A stretch of 64,000 nt of DNA, from the NCBI RefSeq assembly GCF_002283555.1, contig NZ_MVOI01000003.1, positions 62,001 through 126,000 on the forward strand. The letters are read 5' to 3'. The position numbers and the translations under genes are program-made. The stretch is from Rubrivirga sp. SAORIC476 (lineage in GTDB: Bacteria; Bacteroidota; Rhodothermia; Rhodothermales; Rubricoccaceae). The notes under the pieces are model-generated. The model did no database searches, was not told where the DNA came from, and saw only the letters and a program-made list of their open reading frames with translations. Shown one piece after another: positions 1 through 64,000 of this stretch; the first letter of the stretch is position 1, and every line of letters starts with the position of its first letter.

Positions 1-490
1 CCGCCACGATGGCGACCAGCGCGAGCACGAATGCCCACTTCAGCAGGCCGCCGAGGAACGAAAAGTCCTTGCCGGTGAAGAACACGATGGCCGTCAGCGC
101 CGAGAAGCCGAGCAGCGTCACCCAGGCCGCGCTCGCGATCACCCCGCCGCCGACTGACTGCTCCGCGATCCAGAGCAGCGGGACGAAGATGACTGCCTCG
201 GCGAGCACGAACGCCCCGAGGGCGCCATACTGGGCCGCCTTCGACTCAGCGCGCGCCGCCGCGCTGGACGCGAACCAGCTCACGACCACGAACCCACCCA
301 GCACCAGCAACCAACTGACGCTCGTCATGGCTCGAGCCATCGGCTCGGCGATGCCGGAGGTAAAGAAGAAGACCTCGATGAGCGCGAACAGCAGGATGGC
401 GCCGAGGAGGTGCGCGTATGTGCGCGTCAGGAACGCCGCGCGGGCGTCGTCGCCGAGAGCGGCGACCGGGGTGCGATAGAGGGTGTCCAT
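1..490 (-). CDS. Bax inhibitor-1/YccA family membrane protein (3' end outside window)
   Basis: Translating the minus strand from the ATG at 490 gives an open frame to the window edge (163 codons, no stop). It begins MDTLYRTPVAALGDDARAAF, followed by alternating hydrophobic stretches: AHLLGAILLFALIEVFFF at about 24-41, SWLLVLGGFVVVSWF at about 55-69, a third at about 83-100, and more toward the edge. Short polar start, a conserved TRTYAHL segment before helix 1 and evenly spaced helices are what I expect of the BI-1/YccA (UPF0005) family, which are six- to seven-helix inner-membrane proteins implicated in ion leak and protease regulation. The C-terminal half is missing, so the conserved C-terminal acidic residues cannot be checked. 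The next minus-strand gene ends upstream and no terminator is visible between them. Confidence 0.75.
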   Translation of the reverse strand, partial: MDTLYRTPVAALGDDARAAFLTRTYAHLLGAILLFALIEVFFFTSGIAEPMARAMTSVSWLLVLGGFVVVSWFASSAAARAESKAAQYGALGAFVLAEAVIFVPLLWIAEQSVGGGVIASAAWVTLLGFSALTAIVFFTGKDFSFLGGLLKWAFVLALVAIVA

Positions 491-558
491 GGGAAGAAGG
501 AGTCGGAATCGGGGGGTGAACGGCGGAGCGGCGGCATCCGTCTGAGGCCGCCGGGCGC

Positions 559-1725
559 CTACGGGGTCGGGAGGCGTTTGGCGTCGAACAGATCGAATGC
601 CGGATCGGTTCGGCCGAGGAGGGTGCGGGCTGCGAGCAGGCCGAACCGGAGCGCGTAGCCCATGCCGTGTCCCGTGAAGCCGACCGCGACGTGCGCGCCG
701 TCGACGCCGGACACGCCGCCGAGCGCCGGTAGACCATCCGGGCTGAAGCCCATCGTGCCCGACCAGCGGCGCTCGACGGGCAGGCCGGGCCAATACGGAA
801 AGTGCTCGGCGAGGTAGCGTTCGAGGTCGCCCTGGAGCGCCTCGGTGGTCGCGTCGGCGTACCCGACCTCCTCCTCGACGTGGAGGTGCCGGGCGCCGCC
901 GACGAGCACGCGCCCGTCGGGCCGCTGGCGGACGTAGTAGTAGCCGTCGTGCGAATAGACCGGCACATCCAGAAACGGAGCCGTGGGCGCAGTCGCCAGC
1001 ATCTGCGCGCGGACGGGCCGGACGAGTGGCGACAGTTCGGGCAGCAGTTGAGGCAGGTAGGCGTTCGTCGCGATCAGCACGCGGTCGGCCACCACCTCTC
1101 CCCCGCCGACGGCGCCGAGGCGGACCCGCCCGCCCTCGGCCTCGACCGCCTCGGCCCGCCAACCGGTGACGACCTCCGCGCCACTCTCCTCGGCCAGTGC
1201 CCGCACGAGTCGGGCCGGATCGATGGCGCCGCCGGTCGGCACGAACAGCGCGCCGGGGAAGCCGACCGCGGCGACCCGGTCGTCCAGGTCCGACTCGTCC
1301 CACCACGCGCTCTCGATGCCGTCTTCGGCCATCAGCGTGCGTGCGCGGCGGAGGCGGTCGGCCTCGGCGTCCGTGCCTGCGGCGAGGACGCTGCCGGTCG
1401 CCTGGAAGCCCACCTCGCGTCGGGTGCCGATCTCGGCCGCCATCTCGTAGGCCTCGCGCGTGAACGCCCAGATGCGCCGCGCGGCGTCGCGCCCGTAGGC
1501 GTCCACCGCCGAGGCGTAGTCGGACGCGGTCCCCAGGAGCAGGAAGCCCGCGTTGCGCCCGCTCGCGCCGTGCGCCAGCCGCTCGGCCTCCAGAATCGCG
1601 ACACGCAGGGTCGGGTCCAGCCGATGCAGCGCCCATGCGGTCGCGGTGCCGATGATGCCACCGCCGACGATGGCCACGTCGGCGTCGAGGCGGGGCGTGC
1701 GCTGCCAGAGGGAGACGGTCGCCAT
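559..1725 (-). CDS. FAD-dependent oxidoreductase (DAO/glycine oxidase-like family)
   Basis: 388 residues. Residues about 13-45 hold a Rossmann dinucleotide fold (DVAIVGGGIIGTATAWAL, then an acidic strand end at VAILEAE), and HGASGRNAGF follows, the usual FAD-contact segment of the DAO family. The C-terminus carries the second FAD signature (FSPDGLPALGG... GFTGHGMGYALRFG). Members oxidise amines or amino acids with release of hydrogen peroxide; the substrate cannot be read from sequence, and YurR/PuuB/ThiO-like proteins are the nearest types. The ATG at 1725 shares one base with the stop of the upstream reductase gene (TGATG), so the two are surely co-transcribed and probably translationally coupled. 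Longer upstream readings of this frame run antiparallel to the codons of the reductase gene and are shadows. Confidence 0.85.
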   Translation of the reverse strand: MATVSLWQRTPRLDADVAIVGGGIIGTATAWALHRLDPTLRVAILEAERLAHGASGRNAGFLLLGTASDYASAVDAYGRDAARRIWAFTREAYEMAAEIGTRREVGFQATGSVLAAGTDAEADRLRRARTLMAEDGIESAWWDESDLDDRVAAVGFPGALFVPTGGAIDPARLVRALAEESGAEVVTGWRAEAVEAEGGRVRLGAVGGGEVVADRVLIATNAYLPQLLPELSPLVRPVRAQMLATAPTAPFLDVPVYSHDGYYYVRQRPDGRVLVGGARHLHVEEEVGYADATTEALQGDLERYLAEHFPYWPGLPVERRWSGTMGFSPDGLPALGGVSGVDGAHVAVGFTGHGMGYALRFGLLAARTLLGRTDPAFDLFDAKRLPTP

Positions 1726-2711
1726 CAGGTGCGGGTGTCGACCACCACCCGGCCGACCGTGTCGCCATCCACGATCCGGGCACTCCACGCCGGCACGTCG
1801 GCGAGTGGGATGACGGTCTTCTCGACCGCCGACAGCGCGCCCGCCGCGACCGCGTCGGCGAGGCGAGCCCAGGCCTGCTCGCGGAGCGGAACCGGGGCCG
1901 TGTTCGAGTCGATGCCAGCCAGCGTGACGCCGCGCAGGATGAAGGGGAAGACCGTCGTGGCGAGGGCCGGCCCACTTGCGAGGCCGCAGGCCGCCACGCA
2001 GGCGTGGCGCCGCGACTGGGCGAGGAGCGCTGCGAGCGTCGTCCCGCCCACCGAGTCGACGGCACCCGCCCAGACGCCCCGCTGGAGCGGCGGCTCGGCT
2101 GCGTCGGCGAGGGCGTGCCGGTCCACGATCTCTGCCGCGCCGAGCGCCCGCAGGTAGCCGTGTGCCGAGGCGGTCCCCGTCACGGCGTGGACCTCGTAGC
2201 CCGCCGCCGCCAGCAACGCCGTCGCCATCGACCCGACGCCTCCCGAAGCCCCCGTGACTGCAATGGGGCCGGCGTCCGGCCCCACGCCGTGGGCCTCCAG
2301 GGCGAGCACGCTCAGCATCGCCGTGAACCCGGCCGTCCCGATCCACATGGCATCCTCGGCCGAGAGCGAGCCCGGCGACGCCACGAGGTGGTCGGCCGAC
2401 GCGCGTGCGCGCTCTGCAAATCCTCCCCAGCGGTCCTCCCCCGTCCCCCAGCCCGTCAGGATCACCGCGTCGCCCTCCGCCCAGCGGTCCGAGACGGACG
2501 CGGCGACCGTACCGGCGAGGTCGATGCCGGGCACGAAGGGGAAGTCTCCCCGGACGATCTTGCCTCGCCCGGTGACCGCCAGCCCGTCCTTGTAGTTGAG
2601 GCTGGAGTGCGAGACATCGATGAGGACCTCGCCGTCGGGGAGGTCGGCCTCGTCCACCTCGGTGAGCGTGACGGAGAGGTCGGGGTCGCGGGTGAGGAGG
2701 AGCGCGCGCAT
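1725..2711 (-). CDS. acuI: Acryloyl-CoA reductase/YhdH-type MDR oxidoreductase
   Basis: 328 residues, the usual length of the AcuI/YhdH subgroup of zinc-independent medium-chain dehydrogenases. The N-terminus MRALLLTRDP and SSLNYKDGLAVTGRGKIVR near residue 45 are hallmark YhdH segments. VTGASGGVGSMATALLAAAGYEV near 150 is the NADPH-binding Rossmann motif, and FILRGVTLAGIDS near 265 is also typical. Family members reduce acryloyl-CoA to propionyl-CoA with NADPH (DMSP/3-HP metabolism) or act on quinones; which applies here is unknown. I chose the ATG at 2711 because the family begins with MRA; a 21-residue upstream extension would overlap a terminator hairpin. It precedes and overlaps the FAD oxidoreductase gene. 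Confidence 0.85.
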   Translation of the reverse strand: MRALLLTRDPDLSVTLTEVDEADLPDGEVLIDVSHSSLNYKDGLAVTGRGKIVRGDFPFVPGIDLAGTVAASVSDRWAEGDAVILTGWGTGEDRWGGFAERARASADHLVASPGSLSAEDAMWIGTAGFTAMLSVLALEAHGVGPDAGPIAVTGASGGVGSMATALLAAAGYEVHAVTGTASAHGYLRALGAAEIVDRHALADAAEPPLQRGVWAGAVDSVGGTTLAALLAQSRRHACVAACGLASGPALATTVFPFILRGVTLAGIDSNTAPVPLREQAWARLADAVAAGALSAVEKTVIPLADVPAWSARIVDGDTVGRVVVDTRT

Positions 2712-2733
2712 GGGCGGAGCGTGGGGACGGGAC

Positions 2734-2772
2734 AAAAAAAGGGGCGCCCGAGCCTCGCAGCCCGGGCGCCCC
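2734..2772 (-). terminator. Rho-independent terminator of the DUF1328 gene
   Basis: A perfect 10-bp stem (GGGGCGCCCG at 2741-2750 with CGGGCGCCCC at 2763-2772) is followed on the minus strand by seven T (A-run 2734-2740). It lies just after the small DUF1328 gene and just before the acuI start, so it should insulate the two. Confidence 0.85.
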
Positions 2773-2789
2773 ACGGCGGACGCGTATCG

Positions 2790-2948
2790 CTAGAAGACGA
2801 ACGCGAGCACGAAGAGGATGACAGCGGCCACGAGGGCGATCTTGGCGAAGTTGGCCGAGAGGCCGGCGACGCCGCGGAATCCGAGGAGGGCCGCGACGAG
2901 TGCCACGACGGCCAGGATGATAAAGATGTTCAGGAACTCGCCAGCCAT
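2790..2948 (-). CDS. Small DUF1328 (YtjA-like) two-helix membrane protein
   Basis: 52 residues starting [20 protein letters not shown] and ending with a second hydrophobic helix, [19 protein letters not shown]. Between them is a short polar turn, [14 protein letters not shown]. This layout (helix, LLGFxGVAG, (A)xxAK, helix) is that of DUF1328/YtjA, small inner-membrane proteins of unknown function that are common in Proteobacteria and Bacteroidota. The gene is single, with its own strong terminator. A hairpin (2957-2993, 12 bp with one G-U pair) sits in its 5' leader, and a box CAACTTCT (minus strand, 3006-2999) lies 50 nt before the start. Confidence 0.85.
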
Positions 2949-3058
2949 AGGAGGGAGGGGTGGAGTGAGAAGGGAGCCGTTTCACTCCGCCCCCGCCCAG
3001 AAGTTGCCTAACGACTTAACAGCCACCCATCCGCGCCTTCGCCTCCGCCCTGGCGGGG

Positions 3059-3066
3059 TACCTTTC
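3059..3066 (+). promoter_or_regulatory. Putative -7 promoter box (TACCTTTC) of gcvT
   Basis: Matches seven of eight positions of the Bacteroidota TAnnTTTG element and lies 19 nt before the gcvT ATG, the distance seen at many other genes in this window. No clear -33 element is visible. Confidence 0.5.
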
Positions 3067-3085
3067 CAGACGCCTCCGCCCCTCG

Positions 3086-4204
3086 ATGACCGACACTCCG
3101 CTCCAGATCACCCCCCTTCACGCCCGACACCTCGCCCTCGGCGCCAAGATGGCCCCCTTCGGCGGGTGGGACATGCCCATCCAGTACTCGGGCATCCTCG
3201 ATGAGCACCGCGCCGTGCGCGAGGCGGCGGGCCTGTTCGACGTGAGCCACATGGGTGAGTTCAGGATCCGCGGCCCGCAGGCGCTCGACCTCGCCCAGCG
3301 GCTCGTCACCAACGACGTGACGAAGCTGGCCGATGGCGCCGCCCAGTACGCGGTGCTCTGCCACGAGGGCGGCGGCGCGGTCGACGACCTGCTCGTGTAC
3401 CGCATCGCCGACGACGACGTCCTGCTGGTCGTCAACGCGGCCAACATCGCGACCGACTGGGCCCACGTCACGGCCGAGGCGGGCCGCCTCGGGCTGGACG
3501 CAGAGGTCACCGACGAGTCGGCCGGCTGGGCGCTGCTCGCGCTTCAGGGCCCGACCGCCTTCGACGTGTTCGAGGCCGCGACCGGACTCGACGTCTCGGA
3601 CATCCCCTACTACCACTTCCGCCCGATGGCTGCGGGGACGGTGTTCGGCGCCGACCGTGCCATCGTCTCGCACACGGGCTACACGGGCGAGCGGGGGCTG
3701 GAGCTCTACCTCTCCCCCGACGCCGCCGGACGGGCCTGGGACCTCCTCCTGGCCGCCGGGGCCACCCCTGCCGGGCTCGGCGCCCGCGACACCCTCCGCC
3801 TGGAGGCGGGCTACTGCCTCTACGGTCACGAACTGGACCGCGACACGACGCCCCTTGAAGCGGGCCTCGGCTGGGTGGTCAAGCCGGATGCCAGCGACTT
3901 CGTCGGCCGCGACGCGCTCGTGCGTCAGAAAGCGAACGGCATCCCCCGCAAGCTGGTGGGGCTCGTGGCCGAGGGACGCAGCATTCCCCGCGCGGGCCAC
4001 GAGATCGTGACGACGGATGGGAAGCCGGTCGGCATCGTCACCAGTGGCAGCCAGTCGCCCGTGCTCGGCAAGGGCGTCGCGCTCGGCTACGTCCCCAACG
4101 ATCCAGCGTACACGACGGCGGGCACCGAACTCGGCATCTCCGTGCGCGGGCGCGTCCAGGGCGCGACGGTCACGAAGCCCCCCTTCCACACCTCGACCGC
4201 ATGA
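3086..4204 (+). CDS. gcvT: Glycine cleavage system T protein (aminomethyltransferase)
   Basis: 372 residues, full length. It transfers the aminomethyl carbon from the lipoylated H protein to tetrahydrofolate, giving 5,10-methylene-THF and ammonia. Diagnostic segments are FGGWDMPIQYSGILDEHRAVR (about 25-45), FDVSHMGEFRIRG, LVTNDV, the strand pair SHTGYTGERGLELY near 195, and LRLEAGYCLYGHELD near 235 for folate binding. The C-terminal barrel closes with GIVTSGSQSPVLGKGVALGYV. The rest of the glycine cleavage genes are not in the window. The ATGA overlap with comB shows co-transcription. Confidence 0.97.
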   Translation: MTDTPLQITPLHARHLALGAKMAPFGGWDMPIQYSGILDEHRAVREAAGLFDVSHMGEFRIRGPQALDLAQRLVTNDVTKLADGAAQYAVLCHEGGGAVDDLLVYRIADDDVLLVVNAANIATDWAHVTAEAGRLGLDAEVTDESAGWALLALQGPTAFDVFEAATGLDVSDIPYYHFRPMAAGTVFGADRAIVSHTGYTGERGLELYLSPDAAGRAWDLLLAAGATPAGLGARDTLRLEAGYCLYGHELDRDTTPLEAGLGWVVKPDASDFVGRDALVRQKANGIPRKLVGLVAEGRSIPRAGHEIVTTDGKPVGIVTSGSQSPVLGKGVALGYVPNDPAYTTAGTELGISVRGRVQGATVTKPPFHTSTA

Positions 4205-4929
4205 GCCTCCGCGTCGCCCTCAGCCCGGCGGGCCTCGACCCGGGCACGCTCGATCGCCAGGCGGTCCTGATGATCGACGTGTTCCGCGCCTCGACCACCA
4301 TCGTGACCGCGCTCGCGAACGGAGCTCGCGCTGTCATCCCGGTCGCCGACAAGGGCGAAGCAGGCCGCCTCGCTGCGACCCTGGACCGCGACATGTCGGT
4401 CATGGCCGGGGAGCGCGGGGGGCAGCAGCTGGCGGGCTTCGCGCTCGGCAACTCGCCCCGCAGTTTCACCCCCGAGGTGGTCCGCGGGCGCACGGTCGTG
4501 CTGACGACCACCAACGGGACGGCCGCGCTCGTCAAGGCGCGGGGCGCGGAGCGCCTCGCGGTCGGGGCGCTCGCCAACGCGACCGCGGCGACGGCCTTCC
4601 TGGCGCAGGCCCTGGACGACGGCCTCGACGTGACCCTCCTGTGCGCGGGCTGGGAAGGCCACGTGGCGCTGGAGGACACACTCTGCGCGGGCCTCTTCGT
4701 CGACCGTCTCGCGTCCCACCCGCGTGCTACCCCCACCGACGACGGCGCCCGTATCGCCTCCAGCCTCTATCGCGGTGCCCAGGCGGACCTCGCCCGGGTC
4801 CTCTTCGTCGCCGACCACTCGAAGCGGCTCATCGAGGTGGGCGCGGGCGACGACCTCTCGGACTGCGCGCGCATCGACGTGTCGGACGTGCTGCCGGTCC
4901 TCCGAGACTCCCGGATCGTGGCCGCCTGA
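4201..4929 (+). CDS. comB: 2-phosphosulfolactate phosphatase (ComB family)
   Basis: 242 residues, typical of ComB. The family dephosphorylates 2-phospho-3-sulfolactate in a Mg-dependent reaction, in the coenzyme M route of archaea; the bacterial role is less certain and may concern sulfolactate or phosphatase activity on other 2-hydroxycarboxylates. Characteristic segments are VLMIDVFRASTTIVTAL near 22, an AGERGGQQLAGFALGNSP segment near 68, the strongly conserved TTTNGTAAL near 101, and the C-region ARVLFVADHSKRLIEVG. Its start overlaps the gcvT stop by four bases (ATGA). Sulfonate chemistry next to glycine cleavage is unexplained by known pathways. Confidence 0.9.
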   Translation: MSLRVALSPAGLDPGTLDRQAVLMIDVFRASTTIVTALANGARAVIPVADKGEAGRLAATLDRDMSVMAGERGGQQLAGFALGNSPRSFTPEVVRGRTVVLTTTNGTAALVKARGAERLAVGALANATAATAFLAQALDDGLDVTLLCAGWEGHVALEDTLCAGLFVDRLASHPRATPTDDGARIASSLYRGAQADLARVLFVADHSKRLIEVGAGDDLSDCARIDVSDVLPVLRDSRIVAA

Positions 4930-5050
4930 CCGTCCCCTCGAAGGCGTCGGGGTGGCTCCTGCGGGCTCCCGTCGCCGCGTCGTACCTTCATGCGGCCTCC
5001 ACGCTCGCCTGAGCGCTGAGCGCCGCTCGGCCGTTCGTCCCCCCACGTCC

Positions 5051-7609
5051 GTGAGCAGCACCCGATCCCGAAGCAAGAAGCGGCCCGCCAAGAAGAAGGC
5101 CGCCAGTGGGTTCTCGACGCAGCGCAAGCGCGAGATCCTGGGCATCCTCCTCATCGCGCTCGCCGTCCTCGCGGGGCTGGCCGTGCTCACGTTCTCCGCG
5201 GCCGACGACGGGCGGCTGGCGAACGAGAACTGGGACAGCCTGATGGACCCGGGCGACAACCGGTTCGACAACCTGCTCGGCTTCGTCGGCGCGACGCTCG
5301 CGCGGGCGCTCGTGTCGGGGCTGGTGGGCTACCCGGTGCTCCTGCCCATCGCCGCGCTGCTGGCCTGGGGCTGGGTGCTGCTGCGGCAGAAGACCCCCAT
5401 CTTCCTCCCCACCCTCACCGGCCTCTCGCTCGCGGGCGCGCTCTTCGTCGCGTGCTTCTTCGGCTGGTTCGACGCCCAGATGGACGCGGATCTGGCGGCG
5501 TGGAGCGGCGACCTCGGCATCGGCATCGCGGGGTGGCTCACCAGTGTGCTCAAGCCCGTCGGGTCGTTCATCGTGCTCCTGGTGTCGGTCCTCGTGACGC
5601 TCCTGCTCGTGTGGGACCGCGACATCCAGACCTCGCTGGACCGGGCCGAGGGCGCCGTGACGAGCCTGCGCTCCGGCCTGGCCGAGTCGTGGGCGACCTA
5701 CCGCGCCGGGGCCGCCGAGCGGAAGCAACTCCGTGCCTCGGCTCGCGAGGAAGCGCGGGCCGAACGGGAGGCTCGCCGCGCCGACGCCGCATCCGCGAAG
5801 CCGGCTCCGAAACCCAAGCCGAAGCCGGCGCCCCGACCGGCCCCGGCCGCCTCGGTGCCCACGCGGACCGAGCCAGAGCGCCCCTCCATCCCGGCCGCTG
5901 CCCCCTTCGCCGACGTCCCGCCGAAGCCCGCGCCGACGCTCACGCCCATCGACGCGGACGACCCGCTGCTGGACGACCTCATCCTCGACGAACGGGGGGA
6001 TGGCCCGGCGTTCCACGTCACCGGCCCCGTCGAGGAAGCGACGGCCGACCTCGACGCCGCACGCGGCACCACCGCAGACGCAGCCTCGCTGCCCTACGTC
6101 TTCCCCTCCATCGAACTGCTGGAGGAGTCCGACAGCGACCAGGAGGTCGACTTCGACGAAATCGAGGACAACAAGCAGGTCCTGCTCGACAAGCTGGAGA
6201 CCTACAACATCCAGATCGACGCCATCGAGGCGGTCGTCGGGCCGACCGTCACGCGCTACGAGCTGACGCCCGCGCCGGGCGTCAAGATCAGCCGCATCAC
6301 GGCCCTGGAGGACGACCTCGCGATGGCCCTCGCCGCGCCGGGCATCCGCATCATCGCGCCCATCCCGGGCAAGAGCTCCATCGGCGTCGAGATCCCGAAC
6401 CGGACGCGCGAGATGGTGCGCCTGCGGCAGCTCCTCGCGACGGCCAAGTTCCGAGACGCGGCGCGCAGCGGGAAGATGGCGCTGCCGGTGCCCATCGGCA
6501 AAACCATCGAGGGCGAGGTGTTCATCGAGGACCTCGCCAAGATGCCCCACCTGTTGGTGGCCGGCGCGACGGGCTCGGGCAAGTCGGTCGGCGTGAACGC
6601 GCTCATCGTGGGCCTGCTCTACGCCAAGCACCCGGCCGACCTCAAGTTCGTGATGGTCGACCCGAAGAAGATCGAGCTCAACGGCTACGCGGAGCTGCTG
6701 AACCACTTCTCGGCGATGCCCGAGGACTCCGACGATCCCATCATCACCGACTTCATGGAGGCCGCGGCCGTCCTCCGGTCGTGCGAGCGCGAGATGGAGA
6801 TCCGCTACGACCTGCTCGCCGAGGCGGGCGTGCGCGGCATCGGCGAGTACAATAAGAAGCTCGCCGCGGGGAAGCTGGAGGCCCTCGGCGACAAGCACCG
6901 TCACCTGCCCTACATCGTCGTCATCGTGGACGAGCTGGCGGACCTGATGATGACCTCGGCGAAGGAGGTCGAGGCCCCCATCGCGCGACTGGCCCAGATG
7001 GCGCGGGCCATCGGCATCCACCTCGTGCTGGCGACGCAGCGCCCGTCGGTGGACGTCATCACGGGCCTCATCAAGGCCAACTTCCCATCTCGGATGGCCT
7101 ACCAGACGTCGTCCAAGATCGACTCGCGGACGATCATCGACGGTGGCGGGGCGCAGCAGCTCGTCGGCAACGGCGACCTGCTCCACATGAACGGATCGCG
7201 CCTGACGCGCCTCCAGGGCCCGTTCGTCGGGGTCGATGAGGTGGACGCGATCGCGGGCTTCATCGCCTCTCAGGAGGGCGCCGGGCCGTACCTGCTGCCG
7301 CCGATGGACGCGACCGGCGACGCGCCGAAGGGCTCCGCGGGCGACTCGTCGGAGGACCGCGACGACCTGTTCGAGGACGCCGCCAAGGTGATCGTCCGCA
7401 GCCAGCAGGGGTCGGTGTCGCTGCTCCAGCGCAAGCTGTCGGTCGGCTACACGCGCGCGGCGCGGCTCGTCGACCAGTTGGAGGACGCGGGCATCGTGGG
7501 CCCGTTCGAGGGCTCGAAGGCGCGCGACGTGCTCATCCCGGACGAGTTCGCGCTGGAGACGCACCTCAACCCGGCCGCCCCAGGCGAGTCGGCCGACGTG
7601 GACGCCTGA
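5051..7609 (+). CDS. ftsK: DNA translocase FtsK
   Basis: 852 residues from a GTG at 5051. The Lys/Arg-rich start SSTRSRSKKRPAKKK suits a cytoplasmic N-terminus ahead of four membrane helices (about 35-190). An Ala/Pro/Lys linker (about 200-330) follows, then the alpha domain, and the RecA-like motor with Walker A GATGSGKSVGVN near 505-516 and Walker B VIVDELADLM near 625. The winged-helix gamma domain that reads KOPS-type sequences begins near 775 (VIVRSQQGSVSLLQRKLSVGYTRAARL). It pumps DNA during division and helps XerCD resolve dimers. I chose GTG because no ATG lies between the comB stop and the basic start. A box TACCTTCA at 4983-4990 is a possible promoter element. Confidence 0.95.
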   Translation: MSSTRSRSKKRPAKKKAASGFSTQRKREILGILLIALAVLAGLAVLTFSAADDGRLANENWDSLMDPGDNRFDNLLGFVGATLARALVSGLVGYPVLLPIAALLAWGWVLLRQKTPIFLPTLTGLSLAGALFVACFFGWFDAQMDADLAAWSGDLGIGIAGWLTSVLKPVGSFIVLLVSVLVTLLLVWDRDIQTSLDRAEGAVTSLRSGLAESWATYRAGAAERKQLRASAREEARAEREARRADAASAKPAPKPKPKPAPRPAPAASVPTRTEPERPSIPAAAPFADVPPKPAPTLTPIDADDPLLDDLILDERGDGPAFHVTGPVEEATADLDAARGTTADAASLPYVFPSIELLEESDSDQEVDFDEIEDNKQVLLDKLETYNIQIDAIEAVVGPTVTRYELTPAPGVKISRITALEDDLAMALAAPGIRIIAPIPGKSSIGVEIPNRTREMVRLRQLLATAKFRDAARSGKMALPVPIGKTIEGEVFIEDLAKMPHLLVAGATGSGKSVGVNALIVGLLYAKHPADLKFVMVDPKKIELNGYAELLNHFSAMPEDSDDPIITDFMEAAAVLRSCEREMEIRYDLLAEAGVRGIGEYNKKLAAGKLEALGDKHRHLPYIVVIVDELADLMMTSAKEVEAPIARLAQMARAIGIHLVLATQRPSVDVITGLIKANFPSRMAYQTSSKIDSRTIIDGGGAQQLVGNGDLLHMNGSRLTRLQGPFVGVDEVDAIAGFIASQEGAGPYLLPPMDATGDAPKGSAGDSSEDRDDLFEDAAKVIVRSQQGSVSLLQRKLSVGYTRAARLVDQLEDAGIVGPFEGSKARDVLIPDEFALETHLNPAAPGESADVDA

Positions 7610-7617
7610 CCCCGCCC

Positions 7618-7633
7618 GCCTCGGCGCCGAGGC
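7618..7633. repeat. Intergenic GCCTCGG-CCGAGGC palindrome, copy 1
   Basis: Perfect 16-bp palindrome starting nine bases after the ftsK stop. It belongs to the dispersed palindrome family seen nine times in the window, always in intergenic DNA. Confidence 0.8.
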
Positions 7634-7685
7634 AGGCAACGGAACCCGGCGCGGCGTGTCTCCTCTGACAGCCGTCCCGAGTCCC

Positions 7686-8333
7686 ATGCACCCAGTCGCC
7701 TTTTGTCTCGCGGTCGCCCTCGTCCTGGCGGCGCCCCAAGCGAACGCGTGTTCCTGCGCCCCGCTGCCCTCGCGCGAACTGGCGGCCCGGTCGGCCGACC
7801 TCGTCTTCCTGGCGACGGTCGACTCGGTGGGGCTCGCCCGGGTGTACCCGGTGCCCGGATATCCGCTTCAGGGCATCTGGCTGACCATCGAGGAGGTGCT
7901 CCTCAGCTCGTTACCTTCCCTGCTGTCTGGCAGATCGCGCAAGAGCGGACGCCCAATCACCCTGCATTACGTCCAGGGGACGGCCTGTGGCTATGTGTTT
8001 CGGCCAGGCGAGCGCTACCTCGTCTACGCGCACCGGACCAACGGATCGCTCATGGACGCGTCGGGTTGCGGCCGGACGGCGCTCGCGGCCGACGCCGCGG
8101 AGGAGATCGACTGGCTCCGGTCGCGACGCGCGACATGGGTCCCCATTCCAGACCCCATGGTTGGCCCCCAGCCCGACCGAGTCGTGTCGGGCACAGCCTT
8201 CGACTCGCTGGCGGCGGTCGCCGCGGAGGGTGAGGCCCGCGCCCGCCGCCGCGTTGGGATGAGCATGGCCCTGAACGTCTGCCTCCTGCTGGCGCTCGGG
8301 GTCGTCGCGTGGCGCGCGACGCATCGACCCTAG
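7686..8333 (+). CDS. Membrane-anchored TIMP/NTR-like surface protein
   Basis: 215 residues. A signal peptide (about 1-20, ending QANA) is followed directly by CSCAPL, so the mature protein would begin with a Cys-x-Cys, the hallmark of TIMP/netrin-type NTR domains. FLATVDSV, a strand with YLVYAHR near 115 and paired Cys at about 98 and 129 fit that fold. A single helix near 190-210 (NVCLLLALGVVAWR) plus a basic tail anchors the C-terminus, so the domain would face outward. In bacteria such proteins are uncharacterised; whether this one inhibits proteases is unknown. The ATG at 7686 is chosen because the signal peptide begins there. Confidence 0.6.
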   Translation: MHPVAFCLAVALVLAAPQANACSCAPLPSRELAARSADLVFLATVDSVGLARVYPVPGYPLQGIWLTIEEVLLSSLPSLLSGRSRKSGRPITLHYVQGTACGYVFRPGERYLVYAHRTNGSLMDASGCGRTALAADAAEEIDWLRSRRATWVPIPDPMVGPQPDRVVSGTAFDSLAAVAAEGEARARRRVGMSMALNVCLLLALGVVAWRATHRP

Positions 8334-8348
8334 CGCCCGGACACAGGA

Positions 8349-8386
8349 GCGGGGCCGGGCGTCCCACCACAGGCACCCGGCCCCGC
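8349..8386. terminator. Strong GC hairpin between converging genes
   Basis: Eleven-bp perfect stem GCGGGGCCGGG / CCCGGCCCCGC with a 16-nt loop, between the TIMP-like gene and the converging response-regulator gene. There is no T-run, so intrinsic termination is only suggested. Confidence 0.4.
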
Positions 8387-8474
8387 AACGCTCCCACACG
8401 AGGTGGGGGCGAGAGGGTATGGTACCGCCGACGCCTCTCCCCCACATCCCGAAGGGAGACACGTCCGCGAAGAT

Positions 8475-9152
8475 CTAGACAAGGCCGCGCTCGAAGGCCG
8501 CCCGGACGGCCTGCGCGCGGCTGTGGACCTGCAGCTTGGCGTAGAGGTTCTTGACGTGCGTCCGGATGGTGTGGGGGCTGACCCCGAGCGCGTCTGCGAT
8601 GCCCGCCTCGGTGTCGTCCTCGACGAGGCGGGAGAGCACGTCGGTCTCGCGGGGTGTCAGGTGGAGCGCCTCGGTGGCCGCGGCGACGCGGCTGGCCTCG
8701 CCCTGCTGGTGGCGGACGTACCCGAGCAGCTTGCGCGCCACCAGCGGCGACGTGGGCGCCCCCCCTTCGGCGATCTCGCCGACGGCGCGGACGACCGCGT
8801 CTGGCCCGGCGTCCTTGAGCAGGTAACCGCTCGCGCCCGCCTGGACGGCCGCGAAGATCTTGTCCTCGTCCTCGTAGACGGTCAGGATCAGGACCTCCAT
8901 CTCGGGCCGCGACTGCTTCAGTTCGGCGGTGGTCGCGATGCCATCGCGGCCAGGCATCTCGATGTCCATCAGCACCACCTCGGGCGCAGGGGCACCGGAG
9001 CGGGCGCGGACGTCGAGGTCGGCCAGGAAGGCGTCGCCGCTCTCCGACACGAGCACCAGCTCGACGGCGTCGAAGAAGGCGAGCTGCTGAACGAGGCGCT
9101 CCCGGAGGCCCGCATGGTCTTCGACGACGGCGACGCGGATGGGACGGGACAT
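8475..9152 (-). CDS. NarL/FixJ-type response regulator
   Basis: 225 residues. The receiver domain (1-125) shows the acidic pair ED at 11-12, the phosphoacceptor Asp63 in VVLMDIEMPG, a Thr in LILTVYED and Lys in YLLKDAG. The C-terminal LuxR helix-turn-helix (about 163-225: LTPRETDVLSRL...IADALGVSPHTIRTHVKNLYAKL) binds DNA. It sits 55 nt downstream of the sensor-kinase gene on the same strand, so the two should form a phosphorelay pair. A box GATCTTTC (minus strand 9181-9174) lies 21 nt before the ATG and suggests the regulator also has its own promoter. Confidence 0.93.
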   Translation of the reverse strand: MSRPIRVAVVEDHAGLRERLVQQLAFFDAVELVLVSESGDAFLADLDVRARSGAPAPEVVLMDIEMPGRDGIATTAELKQSRPEMEVLILTVYEDEDKIFAAVQAGASGYLLKDAGPDAVVRAVGEIAEGGAPTSPLVARKLLGYVRHQQGEASRVAAATEALHLTPRETDVLSRLVEDDTEAGIADALGVSPHTIRTHVKNLYAKLQVHSRAQAVRAAFERGLV

Positions 9153-9173
9153 GGGATCGGGTGGGGTTGAGCC

Positions 9174-9181
9174 GAAAGATC
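9174..9181 (-). promoter_or_regulatory. Putative -7 box of the response regulator gene
   Basis: GATCTTTC on the minus strand, 21 nt from the ATG. It follows the nAnCTTnn pattern seen before many genes here. Confidence 0.4.
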
Positions 9182-9207
9182 GGGCAGAGGCCGTCCCCCG
9201 CCCTCCC

Positions 9208-12057
9208 CTACGCCGGGGGGATCGTGACCGGAACGTCGACGCAGACGCGCGTGCCCGATGCCGTGTCGAGGTCGAAGGTGCCGCCTAGCTGCTCGGCGCG
9301 CGTCCGCATGGAGCCGATGCCGAAGCCCGAGAGGCCGTCGCCCCCGGCAGGAGGCACGAACCGGCCGTCGTCCTCGATGGCGAGCGACACCGACGCGGCG
9401 GTGGGCCGGAGCGTGATGGCGAGCGACCGTGCGCCGGAGTGTTTGAGCGCGTTCGTGACGGCCTCCTGCGCGATCCGGTAGAGCGACAGGGCGACCGCTG
9501 GCGGCAGCACCTGCTCGGGCGTCCCGTCGCACGCCACCTGCACGTCGGCGATGCGGTCCTTGGCGTGGCTCCGCACGTACGCGTCGAGGCGCTGGCAGAA
9601 GGCCCCGGCGGTCAGGGCCTCGTCGTGGAGCGCCCAGATGGTCTCGCGGAGCTGCCGGATGGTCTCACGCGCATCGGTCTCGACGGCCTCCAGCGGGTCG
9701 GCCATCGCCCCGTCCCCGCCGACAGGGTCGGCCTCCCCGCGCGCCCGACGGGCCAGCTTGGCCAGTTCGACGCCCGCGAGCAGCGACGACAGCTGTGCGC
9801 CGACATGGTCGTGGAGGTCCCGGCTGATCCGCTCGCGCTCGGACTGGACGCGGCGCCCGACCTCGAGCCGCTCGACCTCCCGCCGGAGCCGCCGCTGCGA
9901 CAGCTCCCGGACGGTCAGCGCGAACACGCCGAGCCCGAGCAGCACCATCGCCCAGACCACCGCCGGACGCTCCCACCACCGCGGGGCGACCTGGAGCGTC
10001 ATCCGCGCGACCGCCTCGGACAGGGCGCCGTCCGGCCCGACGGCCCGCGCCTCGATCACGTGCTCACCCGCGCCGAGGTCGGAGAACACGACCCGCTGCT
10101 CCGGGCCCGTCGGCTGCCACGGCCCGGTCCCGACGCGGTACTCGACCCCTGCCCCGGCGCCGTAGAACAGGGACGCGAACTCGATCTCGACGCGGTGCCG
10201 CCCGGGCGGGATGGTCGCGGCGCGGCCGTCGAGCACAGAGCCCATGAGGACCTGCTCGTCGTCGTCGACGCGGAGACTGAGCACGGCGACCTGGGGGGCC
10301 GTGATCACGTTGGGGATCTTGCGGAAGTCGAGCGACAGGATGCCTGCCGTGGTCGCGAGCACCACCCGGTCGGTCGCGGGCACGTAGGCGACGGCGTTGA
10401 TGGACGCCCGCGTCGCAGCCCCGAACAGCACCGGCCCGAGGGCCCGGACGCGGTCGCCCTCGACCTGGTACAGCCCGCGCTCGCCGACCGCGAACATGAC
10501 GCCCGATCGCTCGAACACGGCCAGGATGCGCTGCCGCCCCAGCTCGCGCGCACCCACCGCCGTGGCGCGCTCGCCGTCCCACCGCCCGAGCCCGCGATCG
10601 GTCCCGAACCAGACGGTCCCGTCCGCCTGCTCGCCGACCGCGTAGATGGCCGACGACGGCAGGCCGTCGGTCCGGGTGACCCGGGTGATGCGGTCCCCCT
10701 GCACGAGCGCGGCCCCGTTGGAACGAGTCAGGGCCCAGACGCCGTGGGAGGTCCGCGTGAGTCCCTCGACCATGTCGGTGCCGAGGCCGTCGGCCGCTCG
10801 CAGTGTGTCGAGCACGGCCCCGTCGCGGTAGCGCACGATGCCGGAGCCGTAGCCCGAGACCCAGACGGTATCCGTCGCCGCCTCCATGCCCGAGATCCAG
10901 TTCGGGTCCATGAACCGAGGGACCGGCAGCGCAGGCGAGAGCGGATCCTCCAGCCACATGCCGCTGGGCCCGCTCGTGAGGTAGAGGCCCTCCTGAGCGA
11001 CCACGACCTCCCGGAGGCCCGGCCGGACCATCCGACTGCGGGGCTTCATGGTCTCCGAGTCGATCTGCACCACCGCGGCGCCTGAGGTCGCCCAGACCGT
11101 CGGCCCGTCGACGGCCAGCCGGAGCGCAGGCGTCCGGGTGACGATGCCCAGGTGGCGGCCCGCGAGCCGCAGCACGCCCTGCCCAAACGTGCCGACCCAG
11201 ACGCCTCCCTCCCGATCGACGACGAGGTCCTGGGCGCGCTGCGTGCTGAGGAGCACCGGCGGGACGTCCGGGGCGTCGGCGCTCCAGATGCCGCCCTCAT
11301 CGGCGATCACGTAGAGCTCGCCCCGCGCACCGAGCGTCATCCGGCGCGCGTCGGCGATGGGGTAGGCCGCCTCGGGGACGAAGCGGCCCTCATCGAGGCG
11401 GCCCAGCGCGACCTCCTCCCGACCCGCCAGCAGGATGCGCCCATCCCCGGCGCCCGAGATCCAGCGCCCCCCCGTCGCGGTTTGCTCGGTCGCGACCGCG
11501 ACGGGCGTGCGGCCACGAGGAGAGAAGCGCGCGAGGTCCCAGGGGCCGTCGTCGGTCTCGCCGAGGCGCCGCGAGACGACGATCGAGCCGTCGTCCAGGG
11601 CGACGACGCCCGACCACCCGTTCGCCGCCCCGGCATCCAGAACGCGCCACCCCCCCTCCTCCTGGACCCCGACCTGCGTCCCGGTCTGGATGAGCATCCG
11701 GCCGTCGGCCCCCGGCTCCACGGCCACGATGGGCTCGTCTCCGAAGGGGGTCGCCACCTCCACGAAGCGCTCGCCCTCCTTCCGGGCCAGCCCCGAGAAC
11801 GTCCCCACCCAGAGCACGCCCGCCCGGTCCTCGCCGACGGCATACACGAACGGGTCCGGCAGACCGTCGTCGGCGGTGAACGTGACCACGTGGCGCCCGT
11901 CGTAGCGCGCCAGCCCGGCATCCGTACCGAACCAGAGGAAGCCGAACCGGTCCTGGTAGACGGCCTGGACATAGTCCGACGGCAGCCCGTCGGCACGGGT
12001 GAGCGTGTCGAACACCGGCTGCGCGTCCGCACGCGCGAGCGCGGACACGAGGCACAC
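9208..12057 (-). CDS. Propeller-type (ligand_gly/Y_Y_Y) sensor histidine kinase
   Basis: 949 residues from a GTG. It begins in a signal-peptide-like segment, then has about 560 residues of two-component propeller repeats (for example DRFGFLWFGTDAGLARYDG, AGVLWVGTFSGLARKEG, GTVWFGTDRGLGRWDG). A Y_Y_Y immunoglobulin-like domain follows (about 600-660), one membrane helix (about 690-712), and a HisKA_3 dimerisation domain with phosphoacceptor His749 in ERISRDLHDHVG. The C-terminal HATPase_c domain includes NALKHSGA and GFGIGSMRTRAEQLGG. Such kinases sense periplasmic, often carbohydrate-related ligands and phosphorylate NarL-type regulators; the partner lies just downstream. The GTG leaves the signal peptide without its basic n-region, so the true start may be upstream (see findings). 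Confidence 0.9.
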   Translation of the reverse strand: MCLVSALARADAQPVFDTLTRADGLPSDYVQAVYQDRFGFLWFGTDAGLARYDGRHVVTFTADDGLPDPFVYAVGEDRAGVLWVGTFSGLARKEGERFVEVATPFGDEPIVAVEPGADGRMLIQTGTQVGVQEEGGWRVLDAGAANGWSGVVALDDGSIVVSRRLGETDDGPWDLARFSPRGRTPVAVATEQTATGGRWISGAGDGRILLAGREEVALGRLDEGRFVPEAAYPIADARRMTLGARGELYVIADEGGIWSADAPDVPPVLLSTQRAQDLVVDREGGVWVGTFGQGVLRLAGRHLGIVTRTPALRLAVDGPTVWATSGAAVVQIDSETMKPRSRMVRPGLREVVVAQEGLYLTSGPSGMWLEDPLSPALPVPRFMDPNWISGMEAATDTVWVSGYGSGIVRYRDGAVLDTLRAADGLGTDMVEGLTRTSHGVWALTRSNGAALVQGDRITRVTRTDGLPSSAIYAVGEQADGTVWFGTDRGLGRWDGERATAVGARELGRQRILAVFERSGVMFAVGERGLYQVEGDRVRALGPVLFGAATRASINAVAYVPATDRVVLATTAGILSLDFRKIPNVITAPQVAVLSLRVDDDEQVLMGSVLDGRAATIPPGRHRVEIEFASLFYGAGAGVEYRVGTGPWQPTGPEQRVVFSDLGAGEHVIEARAVGPDGALSEAVARMTLQVAPRWWERPAVVWAMVLLGLGVFALTVRELSQRRLRREVERLEVGRRVQSERERISRDLHDHVGAQLSSLLAGVELAKLARRARGEADPVGGDGAMADPLEAVETDARETIRQLRETIWALHDEALTAGAFCQRLDAYVRSHAKDRIADVQVACDGTPEQVLPPAVALSLYRIAQEAVTNALKHSGARSLAITLRPTAASVSLAIEDDGRFVPPAGGDGLSGFGIGSMRTRAEQLGGTFDLDTASGTRVCVDVPVTIPPA

Positions 12058-12106
12058 GGCGAGGAGAGCGCGTCGGAGGATGGGTGTGAGCCGGTCTGGA
12101 CCGGTC

Positions 12107-12114
12107 CAAATCTA
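12107..12114 (-). promoter_or_regulatory. Perfect TAnnTTTG promoter box before the sensor kinase
   Basis: The minus strand reads TAGATTTG, an exact match to the Bacteroidota -7 consensus. It lies 49 nt before the GTG but 25 nt before an in-frame ATC codon at 12081 that would begin a complete signal peptide. Confidence 0.6.
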
Positions 12115-12257
12115 GGGGAAACACGGGCCGGTTGCGGCCTCATGTGCCGTTTGGGGCGCGACCCGCCCGGTCCCCTCTCCCGGCTCTCCCCCTCGAAGAA
12201 TGAAGGAAGCAGGCCTCCGCGCCGCACCCCGCCTGAGGCGTGCCGTTGCATGGGTCT

Positions 12258-12908
12258 ATGACCACGATCATCGACTACGGCATCGGCAACCTGCGCTCGC
12301 TCGCGAAGGCGTTCGCGGCAGCGGGCGTGGCCGTCGAACGCACCGCCGATCCCGAGCGCATCGCCGAGGCCGAGCGCCTCGTCCTCCCCGGCGTCGGTGC
12401 CTTCGGGGCCTGCGCCGACGCGCTGGCCTCCCATGGGCTGACCGACCTCGTCCGCCAGCGTGCCGAGGCGGGAGTGCCGCTGCTGGGCGTCTGCGTGGGG
12501 ATGCAGTTGTTGTTCGAGGCCTCCGAGGAGCGCCCCGGCGCCGACGGCCGCGCCCACGACGGCCTCGGGCTGCTGCCCGGCCGGATCGTCCGCTTCGCCC
12601 CCGGCCTCGCGGCCGACGGGCAGCGGCTGAAGGTGCCCCACATGGGCTGGAACCAGCTCCGCACCGTCCACCCCCACCCCATCCTGGAGGGCGCCGACGG
12701 CGACTGGGTCTACTTCGTTCACTCCTACCACGCCGCCCCGTCCGCCGACGGAGACCGGCTCGCGACGGTCGACTATGGCGGTGACGTGCCCGCGGTGACC
12801 GGGCGCGACAACGTGGTCGGCGTCCAGTTCCACCCCGAGAAAAGTGCTCGGGCGGGGCTGGCGATGCTCCGTAGGTTCGCAGACTGGACCCCCGCGAGTG
12901 ATGGGTAG
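12258..12908 (+). CDS. hisH: Imidazole glycerol phosphate synthase, glutaminase subunit
   Basis: 216 residues. It releases ammonia from glutamine for HisF. The class I amidotransferase nucleophile is Cys79 in LLGVCVGMQLLFE; the oxyanion strand is LVLPGVGAFGAC, and the His-Glu pair is in VQFHPEKS near 195. YGIGNLRSL at the N-terminus and MGWNQL near 130 are HisH-specific. The ATG at 12258 gives MTTIIDYG, the family start. hisA and hisF follow on the same strand after 87 and 55 nt. Confidence 0.97.
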   Translation: MTTIIDYGIGNLRSLAKAFAAAGVAVERTADPERIAEAERLVLPGVGAFGACADALASHGLTDLVRQRAEAGVPLLGVCVGMQLLFEASEERPGADGRAHDGLGLLPGRIVRFAPGLAADGQRLKVPHMGWNQLRTVHPHPILEGADGDWVYFVHSYHAAPSADGDRLATVDYGGDVPAVTGRDNVVGVQFHPEKSARAGLAMLRRFADWTPASDG

Positions 12909-12995
12909 CGGGCTCCGGGTGTAGGGCCTGATCGTTGTCGAGGGCCGGACACTCTCCCCGCTCGTTACTCTCCATCTCTCACTCTTGCTCGCCCC

Positions 12996-13787
12996 ATGCT
13001 CGTCATCCCCGCCATCGACCTCCGCGACGGCCGCTGCGTCCGCCTTCGGCAGGGGCGCTACGAGGACGAAACGGTCTACTTCGACGACCCCGTCCGCATG
13101 GCGAAGCTGTGGCGGGTGATGAACGCCAAGGTGATCCACCTCGTGGACCTCGACGCGGCGCGGACGACGGCCGACGAGATCTCCCACAACCGGGACGTGA
13201 TCGCGCGCATCGCGGCGGCGCTGGACGTCCCCGTCCAGGTCGGCGGCGGCATCCGGACCCTCGACCACATCCAGGCGATGCTCGACCTGGGCGTCTACCG
13301 CGTCGTGCTGGGCACCGCGGCCGTCCGCAACCCGGACCTCGTGAGCGAGGCCGTTGGGCGGTTCGGGGCGAGCCGCATCGTGGTGGGCATCGACGCGAGC
13401 AAGGGCGAGGTGATGACGGAGGGCTGGGAGGCGGGCTCCGGCGTCGACGCGGTCGACCTCGCGCTCGACATGGAGGCGCGGGGCGTGCGTCGGTTCGTCT
13501 ACACCGACATCGCGCGGGACGGGACGCTGGAGGGCCCCAACATCGAGGCCTACCGCGAAATGGGCGGACGGCTCACGCGCGCCCACCTGACCGCCTCGGG
13601 CGGCGTCGGCGACTACACCGACCTGCTGGCCCTCCAGGCCGCCGAGCCCTTCCGGGTCGACTCGGTGATCGTGGGGCGGGCGCTCTACGAGAATCGCTTC
13701 CCCTGCCAGCAGTTCTGGTGCTGGCACAAGAAGGACGAAGTGGACCTGGACCGGTTTTCCACGGCTCGCCTCGCGCTTCGAGGCTAG
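12996..13787 (+). CDS. hisA: ProFAR isomerase HisA
   Basis: 263 residues, a TIM barrel that isomerises ProFAR to PRFAR. Catalytic Asp8 lies in IPAIDLRDGRCVRL and the second acid in VVGIDASKGEV near 130. Phosphate-binding glycines are in VQVGGGIRT and LTASGGVGD. The C-terminus runs past the usual end (HKKDEVDLDRFSTARLALRG), a modest tail rich in charged residues. Between hisH and hisF, it completes the HisHAF block; the remaining his genes are elsewhere. Confidence 0.96.
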   Translation: MLVIPAIDLRDGRCVRLRQGRYEDETVYFDDPVRMAKLWRVMNAKVIHLVDLDAARTTADEISHNRDVIARIAAALDVPVQVGGGIRTLDHIQAMLDLGVYRVVLGTAAVRNPDLVSEAVGRFGASRIVVGIDASKGEVMTEGWEAGSGVDAVDLALDMEARGVRRFVYTDIARDGTLEGPNIEAYREMGGRLTRAHLTASGGVGDYTDLLALQAAEPFRVDSVIVGRALYENRFPCQQFWCWHKKDEVDLDRFSTARLALRG

Positions 13788-13842
13788 GTACGGGGCCCAG
13801 GGTATGTGATACCCGCCCGTACCGTGTACCACCTACCCTGTC

Positions 13843-14616
13843 ATGCTCGCCAAGCGCATCGTTCCCTGCCTCGACATCCACGACGGGCGCGTGGTGAAGG
13901 GCGTCCAGTTCGTCGACCTCGTGGACGCGGGGGACCCGGTCGAGCAGGCGCGCTTCTACGACGCCTCCGGCGCCGACGAGGTCGTCTTCCTGGACATCTC
14001 GGCCACGCACGAGGGCCGGGCGACGCTGGTGGACATCATCCGGCGGGCGGCGGACGAGGTGTTCATCCCGCTGACCGTCGGCGGAGGCGTGCGGGCGGTG
14101 GAGGACGTGCGGCGACTGCTGGAGGCCGGCGCCGACAAGGTGGCCATCAACTCGGCCGCGCTGGCCGACCCGGACCTCCTGACGCGCGCCGCGGATGCCT
14201 TCGGGGCGCAGTGCGTCGTGCTCGCCATCGACGCCAAGCAGACCGGCGCCACGCCGAGCGGCTGGGAGGTGTTTACCCACGGCGGCCGCAAGCCGACCGG
14301 CCGCGACGCCGTCGCCTGGGCCGCCGAGGGCGTCCGGCTGGGAGCGGGCGAGTTGCTGGTGACGAGCATGGACCGCGACGGGACGAAGGCGGGCTACGAC
14401 CTCGACTTGCTCCGCGCGCTCGACGAGGCCGTCGACGTGCCCGTGATCGCCTCGGGCGGGGCGGGGACGCTGGACCACCTCGCCGAGGGCCTCACCGAGG
14501 GACGCGCCGACGCCGTCCTGGCCGCCTCCATGTTCCACTTCCGCGAGACGACCGTCGCCGAGGCCAAGGCCCACCTCGCGGCGGCAGGCGTCCCCATCCG
14601 ACCCGTCGACGCATGA
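13843..14616 (+). CDS. hisF: Imidazole glycerol phosphate synthase, cyclase subunit
   Basis: 257 residues. It combines PRFAR with HisH-derived ammonia to give IGP and AICAR. Catalytic Asp11 is in [14 protein letters not shown] and the second Asp near 130 in [22 protein letters not shown] and [13 protein letters not shown] are the phosphate sites. Its stop overlaps the next ATG (ATGA), tying the small membrane protein to the his transcript. Confidence 0.97.
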
Positions 14617-14933
14617 GCAGCGCCCCTCTCGGTCTTCGCCTCGTCCGCCTCGCCATCGGCGCCGTCGTGGCGTTCCTCGTGGCGGCGGGCGGCTATCTGA
14701 CGTGGGCGGCGCTGGCGAACCCGGACGTGCGGCTGAAGCAGCCCCGGTGGTTCGAGGGCGCCTTCGACCACTCCTACTGGATCCCGGTGCTGGTGGTGAC
14801 GCTGGGCGGTGCGGTGCTGGTGGGGCTGGTGCTGTGGACGGCGTACCGGCGGCTGAAGGCGGGCGAGGACCTGTACGCGGGACGGAGCGGGCGCGGCGTC
14901 CGGCGGCGGGGAGAGTCGCACCTGGGCGAGTAG
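14613..14933 (+). CDS. Small two-helix membrane protein, unknown family
   Basis: 106 residues that I do not recognise. Two hydrophobic helices are clear: about 12-34 ([22 protein letters not shown]) and about 54-76 ([22 protein letters not shown]). A soluble loop between them contains [10 protein letters not shown], and a basic tail ([13 protein letters not shown]) follows. The ATG overlaps the hisF stop, so it is probably translated from the his mRNA; the link may be positional only. Confidence 0.65.
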
Positions 14934-14950
14934 AGGGCCGCGACGGGGTC

Positions 14951-14958
14951 TAGATTGG
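14951..14958 (+). promoter_or_regulatory. -7-like box (TAGATTGG) only 5 nt before an ATG
   Basis: Closely resembles TAnnTTTG. At 5 nt from the ATG at 14964, transcription would begin at or next to the start codon, giving a leaderless mRNA. Confidence 0.45.
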
Positions 14959-14963
14959 GCACC

Positions 14964-15410
14964 ATGCGCCTCCTCCCTCTCCTCCTCGTCTTCGTCGCCG
15001 TCTCTGCCCAGGCACAGACGACGTTCGATCCGCAGGCGGCCATGAACCGGCTGGGGGCGCCGTGGGCGGAGGCGAAGACGGTCATTCCCGCGCCCGACTC
15101 GGGCCGGGTGGTCGGGAAGACCGGGGATCTGCTCTTCCTCTCGCCGGACACCGAGGTGACGCGGATCCTGCTGTCGGTGCGCGGAGGGCGGCTGATGCGG
15201 TTCACGGCGACGGCGTCGGAGAGCGGACGCCAGGACCTGGAGGACCTGGACGCGGAGTTCCGGCGCGAGGTCGGTCCGCCCGGGGCGGACGGGTTCTACT
15301 CGTGGGAGCAGATCCAAGGGGTGGGGGCGCCGACGCCGTTTCCGCTGGCGATCTCGATCGACGTGGAGGCGGGGGTGATGGTGCTCCAGGCGGTGCTGGA
15401 GGCCGACTGA
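14964..15410 (+). CDS. Secreted protein of unknown function
   Basis: 148 residues with a clear signal peptide (MRLLPLLLVFVAVSAQAQ). The mature part has alternating strands and helices (TRILLSVRGGRLMRF, ISIDVEAGVMVLQAVLE) and no Cys. I do not recognise a family. The ATG at 14964 is chosen because it opens the signal peptide; a TTG three codons upstream is unlikely. It converges on the next gene with 13 nt between stops. Confidence 0.65.
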   Translation: MRLLPLLLVFVAVSAQAQTTFDPQAAMNRLGAPWAEAKTVIPAPDSGRVVGKTGDLLFLSPDTEVTRILLSVRGGRLMRFTATASESGRQDLEDLDAEFRREVGPPGADGFYSWEQIQGVGAPTPFPLAISIDVEAGVMVLQAVLEAD

Positions 15411-15423
15411 GGCGCGCGGCGAG

Positions 15424-16080
15424 TCAGGAGCGTTCGAGGAGGCCGAGCTTCTCGCGGAGTTGGGGCTTGTCGGCGAGGGCGAGCTTGGCGACGGCGGCGA
15501 GTTCAGCGGCGTGGGCGCGGAGATCGGCTTCGGCCGTGGTGGCGGAGACAGTGGCTCGCTGGGCTTCGCCAGTCTCGGCGGCCTGGGTGACGTCGGCGGT
15601 CTGGGCGGCGGTGACAAGGGCGAGGGCGTCAGTGACGCCGGTGCGATCGAGGCCGCGGATGAGGTCGAGGAGGTCTGTGCGGGTTTCGAGGGTCTGGTAG
15701 AAGATGCGGGCGTGGTCGAGGCGGTCGGCGCGGGCGCTGGGGAGGGTGCCGGCGAGGCGGAGGGCGGCGTGGCCGTCGGTGCCGGGCCGGTGGGCGATGC
15801 GGGCGGCCTGTCGGTGGCGGGAGTAGCGGACGTGGGCCTCGGCGGCGGCGGTCTGGGCGGCGTCGGTGGCGGCGTACTGATCGGCGTACTCGGCGGCCTG
15901 GGTGGCGGTGGCGGTTTCGAAAGCGGCGACGAGGGCGAGGCCGGCGTCGTAGTCGTCGGGGGCGGTGTAGCCCCAGGCGGTGAGGTCGGCAGCGATTTCG
16001 GCATCGTCGCGGGCGTTGAGGTAGAGGGTGCGGGCGGCGAAGGCGAGGTCGGGGCGAGAGATCGTGGAGAAGGCGGGCAT
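15424..16080 (-). CDS. Helical protein with an internal duplication
   Basis: 218 residues, almost entirely helical and Ala-rich, without signal peptide. It contains two diverged copies of one module. Copy 1 (about 12-95) reads LYLNARDDAEIAADL, then long Ala/Thr/Gln helices, ending HRQAARIAH. Copy 2 (about 120-215) reads FYQTLETRTDLLDLIRGL, similar helices, ending AAVAKLALADKPQLREKLGLL. I recall uncharacterised Bacteroidota proteins with this two-module layout, but no function is known to me. The ATG at 16080 is the first Met after a His/Thr-rich stretch that looks untranslated. Its upstream DNA carries the 21-bp array. Confidence 0.65.
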   Translation of the reverse strand: MPAFSTISRPDLAFAARTLYLNARDDAEIAADLTAWGYTAPDDYDAGLALVAAFETATATQAAEYADQYAATDAAQTAAAEAHVRYSRHRQAARIAHRPGTDGHAALRLAGTLPSARADRLDHARIFYQTLETRTDLLDLIRGLDRTGVTDALALVTAAQTADVTQAAETGEAQRATVSATTAEADLRAHAAELAAVAKLALADKPQLREKLGLLERS

Positions 16081-16194
16081 GGGTCCGTGGGAATGTGTGT
16101 GTGTATGGGATGGCGTGTTGGTGTGGCCGAGGGATAGCGTAGGGCGCGGGGAGTTCTCGCGCAAGGGGGCCGAGGGATTATGAAGGATCTGGCA

Positions 16195-16425
16195 GCCTCG
16201 TCTGAGTGCTCGGGAGGGTTGTCTGAGTGCTCGGGAGGGTCGTCTGAGTGCCTGTCTGCCTCGTCTGAGGGCTTGTGCGGGGCGTCTGAATGCCTGGGAG
16301 CCTCGCCTGAGTGCTCGGGGGCCTCTGCAGAGTGCCTGTTGGCTTCGTCTGAATGCTCGGGAGTCTCGTCTGCGTGGTCGCTGGTCTCGTCTGCGTGCTT
16401 GTCAGGGTCGGTTGAGGAGCCGGGG
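16195..16425. repeat. Degenerate 21-bp-period tandem array, 11 units
   Basis: Units related to TCTGAGTGCTCGGGAGGCTCG begin at 16201 and recur at exactly 21-base steps through 16411. Copies differ from each other at many positions, yet no insertion or deletion disturbs the phase. It occupies most of a 474-bp interval between two minus-strand genes; the rest of that interval (16081-16194 and 16426-16554) shows nothing else that I can name. Confidence 0.85.
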
Positions 16426-16554
16426 GGCGGGTGGGGCGACCTCGGGGCCGAGGTGGGGAGTGCGGATGTCTCCCTCTCGGCCCCCCTGGTGGGGGAGGCA
16501 TATGGCATCGTGTCGAGGGGTCGGAGGCAGCGCCGAGGTCGAGGGGGACACGAC

Positions 16555-17052
16555 TCACTTTGTCCGCGCGGGCGGGGGTTGGAGTCCGTCGAGATGACTG
16601 GCTGCGAGCACCCCCATCAGCCAGTCCTGGCAGGCGGCCGTGCTGCCCGGCGCCTCGCTCTCGCGCGGCCCCGCCACGTTGAGCGTGCCCCCCGGCGGCA
16701 CCGTCCGTGCGATCCAGGCGACGGCGGCGTCCACCGTGTCGGGCACCGGGGCCAGCACGAGCACCGGTCGGCCCGCCTCGGTCGCCCGTCGGACCGTGAG
16801 CGCCGTCCCCCCCGTCAGCGGCCCTCGCGCCAGCACGAGCGTCGCGTCGGCCCCCCGCACGTTGCGCCCCGTGCGGACCGCCGGATCGGCGGATGCGGTC
16901 TCCAGAAGCGGATAGTCGGCTGGAATCGGGCCGTCTTCGGCCCAGCGCCCGGCCGGGCACCAGCCCCCCACGGGCAGGCCGAGACGGAGGGCCACGTCGA
17001 GCGCAGCGCGGTCGGCGCCGGTCTGTCCGCCGGAGACGATGCGAAGGGGCAC
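16555..17052 (-). CDS. Putative molybdenum carrier (SLOG/YpsA-like fold)
   Basis: 165 residues from a GTG. The N-terminus RIVSGGQTGADRAALDVAL, then GGWCPAGRWAEDGPIP and YPLLET, then RTGRNVRGADATLVLARG near 62-80, are the conserved blocks of the molybdenum-carrier family, named from a cyanobacterial molybdenum-cofactor carrier protein and structurally related to Rossmann-like SLOG nucleotide sensors. Metal or cofactor binding here is inferred from family only. The Gly-rich GGTALTVRRATEAGRPVLVL is the second nucleotide-binding segment. It stands alone, divergent from lolA. Confidence 0.75.
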   Translation of the reverse strand: MPLRIVSGGQTGADRAALDVALRLGLPVGGWCPAGRWAEDGPIPADYPLLETASADPAVRTGRNVRGADATLVLARGPLTGGTALTVRRATEAGRPVLVLAPVPDTVDAAVAWIARTVPPGGTLNVAGPRESEAPGSTAACQDWLMGVLAASHLDGLQPPPARTK

Positions 17053-17155
17053 GGGTGTGGCGATTGTGTGGCGAGACCGTCACGGTCCCGGATGCGGCAC
17101 GAGGGTTGAACGTTTCGGCCTCGTCCCCCGTTCATCCACCACGTCCCCCCCTCCC

Positions 17156-17788
17156 ATGACTCGTTCGTTCCTCTCTCGCTCGCTGAGTCTGATCGCCCTC
17201 GCCGCCACCGTCCTCATCGCCGGTCAGGCGCAGGCCCAGACCCCCCAGGCCGTCGCGCAGCGCCTCCAGCAGCGCTACGGCGCCCTCGAATCCCTCCAGG
17301 CCTCCTTCGTGCAGACCGCCGGCGGCCAGCGCCTCCAGGGCACCCTGTCCGTCCGCCGCGACGCGTTCCGCCTCGACCTCGGCGAGCAGGTGCTCGTGAC
17401 CGACGGCGGCACGCTGTGGTCGTACTCTCGCGACGACGACCAGGTCGTCGTGCAGGACTACGAGCCCTCGCGCGTCGGCTTCTCGGTCGGGCAGCTGTTC
17501 ACCAACTACCTCGACGTGTTCCGCGTGACCGCGGCCACGAAGGCCACCATCGGCGGCGTCGCCCACGACGTGCTGACGTTGCGCCCGCGGAGCAGCGGCA
17601 TGTCGGTCCGCGACGCGACGCTCTACGTCCGGTCCTCGGACGCCGTCCCGACGCGCGTCCGCGTGCACGACACCAACGGCGGCACGCTGGCCTTCGACCT
17701 GCGCGACGTGCGCCGCAACGTCTCCCTGCCCACCTCGACGTTCCGCTTCGACGCGCCGCGTGGCACGGAAGTCGTCGATCTCCGCTGA
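17156..17788 (+). CDS. lolA: Outer-membrane lipoprotein carrier protein LolA
   Basis: 210 residues with a signal peptide (about 1-30, ending GQAQAQ). The mature sequence follows LolA: LQQRYGALESLQASFVQTAGGQRLQGTLSV, LVTDGGTLWSYSRDDDQVVVQDY, and a C-terminal strand LPTSTFRFDAPRGTEVVDL. It ferries lipoproteins from LolCDE across the periplasm. The ATG lies behind CCCCCCCTCCC, a typical leader here. A hairpin terminator follows. Confidence 0.9.
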   Translation: MTRSFLSRSLSLIALAATVLIAGQAQAQTPQAVAQRLQQRYGALESLQASFVQTAGGQRLQGTLSVRRDAFRLDLGEQVLVTDGGTLWSYSRDDDQVVVQDYEPSRVGFSVGQLFTNYLDVFRVTAATKATIGGVAHDVLTLRPRSSGMSVRDATLYVRSSDAVPTRVRVHDTNGGTLAFDLRDVRRNVSLPTSTFRFDAPRGTEVVDLR

Positions 17789-17823
17789 TCGCACACGAAC
17801 CGCGCACTCGCGCCGTCCGTTGG

Positions 17824-17851
17824 GCGCGGGGCCACACACGTGGCTCCGCGC
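17824..17851 (+). terminator. Hairpin terminator after lolA
   Basis: Twelve-bp stem with one G-U pair (GCGCGGGGCCAC / GTGGCTCCGCGC), 4-nt loop, followed by CTTCTCTT. It ends 12 nt before the next ATG. Confidence 0.55.
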
Positions 17852-17863
17852 CTTCTCTTGTGC

Positions 17864-18874
17864 ATGACTGACCGAACGAAACGCCTCCTCTCCCTCCTGC
17901 TGAGCCTCGTGCTCGGGGGCGGCCTCCTGTGGCTCGCGCTCCGCAACGCCGACCTCGGCGCGGTCGCCGAGGCGTTCGCGGCGGGCGAGTGGATCTGGAT
18001 GGTGCCGTTCGTCGCGCTGGGCCTCGTGTCGGTCGCCCTGCGGGCGTGGCGCTGGGGGATGCTGATCGACGCCCTCCCCGGCCGCTCCGGCCGCGTGCCC
18101 CTCCGGCTGACCTCGGCGTCGGTCGCCATCGGCTACCTCGTTAACTACGCCGCGCCGCGCCTGGGCGAGGTCGCGCGGACGGCCAACGTGTCGCGCCGAG
18201 CGGAGGCGCCGTTCTCCGCCGTGCTCGGCACCGTCGTCGCCGAGCGCGTGCTGGACGTCGTGATGCTGGCCCTGGCGCTCCTCTCGGTGGTGGCGCTCTA
18301 CGGGGAGCGAGTGCACGCCATCCTGGGCCAGGCCTGGACGTCGCTGGCGGGCCTGCTGGACGTGCCGCTGTGGATGCTGGTCGTGGCCGCGCTGGTCGTC
18401 GCCGGGCTGGGCGTGGGCGTCCTGCTCCTGCTCCGCCGCGGGCGGGGGCGCATCGCCGGGCTCCTGGCCCAGTTCAAGGACGGGTTCACCTCCGTCGGAC
18501 ACACCGGCCGGCCGGGCCTGGTGATCCTCTCGACCGTGCTCCTCTGGGTCTGCTACGGCCTCATGTCGGACCTCCCCTTCCGCCTGCTCGGCATGGACGC
18601 CGCCTACGGACTCGGACCGCTCGACGCCTGGGCGGTGATGGCGGTCGGCGGCATCGGGATGGCGCTGCCCTCACCGGGCGGCACGGGCTCGTTTCACTAC
18701 GCGACGGTGCTCGCGCTGACGCTCCTGTTCGCCGTGGACCCGACGCCCGCGGCGACGTACGCCCTGCTGGTCCACGCCGCCGGGGTCGTGTTCTACTGCA
18801 TCCTGGGTGTGGTCGCGCTGGCGAGCCAGGGCACGTCCGTGGGCGCGGTCGTGCGCGCGCCTGCTGACGCGTGA
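17864..18874 (+). CDS. Lysylphosphatidylglycerol-synthase-TM/AglD-like membrane protein
   Basis: 336 residues with about eight hydrophobic helices. Family segments are the N-terminal LLSLVLGGGLLWLALR, then LRAWRWGMLI, VAIGYLVNYAAPRLGEVARTANVSRR near 85-108, VVAERVLDVVMLALAL near 125, and the C-terminal GIGMALPSPGGTGSFHY near 265. UPF0104/LPG_synthase_TM proteins form the flippase part of MprF and occur alone as AglD-like proteins; this one has no aminoacyltransferase domain. The following gene overlaps by four bases (GTGA). Confidence 0.85.
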   Translation: MTDRTKRLLSLLLSLVLGGGLLWLALRNADLGAVAEAFAAGEWIWMVPFVALGLVSVALRAWRWGMLIDALPGRSGRVPLRLTSASVAIGYLVNYAAPRLGEVARTANVSRRAEAPFSAVLGTVVAERVLDVVMLALALLSVVALYGERVHAILGQAWTSLAGLLDVPLWMLVVAALVVAGLGVGVLLLLRRGRGRIAGLLAQFKDGFTSVGHTGRPGLVILSTVLLWVCYGLMSDLPFRLLGMDAAYGLGPLDAWAVMAVGGIGMALPSPGGTGSFHYATVLALTLLFAVDPTPAATYALLVHAAGVVFYCILGVVALASQGTSVGAVVRAPADA

Positions 18875-19275
18875 GCGGTCGCCTGCGGCTGGCCGCCGCG
18901 CTCGGCTTCGGCGGGCTCGTGGTAGGACTCGTCCTGCTGTCCCGCGACGCCGGCCCGCTCGCCCGGATGGACGCCCGCGTCGAGCTGGCCGACGCGACGC
19001 CGGGCGTCCTCGACACGCTCACCGTCCGCGGACGGCGGGTCGAGGCCTCGGTGAGCGGCATCGTGGTCCAGGTCGGCCCCGGCGACGACGTCTGGATCGC
19101 ATCCGACGGCGACGCATTTGCCTTCCGGTTCGACGACGACGCCGAGGTGGAGGTGGAGGACCACCTGCTGGCGGTCGGTCGCCTGCGTGCTCGCGGGGGC
19201 CGTCGGTGGGTGGAGGTCTCGGCGTGGTCGCGGGTCGAAGCCGAGGTGCGACCTCCGTCGGGGTCCGGGCTCTAA
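18871..19275 (+). CDS. Small anchored protein with a beta-rich domain, unknown
   Basis: 134 residues from a GTG overlapping the upstream stop. One N-terminal helix (about 7-23, AAALGFGGLVVGLVLLS) anchors an acidic, strand-rich domain (DTLTVRGRRVEASVSGIVVQVGPGDDVWIASDGDAFAFRF). This pattern suggests a small OB- or SH3-like barrel, but I do not recognise a family. Overlap implies co-expression with the flippase-fold protein. Confidence 0.6.
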   Translation: MSGRLRLAAALGFGGLVVGLVLLSRDAGPLARMDARVELADATPGVLDTLTVRGRRVEASVSGIVVQVGPGDDVWIASDGDAFAFRFDDDAEVEVEDHLLAVGRLRARGGRRWVEVSAWSRVEAEVRPPSGSGL

Positions 19276-19387
19276 CCATTCAGTCCCACCATCCGACCGT
19301 TCGCCCACCCTGCACGGGCTTGACGCACAGGAGAGCGGTACCGTCTGTGCAGACACCGGCCTTTGGACACACCAGCCCCCGCCCGCC

Positions 19388-19636
19388 ATGGAGCTCACCT
19401 TCGACGCGAACCCCCTCGGCGACCTCGTCCCCGACGAGGTCTATCAGGTCCTCGAAGAGCACAAGCTGCTCAACGAGAAGGGCGTCCGCGACTACCAGAT
19501 CCGCCAGCAGTTCCGCTCCATGCGCGGCAACGACATGCCAGCCTACGAGGCGATCGAGGAGCTCCGCGAGCAGCACCCGTACCTGCAGTTCGACACGATC
19601 CGCAAGATCGTCTACGGCCTTCGGCGCCGCACCTAG
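19388..19636 (+). CDS. Small acidic helical protein, unknown
   Basis: 82 residues, soluble, mostly helical: LVPDEVYQVLEEHKLLNEKGVRDYQIRQQ (shown here in outline only, residues about 13-41) followed by YEAIEELREQHPYLQFDTIRKIVYGLRRR. The order of short helices ending in a basic helix resembles small helix-turn-helix DNA-binding proteins, but the fit is loose. It has a -7-like box (GGCCTTTG at 19358-19365, gap 22 nt) and a long structured 3' region with a strong terminator. Confidence 0.6.
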   Translation: MELTFDANPLGDLVPDEVYQVLEEHKLLNEKGVRDYQIRQQFRSMRGNDMPAYEAIEELREQHPYLQFDTIRKIVYGLRRRT

Positions 19637-19642
19637 GCGCCC

Positions 19643-19667
19643 GGCCGCGCGTCCCTCCCGCGCGGCC
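19643..19667 (+). other. First hairpin of a structured 3' region
   Basis: Nine-bp stem GGCCGCGCG / CGCGCGGCC beginning seven nt after the stop at 19636. A second imperfect hairpin lies near 19697-19721 and a terminator at 19732. Together they could be a processed 3'-UTR RNA of about 130 nt. Confidence 0.35.
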
Positions 19668-19731
19668 CGACGAGTCTCCCCAAGGGTTGGGTGAGAGGGC
19701 CCCGGTCTGAGGACTGGGCCCACAGAGGGAG

Positions 19732-19765
19732 CGGCGGGGCCACGCGGTGGCCCCGCCGTTTTTTT
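19732..19765 (+). terminator. Strong rho-independent terminator
   Basis: Perfect 12-bp stem CGGCGGGGCCAC / GTGGCCCCGCCG, 3-nt loop GCG, then seven T (19759-19765). It ends the 82-residue protein transcript. Confidence 0.9.
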
Positions 19766-19773
19766 GCGCCTGC

Positions 19774-19793
19774 CCGCCTCGGCGCCGAGGCGG
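19774..19793. repeat. Intergenic palindrome, copy 2
   Basis: Perfect 20-bp CCGCCTCGGC / GCCGAGGCGG, six nt beyond the rlmB stop and eight nt after the T-run of the opposing terminator. Confidence 0.85.
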
Positions 19794-19799
19794 AGGGGG

Positions 19800-20582
19800 T
19801 CAGTCCTCCCGGTCCCGCACCGCCGCGAACAGCGCGATGCCCGCCGCGACGGACGCGTTGAGCGACTCCGCCGGGCCACGCATCGGGATCGACGCGATCA
19901 CGTCGCACGCCGCGCGGACGCCCGTCCGCAGCCCTCCGCCCTCGTTGCCGACCACGATGGCGACCGCGCGGTCCCAGTCGTAGGCCCAGACGGTCGTGAC
20001 CTCGGGCCCGCCCGGCCCCTCGTCGTCGGCCAGTCCGACGACCCAGTAGCCGCGCTCCTTGAGCTGGTGGAGGGCGTCGGCGAGGCTGGAGACGCGCGCG
20101 ACGGGGATCTGGAGCGCCGTCCCCGCGCTGGCCTTCACCGCGACGGCCGAGAGCGGCGCCATGCGGCGCTCGGGCACGATGGCCCCGGCGGCGCCCGCGG
20201 CGACCGCGCTCCGCAGGATCGCGCCGAAGTTGCGCGGGTCCTCGATCTCGTCGAGCACGATCAGGACCGGCTTGGTCTCGCGCACGTCGTCCAGCGTCGG
20301 CGCGACGGCCGAGAGCATCCGGTCGATGTCCAGGTACGCGACCGGCGCGACGACGGCCACGACGCCCTGGTGCTCGGCCTGCGGCGCGAGCCCATCGACC
20401 TTCTGCCGAGGCACCATCTGGACGGGAACGCCCGCGGCCCGCGCAGCACGACGGATCCCATCGATCGCGCTCCCGTGGACGCCCTTCTGGAGGTAGACCT
20501 TCTCGATCCGGCCGTCGGCCAGGTCGAGCGCGTCGCGGACGGGGTGGCGCCCGGCGAGGACATCGGTGCGGGAGGCGGGCAT
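19800..20582 (-). CDS. rlmB: 23S rRNA (guanosine-2'-O-)-methyltransferase RlmB (SpoU family)
   Basis: 260 residues. The N-terminal SpoU substrate-binding domain begins LAGRHPVRDAL. The SPOUT knot carries three motifs: motif 1 LDEIEDPRNFGAILRSA near 120, motif 2 IVVGNEGGGL near 210, and motif 3 IPMRGPAESLNASVAAGIALF near 235, which together bind AdoMet. Family members 2'-O-methylate G2251 of 23S rRNA; TrmH-like tRNA activity cannot be excluded. The ATG at 20582 gives the normal family start. A box CACCTTGC lies 50 nt upstream. Confidence 0.92.
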   Translation of the reverse strand: MPASRTDVLAGRHPVRDALDLADGRIEKVYLQKGVHGSAIDGIRRAARAAGVPVQMVPRQKVDGLAPQAEHQGVVAVVAPVAYLDIDRMLSAVAPTLDDVRETKPVLIVLDEIEDPRNFGAILRSAVAAGAAGAIVPERRMAPLSAVAVKASAGTALQIPVARVSSLADALHQLKERGYWVVGLADDEGPGGPEVTTVWAYDWDRAVAIVVGNEGGGLRTGVRAACDVIASIPMRGPAESLNASVAAGIALFAAVRDRED

Positions 20583-20669
20583 GGCGGGTTCAGGGGGCGT
20601 CGTTGGCTGCGCCGACCTTCGGCTCAGGGCTGGCAAGGTGGCGTCACCGCGGACGCGGCGCCACTCTTT

Positions 20670-20694
20670 CGCCCGGAAGAGGCCGGGAACTTTG
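20670..20694. repeat. 25-bp dispersed element, copy A
   Basis: CGCCCGGAAGAGGCCGGGAA then CTTTG. It matches 22 of 25 positions of 28765-28789. Both copies contain a CCGG-CCGG inverted repeat and GAACTTTG, and both lie between two minus-strand genes in the same orientation. Confidence 0.6.
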
Positions 20695-20723
20695 GGCCCG
20701 CGCCATTCCACACCGCGGACGCC

Positions 20724-22121
20724 TCACTCCGCCAGCTCGTCCAGGCGCTTCACGAGTCGCTCGGCCCAGGCCTCGTGCTCGGGCTTCATGAGCACGCTCC
20801 GCAGGACCCGGGCCGCCTCGGCGTCCGCTCCGAGGCCGGGGAGGGCGTGGCCGAGGCGGGAGGCGGACAGCCGGTAGAGGCTGACGAAGACCGGGTCGTC
20901 GGGGTCGTCCATGGCCGCCTGGAAGACGGCGGCGCTCCGGGCGTCGACCTGGGAGACGGACGCCCCTGTCGGCGCGTAGGCGACGATGTCGGTCTCGGGC
21001 GGCAGCAGCGGGACGAGGTGCCGCGCATCGCCGAGGTGCTGGTGGAACGCCCGGGCAGCGCGCAGGCCGGCGGCGAGGATCGGGCCGAGGCCGTCGTCGG
21101 CGGCGAGCGGCAGCGCCTTCAGCGTCAGCCACAGGGCGCCCGCGGCAGCGCCCGGGCGCGAGCACTCCAGGCTGATCTCGCCCAGGTGGAGCGCCGCCGA
21201 GGTGAAGTAGGTGTAGGGCGAGTCGTGTGCGTAGTGGCGTCCGACGGCCGGGTCGGCGAAGAGGACGGCGCCGCATCCGTAGGGCTGGAGGCCGTGCTTG
21301 TGCGGGTCGATCACCACCGAGTCCGCCTCGGCGATCGCGCGGAGGTGGCGGGCGGCGGGCCCGAGGTGGGCGTCGTCGTCGGCCAGGAGGCGGAAGAAGC
21401 CGCCGTACGCGGCGTCGACGTGGACGCGGGCGCCGTGGGCGCGGCAGAGCGGGATCGCGTCCGCGAGGGGGTCGATGGCGCCCAAACCCGTCGTGGTGGC
21501 CGTGAGCACGACGGTGCCGACGGCGCCGGTCGTCAGCGCATCCTCCAGCGCCCCGAGGTCGATCCGCCCGGCGTCGTCGCTGGGCACGACGGTGCAGTCG
21601 AGGCCGAGCACGTGGGCCATCCGGCTGTGCGTGTAATGGCCCTCGGCGCTGACCGCGATGCCGCGCCCGCCGGTCTCCTCGCGCGCTACGAACAGCGCCT
21701 CCAGGTTGGCGACCGTCCCGCCGCCGGTCAGGTGCCCCAGCGGCGTCCCGAACCCGACCATCCGCGCCAGATCGGCGACCACCTCCTTCTCCATCTCGCT
21801 CGTCGGCGGGCCGCCGTCGAGCGCGTGGTTGTTGGGGTTGATGCGCGCCGCGATGGCGTAGGCCGCCAGTGCCACCGGGTGCGGCGGCTTGAGCATCTGC
21901 CCGGCGTAGCGCGGGTGGCCGAACGGGTACATGCCCGGCCTCTCTCCTCGCGGGGGCGCCGTCATCCGCCCCAGGTACTCCTCCACCGCTTCCCCGAGGC
22001 GGGCGGTGTCGACGGCCATCGCCGGGTGCGGGTCGGCCGTGCCGAAGCCCGCGTCCCAGGCGTCGAGGGCGGCGAAGCCGTCGCGGATCAGGCCCAGCGG
22101 ATCGGGGACGGACCGGCTCAT
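20724..22121 (-). CDS. Group II PLP-dependent decarboxylase
   Basis: 465 residues. GHLTGGGTVANLEALF near 130 contacts the cofactor phosphate, HVDAAYGGFFRL near 235 holds the Asp that pairs with the pyridine nitrogen, and DPHKHGLQPYGCGAVLF near 285 contains the Schiff-base Lys. These are the blocks of the glutamate/aromatic-L-amino-acid/tyrosine decarboxylase family. The substrate is not evident; the sequence is not a clear GadA or DDC. The ATG overlaps the lgt stop (ATGA), so the two are co-expressed. Confidence 0.9.
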   Translation of the reverse strand: MSRSVPDPLGLIRDGFAALDAWDAGFGTADPHPAMAVDTARLGEAVEEYLGRMTAPPRGERPGMYPFGHPRYAGQMLKPPHPVALAAYAIAARINPNNHALDGGPPTSEMEKEVVADLARMVGFGTPLGHLTGGGTVANLEALFVAREETGGRGIAVSAEGHYTHSRMAHVLGLDCTVVPSDDAGRIDLGALEDALTTGAVGTVVLTATTTGLGAIDPLADAIPLCRAHGARVHVDAAYGGFFRLLADDDAHLGPAARHLRAIAEADSVVIDPHKHGLQPYGCGAVLFADPAVGRHYAHDSPYTYFTSAALHLGEISLECSRPGAAAGALWLTLKALPLAADDGLGPILAAGLRAARAFHQHLGDARHLVPLLPPETDIVAYAPTGASVSQVDARSAAVFQAAMDDPDDPVFVSLYRLSASRLGHALPGLGADAEAARVLRSVLMKPEHEAWAERLVKRLDELAE

Positions 22122-23089
22122 GCGGCGACCGGCACGGCCTCGGGCGTCGCGCCGGGAGTGTCGTCGCGCCGCTTGGTCGTCAGCACGAGGCCGACGACGC
22201 CCGCGATGATGAAGCCGATCGAGATGATCTGCGACTGCGGCAGCCCGAACGCCGCGTCCGGGTTGACGCGGATGAACTCGATCAGGAAGCGCTCGGCGCC
22301 CGCGAACACGGCGTAGAGCGAGATCAGCCAGCCCGCGCGGAACGGATTCTTGCGGAGCACCCACAGGATGCCCGCCAGCACGCTCGCCATCGCGAACTCG
22401 TAGAGCATCGTCGGATAGACGCCCGTCGGGTTGGCCAGCGCACATTCGGCGCCACGCTGGGTCGCGTTGTAGACGACCGGGTCCATCTGCCCGAGCATGT
22501 TGTTCGGGAACGTCTCGCTCCAGAGCCAGCCTGGCAGCCAGCCCGGCTTGTCGTCCAGCGACGAGCACACGCCCCAGTCGCCGTCCCCCGAGAGGTAACA
22601 GCCGATGCGGCCGATGCCGTATGCGAACAGCAGGCCCGGCGCGGCGGCGTCGGCGAGGTGGGCGCGGGAGACGCCCTTCTTCTTCGCGTACCACAGGATG
22701 GCGATGGAGCCGAGCAGGATGCCGCCGTAGACGGTCAGCCCGGAGCCCGAGAAGATCATCCCCAGCGGGTCGGCCGTGAACTCGTCCCAGTAGTCGATGA
22801 TGTGGAACAGCTTGGCGCCGAGCACGCCGAAGCCGCCCGCCATGAGCGCCATGTTCCAGAGGAGCACCGACGGACTGGCCTGGACCGTCTTCTCGCGCCC
22901 CTTGTCGTCCTTGACGGTATCGCGGACCGACTTCATCCAGCCGAGCGCATAGCGGCGGTCCACTTCGACCCGCGTCATTGCGGTCGCGACGAGGATCCCG
23001 ATGGCCACCATGAGGCCAAAGGCGTAGAGGTCGATCGGGAAGTCGAACCCGAAGAGGTCGCGCGTGAGGTCGCTGATCCGGGGGTACAT
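22118..23089 (-). CDS. lgt: Phosphatidylglycerol:prolipoprotein diacylglyceryl transferase
   Basis: 323 residues with seven hydrophobic segments. It transfers diacylglycerol to the lipobox Cys of prolipoproteins at the inner membrane. Lgt signatures are SGLTVYGGILLG near 116, AYGIGRIGCYLSGDGDWG near 155 (essential Arg and Gly), YPTMLYEF near 225, and ERFLIEFIRVNP near 265. A polar insertion (about 50-70) with KDDKGREKTVQ is longer than in E. coli. A TAGCTTCC box lies 20 nt upstream. It heads the two-gene unit with the PLP decarboxylase. Confidence 0.95.
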   Translation of the reverse strand: MYPRISDLTRDLFGFDFPIDLYAFGLMVAIGILVATAMTRVEVDRRYALGWMKSVRDTVKDDKGREKTVQASPSVLLWNMALMAGGFGVLGAKLFHIIDYWDEFTADPLGMIFSGSGLTVYGGILLGSIAILWYAKKKGVSRAHLADAAAPGLLFAYGIGRIGCYLSGDGDWGVCSSLDDKPGWLPGWLWSETFPNNMLGQMDPVVYNATQRGAECALANPTGVYPTMLYEFAMASVLAGILWVLRKNPFRAGWLISLYAVFAGAERFLIEFIRVNPDAAFGLPQSQIISIGFIIAGVVGLVLTTKRRDDTPGATPEAVPVAA

Positions 23090-23109
23090 CGGGCGTCGGG
23101 GGTGGCGCG

Positions 23110-23117
23110 GGAAGCTA
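23110..23117 (-). promoter_or_regulatory. Putative -7 box of lgt (TAGCTTCC)
   Basis: Minus strand, 20 nt before the ATG; one of the TAGCTTnn group shared with metG, the pullulanase gene and the YfcC gene. Confidence 0.5.
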
Positions 23118-23141
23118 GGGACGGACGGGACGAACGCGCGC

Positions 23142-24434
23142 CTACGGTGCGTCGCGCGTGAGCGCCAGGGCGAGTTGGTCGATGGGCACGGTCCGCTGTG
23201 CGCTGGCGCCGAGGTCGCGGACCTGTGCGACGCCCGCCGTCAGTTCGTCGTCGCCGAGGATGACGGCGACGGCGGCCTGCGACCGGTCGGCTGCCTTCAT
23301 CTGGGCCTTCATGGACCGGCCGCCGAGTGCGAAATCGACCGCCAGCCCGGCGCGGCGGAGCGTCTGGGCGAGGCCGAACCCGGCCGCCTCGGCCGCGTCG
23401 CCGAGGCAGACGAGGAACACGTCGGGGCGCGGCGCCTCGGGCAGGACCACCTCCTGCTCGGCGAGCGCGATGAACAGCCGCTCGATGCCTGCCGCGTAGC
23501 CGACCGCCGGGACGGGCTTCTTCGAGCCGACCGCCTGCGCGAGCCCGTCGTAGCGCCCCCCTGCGGCCAGCGCCCCCTGCGCGCCGAGCGCGTCGGACTC
23601 CAGTTCGAACACCGTCCGCGTGTAGTAGTCCAGGCCGCGGACGAGCAGCGGGTCCTCGACGTAGGGCACGCCGAGGCCGTCCAGGAGGCCCTTCAGCGCG
23701 TCGTAGTGGGCGCGGGCGTCGTCGCCGATGAAGTCGGTGATGCGGGGCGCGTCGGCGAGGAGAGTACGTTCGCGCTCGTCCTTGGTGTCGAGGATGCGGA
23801 GCGGGTTGGCCTCCAGCCGCTGCCGGCTCGTCGCCGAGAGGACGTCCGCGTGGGGCGCGAAGTAGGCCCGCAGGGCGTCGCGGAAGGCGGGGCGGTCGGC
23901 GGCGTCGCCGAGCGTGTTGAGTCGGAGGCGCGTCCCGGTGATGCCGAACGCGTCGTAGATGGCGCGCAGGTTGGCGATGACCTCGGCGTCCGCACGGGGG
24001 TCGTCCGACCCGAGCAGCTCGGTCCCGAACTGGTGGAACTGGCGGTAACGCCCCTTCTGCGGGCGCTCGGCGCGGAAGCACGGCCCGATGTAGTAGAGCC
24101 GCTGCGCGCCGCCGCGCTGCTCCAGGTGGTGCTCCAGGTAGGCCCGCATAACGGGCGCCGTGACCTCGGGCCGGAGCACGTACGATTCCTTCGACCGCTC
24201 GACGACGAACATCTCCTTCTGCACGATGTCGGTGGTCCCCCCCACCCCGCGGGCGACCAGTTCCAGCGGCTCCAGCACCGGCGTCCGGATCTCCTCGAAC
24301 GCGAACCGCGCCATCGCGTCCCGGACCACGCCTTCGACCCAGCGCCACGCCGCCGCCCCCTGGATCGTCGAGCCCCCGGAGCTGTGGGCGTCGGGCAAGA
24401 TGTCGAACGTGCCGCGGATCGTCTGGTAGGCCAT
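23142..24434 (-). CDS. hisS: Histidyl-tRNA synthetase
   Basis: 430 residues, class II. Motif 1 is near FEEIRTPVLEPLELVARG, motif 2 is QRLYYIGPCFRAERPQKGRYRQFHQFG, and HisA-type signature LVRGLDYYTRTVFE is near 245. Motif 3 is AVGYAAGIERLFIAL near 300. A C-terminal anticodon-binding domain ends the protein. The ATG at 24434 gives MAYQTIRGTFDILP, the normal HisRS start; a CACCTTGG box lies 24 nt before it. The preceding 40 residues of open frame are leader. Confidence 0.96.
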   Translation of the reverse strand: MAYQTIRGTFDILPDAHSSGGSTIQGAAAWRWVEGVVRDAMARFAFEEIRTPVLEPLELVARGVGGTTDIVQKEMFVVERSKESYVLRPEVTAPVMRAYLEHHLEQRGGAQRLYYIGPCFRAERPQKGRYRQFHQFGTELLGSDDPRADAEVIANLRAIYDAFGITGTRLRLNTLGDAADRPAFRDALRAYFAPHADVLSATSRQRLEANPLRILDTKDERERTLLADAPRITDFIGDDARAHYDALKGLLDGLGVPYVEDPLLVRGLDYYTRTVFELESDALGAQGALAAGGRYDGLAQAVGSKKPVPAVGYAAGIERLFIALAEQEVVLPEAPRPDVFLVCLGDAAEAAGFGLAQTLRRAGLAVDFALGGRSMKAQMKAADRSQAAVAVILGDDELTAGVAQVRDLGASAQRTVPIDQLALALTRDAP

Positions 24435-24458
24435 GCGGGGTGCAGTCGAATGGAGGCT

Positions 24459-24466
24459 CCAAGGTG
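24459..24466 (-). promoter_or_regulatory. Putative -7 box of hisS (CACCTTGG)
   Basis: Minus strand, 24 nt before the ATG; same pattern as the boxes of the 28705 and 25979 genes. Confidence 0.4.
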
Positions 24467-24558
24467 CTCCAGCCGCACCGGCGCCGCCGCGTGCACTCTG
24501 CGAAAAGCGCTGGCAGCCACCCCTCAGGGCAAACTGCCAGCGCGACTCGACCACAGGA

Positions 24559-24591
24559 CTGGGCCGGACGGGCTCACGACGTCCGGCCCAG
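24559..24591 (-). terminator. Hairpin after the T9SS-cargo gene
   Basis: Perfect 12-bp stem CTGGGCCGGACG / CGTCCGGCCCAG with 9-nt loop, 23 nt beyond the stop at 24615. There is no T-run. Confidence 0.45.
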
Positions 24592-24614
24592 CGGGGCTGA
24601 CCTGGGTGGAAGGG

Positions 24615-25979
24615 TCAGCGCCCGATCGTGAGCACGCGGGTCTGGGGCGCCTCGGCCCCGCTCGCTGCGCGGACGACGTAGGTGCCCGGCGACAGCGAGG
24701 TGCCGTCGAGCGTCAGCTCGCGGGTCCCAGCGTCGACGGTCCCGTCGTGGAGGACCGCGACCTCGCGGCCCAGCGCGTCGTAGACCGCCACGCGGACCTG
24801 GGTGGCGGCGTCCGTGCTCAAGGACACGCGGGCCAGGCCGGCGGCCGGGTTCGGCCGCGGTGCGCCCAACTGAATGCCCGCCTCGGCGACGCTCCGCGCC
24901 GGGCTGGACGGCGCTGCGGCGAGCGGCGCCTCGTCGAGGCCCGACGCGGTCTCGACCGGCACCGTCAGCGTCTGGTGCACGTTGAGATTCATGCTCAGCC
25001 CGATGAGGCTGCTGATGCGGATGCTCACCGTGTCGAACGCCTCGTTCGTGCGGAAGCGGATGAACGAGAGCCCGTCGGGCCGCGTGGTCACGCGGAGGTC
25101 ATCGCCGCTGGCTTCGCCGACCACGTCGCCGCCGTTGAGGGCCCGGACCCGGATGGCACCCAGCACGGCGAGGTCCAGCAGGTCGGCATCGGACGACACC
25201 CAGAAGCCGGTCCACGCCTTGGCGGGCAGCATCGTGCCGTAGTCCACCGTGAGTGTGGCACTGCCGGCGATGCCGAGCGGGATTCGCAGGTTCGCCGCGG
25301 TCGCCACCGGCAGGTCGATGGCCTCCGAGAGGTCGTCCACCACGCACCCGAGGCAGAGGCCGGAGGTCGAGCCCGACGCCGTGGCGCCGTCGGACTCGAG
25401 GGCGACGATGCGGTCCAGCGTCGTCGGGCGCGTGATGATGGCGTAGCGGACGTCGATCTCGGTGAGGAGAGCGACCGCCCCGTCGAACTCGATCTCGACG
25501 GCGTCATACGCCTTCCGCGCTCGGAACGTGACCTTGCTGAGACCCGAAGCCATGAGCTGGAGCGACAGGAGCGACGTGCCAGACCGGCTCTCCTGGAGGG
25601 TCGCCCCCAGGTAGGTCCGTACGGTGACCCGGTCGATCACCGCCACATCGAGGAGACCGTTCGGATCATCGATCACGAACCCGGCGCGGGTGTTGGCGGA
25701 CTCGGAGGCCGGAAGGTCCACCCGGATGCCTGCCGACGACAGCACGCCGACAGGCACCACGAGGCGGGCCGCATCCTGGCGGCGACCGACCACGTCGTCG
25801 GTGCCGGTGACCGAACATCCGATGCAAAGGCCATCGATAAAGCTGGACGCCGTCGCCCCATCCGCGGCGGTCGGGATGTACACGGTAGGCTGCGCCGAGA
25901 CGGCCAGGGCCGTGCTGAGGAAGAGGCCCATCAGGAGGGCGGGGAGACGTAGAGAAGCGAAGTGAGCCGCGAGACGCAT
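24615..25979 (-). CDS. Secreted two-domain protein with T9SS sorting domain
   Basis: 454 residues. Signal peptide 1-29 (ends VSAQ). Two diverged copies of a domain of about 155 residues follow, each opening with DGATA-S-GLC-GC (DGLCIGCSVTG near 49, SGLCLGCVVDD near 205), with later blocks in the same order (GFVIDDPNGLLDVAVIDRVTVR and GFWVSSDADLLDLAVLGAIRVR regions). Each CxGC pair could form a disulfide or bind metal. The last 80 residues (RPNPAAGLARVSL ... YDALGREVAVL ... GTYVVRA) are a type A Por sorting domain, marking export by the type IX system. The domain family is unknown to me. Confidence 0.75.
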   Translation of the reverse strand: MRLAAHFASLRLPALLMGLFLSTALAVSAQPTVYIPTAADGATASSFIDGLCIGCSVTGTDDVVGRRQDAARLVVPVGVLSSAGIRVDLPASESANTRAGFVIDDPNGLLDVAVIDRVTVRTYLGATLQESRSGTSLLSLQLMASGLSKVTFRARKAYDAVEIEFDGAVALLTEIDVRYAIITRPTTLDRIVALESDGATASGSTSGLCLGCVVDDLSEAIDLPVATAANLRIPLGIAGSATLTVDYGTMLPAKAWTGFWVSSDADLLDLAVLGAIRVRALNGGDVVGEASGDDLRVTTRPDGLSFIRFRTNEAFDTVSIRISSLIGLSMNLNVHQTLTVPVETASGLDEAPLAAAPSSPARSVAEAGIQLGAPRPNPAAGLARVSLSTDAATQVRVAVYDALGREVAVLHDGTVDAGTRELTLDGTSLSPGTYVVRAASGAEAPQTRVLTIGR

Positions 25980-26005
25980 GGGAAGAAAGGGAACGGGGGG
26001 AGGAG

Positions 26006-26013
26006 AAAAGGTG
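26006..26013 (-). promoter_or_regulatory. Putative -7 box (CACCTTTT) of the T9SS-cargo gene
   Basis: Minus strand, 26 nt before the ATG at 25979. Confidence 0.4.
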
Positions 26014-26471
26014 CCTTCCCATGATCAGCCTTCCCCTCGGCGTCTCGACACCCTTCCCCGGGCTCTCCTCATTCTGGATGCCCCCTCTGACGTTCTTCGG
26101 ACCAGAACAAGAGACGTACTGCTTCGGAACGCAATTTGCACAGCTTCATCCACTCACTCCTAACGCGGACATACAGGGCAACCCGTTCACGCCTCGCCCC
26201 TTACCATCTGTCGGCGGAGCCCCCTCGACCACGTCGGCATCCTCTCCTCTGGGGAGCCGTCCAGGTCCTGAATCGGCCGGACGTGCTCGTACAAGGCAGG
26301 GTGAGTTTCCGCGGCGCCCCTGCTCGCACGAGGAGATGGACGAACCGTGGGCGGGTAGAAACGCCCTGGCCGATCTCGCGCGAGGGCTCCCGCTCCGGCT
26401 AGCCCTGACGGGAGCGCTCTCCGAAGAACGGAACGGGAATGCCCAGCCTCCAGCGCGACGCGCCGGAGCGT
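26014..26471. other. 458-bp interval without a recognisable gene
   Basis: Locally less GC-rich than its surroundings (for example around 26095-26165). Frames that cross it lack coding character and run on antiparallel to rluD. A 7-bp inverted repeat (GCTCCCG / CGGGAGC near 26388-26416) is the only structure I noticed. It may hold a small RNA or promoters reading toward 25979, but I cannot show either. Confidence 0.4.
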
Positions 26472-27560
26472 CTACCGCCCGGCCTCCACCTTTCGCAGGC
26501 GCTCGACGACCCACGCCATGTCCTCCGGCAGCGGGGCCTCGAAGTCCATCTCCTCTCCCGTCGTCGGGTGGACGAAGCCGAGCGTCGACGCGTGGAGCGC
26601 CTGGCGCGGACCCAGGCGCGTGAACAGGTTGCGCATGAAAGCCTTCCGTGACCCCTCTGCGGCGCCGTACACGATCCGGTCGCCGCCGTAGGTCACGTCG
26701 CCGAAGACCGGGTGCCCGATGGACTGGGCGTGGACGCGGATCTGGTGCGTCCGCCCGGTCTCCAGCCGGAAGCGGACCAGCGCGGTCGTGCCCAGGTCGT
26801 CGACCACCTCGTAGGTCGTCGCGGCCCACTTGCCCTCGCCCTCGGGGCGCACGGAGACCTTCTTGCGGTCGCGCGGGCTCCGGCCGAGCCAGCCTTCCAC
26901 ACGCCCCTTCGCCTCGGGGACGCCCCAGACCAGCGCCAGGTAGCGGCGGCGGATGGTCCGGTCGGCGAACTGCTTGCCGAGGTGCGCCGCGGCCACGTCG
27001 GTCTTGGCGACCACCATCACGCCGGTCGTGTCCTTGTCGAGCCGGTGGACGAGGCCGGGGCGGACCGTCGGGTCGCCCTCGTAGCGCGGCCCCGCCGTCG
27101 CGGTCGACAGTCCGACGTCGTCGTCGTCGGTGTCCTCGATCTCATCGCCCGACAGCGGCCCCGCGCCGACGTGGTGCAGCAGCGCGTTGATGAGCGTCCC
27201 GGATCGGTGACCGTAGGCCGGGTGGACCACCATCCCGGCGGGCTTGTCGACCACGAGCAGGGTGTCGTCCTCGTAGAGGATCGACAGCGGGATGTCCTCG
27301 GGGACGATCTCGATGGGTGGCGGGCGCATCACCGTGCACCGGATCCGGTCGCCCGGCTGGACCGGCATCGACACCTTGGAGGCGAGCGCCCCGTTGACCT
27401 CGACGCGCCCCTCCTTGATGGCGCGCTGCACCTTCGTTCGCGTCGCGTTGGCCGTCTTGTCGGTCAGGTAGAGGTCGATGCGGACCGGCGACTGGCCGGG
27501 CGGCACCTCCAGTTCTATGACCGTCTCGATCGGATCGGGCTCGTTGGAATCGGGGTTCAT
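26472..27560 (-). CDS. rluD: Pseudouridine synthase RluA/RluD family
   Basis: 362 residues. An N-terminal S4 domain (about 28-85, RIDLYLTDKTANATRTKVQRAIKEGRVEVNG region) precedes the catalytic domain. The catalytic Asp lies in GLVHRLDKDTTGVMVVAKT near 185, and RTHQIRVHAQSIGHPVFGDVTYGG near 285 is the second family block. Between residues about 135 and 165 there is an acidic insertion (SGDEIEDTDDDDVGLST) absent from typical RluD. Members modify U1911/1915/1917 of 23S rRNA; the exact target here is inferred. ATGA overlap with the aminotransferase gene. Confidence 0.9.
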   Translation of the reverse strand: MNPDSNEPDPIETVIELEVPPGQSPVRIDLYLTDKTANATRTKVQRAIKEGRVEVNGALASKVSMPVQPGDRIRCTVMRPPPIEIVPEDIPLSILYEDDTLLVVDKPAGMVVHPAYGHRSGTLINALLHHVGAGPLSGDEIEDTDDDDVGLSTATAGPRYEGDPTVRPGLVHRLDKDTTGVMVVAKTDVAAAHLGKQFADRTIRRRYLALVWGVPEAKGRVEGWLGRSPRDRKKVSVRPEGEGKWAATTYEVVDDLGTTALVRFRLETGRTHQIRVHAQSIGHPVFGDVTYGGDRIVYGAAEGSRKAFMRNLFTRLGPRQALHASTLGFVHPTTGEEMDFEAPLPEDMAWVVERLRKVEAGR

Positions 27561-28705
27561 GCGTGCACGGTGCGGCCGAACGACGCGACAGCGTCGAGGG
27601 CGTGGTCGATCGCCGCGGGCGGCGTCTGGGCGTGGGGCGCAAACCGGACGAGTCGGCTGCGCATGGAGCAGGTGACGCCCTGGCTCGCGAGGTGGGCGTG
27701 GAGCCCTTCGGGATCGGGCACGCGAACGGTCACGATGCCCGAGGCAGGCTCGCCCTGGGGACCGTAGCGCTCGGCGCCGAGGCGCTCCAACCCCTCCGCC
27801 ATGCGGGCGGCGTTCGCGAGCACAACCGCCTCGATCACGTCGGGGCCGACCTCCAGCATCGCGCCCAGCGCCGCGTCGAGCGCGTACACGCCCGCCGTCG
27901 GGCTGGTGCCGACGTGGAAGCGCGTCGCGTCCGGGTGGAGGGCCGTCGAGACGGTGTCGAAGTCGTCCCAGTCGACGGGCCCGTTGAGCCAGCCGATGGT
28001 GGGCCGCAGCCGCGGGAGCAGCGACGGCGCGAGGGCGACGAAGCCGAGCCCCTGGAGCGCACCGAGCCACTTGTGCCCCCCCACCGCCAGCAGGTCGGCC
28101 TTGATGGCTGACATGTCGAGCCGGGACGCGCCGACGGCCTGGATGGCGTCCACGATGAACAGGACCCCGCGCTCGCGGCACAGCGCGCCGATGGCCTCCA
28201 GGTCGCACCGGAAGCCGGACAGGAACTGCACTGCCGAGACGGCGACGACGCGCGTCTCGGGCTGTAGCGCCGCCCGCACGTCGTCCACCGAGAACACGCC
28301 CTCCCGGTGCGCGACCGTGTCCACCTCGACGCCGAGGGGGGCGAGGCCGAGCCACGGGAGGTGGTTGGCGGGGAACTCGCAGCCCGGCACCACGACCCGG
28401 TCGCCCGGCCGCCAGTCGAGTCCTTGCACGACGAGGTTGAGGCCGTACGACGTGTTCGGCACGAGGGCGACGGAGGCCGCATCGGCGCCGACCAGGGCTG
28501 CGGCTCGCTCCCGCGCCCGGACGCCGCGGTCGAGGTCCGCCGGAAAGTTGTTGGGCGACCGATCCGCGAGGAGCCCCGCCCGTCCCGCGAGGTAGTCGGT
28601 GACGGCGCCCAGCGTGTGGGCCCCGAGCGTGCCCGTGGCGGCGTGGTCGAGGTAGACCTCGCCTTCCGGGAGGGGGAACAGGTCGCGGTAGGCGTCGAGA
28701 GTCAC
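27557..28705 (-). CDS. Class V aminotransferase (cysteine desulfurase/isopenicillin epimerase-like)
   Basis: 382 residues from a GTG. VYLDHAATGTLGAHTL near 16, VPNTSYGLNLVVQGLDWRPGDRVV near 90, FIVDAIQAVGAS near 165 and the PLP Lys in LLAVGGHKWLGALQGLGFVAL near 190 are the class V blocks. No conserved Cys loop of IscS/SufS near the C-terminus is evident, so Csd-like desulfurase activity is doubtful; kynureninase-like or epimerase-like chemistry is possible. GTG at 28705 is preferred over a GTG at 28759 because a CACCTTGT box lies 22 nt before it. Its stop overlaps the rluD ATG. Confidence 0.8.
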   Translation of the reverse strand: MTLDAYRDLFPLPEGEVYLDHAATGTLGAHTLGAVTDYLAGRAGLLADRSPNNFPADLDRGVRARERAAALVGADAASVALVPNTSYGLNLVVQGLDWRPGDRVVVPGCEFPANHLPWLGLAPLGVEVDTVAHREGVFSVDDVRAALQPETRVVAVSAVQFLSGFRCDLEAIGALCRERGVLFIVDAIQAVGASRLDMSAIKADLLAVGGHKWLGALQGLGFVALAPSLLPRLRPTIGWLNGPVDWDDFDTVSTALHPDATRFHVGTSPTAGVYALDAALGAMLEVGPDVIEAVVLANAARMAEGLERLGAERYGPQGEPASGIVTVRVPDPEGLHAHLASQGVTCSMRSRLVRFAPHAQTPPAAIDHALDAVASFGRTVHA

Positions 28706-28727
28706 CGGGGCTTGGGGGTCGGAGGGT

Positions 28728-28735
28728 ACAAGGTG
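28728..28735 (-). promoter_or_regulatory. Putative -7 box (CACCTTGT)
   Basis: Minus strand, 22 nt before the GTG at 28705; supports that start. Confidence 0.4.
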
Positions 28736-28764
28736 GGGGCTCCGTGCGCCCCATGCCACCCGTC

Positions 28765-28789
28765 CGCCCGGAAGAAGGCCGGAACTTTG
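28765..28789. repeat. 25-bp dispersed element, copy B
   Basis: Matches 22 of 25 positions of 20670-20694, in the same orientation and again between two minus-strand genes. On the plus strand both copies end GAACTTTG, a near match to TAnnTTTG. Confidence 0.6.
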
Positions 28790-28810
28790 CGCCGCATCCG
28801 CCTCCCGCCC

Positions 28811-29947
28811 TTACTGGTCCTCCTCCTCCCGCTCGCGGCGTTCCTCGGGCGTCTCCTCGGCTTTCATCTCCTCGGCCTCGTCGACCATGTCGGCGCCCTC
28901 TTCCACGTCGTCCGCTTCCGTCTCCGGCGCCTCCTGAAGGGGCACCACCGACGGGTCGAGTTCCAGCTCGATCAGCATCGGGAAGTGGTCGCTGCCGACC
29001 GGGTCGAGGCGGCGGAGTTCGACGAGCGCGAAGTGGTCCGAGTGGAAGACGTGGTCGAGCGGGTAGCGCAGCCACCAGTGCTCGGCGTGGAACGTCGAGA
29101 ACGTGCCCCGGCCGATGCGCGGGTCGAGGAGGCCGGAGAGGCGCTGGAAGAGGCGCGTCGTGTGGCTCCACGCGACATCGTTGAGGTCGCCCGCGACGAC
29201 GATCGGCCCCTTCTCCTCGGCCGCCTCGCGTCCGGCGAGGACCAGTTCGGCGTCGCGCAGCGTCGCGTCCTGCTGGATGTCCGGGCGCGGAGGGCGCGGA
29301 TGGAGCAGGATCACCGTCACCGGCTCGCCGGAGCGCAGGCGCACCGTTAGAAGGAGACTCGGCACCGTGTCTTCGACGAGGTGTCGCACCTCGGTCCGGT
29401 CGAGGGGCAGCTTGGATCGGAGCAGCATCCCGTAGGTGTCGTCCTGCGGGACCTCGACGGCGTGCGGGTAGGCGTCCGCCAGCTCTCGGGAGGTCTCGAC
29501 CCACCAGGCATCGGTCTCGACGGCGGCGATGATGTCAGGGTCGGCCTCGCGGACGACCTCGAGCCAGCGGTCCCGGTCGCGGTTTTCCATCAGCACGTTC
29601 GAGACCACCAGCCGGAGACGCCGGTCCGGCGCGGCGTCCGCCGGGTTGGCGCGGACGGTCTGCTCGGGGTAGATCGACGTGTACGGCACCATCTGCGTCC
29701 CCTGCACGCCCACGGCCACCGCGAGCGCCGCGAACAGGCCCCACTCCCACCACGAGGGGTCGCCGAGCCAGAGGTTGGAGCCCACGTAGAGCGCCACGAC
29801 GACGATGGCCGCCACCGTCAGTTGCATCCGCGGGAAGTCGAACATGCGGACCCACCACGCGTCCGTTCGCACGAGGGAGAGCGCCGTCGCGACGACGATG
29901 AGCCCGGCGAGGGCGATCAGGACGATCCGAAAGACAGACACAGGCAC
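28811..29947 (-). CDS. Membrane-anchored endonuclease/exonuclease/phosphatase-fold protein
   Basis: 378 residues from a GTG. Three N-terminal helices (about 4-22, 35-55, 63-80) precede an EEP domain: VVSNVLMENRD near 112 (metal-binding Asn), AAVETDAWW near 140 (Glu), VVAGDLNDVAWSHTT near 245 (Asp/Asn), LDHVFHSDHFA near 290 and GSDHFPML near 312 (Asp-His pair). The layout matches the family of three-helix EEP proteins found beside envelope genes; the substrate may be nucleic acid or phosphoester lipid. The last 45 residues are very acidic (EEGADMVDEAEEMKAEE). A second GTG two codons on is also possible. Confidence 0.8.
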   Translation of the reverse strand: MPVSVFRIVLIALAGLIVVATALSLVRTDAWWVRMFDFPRMQLTVAAIVVVALYVGSNLWLGDPSWWEWGLFAALAVAVGVQGTQMVPYTSIYPEQTVRANPADAAPDRRLRLVVSNVLMENRDRDRWLEVVREADPDIIAAVETDAWWVETSRELADAYPHAVEVPQDDTYGMLLRSKLPLDRTEVRHLVEDTVPSLLLTVRLRSGEPVTVILLHPRPPRPDIQQDATLRDAELVLAGREAAEEKGPIVVAGDLNDVAWSHTTRLFQRLSGLLDPRIGRGTFSTFHAEHWWLRYPLDHVFHSDHFALVELRRLDPVGSDHFPMLIELELDPSVVPLQEAPETEADDVEEGADMVDEAEEMKAEETPEERREREEEDQ

Positions 29948-30003
29948 CGAGACGTGGGGATCTCGCCAACGAGGGCCGTCGGTGCCCGTTCCACCAGCAC
30001 CGC

Positions 30004-31158
30004 TCAGGCGCGGGCGAACTGCTTGCCCTGGAGTTGCCGGACGAGCCCTCGGAACTCCAGCTGGAGCAGGTACACGAGCGCCGTCGAGGTGTCGAGGTTG
30101 GCCGCCGCGCAGATGGCGTCCAGCGGGCGCGGCTCCGGGGCGAGGGCGTCCACGAGCCGCTGCTCGACCCGGTTGAGGGGCGGCTCGGGCTCGGCGGGCG
30201 TCGCGGGCCGAGCGGCCGCCCCCCTCTCCCACTGCGGCGCCAGCACATCCAGCACGTCGGCGGCGGAGGTGGCGAGGGCGGCCGTCCCGCGCTGGATCTG
30301 CCGGTGCGTCCCCTGCGCCTCCGCGAACACCGAGGCGGGCACGGCGAATACCTCCCGGTTCTGCTCGACGGCGATCCCGGCCGTCAGCAGCGCTCCGCCC
30401 GACTCGTGGGCCTCAGCGACCACCACGCCTCGGCTCATGCCGGACACGATCCGGTTGCGCCGCGGGAAGTTGACGGCGTCCGGTGCGGCGCCGAGCGGAA
30501 ACTCGGACACGACGGCCCCCGCGTCCTCGTCCAGGATCCGGCGCACATCGGCACTGTGGCGGTGCGGGTAGATGCGGTCGACACCCGAGCCGAGCACCGC
30601 GACCGTCCGCCCCCCCGCGTCGAGCGCGGCCCGGTGCGCCGCGATGTCGACGCCGTAGGCGAGTCCGCTGACGACGGTGACGCCCGCGGCGGCGAGGTCG
30701 CGTGCGAAGGCCCCGGCAACCCGCCGCCCGTAGTCGCTGGCGCGGCGCGTGCCCACCACGGCGACCGCGAGCGCGTCCGCCTCGGTGAGGCGCCCGAGGA
30801 CCCAGAGGTGGGACGGCGGGTCGTAGATCTCGCGGAGCAGAGCCGGGTAGTCGGGGTCGGCCACGGCCACGAGCCGGGCCCCGACCGCCTCGGCGCGCTG
30901 GAACTGGGCGTCGACGGCGGACGCGTCGTCCCAGGCGCGGATCGCCTCGGCGGTCTGCCGCCCCACGCCGTTCACGCGCACGAGCCGAGACGTCGAGGCT
31001 GCCATCGTGGCCCGTGCGCTGCCGAACGCCGCCAGCAGCGCCCGCACACGCCCCGGCCCGACGCCCGGCACGAGCGACAGCGCAACCAGCGCACGCCGCT
31101 CGGCCTCGTCGGGCGGCGCGAGCGGTGCGGAGGGGTCCCGAGCGAAAAGGTCGGCCAT
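30004..31158 (-). CDS. dprA: DNA-processing protein DprA
   Basis: 384 residues. A helix-hairpin-helix N-terminal region (VPGVGPGRVRALLAAFGS, VNGVGRQTAEAI) leads into the Rossmann fold: VAVVGTRRASDYGRRVAGAFARDL near 140, TVVSGLAYGVDIAAHRAAL near 168, VLGSGVDRIYP near 195, FPRRNRIVSGMSRGVVVAEA near 240. A C-terminal winged helix (about 320-384) closes it. DprA loads RecA on incoming single strands during transformation. A TAGGTTCG box sits 3 nt before the ATG at 31158, suggesting a leaderless transcript. Confidence 0.95.
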   Translation of the reverse strand: MADLFARDPSAPLAPPDEAERRALVALSLVPGVGPGRVRALLAAFGSARATMAASTSRLVRVNGVGRQTAEAIRAWDDASAVDAQFQRAEAVGARLVAVADPDYPALLREIYDPPSHLWVLGRLTEADALAVAVVGTRRASDYGRRVAGAFARDLAAAGVTVVSGLAYGVDIAAHRAALDAGGRTVAVLGSGVDRIYPHRHSADVRRILDEDAGAVVSEFPLGAAPDAVNFPRRNRIVSGMSRGVVVAEAHESGGALLTAGIAVEQNREVFAVPASVFAEAQGTHRQIQRGTAALATSAADVLDVLAPQWERGAAARPATPAEPEPPLNRVEQRLVDALAPEPRPLDAICAAANLDTSTALVYLLQLEFRGLVRQLQGKQFARA

Positions 31159-31161
31159 GCC

Positions 31162-31169
31162 CGAACCTA
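31162..31169 (-). promoter_or_regulatory. -7-like box (TAGGTTCG) 3 nt before dprA
   Basis: Identical to the box 22 nt before the WG-repeat gene, but placed so that transcription would start at the dprA ATG. Confidence 0.4.
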
Positions 31170-31241
31170 GCGCGGACACGCTGACATCGGCTCTGTCATC
31201 CTACCATTTCTGTGCCCACGAATCCCACACGCGACGACGAA

Positions 31242-31270
31242 CGCCCCGCCGGACCGAGTCCAGCGGGGCG
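31242..31270 (-). terminator. Hairpin after the DUF3047 gene
   Basis: Eight-bp stem CGCCCCGC / GCGGGGCG with an inner GGAC/GTCC pairing, 25 nt beyond the stop at 31295. No T-run. Confidence 0.45.
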
Positions 31271-31294
31271 CCTGGGGGGGGGACGCGTGGCGGG

Positions 31295-32020
31295 TTACCG
31301 CGTGCCGAGTCGAATGTCCCCGAAGTAGGCAGTCGCCGAGCCACCGGTGTTGTCGGCATCCGTCATGATGGCGACGCCCGAGATGGCCGGCGGGTCCTCG
31401 CCGAAGGCCGCCCGGTAGTCGCGCACGATGTCGCGGCGCTCGGTCTGCCACGTGCCCAGGCCGCTCGACCCGCTGCGGACCGGCACCATCTGGACCCAGT
31501 CCGTGTAGGCGTTCGGTACGATCTGGGTCTCGCTGGACCGGTTCGCCCAGACGTAGCTGAGCGCGCGGACCGGGATGTCGTCGTAGCCAAGGGCGCGCAG
31601 GGCGCGGTACTTCACCCGGTCCCCGAAGGACAGATCCGACGGGTCGTAGTCGAACGTGATGTAGATGCGGGCCGGGTAGTCGTCGCCGCCGCGGCTGCGG
31701 ATGTTGCCCCCCGAGATCACATTCTCGGCCTTCCATCGCCACGTCATGATGGGAAAGCGGTTCGGGTCGAGGTCGAAGCGCCGGATGAGGCCCGAGGCGG
31801 ACCGGTTGGCCTCCGCACGGATGACGGTCGAGCTGCCGTCGCGGACCAGCGCGTACTGGCTCCGTGGCGCGTCGCCGAGGCTCATCGCTTCCCACCCGTT
31901 GACGGTGCCGCCGGGGCGCATGTTGGAGAACGCCGCGACGACGTAGTCGGACGGTGCGAACGCGGTTAGCCCCAGGGCGAAGACCAGCGCGCTGAGTGAG
32001 AGAAGACGGGAGCGAGACAT
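31295..32020 (-). CDS. DUF3047 secreted protein
   Basis: 241 residues with a signal peptide (about 1-22). The mature part matches DUF3047: LVRDGSSTVIRAEANRSASGLIRRFDLDP, PIMTWRWKAENVI, DDYPARIYITFDY, SYVWANR, and near the end ISGVAIMTDADNTGGSATAYFGDI. The fold is a jelly roll resembling carbohydrate-binding modules; its function is unknown. A box AGCGTTTG lies 25 nt before the ATG. Confidence 0.85.
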   Translation of the reverse strand: MSRSRLLSLSALVFALGLTAFAPSDYVVAAFSNMRPGGTVNGWEAMSLGDAPRSQYALVRDGSSTVIRAEANRSASGLIRRFDLDPNRFPIMTWRWKAENVISGGNIRSRGGDDYPARIYITFDYDPSDLSFGDRVKYRALRALGYDDIPVRALSYVWANRSSETQIVPNAYTDWVQMVPVRSGSSGLGTWQTERRDIVRDYRAAFGEDPPAISGVAIMTDADNTGGSATAYFGDIRLGTR

Positions 32021-32106
32021 GCAGGGGAAGGGAGTGTTCGCCTCTCAAACGCTTCGTCTTCCGAATCCCTTTCCTGCTCCCTGTAGGATGTGGCCTACCC
32101 TGCGTG

Positions 32107-32784
32107 TCAGCCGCCCTCCTCGAAGGGCGGGCCCGTCAGCGGGAGGCCGAACCGGACCGCCGAGACAGTCTCCTCGCCGGTCACCACCCCTCGGACCGCC
32201 TGGCGGATCCGGTGTGGAATGAACACCCCCTCGACCTCGCGGTACTCGCGGAGGACGACCTCCACGTAGTCTCGGCGCCCGGCGCGGCGGCGGAAGGTGG
32301 TGATGCGCGACGGGCGCCCGTCGGCATTCAGCCCGATCAGCAGCGGCTCTTCCCGGCCGGGCACGAAGACGCGCAGCAGGTCGTCGGCGAGCCACTCGGC
32401 GCGCAGGTCGCGGCGGCGAGCCGCCAGCACGAGCGGGTGGAGCCACAGCGCCCCCTCCGCCAGACGCCGCGCCGCCTCGGGGAGGACTCGGACCGAGTCG
32501 CCGACCATGACCGTCGCAGTCGTACCGATCATCCAGGTGGTCTGCGGGACGCTGCCGAGGCGGACCGTCCAGCGCGCCGTGTCGGGGAGCGCGAGGTCCA
32601 GCGACGAGCGGACCGTCCGGGACGCGCCGCCGAGGGGAGCCCGCGTCTGCGACTCGACGCGGACCGTCCGCAGGGCGTCGATGCGGTCCCGCCCGCCGAG
32701 GGCGTCGGCGACGGCGTCGAGGGGGGCGAGCGGCTGGGCGACGGCCGCGACCGTGAGCAGGGGGAGCAGGAGCAGGCGGCGCAT
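32107..32784 (-). CDS. Secreted LolA/LolB-fold-like protein
   Basis: 225 residues, signal peptide 1-16 (ends AVAQ). The mature sequence starts with a helix (LDAVADALGGRDRIDALRTVRVESQTR), typical of secreted proteins that measure lipid or peptide on a half-barrel, then strands WTVRLGSVPQTTWMI, and LLIGLNADGRPSRITTFRRR. This is a common Bacteroidota envelope-protein pattern without known role. A weak TATTCTGT box is only 4 nt before the ATG. Divergent from the lipoprotein gene. Confidence 0.6.
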   Translation of the reverse strand: MRRLLLLPLLTVAAVAQPLAPLDAVADALGGRDRIDALRTVRVESQTRAPLGGASRTVRSSLDLALPDTARWTVRLGSVPQTTWMIGTTATVMVGDSVRVLPEAARRLAEGALWLHPLVLAARRRDLRAEWLADDLLRVFVPGREEPLLIGLNADGRPSRITTFRRRAGRRDYVEVVLREYREVEGVFIPHRIRQAVRGVVTGEETVSAVRFGLPLTGPPFEEGG

Positions 32785-32856
32785 GGCGACAGAATAGCGC
32801 GCGGGGCGAACGCGCGGCCGGGCCCGGCGTCTGATGCCCTCCCCCTCCCTCCGACC

Positions 32857-33342
32857 ATGCGCCTCGCCCTCTGCCTTCTCCTTCTTGTCGCTCTCCCGGC
32901 CTGCGACTCCGTCAGCGACGCCGTCGACAACGCGGCGTGCCAGGCGACGGGCTACGCCGACGGTGGAACCGTTCGCGCGACGGTCGGCAGCGACAGGTTC
33001 TCGGGGACCTGCATCCGCGTCGACACCGAGCAGGGGACGCTCACCATCGTCGGGGCGGACAACGTGGTCTCGCAGAACAACCAGGAGGTGATCACGCTCG
33101 TGCTGCCCTCGTCCGAGGCCCGCACCTACACGCTGGGCTCCGACGCGGCGACGGCCGTCTACGTGGCACGCACCGAGGACCCCAACGACCAGGACGACGA
33201 GACGTACGCGGCGGTCAGCGGGACCCTCACGGTCGAGTCGGCCTCGGCGACGGCGGCGCGGGGCACGTTCGCGTTCACCGGGCGGACGGTCGGCGGCACC
33301 GAGGTGACGGTCAGCGGCGGGCGCTTCGACGTGACGTTCTAG
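32857..33342 (+). CDS. Lipoprotein with DUF6252-like domain
   Basis: 161 residues. Lipobox LPAC at residues 13-16 of MRLALCLLLLVALPACDSV marks lipidation. The mature domain is strand-rich (VRATVGSDRFSGTCIRVD, LTIVGADN, ITLVLPSS, YTLGSDAATAVYVAR, GTFAFTGRTVGGTEVTVSGGRFDV), the pattern of the DUF6252 family of small Bacteroidota lipoproteins. Role unknown. It converges on metG with 47 nt between stops. Confidence 0.7.
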   Translation: MRLALCLLLLVALPACDSVSDAVDNAACQATGYADGGTVRATVGSDRFSGTCIRVDTEQGTLTIVGADNVVSQNNQEVITLVLPSSEARTYTLGSDAATAVYVARTEDPNDQDDETYAAVSGTLTVESASATAARGTFAFTGRTVGGTEVTVSGGRFDVTF

Positions 33343-33389
33343 CGACGGAGGTGGGGCGTCGCGCGTCGGGACTCCGTGCGCCTCCCTCT

Positions 33390-35519
<2,130 letters not shown>

Positions 35520-35539
35520 GTCGGGCCGGAAGGGGGCGG

Positions 35540-35547
35540 CCAAGCTA
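35540..35547 (-). promoter_or_regulatory. Putative -7 box of metG (TAGCTTGG)
   Basis: Minus strand, 20 nt before the ATG, embedded in GC-rich DNA. Confidence 0.5.
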
Positions 35548-35632
35548 CCCGTGTCGTCCGTGAAGGTGCCGGGGGGACGGGGCGGCGTGCTCTGCCTCGG
35601 GGCGAGGGTGGGCAGGGACGCGAATCCTAACC

Positions 35633-35862
35633 GTGGTGGATCATCTTCTGATGGTGGGGACTGATTCTGAGGTGCTGGGGGATGGCTTCGAGGACCCGGG
35701 GGACGCCGTCGGGGGCCTGGGGAATGACGTTTCGGTCCTGGGGAGCGGTTTCGAGGGGCTGGAGAGTGACGGCTACGGCCTGGGGAATGATTTCTGGGCC
35801 TGGGAAACGGTGTCCCGGTGGTGGTGGGCGATTCGTTCGGGGTGGTGGGCGATGCCTGGTCG
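35633..35862. repeat. Second 21-bp-period tandem array, about 10 units
   Basis: Units related to CTGGGGAATGACTTCGAGGG begin near 35654 and recur at 35675, 35696, 35717, 35738, 35759 and 35780 with exact 21-base spacing; three more degenerate units follow with a one-base phase slip. It fills the interval between the divergent metG and propeller genes. A plus-strand frame is open through it as a Gly-rich heptad, with no credible start or downstream domain. Confidence 0.8.
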
Positions 35863-35891
35863 CGGTTGCGCTTCGGGGCCGCCGGGTGGGG

Positions 35892-35911
35892 CCGCCTCGG
35901 TCCCGAGGCGG
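35892..35911. repeat. Intergenic palindrome, copy 3
   Basis: CCGCCTCGG-TC-CCGAGGCGG, 57 nt before the ATG at 35969, one of only two copies at the 5' side of genes. Confidence 0.75.
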
Positions 35912-35968
35912 GCGTGAGCCCGGGGGCAGGCAGACTCCGTTCTACGGGTCAGACTCCCCCCTCTCACC

Positions 35969-37084
35969 ATGCGTCTCCATTGGCTCCCACTCGCCCTTCT
36001 CATGCTTCTCAGCCCGGTCGGCGCCGCGGCCGCCCAGACCGTCTTCGCGACGGGGCTGGAGCAACCGATGGGAATCACGCAACTATCGGACGGGCGGATT
36101 CTGGTGGCCGAGTTCGGACCGAGCGATCAGGTGTCGGCCTTCTCCCCCGACGGGACGCCGCTCGGGGTGTTCGCTTCCGGGCTGGAGGACCCGGCCGGGA
36201 TCGCGCAGCTGGCTGACGGGCGCGTGCTGGTGTCTGAGTTCAACGACGCCCGGGTGCAGGCCTTCGAGGCGAACGGGACACCGCTCGGGACCTTCGTGAC
36301 GGACTTCGGCGACAACGGACGGGGCGCCCCGTTCGTCATTTCCCAGGCAACGAATGGCACCGTGCTGATCAGCGACAACTACGCCGGGGCGGTGCGAGGG
36401 TACTCCCCCTCGGGCGTGGCGGCGGGGAACTTCGCCGAGTCACTGTCGGACCCGCCGGGCGCCGCGCGGGGGGTGCTCCGACGCGCGAATGGAAGCGTGC
36501 TGGTGACGTTCACGGGGCCGCTCGACGCCGTGCAGCAGTTCGGGGCTGCGGGCGGCTCGGGGAGCGTCTTCGCAACGTTGACCAGCGGCGACGCCGGGCA
36601 GATGGTGGAGTTGGCCGACGGCTCGATCCTGGCGCTGAACTGGTTCGTCGGGGAGGTGCGCTCCTTCTCGTCGACCGGCACGGACACCGGGGTGGTCGCG
36701 ACGCTCCCGGACGTCTTGGGCGGCATCGTGCGGCTGGCGGACGGGCGGGTGCTGGTAACGACCGATGGCGGGACGATCTACGAACTCGGCCTGGACACGG
36801 CGCTGGAGGCGAAACCGCCGCCGGTCTCCATCGGGACGGTGCAGCCGAACCCGGCTCAGGGTACGTCGACGCTGTCGCTGACGCTGACCGTCGGCGGGTG
36901 GGTGACGGTAGACGTGTTGGACCGTCTGGGCCGCATCGTGGCGGTGGCGCACGAGGGCCCGCTCTCCGCGGGGGCGGTGCACGCGATACGCCTGGACGGG
37001 TCGGGACTGGCGTCGGGCGTGTACGGGGTCCGGGTGCGGGCGCCGGAGGGCGTCGGCGGACACGTGGTGTCGTTCGTGCACTGA
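35969..37084 (+). CDS. Secreted NHL/SMP-30-like propeller with T9SS sorting domain
   Basis: 371 residues, signal peptide 1-22 (ends AAAAQ). Six or so blades repeat LADGRVLVSEFNDARVQAFE-type units (LSDGRILVAEFGPSDQVSAFSPDG near 38, ATNGTVLISDN near 130, RANGSVLVTF near 172, LADGSILAL near 210, LADGRVLVTTDGGTIYELG near 252). The C-terminal 85 residues (VQPNPAQGTSTLSLTL ... VLDRLGRIVAVAHEG ... GLASGVYGVRV) are a type A Por sorting domain. The propeller probably binds ligand outside the cell; no catalytic residues are evident. Confidence 0.8.
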   Translation: MRLHWLPLALLMLLSPVGAAAAQTVFATGLEQPMGITQLSDGRILVAEFGPSDQVSAFSPDGTPLGVFASGLEDPAGIAQLADGRVLVSEFNDARVQAFEANGTPLGTFVTDFGDNGRGAPFVISQATNGTVLISDNYAGAVRGYSPSGVAAGNFAESLSDPPGAARGVLRRANGSVLVTFTGPLDAVQQFGAAGGSGSVFATLTSGDAGQMVELADGSILALNWFVGEVRSFSSTGTDTGVVATLPDVLGGIVRLADGRVLVTTDGGTIYELGLDTALEAKPPPVSIGTVQPNPAQGTSTLSLTLTVGGWVTVDVLDRLGRIVAVAHEGPLSAGAVHAIRLDGSGLASGVYGVRVRAPEGVGGHVVSFVH

Positions 37085-37206
37085 GAGGCCTCAGCAGGAA
37101 GACCGAAGCGACACAGTGACGTGCACCACGAGGCCGAGATCATGGGATCACACGAACCTGCACGAATTCAGGCACGATGGCTTTGGGGGGCGGACGGTTC
37201 GCCCGA

Positions 37207-37214
37207 TCTATTTG
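37207..37214 (+). promoter_or_regulatory. Putative -7 box (TCTATTTG)
   Basis: Seven of eight positions match TAnnTTTG; 29 nt before the ATG at 37244. Confidence 0.4.
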
Positions 37215-37243
37215 GGGTCCCTCCTCTCTAGCCCCGTAGTCTC

Positions 37244-38593
37244 ATGGCCTCGACGATGTCCCTCACGATCAACAACCTGCCGACCTCGGGCGCACCGAGC
37301 GATCAGGTGTACGTCTGCCTCCTGGGCAACGACCCGTCGGCCCCGGACACCTCGTTCGGCTACCTCGACTTCGCCACGGGACAGGCCGTGTTCTCCGACA
37401 AGACCAGTTGGGCGATGGACTCGGCGACGATGGCGACCACGCTCGACCAGATCACCTTCCCCCTAGCGGTGCCGGACATCAACAGCGGGCGGATCTACTT
37501 CTCCGTCGGGGCCCCCTTCCCGGCGTTCCCAGCGTCTGGCCCGACGGCGAGCAAGGACAACGCGACGCTGTTCGACAAGATCGAGTTCGACAGCGGCTCC
37601 AACCCCAACATCAACGGGACGAGCGTCGACTTCTACGGCATCTCGTACGTGATCTCGGGGACGGACGTGAACGACGGCGCGGTGCAGTACGGGTTCGACA
37701 AGAGCCGGTCAGAGATCATCGGGGCGCTGACGAGCATTCCGGCCTCGACGCCCACGACGCAGGAGAGCGGCAACACGGGCATCTTCGCACAGACGGTGGT
37801 CGAGGGCGCGGCAGCGAAGGCGGGACCCCCCATCCTGCGCGTGCTCGCTCCCAAGACGATGGGTCTCAGCGACTGGGGGGCGAACGAGAAGGAGTTCGTC
37901 TTCTGGGCGACCGCCTGCTCGCACTTCCTGGACGCCTACGTCACCCAGCACTGTTTCCGCCCGAACCGGGCGTTCAGCTTCTACGACAAGACGTACACGC
38001 CGGCCGGCCCCAACACGACGTACTACGGCACCACCGACGCGGACGGCACGCTGTCGCTATGGACGGATGCGGCGCACACCCAGCCGTACACGCCCGTCCC
38101 GACGCTGGCGCCACCCTGCGCCCCGTGGCCGCTTCCGAGCATGAAGCCACCCCCGCCGCACGTGCCGTCCAACTACCACAACGTGAACGGAACGCAGGAC
38201 GAGATCGACTGGGGCTTCCTGTTGTTGGGCAACAGCGTCGGCACGGGGGCGGCAGACCACTGGGGCAACGACCCGCTGTGCATGGCCATCATGGTGTCGA
38301 TCTGCCGCGGCGTGATGCACCTCGACGACGGGACGACCTCGTGGGTGGACGCGTCGCAGTACTACCAGGGCGCCGGCGTGCCGACCTCGGACACGGACGC
38401 TCCGTTGCCGCCGGTCAGCACGAAAAACCTGCCCATCTTCTACTACGCGTCCGTGCTCCACGAGAAGGGCCTCGATGGCAAGGCCTACGTCCTCTCGTAC
38501 GACGACGTGTACGGCAGCAACCCGTCGATCTTCTTCGCAGGCCACCCCGACGTGACGATCGACCTGCACGGCCTCGACACCGTGATGGCCTGA
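37244..38593 (+). CDS. GH64/thaumatin-like beta-1,3-glucanase-type protein without signal peptide
   Basis: 449 residues. The N-terminal beta-sandwich (about 1-170) contains SGRIYFSVGAPFP near 87, ATLFDKIEFDSGSNPNINGTSVDFYGISYVIS near 106, matching the GH64 pattern in which LFDxxEF and TxVDxFG line the catalytic cleft. The C-terminal part (from about 215) is thaumatin-like and closes with KAYVLSYDDVYGSNPSIFFAGHPDVTIDL, the conserved GH64 ending. A Pro-rich insertion (PTLAPPCAPWPLPSMKPPPP) sits near 288. Known enzymes release laminaripentaose from beta-1,3-glucan and are secreted, but I see neither a signal peptide nor a T9SS domain here. Met5 is an alternative start. Confidence 0.75.
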   Translation: MASTMSLTINNLPTSGAPSDQVYVCLLGNDPSAPDTSFGYLDFATGQAVFSDKTSWAMDSATMATTLDQITFPLAVPDINSGRIYFSVGAPFPAFPASGPTASKDNATLFDKIEFDSGSNPNINGTSVDFYGISYVISGTDVNDGAVQYGFDKSRSEIIGALTSIPASTPTTQESGNTGIFAQTVVEGAAAKAGPPILRVLAPKTMGLSDWGANEKEFVFWATACSHFLDAYVTQHCFRPNRAFSFYDKTYTPAGPNTTYYGTTDADGTLSLWTDAAHTQPYTPVPTLAPPCAPWPLPSMKPPPPHVPSNYHNVNGTQDEIDWGFLLLGNSVGTGAADHWGNDPLCMAIMVSICRGVMHLDDGTTSWVDASQYYQGAGVPTSDTDAPLPPVSTKNLPIFYYASVLHEKGLDGKAYVLSYDDVYGSNPSIFFAGHPDVTIDLHGLDTVMA

Positions 38594-38607
38594 AGGACGT
38601 TCCCGTT

Positions 38608-38625
38608 CGCCTCGGTGACGAGGCG
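38608..38625. repeat. Intergenic palindrome, copy 4 (degenerate centre)
   Basis: CGCCTCG-GTGA-CGAGGCG, 15 nt after the stop at 38593. Confidence 0.7.
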
Positions 38626-38717
38626 GGCAGGGGCGGGTCGAGACGCGGGCGTCTCGGCCGGGGAGTTGAGTCTGTACGAATGCGGGTCCGCACGCCGACG
38701 GGGCTGCGCCGCTGGGG

Positions 38718-38725
38718 TAGATTTT
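38718..38725 (+). promoter_or_regulatory. Putative -7 box (TAGATTTT)
   Basis: Seven of eight positions of TAnnTTTG, 25 nt before the ATG at 38751, followed by a CT-rich leader. Confidence 0.5.
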
Positions 38726-38750
38726 ACGCCCTCCTCCCTACCGACAGATC

Positions 38751-39464
38751 ATGCGCGTTATGCGTCTCTTTACCGTTCTCCTGTTCGCCCTGAGCCTCGC
38801 CCCGAGCGCCCTCGCGCAGTCCGACTCCACAGACCCGTTCGCCGTCACCGTCCAGGGCGACACCCTGCGCGGCGACGTCGAGTTGAAAGACCCGCTCCTG
38901 GGCCGCCGCCACGTACTGATCGACGGGGAGCGGCGCGAGATCGACGAGTTCTCGTACCTCCAGGTCGACGGCGACCTGCTGGCCGTCGTGGACGGGCGCG
39001 GGCTGGCGAAGCTGGTCCAGGACGGCCGCGTGCGCTTTTACTCGCGCTCGGAGTACTCGCCGGGAACGCCGGGCTTCGGGGTCCCCGGGACGCCGGGCGC
39101 AGTCGCCGGGACGCCGGGCGGGAGCACTGAGTACGGCTACATCCAGATCGGCGACGGGCCGGTGCAGGACGCGACGACCGCCGCCCTCCGCCAGGCCTTC
39201 CAGGACAACCCCGAGAGCATGCGGCAGTTGGACCGGATGCGCACGCTGAGCACGACCCGCTGGATCGTGACCGGGCTGGGGGTCGCGGCGTTCGTGACCG
39301 GGGCCGCGCTGATGATCCAGGCCGAGGAGAACGGCGAGGACTACACGCCCTACGCACCGATCGTGGTCGGGGGCGGCGTCGCGATCGGCGTCAGCAACTT
39401 CGTCTTCCCGACGATGATCAGCGGCGCCCGGCGGCAGGCCATCGACGCCTACAACCGGGACTAG
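38751..39464 (+). CDS. Envelope protein with signal peptide and C-terminal helices, unknown
   Basis: 237 residues. Signal peptide about 1-24 (ends ALAQ). A strand-rich part (VTVQGDTLRGDVEL, RRHVLIDGERREIDEFSYLQVDGDLLAVVDG) ends in a short repeat with three GTPG units near 103-123. Two hydrophobic helices (about 166-185 WIVTGLGVAAFVTGAALMI and about 198-215 PIVVGGGVAIGVSNFVF) follow. I do not recognise the family. Me t4 is an alternative start (the leader then reads ATGCGCGTT first). Confidence 0.6.
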   Translation: MRVMRLFTVLLFALSLAPSALAQSDSTDPFAVTVQGDTLRGDVELKDPLLGRRHVLIDGERREIDEFSYLQVDGDLLAVVDGRGLAKLVQDGRVRFYSRSEYSPGTPGFGVPGTPGAVAGTPGGSTEYGYIQIGDGPVQDATTAALRQAFQDNPESMRQLDRMRTLSTTRWIVTGLGVAAFVTGAALMIQAEENGEDYTPYAPIVVGGGVAIGVSNFVFPTMISGARRQAIDAYNRD

Positions 39465-39475
39465 CCGGGTCGCCC

Positions 39476-39541
39476 CGCCTCGGTGCCGAGGCGCTCGGTG
39501 CCGAGGCGCTCGGTGCCGAGGCGCTCGGTGCCGAGGCGGGG
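39476..39541. repeat. Intergenic palindrome locus 5: four tandem 15-bp units
   Basis: CTCGGTGCCGAGGCG repeats four times without a mismatch at 39479-39538, flanked by CCCG and GGGG so that the outer arms also pair. It lies between converging genes, 11 nt after one stop and 10 nt beyond the other. Confidence 0.9.
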
Positions 39542-39551
39542 CGAGGCGTCG

Positions 39552-40814
39552 CTACAGCGCGCCGCGCAACTTCTCGGCGGTCTGGACGCGCCCGATGGCG
39601 AGTGCGAACGCCGCCTCGCGCATGGTGCAGCCGAGCACCGCCTGCTTCTCGGCGGTGTCGTGGTACGCCTTGATCAGGATCCGCTCCAGGCGCTCGTTGA
39701 CGTCCTCGACGCTCCAGCGGTACTGCTGGAAGTTCTGGCTCCACTCGAAGTAGCTCACGATCACGCCGCCCGCGTTGGCCAGGATGTCCGGCACGATGAT
39801 GACGCCACGCTCGGCGAGGCGCTGGTCGGCCTTGGGCGTGACGGGCAGGTTGGCGCCCTCCACGATGAGCCGGGCCTGGACCGACTCCACGTTGTCGGAG
39901 TGGATGGCCGCCTCGATGGCCGCCGGGATGAGCACGTCGCAGTCGAGGCCCATGAAATCGTCTGCGCCGACGGCGTCGCCGCCGGTGAAGCCGCGGAGGG
40001 TCCGGTCGCCGCCCTCGCGCTGGACGTGGGCCACGGCGGCGTCCAGGTCGATGCCTTCGGTGCGGTGGTAGCCGCCGGTGTGGTCGCTGATCGCGACGAT
40101 GGTCGCGCCGCGCTCGGCGAGCAGCAGCGCCGCGTTCATCCCCACGTTGCCGAAGCCCTGTACCACGACCCGCAGATCCTCGGGCGCCATCCCGAGGTGG
40201 TCCTTGGCGGCAGCGAGAGTCGTCAGCATGACGCCGCGGCCGGTCGCCTGCGCGCGGCCCTGGCTGCCCCCGAGTTCGAGCGGCTTGCCGGTCACCACGG
40301 CCGGGTTGTAGCCGTGCTGGCGGCCGTACTGGTCCACGATCCACGCCATCGTCTGGGCGTTGGTGCCCATGTCGGGCGCGGGCACGTCGCGGTTGGGACC
40401 GAGGATCAGGTGGATGCGGCTGATGTAGCGCCGCGTGACGTGCTCCAGCTCGCGCTCGGTGAGCTGCGGCGGGTCCACGTTCACGCCGCCCTTGCCGCCG
40501 CCGAACGGGATGTCGACGAGGGCCGTCTTGTAAGTCATCGTCTCGGCGAGCGCCTTGACCTCCTGCTCGTCCACTAACGACGAGAAGCGGATGCCACCCT
40601 TGAAGGGTCCGCGTGCCCCGTTGTGCTGGATGCGGTAGCCGCTGAACGTCGTAAACGAGCCGTCCTCGCGGTAGAGCGGCACCTCGACCTTCATCTCGCG
40701 GAACGGAGTCCGGATGAGCGTCCGCCACTCGGGGGACAGGTCGATCAGGTCGGCGGCGCGCTGGAAGTTGACGGTCGCGATCTCGTACGCCGGGACCTTG
40801 GGGATGTGAGACAT
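39552..40814 (-). CDS. gdhA: Glu/Leu/Phe/Val dehydrogenase (NAD(P)-glutamate dehydrogenase)
   Basis: 420 residues. YRIQHNGARGPFKGGIRF near 58 holds substrate lysines, TYKTALVDIPFGGGKGGV near 92 the catalytic Lys, and NRDVPAPDMGT near 138 the catalytic Asp. The Rossmann domain has VVVQGFGNVGMNAALLLAERGATIVAISD near 215, and ANAGGVIVSYFEWSQN near 355 is typical of the hexameric enzymes of about 420 residues. It interconverts glutamate and 2-oxoglutarate. The ATG at 40814 gives MSHIPKV; a GATCTTGC box lies 22 nt before it. Confidence 0.95.
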   Translation of the reverse strand: MSHIPKVPAYEIATVNFQRAADLIDLSPEWRTLIRTPFREMKVEVPLYREDGSFTTFSGYRIQHNGARGPFKGGIRFSSLVDEQEVKALAETMTYKTALVDIPFGGGKGGVNVDPPQLTERELEHVTRRYISRIHLILGPNRDVPAPDMGTNAQTMAWIVDQYGRQHGYNPAVVTGKPLELGGSQGRAQATGRGVMLTTLAAAKDHLGMAPEDLRVVVQGFGNVGMNAALLLAERGATIVAISDHTGGYHRTEGIDLDAAVAHVQREGGDRTLRGFTGGDAVGADDFMGLDCDVLIPAAIEAAIHSDNVESVQARLIVEGANLPVTPKADQRLAERGVIIVPDILANAGGVIVSYFEWSQNFQQYRWSVEDVNERLERILIKAYHDTAEKQAVLGCTMREAAFALAIGRVQTAEKLRGAL

Positions 40815-40836
40815 CGGGAAGTCGGAAGAGGGACGG

Positions 40837-40844
40837 GCAAGATC
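40837..40844 (-). promoter_or_regulatory. Putative -7 box of gdhA (GATCTTGC)
   Basis: Minus strand, 22 nt before the ATG; nearly the same as the serA box GATCTTGG. Confidence 0.4.
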
Positions 40845-40973
40845 GGAAGCGCTTTCGGGACGGGCCACCCGTGGGCCCGGTTTCTTTGCGACCGGCCGAC
40901 TCCGCCATGACCCTACGCAGAGAGACCTGGCGAAGGGAGTGTGCCTTCGTTCCTCAACCCCACTCCCCTGTCC

Positions 40974-41432
40974 ATGACCTTCACTCGTTCCTTGCTCGGC
41001 CTCCTAGCTGCCCTCCTCCTCTCCCTCCCTGCCCAGGCACAGCGGGGCCAACCCGACTTCGGCGAGGCCCAGATCGAGGTCGCCTACGACGACGGGACCT
41101 CTGGGCCTGCGACGGTCACCCTCAAAGCCGACACCGAGATCGAGGCCCGCCAGATCCTGCTCTCGCTGACCGATGGAGACAAGGACCACGAACTCCGTCT
41201 GCGCGACAGCGGCGACGGCACGTTCTCGGCCCGCGCCGACCTCCCGGCGATGCGGGACGTCCGCTCGCTCCGCCTCGGCACGGGTGATGGACCGGGCCGG
41301 GCCTTCCAGATGCCCGAGCTCCGTGCGGGGCGCAACGGCTTCACCGGCACGCAGGAGACCAACGGGTGGCGCGTGACCGTCGTCATCACGACCTCCGGCG
41401 GCACCACGATCACGATCACGGTCTCGGGGTAG
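40974..41432 (+). CDS. Secreted beta-rich protein, unknown
   Basis: 152 residues, signal peptide 1-22 (ends AQAQ). The mature domain alternates strands (IEVAYDDGTSGPATVTLKADTEIEARQILLSL, RDVRSLRLGTGDG) and closes with a Thr-rich strand (VTVVITTSGGTTITITVSG). No Cys. I do not recognise a family. Leader CACTCCCCTGTCC precedes the ATG. Confidence 0.6.
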   Translation: MTFTRSLLGLLAALLLSLPAQAQRGQPDFGEAQIEVAYDDGTSGPATVTLKADTEIEARQILLSLTDGDKDHELRLRDSGDGTFSARADLPAMRDVRSLRLGTGDGPGRAFQMPELRAGRNGFTGTQETNGWRVTVVITTSGGTTITITVSG

Positions 41433-41453
41433 CGCCCGCTGCGGTCTCGCACG

Positions 41454-41477
41454 CCCCGCCTCGGTGCCGAGGCGGGG
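41454..41477. repeat. Intergenic palindrome, copy 6
   Basis: CCCCGCCTCGG-TG-CCGAGGCGGGG, 24 bp, ends exactly at the pullulanase stop (41478) and starts 21 nt after the opposing stop. Confidence 0.85.
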
Positions 41478-44225
41478 TCAGTCGCGGACGAGGATCGAGA
41501 CGCCCTTCGGAGGGATCACGAGGACCGGCTCTGATCTAAACACCGGATCGACATCCGCGATCTCCGAGTCGGGCGTGATCATCCCTCCCATCTCATCGGC
41601 GAGAGCGACATAGCGCCATCTCTCACCGGGCAGATCGACCGGGAGTTCGACCCGCTCCTCGCTTCCGTTGATGCCGACGAGGACGCGTCCACCGACCAGA
41701 TACGCGAGCACTCGGTCGTCCTCCCCGTAGAAGGGCTGCACCCACCCCTCGGGCACCTCGGTGCCGACGCGGAACACGTCGCCGTGCTCGGATGCGCGCA
41801 GGGCCAGCAGGCCGCGCCACCAGTCGAGCATGGCAGCGCGGTCGACGGGCGTGTCGGCACCGACCTGGGACCAGTCGTAGGCGTTGGCGGCGCGCAGGTT
41901 GTAGGTGTCGCCGCGGCCCTTCAGGTAGATCGGCGCGAGCGGCATGGCGTCGAGGCGGAGTTCGCCGCCCCACTCCTCGGCGAGCGGCGCGAGGCCCTTC
42001 GACTTGGCGAACTCGGTCCCGCCGTGCAGCACGACCGGGCCGAGGCTCGTCAGCAGCAGCGTCGCCGCGATCCGCATCTCGGCGTCGCGGACGCCCTGCC
42101 GTCCGTCCCAGCGGCAGTCGCCGGCCTGGCACGCCGCGAAGCGGTCCGCGAGCGCCCAGTTGTCGTGGATGTCGAGGTAGTTGATGCCGCCGTTGGGCGT
42201 GGCCTCCTCGGCGTAGGCGTTGGCGACGCCCTGGAGCGCGGCATCGCGCATGGCGGGGTTGCCGCCGGAGAAGCCGCGGCTGGCGGGCGCGGGCGTCGGG
42301 TCGTCGAGAGGCGTGCCCTTGAAGGCGTTGCGGGCGTCGTCTTGGAAGAAGGTGATCGGGGAGTCTTCCTTGTACCAGTCCCACGACGGGTTGGCCTCGT
42401 AGTCGGGGTCGTTGCTCGCGATCCAGGGCTCGCCGTAGATCAGCACGTCGTCGCCCAGCTCGGCCTGGAGCCAGCGGAGCGTCTGCTCGTCGGTCTGCCC
42501 GGCCAGGTCGATCCGGAAGCCGTCGATGCCGAACGTATCGACGAGGTGGCGGAGCTGGTCGAGCAACCAGCGCTGCATGTAGGGCCGGTTCTCGGACTTG
42601 ACCTCGTTGCCGAACGCGCCGATGTGGTTGCCGTCGTCGTCCAGGCGGTAGGCGTACCACTTGTCGATGCCGTTGAAGGTGAAGTAGCGCTCGTCGCCCT
42701 CCATGTTCTCGCCAGTGTGGTTGAATACCACGTCCACGACGACGGCGATGCCCTCACGGTGGAACGCATCCACCAGGTCGCGCAGCCGCTCACGCTCGCG
42801 TCCGGGCTCGTCGCCCTCACTCCGGAAGCGCGACTCGATGGCGAAGGCGTGCGTGGTCCGGTAGCCCCACTGGTAGTTCTCGTCGGCGATGCCCTGCTCG
42901 ATCATGAGCGGGTCGTCGGCGAAGGCGGCTTGCCACTCGGCGTCCGGGTAGTGCAAGAACTCCTGGACCGGCATCAGGTGGACCGTGTTGACGCCGAGGC
43001 CGACCACGTGGTCGAACCCGATGGCCTCTCCCCGCTCGTTGCGGAGACCAGACGCGATGAAGCCCTCCAGCGGGCCGACGCCATCCGCCAGCGGCAACGC
43101 ATCGGTGAAGTCCTGCAGGTGGACCTCGTAAGCGACGACGGCCTCCATCGGCGGGCGGCCACCGGCCACGGGCGCGGGTGGCTCGAAGTCGTCTCGCCAG
43201 ATGCGGGCGCGGCCCCACGAGTCGTCGGATACGAGTGCGTAGGGGTCGGTGACGGTTTCGCCAGTCTGGTTGGTGAACGCCGAGCCGGGGCCGTCGGGGC
43301 CATAGACGGAGTAGTCATACCACGTGCCACGCAGATCCTCTTGGAGCGTGAGCCACCAGCCGTCGCGTCCACCACGCAGGCGATGCCGGGCCGTCTCCGG
43401 CCCCGTCGCCGCGTCGTAGAGGTGGACCACCACCGAGTCGGCGCGGGGCGCGAAGAGGCGCAGGGTCGTGGACCAGGAGTCGGGCCGATAGGCTGCGGCG
43501 CTGCCCTCCGCAGTCCCAGGGTGGAACTCCACGACCGGACCCATCGCGGGCTTGTCGGCGGGCCAGATCGGCATCATGTCGCGCCAGAGACCGTCGAAGC
43601 GGACCCGCGCGCGGACCGGCTGGCCGTCCACCTGAGCCGTCAGGTAGTGGACCTGTTGCGTGTCGAGCTGCCACGCCGAGCGGAGCGTCGCGGTCTCGGC
43701 CTCGTTCGGCACGACGCCGTGCAGGGGGATCGTACGCCCGTCCCACCGCTCCAGCGTGTAGGCGTCCACCGCGAGCGGCCGTTCGCCTCCTTCCACGCGC
43801 ACCCACACCGCGTCCTCGCTCCGGAGCTCGGCGACCACGCGGATGGGCACCTCGCCGAACCGGTAGATCAGGTTGCCCCCCGCCACATTCTCCGCACCGG
43901 GCGCCGGGTCCAGCCAGCGGCCATCCGCACGAAACTTGAAGGGCGTCGCGGGCCCGAGCCCCACCGCGTCGGGGTCGACCGCGAGCGTCCACACGCCGTC
44001 CGCCTCGGTGAGCGCCCAGGCGGGATCCTCCATGTCGGTCGTCCAGCCGCGGAACGGGCCGGTGACGGTGACAAAGGCCGGGTCGAGGCCGTAGCGCGCC
44101 GCATCGAACACGAACGTGACCCCGTCGGCCTCGGCGTAGCCGCGGAGGCGGTCGGCGTCGGACGGCTGGGCCGTCGCGGCGGCCGAGAGGAGCAGGGCGA
44201 AGAGGAGCGGGACGATCCGAGACAT
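41478..44225 (-). CDS. Secreted type I pullulanase (GH13)
   Basis: 915 residues, signal peptide 1-19 (ends ATAQ). N-terminal carbohydrate-binding/beta-sandwich domains occupy about 25-310, including a CBM48-like region (STTLRLFAPRADSVVVHLYD). The GH13 barrel shows YEVHLQDF (pullulanase YxxHxxDF-type motif), region I VVVDVVFNHTG, nucleophile Asp573 in GFRIDLAG, acid Glu599 in LIYGEPW, and region IV YLDIHDNW. Together these define alpha-1,6-debranching pullulanases. Exported by Sec; no T9SS domain. A TAGCTTGC box lies 20 nt before the ATG and inside the end of the upstream gene. The only large polysaccharide enzyme besides the GH64-like protein. Confidence 0.9.
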   Translation of the reverse strand: MSRIVPLLFALLLSAAATAQPSDADRLRGYAEADGVTFVFDAARYGLDPAFVTVTGPFRGWTTDMEDPAWALTEADGVWTLAVDPDAVGLGPATPFKFRADGRWLDPAPGAENVAGGNLIYRFGEVPIRVVAELRSEDAVWVRVEGGERPLAVDAYTLERWDGRTIPLHGVVPNEAETATLRSAWQLDTQQVHYLTAQVDGQPVRARVRFDGLWRDMMPIWPADKPAMGPVVEFHPGTAEGSAAAYRPDSWSTTLRLFAPRADSVVVHLYDAATGPETARHRLRGGRDGWWLTLQEDLRGTWYDYSVYGPDGPGSAFTNQTGETVTDPYALVSDDSWGRARIWRDDFEPPAPVAGGRPPMEAVVAYEVHLQDFTDALPLADGVGPLEGFIASGLRNERGEAIGFDHVVGLGVNTVHLMPVQEFLHYPDAEWQAAFADDPLMIEQGIADENYQWGYRTTHAFAIESRFRSEGDEPGRERERLRDLVDAFHREGIAVVVDVVFNHTGENMEGDERYFTFNGIDKWYAYRLDDDGNHIGAFGNEVKSENRPYMQRWLLDQLRHLVDTFGIDGFRIDLAGQTDEQTLRWLQAELGDDVLIYGEPWIASNDPDYEANPSWDWYKEDSPITFFQDDARNAFKGTPLDDPTPAPASRGFSGGNPAMRDAALQGVANAYAEEATPNGGINYLDIHDNWALADRFAACQAGDCRWDGRQGVRDAEMRIAATLLLTSLGPVVLHGGTEFAKSKGLAPLAEEWGGELRLDAMPLAPIYLKGRGDTYNLRAANAYDWSQVGADTPVDRAAMLDWWRGLLALRASEHGDVFRVGTEVPEGWVQPFYGEDDRVLAYLVGGRVLVGINGSEERVELPVDLPGERWRYVALADEMGGMITPDSEIADVDPVFRSEPVLVIPPKGVSILVRD

Positions 44226-44245
44226 GACCGAGGCGGGGTGGATCG

Positions 44246-44253
44246 GCAAGCTA
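44246..44253 (-). promoter_or_regulatory. Putative -7 box of the pullulanase gene (TAGCTTGC)
   Basis: Minus strand, 20 nt before the ATG; overlaps the stop codon of the WG-repeat gene. Confidence 0.45.
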
Positions 44254-45378
44254 CTCGCCTCCTTCCTCCGGTTCGCCGACGGGGAGCCGCACGGTCTCGT
44301 CGCCTCGCCGGGCCGCCAGCGTGTGCGAGGTGGGGCGGTAGGCGCTGAGGGTATCGTACGACGGGGGAATCAGCCACGCGCCGGTCGGGTCGATGGCACC
44401 CCACAGGCCGCCCTCTCGGGCCAGGAAGAACGTCCGCTCGGGGCTCTCCGGGGCGAAGGGCCGCGGGGAGCCAATGTCTTCGACCGCCGCCTCGGACAGC
44501 GTTCCCGCCTCGATGTCGGCGACGCGCCAGCGGTCGCCACGGCGGACGGCGACGTACCGCGTCGGCATCGGCTGCGCGAGCGAGCGTGCCTCGTCGAAGG
44601 GTCCCGCCAGCCGCACCCTGCCGTCGTACCCTATCAGCGACACGTCCCGACGCTCTCCGCGCCGACGCACCGTCGCGATGACGCCCGCCATCGTGCTCAC
44701 CCCATCGAAGCGGTCGCGCGTCACCGGGACGCGGTCGGAGGCCCGGAGCAGCTCCACCTGCGCGCCGCGCGTCCGGCGGACGACCAGCACGTCGCGGTCC
44801 GGGGCGTAGACGCCGTCCGGCGTGGTGGAGGTCTGCGGCGTCGCGGCGCCGGTCTCGGCGCAGGCATACGAGACCGTCGCGTAGACCTCCTCCCCCACTC
44901 GCTCGCCGTCGAGGGTGTACAGGTGGGTCTCGAACGGGCCGACGTAGACGCGGACGTAGATCCCGGCCGGGTCGATGTCCTCGTGGACGGGCGCCATGAC
45001 CTCCGTGCCGTCCAACAGGTACAGGCCCTTCGTGCCCTCGGGCGTCTCTGCGAGGATGCGCGGGGCGGCGAGGAAGAAGAGGTGTGGCTGCCACTGGAAG
45101 GTGGGCTCCGAGCCGATCGTCTCGAACCGCGTCGGCAGGATCAGCCGACCGTTCCGGAGGAGCCCCATCCCCCCTTCGGCGTGGACGCGAACGTACACGT
45201 CGCCGGTTTCCCGGTCGGTCCACGGACGCTCGACGGCGTCGTAGGTGGGCGCCGTGAGCCACGTTCCATCCTCGGCCTGCACGCCCCACAGCCCCGAGGC
45301 GGGGTCCTGCACGAGGGCCTGCGCGTCCGGTTCTCCGGCAGCGAGGAGAACGGCGAGGAGGAGCAGGAGGAGGCGCAT
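44251..45378 (-). CDS. Secreted WG-repeat protein
   Basis: 375 residues, signal peptide 1-19. WG-type beta repeats occur: LWGVQAEDGTWLTAPTYDAV (about 30-49), MGLLRNGRLILPTRFETIG (about 70-88), KGLYLLDGTEVMAPVHEDI near 118, and LWGAIDPTGAWLIPPSYDTL near 325. WG repeats form extended binding surfaces, often in envelope or effector-associated proteins. A TAGGTTCG box lies 22 nt before the ATG. It is 25 nt upstream of the pullulanase gene on the same strand, so partial co-transcription is likely. Confidence 0.8.
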   Translation of the reverse strand: MRLLLLLLAVLLAAGEPDAQALVQDPASGLWGVQAEDGTWLTAPTYDAVERPWTDRETGDVYVRVHAEGGMGLLRNGRLILPTRFETIGSEPTFQWQPHLFFLAAPRILAETPEGTKGLYLLDGTEVMAPVHEDIDPAGIYVRVYVGPFETHLYTLDGERVGEEVYATVSYACAETGAATPQTSTTPDGVYAPDRDVLVVRRTRGAQVELLRASDRVPVTRDRFDGVSTMAGVIATVRRRGERRDVSLIGYDGRVRLAGPFDEARSLAQPMPTRYVAVRRGDRWRVADIEAGTLSEAAVEDIGSPRPFAPESPERTFFLAREGGLWGAIDPTGAWLIPPSYDTLSAYRPTSHTLAARRGDETVRLPVGEPEEGGE

Positions 45379-45400
45379 CGGTCCGGAGGCTGTACCCCCT

Positions 45401-45408
45401 CGAACCTA
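45401..45408 (-). promoter_or_regulatory. Putative -7 box (TAGGTTCG)
   Basis: Minus strand, 22 nt before the WG-repeat ATG; same octamer as at dprA. Confidence 0.45.
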
Positions 45409-45452
45409 TCCCGACGCCCGGGACCGGGCCTCCCCCGGTTCGGGGAGACGGC

Positions 45453-46679
45453 TCAGTAGAGCACGCGCGTCCGGATGGTGCCGTGGACGGACTGGAGCGC
45501 CGCCAGCGCCTCTGCCGACGAGCCCCGGCCCACGTCGGTGACCACGTAGCCCAGCTCGCCGCGCGTCTGGAGGAACTGCGCTTCCACGTTGACGCCGAGG
45601 TCGGAGAACACGCGGTTGACGGCCGCCATCACGCCGGGCACGTTGCGGTGGAGGTGGAGGATCCGGTGGGCGCCGGGGTGCGGCGGCAGCGCCACCTCGG
45701 GCACGTTGACGGCGGTCATCGTGCTGCCGTTGTCGCTGTAGCGGATCAGCTTGCCCGCCACCTCCGCGCCGATGTTCTGCTGCGCCTCGATGGTCGACCC
45801 GCCGATGTGCGGCGTCAGCAGCGCCCGGTCGACGCCCTGCAGCGGGCTCGCGAAGGGCTCGTCGTTGGACTTTGGCTCGGTCGGGTACACGTCCACCGCG
45901 GCACCCGCCAGCATCCCGCCGTCGAGGGCCGCCGCGAGAGCCTCCAGGTCCACGACCGATCCGCGCGAGGCGTTGATGAGGACGGCGTCCTCCTTCATGA
46001 GCGAGATCTGGGGCGCGGCGAAGAGGCCGTGCGTCTGGGGCGTGTCCGGCACGTGGAGCGACACCACGTCGGACTTCGTCAGCAGCTCGTCCAGGTGGAG
46101 CACCGGCTGGGCGTTGCCGAGCGGCAGCACGTCGGCGGTGTCGTGGAAGAGGACCCGCATGCCGAGGCCTTCCGCCAGCACCGAGAGCTGCTTGCCGATG
46201 TTGCCATAACCGACGATGCCGAGCGTCTTGCCCCGAATCTCGCGGCTCGTGCCGACGCTCTTCGCCCACTCGCCACGGTGCGCCTTGGCGTTCTTCTCGG
46301 GCACGCCACGCAGCAGCAGGATGGCCTCAGCGAGCACCAGCTCGGCCACCGAGCGCGTGTTGGAGAACGGCGCGTTGAACACCGCCACGCCGTGCGCCGC
46401 CGCCGCCGCGAGGTCGATCTGGTTGGTCCCGATGCAGAACGCCCCGACGCCGACCAGCCGCTCGGCCGCCGCGAACACGTCGGCCGTCAGCTGGGTCCGC
46501 GAGCGGATGCCGAGGAAGTGGACGTCGTGGACGAGGTCCAGCAGTTCCCGCGCGTCCACGGTCCCGCTCCGCCGGTCGACGTTCCGGTATCCGGCCGCCT
46601 CGAAGGCCTCGACGGCGGTCTTGTGGATGCCCTCCAGCAGGAGGACCTTGATCTTGTCTTTGGCGAGCGAGACGGACAT
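45453..46679 (-). CDS. serA: D-3-phosphoglycerate dehydrogenase
   Basis: 408 residues. It oxidises 3-phosphoglycerate in serine synthesis. NAD fold LGIVGYGNIGKQLSVLAEGLGM near 148, catalytic Arg in INASRGSVVDLEAL near 232, His in LTPHIGGSTIEAQ near 285, and a C-terminal ACT domain (about 335-408) for serine feedback. Length and single ACT domain match the E. coli type. The ATG at 46679 gives MSVSLAKDKIKVLLLE; a GATCTTGG box is 26 nt upstream. Confidence 0.96.
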   Translation of the reverse strand: MSVSLAKDKIKVLLLEGIHKTAVEAFEAAGYRNVDRRSGTVDARELLDLVHDVHFLGIRSRTQLTADVFAAAERLVGVGAFCIGTNQIDLAAAAAHGVAVFNAPFSNTRSVAELVLAEAILLLRGVPEKNAKAHRGEWAKSVGTSREIRGKTLGIVGYGNIGKQLSVLAEGLGMRVLFHDTADVLPLGNAQPVLHLDELLTKSDVVSLHVPDTPQTHGLFAAPQISLMKEDAVLINASRGSVVDLEALAAALDGGMLAGAAVDVYPTEPKSNDEPFASPLQGVDRALLTPHIGGSTIEAQQNIGAEVAGKLIRYSDNGSTMTAVNVPEVALPPHPGAHRILHLHRNVPGVMAAVNRVFSDLGVNVEAQFLQTRGELGYVVTDVGRGSSAEALAALQSVHGTIRTRVLY

Positions 46680-46705
46680 GGGGCAGAGCCGGGGGGACAG
46701 TCTCC

Positions 46706-46713
46706 CCAAGATC
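46706..46713 (-). promoter_or_regulatory. Putative -7 box of serA (GATCTTGG)
   Basis: Minus strand, 26 nt before the ATG. Confidence 0.4.
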
Positions 46714-46769
46714 CGAGCATTCGGCCCCGCCGTTGGCCCCGAATCCAAGAATCGTCGGCCCAGCGCCAT

Positions 46770-46789
46770 CCGCCTCGGTGCCGAGGCGG
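46770..46789. repeat. Intergenic palindrome, copy 7
   Basis: CCGCCTCGG-TG-CCGAGGCGG, 16 nt beyond the stop of the ligase/lyase fusion gene. Confidence 0.85.
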
Positions 46790-46805
46790 AGCGAGGCAGA
46801 ACGCG

Positions 46806-49800
46806 TCAGCCGACCCGGACGGCCTGCCGCATCAGCTCCCGGTGCGCCGACCACGGGTCCCAGGCCTCGTTCATGACCACCGGGACGAGGCCGGACGTGC
46901 TCACCCCGTCGCCGCCAACGGACCGGGCGGCCGAGCGGACCGTCGGCACGGTGCGGCTGGCGTCGTAGGGGGCCTCCCAGATCGCGGCAACGCGAGCGAT
47001 GTCGTCGAACAGGGGACGGTCGGCGCGCAGCCCCTCGAAGGGCGGCATCCACATCGGCAGCGGGACGCGCGAGCCGGGGGCACGGCCTTCAGCGCGGAGG
47101 AACGAGAGCTGAGCCAGCGCGATGCCGACGGTCGCCAGCACCGGCGCGAGCCGCTCGGCCTGCCCGAGCGCCGTCCGCGCGGCGAGCGTGCCCATCGAGA
47201 CGATGTCCTGATTGCCTGCGTTGGTCGGGATCGACGAGGTGGACGCCATCTGGGCATGGTGCCGCATCTCAGCGACCAGCGCCGTCGCAGTCATCTGGGC
47301 GCCCGCGAGTCCACTCGTCGGGCCGGGCTCGTAGGCCAGCAGCAGCGGCGCCTCGACCACGCCGCGCTTGGGGTCGGTCAGGGCGTCGAGCAGGCGCTCG
47401 GCGAAGACGGCTGCCTGGACGATCGCGGCGTTGAGCGTGTCGGCGGCGAAAGCGATCTGCTGGCCCTGGAAGTTGCCCCCGTGGAGCGCCTCGGGGCGCG
47501 GGTCGGCGACCACGACCGGGTTGTCGGAGACGCCGTTCATCTCCGTCTCGACCGTCTGGCGCGCGAAGGCGAGGCTGTCCCGGCAGGCGCCGAGGATCTG
47601 AGGGGCGCACCGGAGGACGTAGACTTCCTGGAGCGGACGGCTCCGATCCTCGGTCTCGGTCCCCCGCTCGATCTCGGCGCGGATGGCGGCGGCGCTGCGC
47701 GCCTGCCCGGCGTGGCCGCGGGCGTCATGAAGGCGAGCGTCCAGCGCGGCGCGGCGGCACCCCAGCATGCGATACGCCCAGCCGACGAGCCGTTCGGTGC
47801 GCGACAGCAGGCGCTCCGCCCGGGCGACGGCGAGGGCGAGGGTCGCCGTCATGAAGGCGGTCCCGTTGACGAGGCCGAGCGCCTCACGGCCCGAGAGCGG
47901 CAGCGGCTCCAGGCCCGCAGCGGCGAGCGCCTCACGGGCGGGCACCCGGTCCCCTGTCGCCGGGTCGAGCGCCCAGCCCTCCCCCGTCAGCAGGCGGGCG
48001 ACGTGGGCGAGGGGGGTGAGGTCGCCACTGGCACCGACCGAGCCGATGCACGGCACGTACGGCACCAGCCCGGCGTGGAGAACGGCGAGGTACGCCTCCA
48101 CCACCTCCGGCGCGACGCCCGAGTGCCCCTGCGCGATCTGCTGCGCACGGACGAGGACGGTGGCCCTGGCGACCTCGGCCGAGGCGGGCGCCCCCCACCC
48201 CGCCGCGAGGTGGGCCGTCAGGTTGCTGCCGATGGCGTCGCCGGTCGCCCCGTGCGCGACGTGGGGGCCGAACCCGGTCGTCAGCCCGTACACCGCGTCG
48301 CCTCGGCGGATGACGGTGTCGAGAGCGGCCTTCGAGCGGCGCATGCCCGTCTGGGCGGCGTCCGATAGGGCGACGGTCGGGCTCGCCTCGCGGGCGGTCC
48401 GCTCCAGGCGGCGGACGTCGAGGGGGCGGTCGGGGCCGAGGGTCAGATGTGGGGTCGTCATGGCGGGCGGGAGCGGAGAGATCTGGAGGAGAGAGGAACG
48501 GTCCGGCGTGCCCTTGGCGAGCATCGGCCAGGCAGAGGCAGTGTGGGGTCGGATGGCGCCGAGGCGGCGCGCATGGGGTCCGAGGGCATCGGCGACGCGG
48601 GCGCGGACCGGGGGCCGTCCGTCCGTTAGCAGGTCGAGGGCCAGCGCTGTCCCGTCGGGCGTCGAAACGACGGCGTCGAGGACGCCGGGGAAGTCGCGTA
48701 GCGTGGCCTCCACCTCGCCCGCGCGCACGAAGCGCCCGTTGTCGAGCTTGAAGGCGTCGCCGGTGCGGCCGCGGAAGTAGAGGTCCCCACCGCGCCGCTC
48801 GACGCGGTCCTGGGTGCGGACCCAGCGGTCGGGATCGAGGCGGGTCAGCCCCTCACCCGCCGTCCAGATGCCCAGCGCGGCGTTCGCTCCCCGGAAGGAG
48901 AGCACCCCGTCCGCCTCGGTGCGGACGTGGCAGCCGAGTTCGCGGCCGAGCAATCCGGGCTCGGCGTGGCCCGGCCGACCGAGCGCGATGCCCGGTGAGG
49001 CCTCCGTCTGCCCGTAGCCGACGCGCAGGGAGGTACCGCGCATCGCCTGCGCATGGTCGGCTGCCAGCGGCGCCCCGCCCACGACGCCGCCGCGTAGTCG
49101 CGCGAGCAGGTCCTCTCCGCCCGGCTGGCCTACGAGCCGACGCAGCGTCAGCGGTACGCACGACAGGTGGGTCGACTCGGACGCCGAGGCGAGGTCGATC
49201 AGCGCCTCCGGGTCGCGGCCGGACTGGGGATCGCGGACCAGTTCGTCCGCCCAGAGCAGCGCGGGCAGGAGGTCCAGGATGAGACCGAAGGCATGGTGCC
49301 AGGGCAGGACAGACAGCACGCGGCCTCCGTCGAGCGCGAGCGGCTCTCGGTGGCTGTCGAGCACCGACCAGACCCCCGCATCGGACAGCGCGACCCAGGT
49401 CGGAGCACCCGTCGTCCCGGAGGTCCGGAGCAGAAATCGGGCGTCGGGGGTCGCGTCGTGGCGGGTGGACCGCCGCTGCGGGATGCCGAGGGGTCCGCCG
49501 ACATCGTCGGGCACCCAGGCGTGACCCGAAGGCCCGGCGTCGGCAGCAAGCACGGCGGCGGACGCGTCGACCGTGTCGAGGAGCGTGGCCGCCTCGGACG
49601 GCGGCGCGGGAACGAGGGTCAGCCCCTCCCACAGCGCAGCCACGAGGGCCTGCACGAAGGCCACCGACGGCGGCAGCCCGAGGACGATGCGGTCTCCCGG
49701 TTCGAGTCCGGCCTCGCGAAAGGCGCGGACGTAGGCGCGGGCGCCCGTCCAGATCGACGCCGCGGGCGTCGCGTCATCGTCGAAGACAAACAGCGGCTCC

Positions 49801-49877
49801 GGGGCGCCCGAGAGGGCGTGGAGCGTGCCGCGCCACCGCGCGTGTGCAGCGGGGAGCGACCGGTCGGAGGCAGACAT
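46806..49877 (-). CDS. Bifunctional p-coumarate:CoA ligase-like / tyrosine ammonia-lyase-like fusion
   Basis: 1023 residues in one open frame. Residues 1 to about 460 are an ANL adenylating domain: RTSGTTGAPT at 151-160, YGQTEAS near 288, GRTGDAFKLDNGRFVRAGEVEATL region near 370-395, and A10-type Lys455 in MLAKGTPDR. Residues 473-1023 are a MIO ammonia-lyase: Tyr530 in YGLTTGFG, His556-Leu557 at the site that selects tyrosine in TAL, MIO triad ASG at 616-618 in GASGDLTPLAH, and NGVSDNPVV near 780. TAL makes p-coumarate from tyrosine and the ligase activates it to the CoA thioester, the donor of the PYP chromophore. The pyp gene lies 84 nt upstream. Met473 could also start a free lyase. Specificity is inferred. 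Confidence 0.85.
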   Translation of the reverse strand: MSASDRSLPAAHARWRGTLHALSGAPEPLFVFDDDATPAASIWTGARAYVRAFREAGLEPGDRIVLGLPPSVAFVQALVAALWEGLTLVPAPPSEAATLLDTVDASAAVLAADAGPSGHAWVPDDVGGPLGIPQRRSTRHDATPDARFLLRTSGTTGAPTWVALSDAGVWSVLDSHREPLALDGGRVLSVLPWHHAFGLILDLLPALLWADELVRDPQSGRDPEALIDLASASESTHLSCVPLTLRRLVGQPGGEDLLARLRGGVVGGAPLAADHAQAMRGTSLRVGYGQTEASPGIALGRPGHAEPGLLGRELGCHVRTEADGVLSFRGANAALGIWTAGEGLTRLDPDRWVRTQDRVERRGGDLYFRGRTGDAFKLDNGRFVRAGEVEATLRDFPGVLDAVVSTPDGTALALDLLTDGRPPVRARVADALGPHARRLGAIRPHTASAWPMLAKGTPDRSSLLQISPLPPAMTTPHLTLGPDRPLDVRRLERTAREASPTVALSDAAQTGMRRSKAALDTVIRRGDAVYGLTTGFGPHVAHGATGDAIGSNLTAHLAAGWGAPASAEVARATVLVRAQQIAQGHSGVAPEVVEAYLAVLHAGLVPYVPCIGSVGASGDLTPLAHVARLLTGEGWALDPATGDRVPAREALAAAGLEPLPLSGREALGLVNGTAFMTATLALAVARAERLLSRTERLVGWAYRMLGCRRAALDARLHDARGHAGQARSAAAIRAEIERGTETEDRSRPLQEVYVLRCAPQILGACRDSLAFARQTVETEMNGVSDNPVVVADPRPEALHGGNFQGQQIAFAADTLNAAIVQAAVFAERLLDALTDPKRGVVEAPLLLAYEPGPTSGLAGAQMTATALVAEMRHHAQMASTSSIPTNAGNQDIVSMGTLAARTALGQAERLAPVLATVGIALAQLSFLRAEGRAPGSRVPLPMWMPPFEGLRADRPLFDDIARVAAIWEAPYDASRTVPTVRSAARSVGGDGVSTSGLVPVVMNEAWDPWSAHRELMRQAVRVG

Positions 49878-49913
49878 CAGAGGAGCGGAAGGGTCCGAGG
49901 GGCGTCAACCGGA

Positions 49914-49936
49914 CGGCCCCGGCGCGGCCGGGGCCG
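49914..49936. terminator. GC hairpin between pyp and the fusion gene
   Basis: Ten-bp perfect stem CGGCCCCGGC / GCCGGGGCCG, 3-nt loop. No T-run; it could attenuate or stabilise the upstream pyp message. Confidence 0.4.
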
Positions 49937-49961
49937 CGCCGTCCGTCCGCTCACGCGTCGA

Positions 49962-50324
49962 CTACCGCTTCTTGATGAGGACCCAGTTGGAGCCCCCGTC
50001 GTCCTTGTGCATGATCACACGCACGAGGGTGGGCCGCATCTTGTACGTGAAGGTGTACACGAACTCGGCGGCGAGGTCTCCCCGGGCGATGCCCTGCTTG
50101 AAGCGGCCGTAGAACAGGCGGCTGTTGGAGCACGGAGCGACCTGGGTGAAGAAGTTGCGGCCGCGGGCCGCCTCGGGGGCGACGCCGGCGAGCTGACTCT
50201 CGTAGGTGTTGTAGAACTCGACCGTGCCGGTGTCATCCACCTTGACGACGCCGAAGTCGAGGGCGTTGAGCTCCTCGGGCGACATGGTGGGCAGCTTGGC
50301 GAGGGTTCCGTTGACGAAGCTCAT
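49962..50324 (-). CDS. pyp: Photoactive yellow protein (blue-light receptor)
   Basis: 120 residues, a single PAS domain. It aligns along its length with Halorhodospira PYP: LDFGVVKVDDTGTVEFYN, GRNFFTQVAPCSNSRLFYGRFKQG and FVYTFTYKMRPTLVRV. Chromophore Cys65 corresponds to Cys69, Tyr38 to Tyr42, Glu42 to Glu46, and Tyr94/Met96 to Tyr98/Met100. Thr50 and Arg52 of the halophilic protein are Ala46 and Val48 here, which should tune absorption and photocycle speed. PYP binds p-coumarate as a thioester and isomerises under blue light. The soluble protein lies between the genes for its likely chromophore enzyme and a PYP-like coiled-coil protein. Confidence 0.95.
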   Translation of the reverse strand: MSFVNGTLAKLPTMSPEELNALDFGVVKVDDTGTVEFYNTYESQLAGVAPEAARGRNFFTQVAPCSNSRLFYGRFKQGIARGDLAAEFVYTFTYKMRPTLVRVIMHKDDGGSNWVLIKKR

Positions 50325-50369
50325 GGCTGGGGGGGTGTTGAGCGGGGGACTGAATAGCGAGGGAAACGA

Positions 50370-50384
50370 GCGCCCCGAGGGCGC
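50370..50384 (-). terminator. Small hairpin before pyp
   Basis: GCGCCC-TCG-GGGCGC, followed on the minus strand by TCGTTT. It lies 21 nt after the coiled-coil gene stop and may reduce read-through into pyp. Confidence 0.35.
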
Positions 50385-50405
50385 AACTGAGCCGCCGGCT
50401 CGGGG

Positions 50406-52727
50406 TCAGGCGCGACGGAGCAGGATCCAGGAATGCTGGGCTCCTTCGGCGCGGTGGATCTGGACGACGAGGTTTTCGGAGTCCTCCCCACGCAGGAACG
50501 TGTAGGGGAAGGCCGTGTCGATGTGCCCGGCGAACAGGCCGCGCTTGAAGCGACCGTAGAACAGGCGGTTGTTGGTCGAGGGCGCGACGTCCGAGAAGAA
50601 GCCCTGGCCGACGACCGTCGCGTCGTCGAGGCCGCCGAGCTCGTCGTCGGGCTCGTGGATCGCGACGATCACACCGTGGTCGTCGAGGGCGACGGCCGCG
50701 AACGGCAGGCTCGCGAGGCGGCTCGCGTCGGGGTGCTCGTCGAGCGCGTCCAGCGTCGCGATGTCGTCGTCGCTGGCGTAGAGGGCGGCCTCGGAGGCCG
50801 TGGTGGCCGTGGCCGGGGCCTGCGCGTGGAAGGTCTCCAGCTGGCCCCGAAGGGTGCGGACGAGTTCGACGACCGCCTCGGGGTCGCCGACGCCCAGTTC
50901 GCGCTCCAGCACGGTCGTGGCGTTCTCGCTCTCGGCCTTCTCCTTGTAGAGCTCGCCGAGTTGCTCCTCCATCGACTGGACGAGGTCGAGCAGCTCCTCG
51001 GGGTCCGAGAGACCGGCAGCGACGAGGCGCTGCTTCTCGCCGTAGAGCTCGCCGAGCTGGCGCTTCAGGTTGCCGATCAGGTAGACGGCCTCGTCAGCGT
51101 CGGCGACACCGGCGTCGGCCATGCGGCGCTTCTCCTGGTAGAGGGCGTCGAGCTGCCCCTGGAGGTTCTGGATGGTGGCGACGAGCGAGCGACCCGCGGA
51201 GAGCTTGGCGGTCGCCTTGGCGGTCGCTTCGGCTTCCATGCCCGCGAGGCGGGACTCGTAGGTACGGAGCTCGTCTTCGAGTTCGCGGGCGGCCTCCAGT
51301 TCGCCGAGCACGGTCTGCAGCGACCGGCGCATGTCCGAGAGGGCGCCGCTGAAGGCGTGGGCCTTCTCCACCTCAGCCGCGATCAGGTCGAGGCTCTCGA
51401 CGGCGTCGTCGGGGACGGTGCCCTCGTCGACGAGACGGTTGCGGGCGGCGAGGGCGGCCTCCTTCTCCTGGTACAGGTCCACGACCTGCTGCTCCAGGCT
51501 GGAGATCACCTCCAGCGCCGAGGCCGGGTCGTCGAAGCCCGCCCTGGACATCGCTTCGAGGTCGGTATAGAGCGACTTGAGCTGGTCCTCCATCGACCCC
51601 ATCACTTCGAGGATCTCCTTGGCCGAGCCCACGCCGGCCTCGCTCAGCGCGATGCGGTCCTCGTAGAGCTCGGACAGCTGGTCTTCCATCGAGCGGACGA
51701 GCTCTACGGCGCCCTCGGGGTCCTCGACGCCCAGTTCGGTGCGGAGCACGTCCAGCTTGGCGTAGAGCTGCTGGAGTTGCTGGACCGGGTCGCCGGTCTC
51801 GGCCATCTCCAGCGCCCGCGTGGTCGCCTCGCGGTCGCGGTACAGCTCAGAGAGCTGCTCCTTCATGTTCTCGATCATCTCGAGGGCCTCCTCGACGTCG
51901 GCGATGCCGTGCTCGCCCAGGGCCTCGCGCTCCTTGTACAGGTCGGCGAGCTGCGCCTCCATCGAGCCGATGAGCGCCGCGGCCTCGCCCAGCCCGCCGA
52001 CCCCGAGCTCGCGCTCGAACGCCGCCGCGCTCGGCCCGTCCTCGTCATCGACGCGGGCCTCGACGGCCTCGCGCTCCTTGTAGAGCTCGGCCAGTTGCTC
52101 CTCCATCGAGCGGACGAGGTCGACCGCGTCCTCGATGGAGGGAACGCCGAGGTCTCGCTGGACCGTCTCGATGCGCGCGTAGAGCGCCTGCAGTTGAGTG
52201 AACGTGTCGGCGTTCTCGTCGGCCGACAGGATGCGCTCGGTGGTCTCGCGGTCCTGGTACAACTCGACGAGCTGGTCCTCCATCGACTTGACCAGAGCGA
52301 GCACGTCCTCGGGCGTGTCCGTGCCCAGCTCCGAGTGGAGCCGCTCGACGGAGCGCGTCGCTTTGGTGGCCTCGCGAGTGGTCTTCTCTGCGATGGCCGC
52401 CGCGGTCTGCATCTCGGCGCCGTCCTCGTAGAGGGCCGAGAGCTGTGCGTCCATGCTGTCGATGAGTTCGACCAGCTCCTCGCTCGACCCGACCCCGTAG
52501 CGGTCCTTCATGCGGTCGCGGTCGAGGTAGAAGGCGTACAGCTCCCGGGTGACGCGGGCGTACTGCTCCGGAGAGCCATTCTCGTCGGCGACCTCGCGGG
52601 CGCTGTAGAACTCGGCGAGCTGGTCCTCCATCGACCGCACGAGGTCGACGATCTCGGCGGCCGAGGTCGTGCCGAGCTCTCGGTCAAGGAGGGCGAACTG
52701 CGCCTGGGGATCGGAGGGGACTTCCAT
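50406..52727 (-). CDS. Coiled-coil repeat protein with a Cys-less PYP-like PAS domain
   Basis: 773 residues, acidic, no signal peptide or membrane helix. Residues about 15-640 carry 13 copies of a motif close to VRSMEDQLSELYEDRE, most preceded by G(V/I)xDPEEA-like helices, predicting a long coiled coil or helical rod. Residues about 665-773 align with PYP (LPFAAVALDDHGVIV, GFFSDVAPSTNNRLFYGRFKRG, WILLRRA). At the Cys69 position there is Ser717, and at Tyr42 an Ile, so it cannot carry the usual thioester chromophore. It may sense or bind the photoactive PYP encoded just downstream. No kinase, cyclase or chemoreceptor domain is evident, so its output is unknown. Confidence 0.85.
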   Translation of the reverse strand: MEVPSDPQAQFALLDRELGTTSAAEIVDLVRSMEDQLAEFYSAREVADENGSPEQYARVTRELYAFYLDRDRMKDRYGVGSSEELVELIDSMDAQLSALYEDGAEMQTAAAIAEKTTREATKATRSVERLHSELGTDTPEDVLALVKSMEDQLVELYQDRETTERILSADENADTFTQLQALYARIETVQRDLGVPSIEDAVDLVRSMEEQLAELYKEREAVEARVDDEDGPSAAAFERELGVGGLGEAAALIGSMEAQLADLYKEREALGEHGIADVEEALEMIENMKEQLSELYRDREATTRALEMAETGDPVQQLQQLYAKLDVLRTELGVEDPEGAVELVRSMEDQLSELYEDRIALSEAGVGSAKEILEVMGSMEDQLKSLYTDLEAMSRAGFDDPASALEVISSLEQQVVDLYQEKEAALAARNRLVDEGTVPDDAVESLDLIAAEVEKAHAFSGALSDMRRSLQTVLGELEAARELEDELRTYESRLAGMEAEATAKATAKLSAGRSLVATIQNLQGQLDALYQEKRRMADAGVADADEAVYLIGNLKRQLGELYGEKQRLVAAGLSDPEELLDLVQSMEEQLGELYKEKAESENATTVLERELGVGDPEAVVELVRTLRGQLETFHAQAPATATTASEAALYASDDDIATLDALDEHPDASRLASLPFAAVALDDHGVIVAIHEPDDELGGLDDATVVGQGFFSDVAPSTNNRLFYGRFKRGLFAGHIDTAFPYTFLRGEDSENLVVQIHRAEGAQHSWILLRRA

Positions 52728-53099
52728 GGAAACGGGGGCAGTGGGGCGAAGCCGCAGGGCCTCGAAGTCGGTTGCCCCCCCTCTCCCAACATCCGCGCCA
52801 GCAGATCGGGCTCCCGTGCTCTTCGCCCGATCCCCCTCCACCAGATGGGCTGGCGCGCGCTCGGGGGCGTCCTAAGCGACTGGAAACTCAGCCAATAAGG
52901 AAATTCCTTAGCACCTCTCCGTTACGAATCCACCCCATCAAAGGGGGATTTGGTACTCGCGGCCCCCTGTGGCTCGCGCCTGCGGACTGCGCTGGAGGGG
53001 CAGGACCTCGCTCGGGCACGCCGACGTGACGATTGCGCGGGCGGGAGCGGCACGGAACCCGATTTGCCAGTTCCGGGGCCACGACACCTCTCCCTCTCT
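52728..53099. promoter_or_regulatory. Divergent control region of the PYP locus
   Basis: 372 bp between the coiled-coil gene and the plus-strand gene at 53100. It holds an AT-rich stretch (52885-52960) unusual for this GC-rich window, including the palindrome at 52896. Weak -7-like boxes are CGGCTTCG (minus strand 52754-52747, 19 nt before the ATG at 52727) and CCAGTTCC (53067-53074, 25 nt before the ATG at 53100). Confidence 0.4.
52896..52910. promoter_or_regulatory. Operator-like palindrome TAAGGAA-A-TTCCTTA
   Basis: Perfect 15-bp inverted repeat, AT-rich, in the middle of the divergent region. Such a site would suit a dimeric repressor or activator; no regulator gene is adjacent. Confidence 0.45.
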
Positions 53100-53726
53100 A
53101 TGCTTACCCCCTACAGCGTCAAGGACGCCCTCACCGCCGCCGCCCTCGAAGAGGGCTGGGCGCAGACCCTCGCAGAGTGGCACGACGCGGCGCACTCGCA
53201 GATCCTCGCCACGCTCGCCTACACCCGAGGGCTCCGCAACCAGATCCTCAACGTGACAGCGGAGATGGACAGCATGGAGGAGCTCGAGCGCATCCTCGCG
53301 CTGTGCTACATCGACCTCAAGTGCCAGTGGTCGATCCTCAACGTGCAGATCCAGTACGCGGCCGCCCACCGCGGCGAGATCCGCGAGGACCTGATGTACC
53401 GAGCCACGTGCGTGACCCAACTCCTCGACCGCGTCGAGGGCCTCCTCTCGCAGAGCGACGTGGATGCCATGACGGAGATGATCTCCGAACCCATCGGGAG
53501 CGCGGGATATGGCGCGGCGGCGTCCGCCCCCGCTCCTCCACCCGCACCCGTCCCGCCCCCGGTCGCGCCGGTCCGCATGGCTCCCGCCCAGGACAGGCCG
53601 ATCCCCGTGGCGCCTGCGCCGTTCGCTCCGCTGTCGCCGGCGTACGTCGCGCGTCCGCAGCCCGGGCCGTCCCGGCCGGTGCACCCGACGCCCGAGGAGA
53701 TCGGGACGCCGGAGTTGCCCGTTTAG
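53100..53726 (+). CDS. Helical protein with Pro-rich tail, unknown, divergent from the PYP locus
   Basis: 208 residues. The first about 130 are helical (SVKDALTAAALEEGWAQTL, then MEELERILALCYIDLKCQW near 58-77, and CVTQLLDRVEGLLSQSDVDAMTEMI near 103). The remainder is a low-complexity Pro/Ala tail (APAPPPAPVPPPVAPVRM and so on), as in proteins that bind a partner through a flexible arm. I do not recognise a family. Its start faces the coiled-coil gene across a shared control region, so co-regulation with the light receptor is possible but not shown. Confidence 0.65.
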   Translation: MLTPYSVKDALTAAALEEGWAQTLAEWHDAAHSQILATLAYTRGLRNQILNVTAEMDSMEELERILALCYIDLKCQWSILNVQIQYAAAHRGEIREDLMYRATCVTQLLDRVEGLLSQSDVDAMTEMISEPIGSAGYGAAASAPAPPPAPVPPPVAPVRMAPAQDRPIPVAPAPFAPLSPAYVARPQPGPSRPVHPTPEEIGTPELPV

Positions 53727-53753
53727 ACGCCGACGCCTCGCAGTTCCGGTCTA

Positions 53754-53773
53754 CCGCCTCGGTGCCGAGGCGG
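53754..53773. repeat. Intergenic palindrome, copy 8
   Basis: CCGCCTCGG-TG-CCGAGGCGG between converging genes, 27 nt after one stop and 6 nt beyond the other. Confidence 0.85.
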
Positions 53774-53779
53774 GCGGCC

Positions 53780-54742
53780 TCAGGCTGACGTCAGAAGCCT
53801 CACGTCGCGCGTGGACTGCTGGAACGCGGCGACTTCGGCGCCGTCGCGAAGCACTCGGGTGGCCCACGTCCACGTGGTGTCGGCCGTCGCGTCCGTCTCC
53901 AGGGCCACCCGAATGCGGTCGCCGGGCGCCACCTCGACGGCGTGGCTGAGCGGGAACACGGCCTGCTCCCAGCTCGGCGCGGCGCTGGGGGGCGCGTTGC
54001 TCAACACGACGCCCCCACCGAGGTCCGACCGGAACCAGCCCCCGAAGGCGTTGACCGTCCCGGCCGTCTCGACGACGAACTCGGCCGCCATCGGGATCGT
54101 CTCGGGGCCGCCGTACGGGAGACGCGCGGACCATACCGTCTGAGCGGGGCAGCGCACCGCCTCGGGCCAGATGAACATTGAGCGCGGCACGTTGCGCGAG
54201 GCCGCCTCCAGGTGCGAGAAGTCGACGCCGTAGTCGAGGTCCGCCACCGAGAGGCGCTCCCGCAGGCCGCGCAGGCCGATCGGTGCGAGCCGAACCTCGA
54301 CCGTCCCTGGGATGATGGCCGCGCCCGGGCGGAGCCACCGCCGGACGGCGTCGGACACGGTCGAGAGCAGGCCCTCGCCGAGGCCCAGGTTCCAGAGCGT
54401 CTCCGTGATCAGCACGTCCGCCCGCTCAGGCGGATCGAGGACCGTCGACTCGCCACGGAGGAACGAGATGCGATCCGCCAGCCCGTTGCGGCGCGCGAGG
54501 TCGCGGGCGACGTCCAGCACGGGGCCGCGGTCGATGGCGTAGACGTGCCGCGCGCCCGCCTGGCACGCGAACAGCGAGAGGATGCCCGTCCCGCACCCGA
54601 TGTCGACCACGACGTCCCCCTCGACGACGGTGGCGTGGACGGCCTCGCGGAAGGCGTTCGTCCGGACCGTGTCCCGGAGCATCGAGACGTGGTAGTCGAG
54701 GAACTGGGCGGTGTCGTGGGTCGACGGCGGGAGCGGGGTCAA
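53780..54742 (-). CDS. Class I SAM methyltransferase, PRMT-like
   Basis: 320 residues from a TTG that overlaps the helicase stop. YHVSMLRDTVRTNAFREAV near 18-36 resembles the start of protein-arginine methyltransferases, and VVVDIGCGTGILSLFACQAGARHVYAID near 45 is AdoMet motif I/post I. ITETLWNLGLGEGLL near 111 stands where PRMTs have the first Glu of the double-E loop. The C-terminal beta-barrel region (WPEAVRCPAQTVWSARLPYGG, WTWATRVL) also fits the PRMT fold. The substrate is unknown; arginine methylation is a family guess. A start at Met21 is possible. Confidence 0.75.
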   Translation of the reverse strand: MTPLPPSTHDTAQFLDYHVSMLRDTVRTNAFREAVHATVVEGDVVVDIGCGTGILSLFACQAGARHVYAIDRGPVLDVARDLARRNGLADRISFLRGESTVLDPPERADVLITETLWNLGLGEGLLSTVSDAVRRWLRPGAAIIPGTVEVRLAPIGLRGLRERLSVADLDYGVDFSHLEAASRNVPRSMFIWPEAVRCPAQTVWSARLPYGGPETIPMAAEFVVETAGTVNAFGGWFRSDLGGGVVLSNAPPSAAPSWEQAVFPLSHAVEVAPGDRIRVALETDATADTTWTWATRVLRDGAEVAAFQQSTRDVRLLTSA

Positions 54743-57120
54743 GCGACCACCTGCAGCTTGGCAAAGGCCAGCTTCAGCTTCTTCATCCCGACCGACTTGA
54801 AGTTGACGGTCGCCATCGCGCGCTCGCCGACGCCCTCGACCGAGATCACCTTGCCGTTCCCGAAGGCGCTGTGGTAGACCTGCACGCCCGGCACGACGGC
54901 CGCCTGCCCCTCGTCGTAGACGATCTGCCGCTCGCCGGACGAGACCTTCTTGGTGCGCCGCTTGAGCTTCTTGGCCGCCTCGGCCTCCGGGCGGAGGGTG
55001 TCCTTCCAGTAGTCCGGGTCCATGCCGCCGTAGCGGCCCATGCCCCCGTCGGCCGTCTTGAAGCGGTCGGTCCGCGTCTCGACGCGCCCGCCCGACTCGG
55101 TGCGCAGCAGGTCGTCGCCGTCCAGCTCGTCCAGGAAGCGGCTGCGGATGCTCGACTGCTGGTCGCCGTAGCGGTACCGGCTCCGGGCGAAGCTGAGGTA
55201 GAGCATCTCCTCGGCGCGCGTCACGCCCACGTAGAGGAGCCGCCGCTCTTCTTCCAGCTCGGTCGGGTCCTGCGCCGCCTTCGCCAGCGGGAAGAGCCCT
55301 TCTTCGAGGCCGGTCACGAACACCACCTTGAACTCCAGTCCCTTCGACGCGTGGAGCGTCATGAGCGTGACCCGGTTCTCGTCGTCGCTGAGGCGGTCCA
55401 CGTCGGCCACGAGGCTGACCTCCTGGAGGAACTCCGAGAGTGTGCGCGGCTCGCCGGACGGGTCAGAGCCCGCGAACTCGGCGACAGCGTTCAGCAGCTC
55501 GTGGACGTTCTCCAGCCGCGTCAGTGCCTCGGGCGTGTTCTGGTCGCGGAGGGTCTTGAGGAGACCTGTCTCCTGGATCAGCTCGCGGGCCAGTTCGTCG
55601 GCCGGAGCGGTGGTGGCCTTCGAGGCGAAGCGCGAGATCAGGAAGCCGAATTCTTCCACGGCCTTCGATGCCCGGGCCGAGAGCCCGGCGCCCTGGGGGT
55701 CCTGGATGGCCTGCCACAGCGCCACGCGGTGCTCGGCGGCGTAGGTCCGGAGCTGGTCGAGCGTCTTGCCGCCGATGCCGCGCGTCGGCACGTTGACGAC
55801 GCGCAGGATGGAGGCGTCGTCGCTCGGGTTGACGACCAGCCGGAGGTAGGCGAGCGCGTCCTTGATCTCCTTGCGCTGGTAGAAGCTTGTCCCGCCGACG
55901 ATCCGGTACGGGATGCCGCCGCGCCGCAGGGCCTCTTCGATCGAGCGACTCTGCGCGTTCGTCCGGTACAGCACCGCCGCGTCGCGCCAGCCGATGCCCG
56001 TGCGAGACCGGATGTCGCGGAGGGTGCGCTCGATCTTCTGCGCCTCGTCGCGCTCCGAGAGCGCCTCCATGAGGACGATCGGGTCGCCCTCGTCGTTGTC
56101 GGTCCAGAGCGTCTTGTCGAGCTGCTTCGCGTTGCCCTTGATGACCGCGTCCGCCAGCCGGACGATCTTCTGGGTGCTGCGGTAGTTCTGCTCCAGCCGC
56201 AGCTCTTTCGCCCCCGGGTAGTCCTTCTGGAACGAGAGGATGTTCTGGATGTCAGCCCCGCGGAAGGCGTAGATCGACTGCGCGTCGTCGCCGACGACGC
56301 AGAGGTTGTGGTGGTCGGCCGCGAGGAGCTTCGCCAGCACGTACTGCGTGCGGTTGGTGTCCTGGTACTCGTCGATGTGGAGGTACCGCCAGCGACGCTG
56401 GTAGGCCTTGAGCGTGTCCGGATGCTGCTCGAACAGGCGGATGGGCATGCCGAGCAGGTCGTCGAAGTCCATCGCGTTGGCCTTCCGGAGCGCGGCCTGG
56501 TACGGCGTGTAGAGCTTCGCGGCGGCCTCGGTGAAGGGGTCGCCTGCGAGGCGGGCGTACTCCTCCGGGCTCACCATCGCGTTCTTGGCGCCCGAGATGG
56601 CGTTCTTGACCGACCGCGGCGTGACGCGCTTCGGGTCGACGTTGTAGCGCGTCATGAGCTCCTTGATCATCTTCTCGGAGTCATCCGAGTCGTAGATCGT
56701 GAAGTCGCGCGAGAAGCCGATCTGGTCTGCCTCGCGGCGCAGGACGCGGGCGAACACGCTGTGGAAGGTCCCGATCCACATCCCCTTGGCCTCCTCGCCG
56801 ACGAGCCCCATGACGCGGCTCCGCATCTCGCGGGCGGCCTTGTTGGTGAACGTCAGCGCCAGGATCTGGCTGGGCCACGCCTTCTTGGCCGCCAGCAGGT
56901 AGGCGATCCGGTGCGTGAGCGTGCGCGTCTTGCCGGATCCCGGACCGGCGATGATCATGACCGGTCCCTCGGTCGTCCGCGCGGCCTCGGCCTGGACGGG
57001 ATTGAGGCCCCCGAGCAGGGCCTCGGCCTCGGACGTGTCGGCGGCGGAGGGGTCGCCGGGGGCGCCGGGCCGGGCGTCGGCGGCGGAGTCGAGCGAGGGA
57101 CGGAGGGCGAACGTCTTCAT
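54739..57120 (-). CDS. pcrA: UvrD/PcrA-type DNA helicase
   Basis: 793 residues, superfamily 1A. Walker A AGPGSGKT at 58-65 and motif Ia LALTFTNKAAREM; motif II HIDEYQDTNRTQY region near 240; motif III VGDDAQSIYAFRGA near 265, motif IV LEQNYRS near 305, motif V VTLMTLHASKGLEF near 575, motif VI YVGVTRAEEMLYLSFA near 625. The C-terminal tail (VYHSAFGNGKVISVEGVGERAMATVNF region) is the Tudor-like RNA-polymerase-binding part of PcrA. It acts in repair and removal of RecA or stalled polymerase. TAGGTTCT lies 23 nt before the ATG. Confidence 0.95.
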   Translation of the reverse strand: MKTFALRPSLDSAADARPGAPGDPSAADTSEAEALLGGLNPVQAEAARTTEGPVMIIAGPGSGKTRTLTHRIAYLLAAKKAWPSQILALTFTNKAAREMRSRVMGLVGEEAKGMWIGTFHSVFARVLRREADQIGFSRDFTIYDSDDSEKMIKELMTRYNVDPKRVTPRSVKNAISGAKNAMVSPEEYARLAGDPFTEAAAKLYTPYQAALRKANAMDFDDLLGMPIRLFEQHPDTLKAYQRRWRYLHIDEYQDTNRTQYVLAKLLAADHHNLCVVGDDAQSIYAFRGADIQNILSFQKDYPGAKELRLEQNYRSTQKIVRLADAVIKGNAKQLDKTLWTDNDEGDPIVLMEALSERDEAQKIERTLRDIRSRTGIGWRDAAVLYRTNAQSRSIEEALRRGGIPYRIVGGTSFYQRKEIKDALAYLRLVVNPSDDASILRVVNVPTRGIGGKTLDQLRTYAAEHRVALWQAIQDPQGAGLSARASKAVEEFGFLISRFASKATTAPADELARELIQETGLLKTLRDQNTPEALTRLENVHELLNAVAEFAGSDPSGEPRTLSEFLQEVSLVADVDRLSDDENRVTLMTLHASKGLEFKVVFVTGLEEGLFPLAKAAQDPTELEEERRLLYVGVTRAEEMLYLSFARSRYRYGDQQSSIRSRFLDELDGDDLLRTESGGRVETRTDRFKTADGGMGRYGGMDPDYWKDTLRPEAEAAKKLKRRTKKVSSGERQIVYDEGQAAVVPGVQVYHSAFGNGKVISVEGVGERAMATVNFKSVGMKKLKLAFAKLQVVA

Positions 57121-57143
57121 CGATGCGTCTGAGTCTGATCCAC

Positions 57144-57151
57144 AGAACCTA
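57144..57151 (-). promoter_or_regulatory. Putative -7 box of the helicase gene (TAGGTTCT)
   Basis: Minus strand, 23 nt before the ATG. Confidence 0.45.
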
Positions 57152-57193
57152 GCGCCGCGGCCGGAGGGGCTCCGGCGAAATCGCCGCTCCCTC

Positions 57194-57211
57194 CGCCTCG
57201 GGCCCGAGGCG
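57194..57211. repeat. Intergenic palindrome, copy 9
   Basis: Perfect 18-bp CGCCTCGGG / CCCGAGGCG between divergent pcrA and dps, far from any stop codon. Confidence 0.75.
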
Positions 57212-57397
57212 AGCCAGCCCAACGGGCCGAAGGAGGGTGGCGCGTCGGCACTCCGACAGTCCGCCCGCCATGCCTCGAATCGAGCAACAGAGACGGGCTC
57301 GGGGAGCCCCTGAGTCCGGACAGAGATTCCGAGAGGGTCGGATCAGCAGCGCCCACGGGCCGGTATAGACGATCCCTCTCTTCCCTTCTCTCCTCCC

Positions 57398-57961
57398 ATG
57401 GCAGACTCCAAGACCGCTCAGACCCCGTACACCACCCGCCTCGGCATCGACGCCGACAAGCGGCACCAGCTCGTCGAGCTGCTCAACACGACCCTCGCCG
57501 CGACCTCGGACCTCTACTCTCAGACGAAGCAGGCCCACTGGAACGTCAAGGGCAAGGACTTCTACCAGCTCCACCTGCTCTACGACGAGCTGGCCGAGAA
57601 GCTGGAGGAGCCCGCAGACCTCATCGCCGAGCGCATCGTTCTCCTCGGCGGCTACGCGTACGGCACCGTACGGATGGCGGCCAAGAACAGCCTCATCGAC
57701 CCCTTCCCCGGCACCGACCAGGACGAGGACGAGAGCGATCTCAACGACCCGTCGTTCCTCACCGTCCTCGCCGACCGCTGGGCGCAGTACGCCGATCACA
57801 TCCGCGAGTCGAACGGCAAGAGCGACGAGATCGGTGACCCCGGCACGACGGACCTCTACGACCAGATCGTCCACGTCGCAGAGCGGGGCACGTGGTTCAT
57901 CGAGGGCCACCTCCAGCGCTTCCACGGCGGCCTGACCGGCAAGGGGCAGGACCCGAAGTAG
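57398..57961 (+). CDS. dps: Dps-type ferritin-like DNA-protection protein
   Basis: 187 residues. The inter-subunit ferroxidase ligands are in place: His47 in QAHWNVKGKDF, His59 and Asp63 in LHLLYDEL, Asp74 and Glu78 in EEPADLIAERI, followed by LLGGYAYG. Dps dodecamers oxidise iron with peroxide and shield DNA in stress. The N-terminal tail is short and weakly basic, so DNA binding is uncertain. TATAGACG at 57363-57370 is a possible promoter element, and CTTCTCTCCTCCC precedes the ATG. Confidence 0.93.
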   Translation: MADSKTAQTPYTTRLGIDADKRHQLVELLNTTLAATSDLYSQTKQAHWNVKGKDFYQLHLLYDELAEKLEEPADLIAERIVLLGGYAYGTVRMAAKNSLIDPFPGTDQDEDESDLNDPSFLTVLADRWAQYADHIRESNGKSDEIGDPGTTDLYDQIVHVAERGTWFIEGHLQRFHGGLTGKGQDPK

Positions 57962-58012
57962 GCCACCGGGCGCGGAGCGCGGGCTCATCCCCACGCTCTG
58001 CGCCCGCCTCGT

Positions 58013-59383
58013 TCAGTCGTCGTCCTCTCCCTCCACGTCGACGCCCGCCAGGGAGAGGGCAGCGCCGAACAGGCCTCCCAGCGACAGCCCCTCCTGGGGC
58101 TTGAGGAGGTCGGCCAGTTCCGACCGTCGGATCCACTCCGACTCATTGGCGACCACCTCCAGACTGTCGAACGGGAGCGCCGCGCGCCCGGCCCGGAAGA
58201 TCTCGTGGCCCGCGTAGGCGCTCCGCGGATTCCGGTAGCGACGTCCCAGGCCGGTCGCCTCGCCGCGGACGCCCGGCACCACGAGGTCCAGCAGTGTGGT
58301 CTGGCGGAAGCGAACCTGTGGAATGCGGTTGCCGGGGAGGTTCACCTGCACCGTCCCCTCGCGGTCGAACCGGCGTGGGAGCCAGACCGAGTCGGCCAGC
58401 GACGCGCTGGTCCAGACCGGCTCGAACTCCCAGTGGTACGAGGCGTCGAACAGATCGACCGAGCCGCCGGGCGAGAAGTCCGCCCGGAGGTCCGCCTCGG
58501 CGATGACGAGGAGCGAGTCGACGACCCGGATGCGGCCCGCCACGAGGCCGCCGCGACGCGGGATGACGGCGAGGTCGAGGTACCGGAGGCCGTCCACCTC
58601 GACGGTCTCGCCCAGCCGAAAGGCGTAGTGGTCGAGCGCATCGTAGCGGGTGGGCGACGGGATGGGGCGCCCGTCGAGCCACAGCACGTCCTCGAAGTAG
58701 AGGTCCGGGAGCGGCTCCAGCCCGGCCCACCGGAACGGCCCGCCATCGGGCAGCCGCCGCCGGGCGACGACCTCCTCCTGGAGCCCGAGGCCGCGCGACC
58801 ACGACAGGTTGGAGACGGCCTCGGTGAGCGAGATCGCGACCGGCCGCACGTCGGTGACGCCGTCGCGAGTGAGCAGCAGGCGCGAGTAGCCTTCGGCCGC
58901 ATACGCCCCGAGCCGAACCGAGAGGCGCTGGCGGCGTGCGAGCAGGCGCCGCCACAGCACCTCCCCGGGCGGCTCGTCGGTCACCACCACCTCGCCGAGC
59001 GTCGTCGGCGCGGGCGAGAGGCGGACGGTCCGCCGGACGACGCCGTCCTGCAGGTCCTCCGCTGTGAGAGGCACCAGACCCGGCGCGTAGCCGACGAACC
59101 GCACCACGACGGTCGCGGGAAGCTCGGGCAGGTCGAGTGCGAGCCGTCCCTCGGCGTCGGCGGAGGCGCCGCCCTGGAAACCCTGCACCTGAGCCGTCGC
59201 GCCGGGGAGCGGCTGGCGGGTCTCCGCATCCACGACGGTCGCCTCGAAGCGCCCGACGCTCTCGGTGGGGCGCGGGGCCGACCGGTCGGGCACCGTCACC
59301 CCGGTCCGGACAGGCTGGGCCTGCGCGGTGAGCGCGACGAGGGCGAACGCCAGCCAGGCGGAGCGGCGGAGGGTGGAGGGCAC
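58013..59383 (-). CDS. Outer-envelope protein: carboxypeptidase-regulatory-like domain + DUF5686-like
   Basis: 456 residues from a GTG; signal peptide about 1-22 (ends TAQAQ). The N-terminal CarboxypepD_reg-like domain (about 45-130) has VVDAETRQPLPGATAQVQG and VVRFVGYAPGLVPL. The remainder follows DUF5686: ARRQRLSVRLGAYAAEGYSRLLLTR, SYHWEFEPVW, WLPRRFDREGTVQVNLPG. Such Bacteroidota proteins often end in an outer-membrane barrel, which is absent here, so this is a short version. The tail is acidic (GVDVEGEDDD). Role unknown, probably envelope. Confidence 0.75.
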   Translation of the reverse strand: MPSTLRRSAWLAFALVALTAQAQPVRTGVTVPDRSAPRPTESVGRFEATVVDAETRQPLPGATAQVQGFQGGASADAEGRLALDLPELPATVVVRFVGYAPGLVPLTAEDLQDGVVRRTVRLSPAPTTLGEVVVTDEPPGEVLWRRLLARRQRLSVRLGAYAAEGYSRLLLTRDGVTDVRPVAISLTEAVSNLSWSRGLGLQEEVVARRRLPDGGPFRWAGLEPLPDLYFEDVLWLDGRPIPSPTRYDALDHYAFRLGETVEVDGLRYLDLAVIPRRGGLVAGRIRVVDSLLVIAEADLRADFSPGGSVDLFDASYHWEFEPVWTSASLADSVWLPRRFDREGTVQVNLPGNRIPQVRFRQTTLLDLVVPGVRGEATGLGRRYRNPRSAYAGHEIFRAGRAALPFDSLEVVANESEWIRRSELADLLKPQEGLSLGGLFGAALSLAGVDVEGEDDD

Positions 59384-59445
59384 GAGCGGCAGAGAGGAAA
59401 CCGGGGCAGACCGCCTCCGAACGACCGACCGCGCCGCGTGGTGCC

Positions 59446-60093
59446 TCAGCGTCGCACGCCGACCGTCAGCGACGGGAAGCCGCCGATGGAGGCGACCAGC
59501 GTCTCGCCTTCGTGCACCGGACCCACACCCTCCGGCGTGCCGGTGTAGATCAGGTCGCCCGGCTCCAGCGTGAACACGCTCGACAGGAACGAGACGATGC
59601 GGGCCACCGAGAACGCCATCAGGGAGGTCGAGCCCTGCTGACGCACCTCGCCGTCGATGGTGAGCGTGATGTCGAGCGCCTGGGGGTCTGGCACGTCGGC
59701 GGCGTCCACGAGCGGACCGAGCGGCGCGAACGTGTCGAAGCCCTTGGCGACGCTCCACGGCTTGCCGCCCTTCTTGGCGTCCGCCTGGAGGTCGCGCGCC
59801 GTCATATCGAGGCCGACGGCGTAGGCCGCGACGTGCCCGAGGGCGTCCGCCTCGGCGACGTCCTTGCCGCCCGTGCCGATCACGGCGACCAGTTCCACCT
59901 CGTGGTGGACGTCGGCCGACTGGCGGGGCAGCACGATGTCGTCGCCGTCCGCGATGAGCGCCGAGGACGGCTTCAGGAAGACGACCGGCTGGTCGCCCTC
60001 GCGCCCGCCCATCTCGATGACGTGGGCGACGTAGTTGCGGCCGATGCAGAGGACTTTGCCGGGCCGGAGGTCGCGGCCGTCAGGGAGGATCAT
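59446..60093 (-). CDS. Fumarylacetoacetate hydrolase-family protein (FAHD1/oxaloacetate decarboxylase-like)
   Basis: 215 residues, the short FAH type. VLCIGRNYVAHVIEMG near 15, PVVFLKPSSALI near 37, and the metal-binding Glu pair in VHHEVELVAVIG near 63 are conserved; AYAVGLDMTARDLQ near 90 and LEPGDLIYTGTPEGVGPV near 178 complete the active site. Short members act as oxaloacetate decarboxylases or acylpyruvate hydrolases; the exact substrate is not evident. GAACTTCT 29 nt upstream is a possible -7 box. Confidence 0.88.
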   Translation of the reverse strand: MILPDGRDLRPGKVLCIGRNYVAHVIEMGGREGDQPVVFLKPSSALIADGDDIVLPRQSADVHHEVELVAVIGTGGKDVAEADALGHVAAYAVGLDMTARDLQADAKKGGKPWSVAKGFDTFAPLGPLVDAADVPDPQALDITLTIDGEVRQQGSTSLMAFSVARIVSFLSSVFTLEPGDLIYTGTPEGVGPVHEGETLVASIGGFPSLTVGVRR

Positions 60094-60212
60094 GGGGGTC
60101 GGGAATCAGGGATCGGGAACCGAGAAGTTCGGGCCGCTGCTGCTCCGCGACCAGACCTCTGTCGTTGCAATCGACCGAAGCGGATTCCTCTGTCCGCGAG
60201 CGCAGCGCCCCC

Positions 60213-60722
60213 TCACGCTGCGAACAGGAACGGCTTCCACGCCTCCTCCCCGGTGCCGATCAGGTCGCGCATGTACATGACGTGGCTCGGGCGGAAGGGG
60301 CGCGAGTACATCGTCAGCCCCGCCTCCTCTGGCGTTCGGTTGCCCTTGCGGTTGTTGCAGGGCGTGCACGCGGCGACGAGGTTCTCCCATGTGTCCGGCC
60401 CACCCCGCGACTTCGGCATCACGTGGTCGATGGTGAGCCGCTCGGTGGCGCCGCAGTAGACGCACGTGTGACCGTCGCGGCGGATCACGTTGCGGCGCGT
60501 CAGGAGCACCTTGCGGTACGGCACCCGCACGTAGCGCTTCAGCCGAACGACGCTCGGCCACGGGTACGAGGCGCGCGTCGAGCGCAGCGCTCGGTCTGCC
60601 CGCGCGGCCACCATCTCGGCCTTCTGCAGGAACACCAACCCCACCGCCCGCTCGACGCTGCACACCGACAGCGCCTGGTAGTCCTGGTTGAGCACCAGGA
60701 CCGGGCCGCCGAGGGAGTTCAC
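60213..60722 (-). CDS. HNH endonuclease family protein
   Basis: 169 residues. The N-terminal VLVLNQDYQALSVCSVERAVGLVFLQKAEMV region is characteristic of a widespread chromosomal HNH group in Bacteroidota and Cyanobacteria. The HNH domain has CVYCGA and CTPCNNRKGN as a zinc-binding four-Cys frame, with LTIDHVMPKSRGG carrying the catalytic Asp-His. Chromosomal HNH proteins of this type have no assigned role; no mobile-element context is seen here. Confidence 0.88.
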   Translation of the reverse strand: MNSLGGPVLVLNQDYQALSVCSVERAVGLVFLQKAEMVAARADRALRSTRASYPWPSVVRLKRYVRVPYRKVLLTRRNVIRRDGHTCVYCGATERLTIDHVMPKSRGGPDTWENLVAACTPCNNRKGNRTPEEAGLTMYSRPFRPSHVMYMRDLIGTGEEAWKPFLFAA

Positions 60723-60843
60723 GACCGGCCCGCGACGGAGCGGGCGACCGACGGCAGGAGACCGTGGGGGGACGACGTTGGGAAGGCAGCGGCACGGTTC
60801 GCGGTCGGCACCGGCGCCGACGGCTCCGTGATGATACGACGAA

Positions 60844-60873
60844 GCCCCCCGGCTGCGAGCGCAACCGGGGGGC
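60844..60873 (-). terminator. Hairpin after the DUF2147 gene
   Basis: Nine-bp stem GCCCCCCGG / CCGGGGGGC with 12-nt loop, 23 nt beyond the stop at 60897; then TTCGTCGT on the minus strand, so the T-run is weak. Confidence 0.55.
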
Positions 60874-60896
60874 CGTCACGAATCCCTAACCGAGGA

Positions 60897-61349
60897 TCAG
60901 GAGGCGCAGTTCGAGGCCGCCGCGCGACGCCACGTCTGCGAGCGACCCAGCGCGCGGACGCCGATGTATCCGCGGAGGTACAGACGGTCGCTGTTGCCCT
61001 CGACGAGGTTCATCAGCGCGTTGTAGGTCCGGCCGCTCTTCGGGTCGATGATGCTGCCGCCGGTGTACCGGTTGCCATCGGCCCGGAAGCCGCTCATGAT
61101 CCGCTCGTTGCGGAGGACGCGGTTGTTGTAGCGATCCGCGCAGTCGGTGCAGCGACCACCGCTGTTCGTGAGGCGGACGATGTCGCCGACTTTGGCGCCG
61201 CCCTCAGAGTAGATCCGGACGTACGACTTGACGCTGCCGTCGTCGTCGTCGATGGTCGCCCAACAGCCGTCGACGGACTGAGCGAAGGCGGGGGCAGCGA
61301 GGACGAGGAGAGCGACGGCGCCGAGCGCACGAAGGAAGAATCGGGACAT
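60897..61349 (-). CDS. DUF2147 secreted protein
   Basis: 150 residues, signal peptide 1-24 (ends AFAQ). DUF2147 pattern: GCWATIDDDDGSVKSYVRIY, GAKVGDIVRLTN, RIMSGFRADGNRYTGGSIIDPKSGRTYNA, LYLRGYIGV region. An inserted CTDC pair near 70 may form a disulfide, and a C-terminal Cys pairs possibly with Cys29. The fold is a small barrel of unknown function, often linked to envelope stress. Confidence 0.88.
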   Translation of the reverse strand: MSRFFLRALGAVALLVLAAPAFAQSVDGCWATIDDDDGSVKSYVRIYSEGGAKVGDIVRLTNSGGRCTDCADRYNNRVLRNERIMSGFRADGNRYTGGSIIDPKSGRTYNALMNLVEGNSDRLYLRGYIGVRALGRSQTWRRAAASNCAS

Positions 61350-61488
61350 GGTGCGGGGGAGGGTGGGAGAACCAGTGGGAGTCCGGAGGCTGTCAAGGGA
61401 CGTGCCAACCGGGCGGGAGCGCGATGCGAAGAACGTGTGGTGGCAGCGCTTCCGTGCCCGGTAGTGTACACCGTTAAGGACCTCGGGT

Positions 61489-62937
61489 TCACGCATACCC
61501 GATCCCGACCGCGATCACGAGGGCGACGAGGCCGACCGTCACGAGGAGCAGTTGCAGCGGAAGCACCCACTTCGCCCACGTCGGCCACGGGACCTTTGCG
61601 AGCGACAACACGCCCATCAGGACGGCGCTGGTGGGGATAATCATGTTCGTGAAGCCGTCCCCCATCTGGAAGGCGAGCACTGCCGTCTGGCGGCTCACGC
61701 CGACGAGGTCGGCCAGCGGGGCCATGAGCGGCATCGTCAGCGCGGCCTGCCCGCTGCCGGACGGGACGAAGAAGTTGATCGCGGTCTGGATGCCGAACAT
61801 CGCGCACGCCGCCAGCGTCGCGCCCGCACCACCGAGCCCGGAGGCCAGAGCGTCGAGGATCGTGTCCACGACGTGACCGTCTTCGAGGACAATCAGGATG
61901 CCCCGCGCCAGCCCGATGATGACGGCCGTCGGCGCCAGGTCGCGGACGCCCATCATGAACGCGCGGGCCGTCCCGTTGCCGCCCAGCCCACCGACGGCGC
62001 CCATCACCACCCCGAGGCCGACGAACAGGGCTGCGATCTCGACGATGTACCACTGCGCCAGCAGCACACCCGCGACCAGCACGCCGATGCCTGCGGCGAA
62101 CGCGAGCAGCACCGCCCCATGGGTGGCCGTGAAGCCGCTCTCCACCTCCACCAGCCCCTCCCCCTTCTGCGCGGCGTCGATGGCGTGGACCGGGCTCCGA
62201 GCCGGGTCCCGGCGAACGCGCCGCGCATGCCACATCACGAAGCCCGCCACCACGGCCGTCACGATCACCCAGAGCACGACCCGGAACCCCGCGCCGCTGA
62301 ACAGCGCCACGCCCGAGATCCCCTGCGCCACGCCGACCGTGAACGGGTTGAAGAAGGCCGACGCGAATCCCGCCGCGCTGCCCAGGAACGGAATCGCGGC
62401 GCCCGTCAGCGAGTCGTAGCCCAGCGCCAGCGCCAGGGGGACGAAGATGAGCACGAAGGGAATGGTCTCCTCCGACATCCCGAACACCGCCCCACCGAGC
62501 GAGAAGATGGCGATGAAGAGCGGGATGAGCAGCACGTCCAGCGTCGGGGACCGCTCGGCGGCCGAGACCACGCGCCGCAGCGCGGCGTCCACCGCCCCGG
62601 TCTCGGTCAGCACCGCGAACGCACCGCCGACGAGCAGCACGAACGCGATGATGGGCGCCGCGTCCTCATCGACGAACCCGCGGATGGGCGCCTGGAGGAC
62701 CATCGCCGCCGAGTGCAGCAGGCGGCTCACGACCCCCTCGTCGCCCCGCTCCATACGCCCGTAAGAGCCCGGCACGACCACCTCGCGCGTCCCGACGCCC
62801 TCGACCTCGATCTCGGCGCGGGCATACTCGCCCGGTGGCACGATCCAGGTGAGCACCGCTGCGAACACGATGATCCCCGCGAGGATGAGCGTCGTGTCGG
62901 GCGCGCGGAAGCGGGACAGCGTGGGGGCGTCGGCCAT
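61489..62937 (-). CDS. YfcC/DcuC-type membrane carrier
   Basis: 482 residues with about twelve hydrophobic helices. The start TLILAGIIVFAAVLTWIVPPGEYAR is the YfcC signature, followed by GGAVFGMSEETIPF near 150, GSAAGFASAFFNPFTVGVAQ near 188, LARGILIVLEDGHVVDTIL near 335 and INFFVPSGSGQAALTMPLMAPLAD near 390. The family includes short-chain C4-dicarboxylate carriers and arginine/ornithine antiporter-like proteins; the substrate is unknown. TAGCTTTC lies 21 nt before the ATG. Confidence 0.88.
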   Translation of the reverse strand: MADAPTLSRFRAPDTTLILAGIIVFAAVLTWIVPPGEYARAEIEVEGVGTREVVVPGSYGRMERGDEGVVSRLLHSAAMVLQAPIRGFVDEDAAPIIAFVLLVGGAFAVLTETGAVDAALRRVVSAAERSPTLDVLLIPLFIAIFSLGGAVFGMSEETIPFVLIFVPLALALGYDSLTGAAIPFLGSAAGFASAFFNPFTVGVAQGISGVALFSGAGFRVVLWVIVTAVVAGFVMWHARRVRRDPARSPVHAIDAAQKGEGLVEVESGFTATHGAVLLAFAAGIGVLVAGVLLAQWYIVEIAALFVGLGVVMGAVGGLGGNGTARAFMMGVRDLAPTAVIIGLARGILIVLEDGHVVDTILDALASGLGGAGATLAACAMFGIQTAINFFVPSGSGQAALTMPLMAPLADLVGVSRQTAVLAFQMGDGFTNMIIPTSAVLMGVLSLAKVPWPTWAKWVLPLQLLLVTVGLVALVIAVGIGYA

Positions 62938-62958
62938 GGGGTGGGGTACGAACCGGCC

Positions 62959-62966
62959 GAAAGCTA
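62959..62966 (-). promoter_or_regulatory. Putative -7 box of the YfcC gene (TAGCTTTC)
   Basis: Minus strand, 21 nt before the ATG. Confidence 0.5.
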
Positions 62967-63022
62967 GCGTTGGCCCGCCGCGCGCTCGTGCGATCTTCCG
63001 TTCCCCCCCTCCCCCCTACCCT

Positions 63023-64000
63023 GTGCGCCTCGCGGTCGCCCTGCTCCTCCTCGCCGCCATGCCGGCCTCGGCGCAGTCACGGGCCGACGCCGCGGAGGCC
63101 GAAGGTCGGTTCGTCCGCGCGCTGACGGCCGTCGCCATCGAGGACTTCGAGACGGCCCGCCGCTCGCTGGACGCAGTCCTGGAGGCCGCGCCCGGCGACG
63201 TGACCGTGCTGACCCTCCGCGCCGAGGTCGCCACGGCCATGGACGCTCCCGCCGACGCCGTCTTCTTCGCCCGCCGGGCGACCGAGGCCGCGCCCGACCG
63301 CGCCGAGGCGTGGCTGGCCTTCGCCACTGCCCTCCGCGGCGCCCGCCAGCCGGCCGAGGCGGCCTCAGTGATCGATCGCGCCCGCACCCTCTCTCCTGCC
63401 GACCCGGACGTGCTCGCGCTCTCGGCCGACCTCGCCGCGGAGCGTGGAGACGCGGCTGCCGAGCGAGACGCCCTCGCCGCCCTCGTCCGCGTGGGCGACA
63501 CCGTCGCGGCGCGGCTCCGGCTCTCCGTGCTCGCCGAGCAGCAGGGCGACGCCGACGACGCGCTCGCACAGGCCCAGGCCGCCGTTCGACTCGCGCCCAA
63601 CGACCCCGCGGTCCGCCGACGGGTGGACGAGCTTCGAGGCGGTGCTCGGTCTGCGGCCTCGCCGACTCCGGGAGGTGAGGCGGACGGCCCTGCGCTGTTC
63701 GCCGCGGGACAGTTCGCGGAGGCCGCCGACGCGCTGCTGGCCGAGATCGACGACGATCCGCGCCAGATCGACCGCTGGGCGCTCGCGCTCCAGGCCCTCG
63801 CCCAGACTGCGGACCCTCGCGCCGGGGCGACGGCCGACGATGCCCTCCTGCTGTTTGCCTCCGTGCCGTCCGTCCTCGTGGGCGCTGCAGAGGCGTACGC
63901 CGCGGCCGGCCGCACCGACGACGCGCTCGCTGCTGCCCAGCGCGCCGCCGATGCCCTCGACCTCCTCGGCGACGACCTGCCCGACGCGCCCGCGCTCCGG
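63023..64000 (+). CDS. Secreted TPR-repeat protein (3' end outside window)
   Basis: 326 codons open to the window edge from a GTG. Signal peptide about 1-18 (RLAVALLLLAAMPASAQ). The mature part is TPR-like: ARRSLDAVLEAAPGDVTVLTL, DAVFFARRATEAAPDRAEAWLAFATAL, ASVIDRARTLSPADPDVLALSADLAA, DDALAQAQAAVRLAPNDPAVR, and after a short Gly-rich linker (near 207-220) a further set beginning ALFAAGQFAEAADALLAE. TPR proteins scaffold complexes; the partner is unknown. The C-terminus, which may hold a second domain, is missing. Confidence 0.75.
   Translation, partial: MRLAVALLLLAAMPASAQSRADAAEAEGRFVRALTAVAIEDFETARRSLDAVLEAAPGDVTVLTLRAEVATAMDAPADAVFFARRATEAAPDRAEAWLAFATALRGARQPAEAASVIDRARTLSPADPDVLALSADLAAERGDAAAERDALAALVRVGDTVAARLRLSVLAEQQGDADDALAQAQAAVRLAPNDPAVRRRVDELRGGARSAASPTPGGEADGPALFAAGQFAEAADALLAEIDDDPRQIDRWALALQALAQTADPRAGATADDALLLFASVPSVLVGAAEAYAAAGRTDDALAAAQRAADALDLLGDDLPDAPALR

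Follow-up and report, generated by a model that had tools for sequence, protein, structure and literature searches.

A ligase and a lyase share one open reading frame in Rubrivirga sp. SAORIC476, beside a gene for a photoactive yellow protein (PYP). The window referred to throughout is the whole stretch of DNA analysed, 64,000 nucleotides long, and the locus within it holds the following features.

46806..49877, minus strand: fused ligase–lyase gene; single open frame, 1023 aa, with Pfam domains
48498..49877, minus strand: ligase part, residues 1–460, ANL fold; Pfam AMP-binding; Lys455 at 48515–48513
48462..48497, minus strand: linker, residues 461–472, 36 bases; in relatives this place is taken by a stop codon, in most of them with a spacer
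48459..48481, minus strand: retained lyase start region; pyrimidine-rich tract and the ATG of Met473
46809..48461, minus strand: lyase part, residues 473–1023, MIO lyase of the tyrosine type; His556, Ala-Ser-Gly 616–618
49962..50324, minus strand: PYP, 120 aa; TIGR02373 at 1e-31; Tyr38, Glu42 and Cys65 corresponding to Tyr42, Glu46 and Cys69
50406..52841, minus strand: 811-aa repeat protein with a C-terminal PYP-like domain in which Ser replaces the chromophore Cys
52950..53726, plus strand: 258-aa protein with a proline-rich tail, without a Pfam or NCBIfam match
53780..54742, minus strand: methyltransferase, PRMT-type C-terminal match (Pfam)
46770..54742, no strand: block of ~8 kb with the pyp genes, not present between these flanking genes in any of the three congeners

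The fused gene starts with an ATG at 49877 and stops at 46808–46806 on the minus strand, with zero internal stops over its 1023 residues. A genome-trained frame decoder held a single frame across 3024 of the 3072 bases and called the other 48 non-coding. Pfam placed AMP-binding at residues 46–312 (1.1e-26) and Lyase_aromatic at 486–930 (1e-128), both passing the cut-offs. A reading made earlier from the sequence alone had put both domains into one 1023-residue frame, and the open frame and the two Pfam domains bear this out.

In the ligase part, Glu292, Asp357, Arg371 and Lys455, which we take to be the ANL catalytic residues, were invariant in all 15 ligases aligned, the fused one included; the choice of Lys455 as an ANL landmark thus holds. 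The single-sequence match of this part to proven 4CLs is distant (4.2e-7). A profile of the 15 ligases reached four PDB sequences below 1e-15: a feruloyl-CoA synthetase (8wev, 1.7e-19), a fatty-acyl-CoA synthase, a 4CL (3a9u, 4.6e-18) and a salicyl-AMP ligase. The ligase part is predicted to be a p-coumaroyl-CoA ligase, its substrate specificity being part of that prediction. The stand-alone 4CL and feruloyl-CoA ligases 3a9u, 5bst and 8wev share its ANL fold at ~20% identity in the fold alignment.

In the lyase part, Ala616, Ser617 and Gly618 (the MIO triad) and His556 were invariant in six of six rows of our alignment A2, two of which are near-identical. His556 aligns with His89 of R. sphaeroides TAL (2o6y), a residue with a role in tyrosine selectivity; the corresponding position is Phe in 2o78, which is titled a His89Phe variant. 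Met473 matches the start of the relatives' separate lyase gene. These alignments confirmed the assignment of a MIO lyase beginning at Met473, with its Ala-Ser-Gly at 616–618 and a TAL-type His556. Of the solved lyases, 2o6y itself is the closest in sequence (38% identity); it has the equivalent His89 and is stand-alone, unlike the fused lyase. The lyase part did not reach the cut-off of any of the 25 listed NCBIfam models, HAL coming closest with 377 of 524 bits. Besides the fused gene, the source genome has one further PF00221 gene at another place, which scores higher and is probably the HAL. Judged by its sequence, the lyase part is predicted to convert tyrosine to p-coumarate.

A fold model of the whole protein, built from a 51-row alignment, had a mean pLDDT of 85.8 and a pTM of 0.58, at which the relative placement of the ligase and lyase domains is unreliable; an earlier fold from 6 sequences (mean pLDDT 52.8) was set aside. 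Confidence fell below 50 at residues 454–457 and 469–475, at the junction, among other stretches. The protein is modelled as two complete domains joined by a short link. The lyase part matched a tyrosine aminomutase (Z 43.2) and R. sphaeroides TAL 2o6y (Z 40.8), so that by Z aminomutases fit the lyase fold as well as TAL or better. For the ligase part, the match to the 4CL 5bst (Z 35.3) was tied with those to NRPS adenylation domains and other ANL enzymes (Z 34.6–35.6).

Relatives with separate ligase and lyase genes

A match at E 1e-75 or better was found in 21 of the 114 genomes of the order, the source genome counted. Eleven of the 20 other matching genomes carry ligase and lyase in tandem, with the ligase first in every one. 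At all 11 tandem junctions the ligase frame runs into a stop codon upstream of the lyase start or right at it; the two genes are in the same frame in five pairs and in different frames in six. The ligase and lyase lie at separate places in G316, G155, G203 and G434, the ligase alone was found in G207, G437, G440 and G441, and in G427 the lyase is cut by the contig end. The sequence-only reading had remarked that the domain order, ligase before lyase, is opposite to the reaction order. This is true, and it is explained by the relatives: all 11 tandem pairs are ligase-first, and the fused protein has kept that older order of the genes.

The nearest relative is G421, which matches at 59% over residues 11–985 with one TGA and is unfused. 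Its pair has the same PYP and repeat protein as neighbours, in the order seen here, but a stop codon separates ligase from lyase. The source and G421 are sisters in the lyase tree (97/94) and the PYP tree (100/99); the ligase tree is weak (83/27). As G421 is both unfused and the sister of the source, the fusion is later than the split between the two. The terminal branches of the fused gene are long (0.72 for the ligase, 0.71 for the lyase), and the G421 ligase branch is equally long.

Among the 114 genomes of the order, with up to seven candidates scored in each and G427 cut as described, the ligase–lyase fusion was found in one genome only. The eight other members of the same family were without a match across both parts and without a PYP-type match. 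No second fusion appeared among the matches listed for 395 genomes spread evenly over the phylum, nor in 294 genomes from the phylum of the Planctomycete genome L053, with two candidates scored per genome in both sets. On plasmids, 359 records matched and none spanned 80% of the query. A pattern scan of contigs gave four loci; fusions of more distant enzymes would escape all of these searches. A natural TAL–ligase fusion was not found in the literature by title or abstract start, in a body of mostly open-access papers without supplements.

Several candidates were rejected. For G436, an open frame of 1113 had been reported for both parts, and a TAG at the junction makes them separate genes. The Planctomycete loci L053 and L054 are two genes each, lyase first. 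A match over 352–965 on a Streptomyces zaomyceticus plasmid comprises two separate genes. The G005 frame of 892 is a lyase adjoining another gene, with N within the stretch, and the Pseudacidovorax locus L055 has a CoA ligase beside transporter-like genes, with no PYP seen by eye. In L053 (1627–5345) and L054 (7878–11710) the ligase gene, which comes after the lyase gene, encodes 676 or 679 aa.

The junction and the lyase start at Met473

The fused gene has 12 codons from Arg460 to the lyase ATG and G421 has 21, with ten sense codons before a stop at the eleventh and spacer after it. The residues of the ligase tail differ between the two, and this altered tail could have changed ligase activity. 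The first lyase residues, MTTPHLTLGPD, still resemble those of the relatives' free lyases. Frame +1 of the linker ends with a TGA that overlaps the ATG of Met473, a stop-start overlap also present in G428 and G429. One extra base in the 36-base linker sets the fusion apart from such a coupled pair, so that a single indel there would suffice to convert a gene pair into the fusion or the fusion into a pair. The fusion would go back to adjacent pCL and TAL genes of the kind that many relatives have; with the ligase stop lost to an indel at that gene's end, the two would have come to share a frame.

The overlapping TGA in frame +1, its counterparts in G428 and G429 and the intact lyase start context are also what a sequence or assembly error would leave, in which case the ligase in the cell would end in the TGA overlapping the lyase ATG and the locus would be a normal coupled pair. 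We hold this to be quite improbable, however, given that no convincing frameshift was found in 431,659 coding bases of the same genome. Frame decoding covered 464 kb and gave 126 same-strand frame switches, six of which were flagged by stop distance; judged by eye only, these six seemed to be gene starts or short spurious frames, one of them beside a run of N. By the rule of three, this corresponds to fewer than ~7e-6 frameshifts per base and hence to fewer than ~2.5e-4 for the 36-base linker. A sequence error at the linker is therefore unlikely.

A real change of sequence might still be a recent frameshift specific to this isolate, which fused the chains without benefit and may have impaired one or both activities. 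That the fusion is seen once, that the start signal at Met473 is retained and that the ligase tail is changed all accord with such an accident, as do the long terminal branches, although the G421 ligase branch is as long. The catalytic residues tested are nevertheless intact and neither domain holds a stop, and we are inclined to doubt this explanation.

The retained start itself was compared with other ATGs. Over the last 18 bases, the pyrimidine fraction averaged 0.669 before 205 ATG starts vs 0.489 before 1124 internal ATGs, those of the fused gene included, and it is 0.83 before Met473. With the window kept outside training, the context score of Met473 was 5.92, a value reached by 82 of 176 starts (cross-validated) and by five of 955 internal ATGs. 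All ten relatives measured have a pyrimidine-rich tract (67–87% of 15 bases) ahead of the lyase start, which in two of the ten is an uncertain TTG or GTG. A C-rich pyrimidine tract precedes ATG starts in this window of 71.5% GC and in L135–L154.

Taken together, the pyrimidine-rich tract that Met473 shares with the ATG starts of the genome, its score and the conservation of the tract in relatives suggest that the locus could have a dual output, a fused chain and a free lyase begun at Met473, which would assemble into mixed tetramers. This would be compatible with a real fusion. On the other hand, Met452 of the same gene scores 5.50, so that local C-rich composition may contribute, and the relatives' lyase start may need termination just upstream, which is gone here. 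We regard dual output as a possibility to be taken seriously, short of an expectation. Because the old start signal has been kept, the simple one-chain reading is weakened and a free lyase becomes plausible; from these start features, free lyase may be made besides the fusion. A fusion of very recent date, internal initiation and an assembly error would each account about equally well for the retained context at Met473.

Predicted role in PYP chromophore synthesis

PYP is a model photoreceptor; to our knowledge, the delivery of its chromophore inside cells has been little studied. The PYP gene lies 84 bases upstream of the fused gene. We consider it likely that the product of the latter is a bifunctional enzyme making the PYP chromophore, and that the gene was born from a neighbouring pCL–TAL pair by an indel, with the substrates, the course of events and the single-chain product deduced rather than observed. 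In this scheme, the C-terminal lyase would convert tyrosine to p-coumarate, the N-terminal ligase would convert p-coumarate, ATP and CoA to p-coumaroyl-CoA, and p-coumaroyl-CoA would load Cys65 of the PYP encoded just upstream. Channelling of p-coumarate between the two sites is speculative. Of the original proposal of a fusion protein for the PYP chromophore, the single frame beside PYP stands and the role in PYP is probable; that the gene yields one chain as its sole product does not follow, given the retained start at Met473.

The lyase and ligase could instead serve some other aromatic product. Adjacent AMP-binding and cmdF genes on the Streptomyces plasmid, and the neighbouring lyase and ligase genes of the two Planctomycete contigs, would be in keeping with this. 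Here, however, PYP adjoins the fused gene, 11 of the 19 ligase-bearing relatives have a Cys-bearing PYP within the stretch examined around the ligase, and no polyketide or NRPS gene was found among the eight proteins scanned between 41478 and 54742. A product other than PYP therefore seems highly improbable to us.

MIO lyases are tetramers, and a tetrameric lyase would carry up to four ligase arms per particle. If the bifunctional enzyme were made together with free lyase, the two could form mixed MIO tetramers with a tunable number of ligase arms and hand p-coumaroyl-CoA on locally to PYP, the fusion being newly born from a coupled pair. We offer this as a conjecture that is more probably wrong than right by some distance.

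The closest known arrangement is the pyp operon of Halorhodospira halophila, which has the same three activities in the same order, pyp–ligase–lyase (the portion of PMC12826048 used here). There, pyp, pCL and TAL are three genes, and ligase and lyase are two proteins, unlike the one open frame described here. The same portion of that article counts 7 TAL and 42 pCL genes in 113 predicted pyp operons, and the domains joined to PYP that it lists include no ligase–lyase fusion by name (PMC12826048). Consecutive phenylpropanoid enzymes have been joined likewise in man-made fusions, but these are engineered (e.g. PMC4779194, in the part available to us). The architecture is thus probably new and built of known component enzymes, most likely serving PYP, and the fusion is probably recent.

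If true, a natural TAL–ligase chain would supply p-coumaroyl-CoA from a single gene, ready for use in making holo-PYP and phenylpropanoids. It would also permit a direct test of channelling, with the unfused sister pair of G421 as the control. The locus illustrates how a neighbouring gene pair may become a fusion through one small indel.

The ~8-kb block around the PYP gene

The PYP scored 109.6 bits on TIGR02373, under the curated cut-off of 143.05, and none of the 114 genomes of the order reached that cut-off; a PYP-type match at 1e-5 or better was present in 24 of them. TIGR02373 covers ~20% of PYP homologs, and Salinibacter PYPs fall in clade B, with Cys69 substitutions and Y42F reported (both from the accessible part of PMC9664959). 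The canonical PYPs of the relatives keep the chromophore Cys in 11 of 11 cases. At the Tyr42 place, nine of these 11 have Phe; Tyr is found in the PYP described here and in those of G421 and G438.

In the PYP-like domains of the relatives' repeat proteins, the chromophore Cys is replaced by Ser, Ala, Gly or Asp in all ten that were scored (the domains of L080 and L081 were unscored), and nine of the ten share their stretch with a Cys-bearing PYP. The chromophore-less domain beside PYP could be its signalling partner.

One flank of the block is a 2-hydroxyacid dehydrogenase gene (Pfam) and the other is presumably a UvrD-type helicase gene. Matches to the flanking genes are 1,099 (G006), 737 (G007) and 157 (G008) bases apart in the three congeners vs 7,972 here, and a search of the empty site in these congeners did not find the 258-aa protein and methyltransferase genes there. 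Either this genome acquired the block or all three congeners lost it. Its GC fraction of 0.716 equals the 0.715 of the window, which has no bearing on gain vs loss. Between PYP and the fused gene, at 49878–49961 on the minus strand, lies a GC-rich hairpin that is no stronger than those of shuffled sequences (z −1.19).
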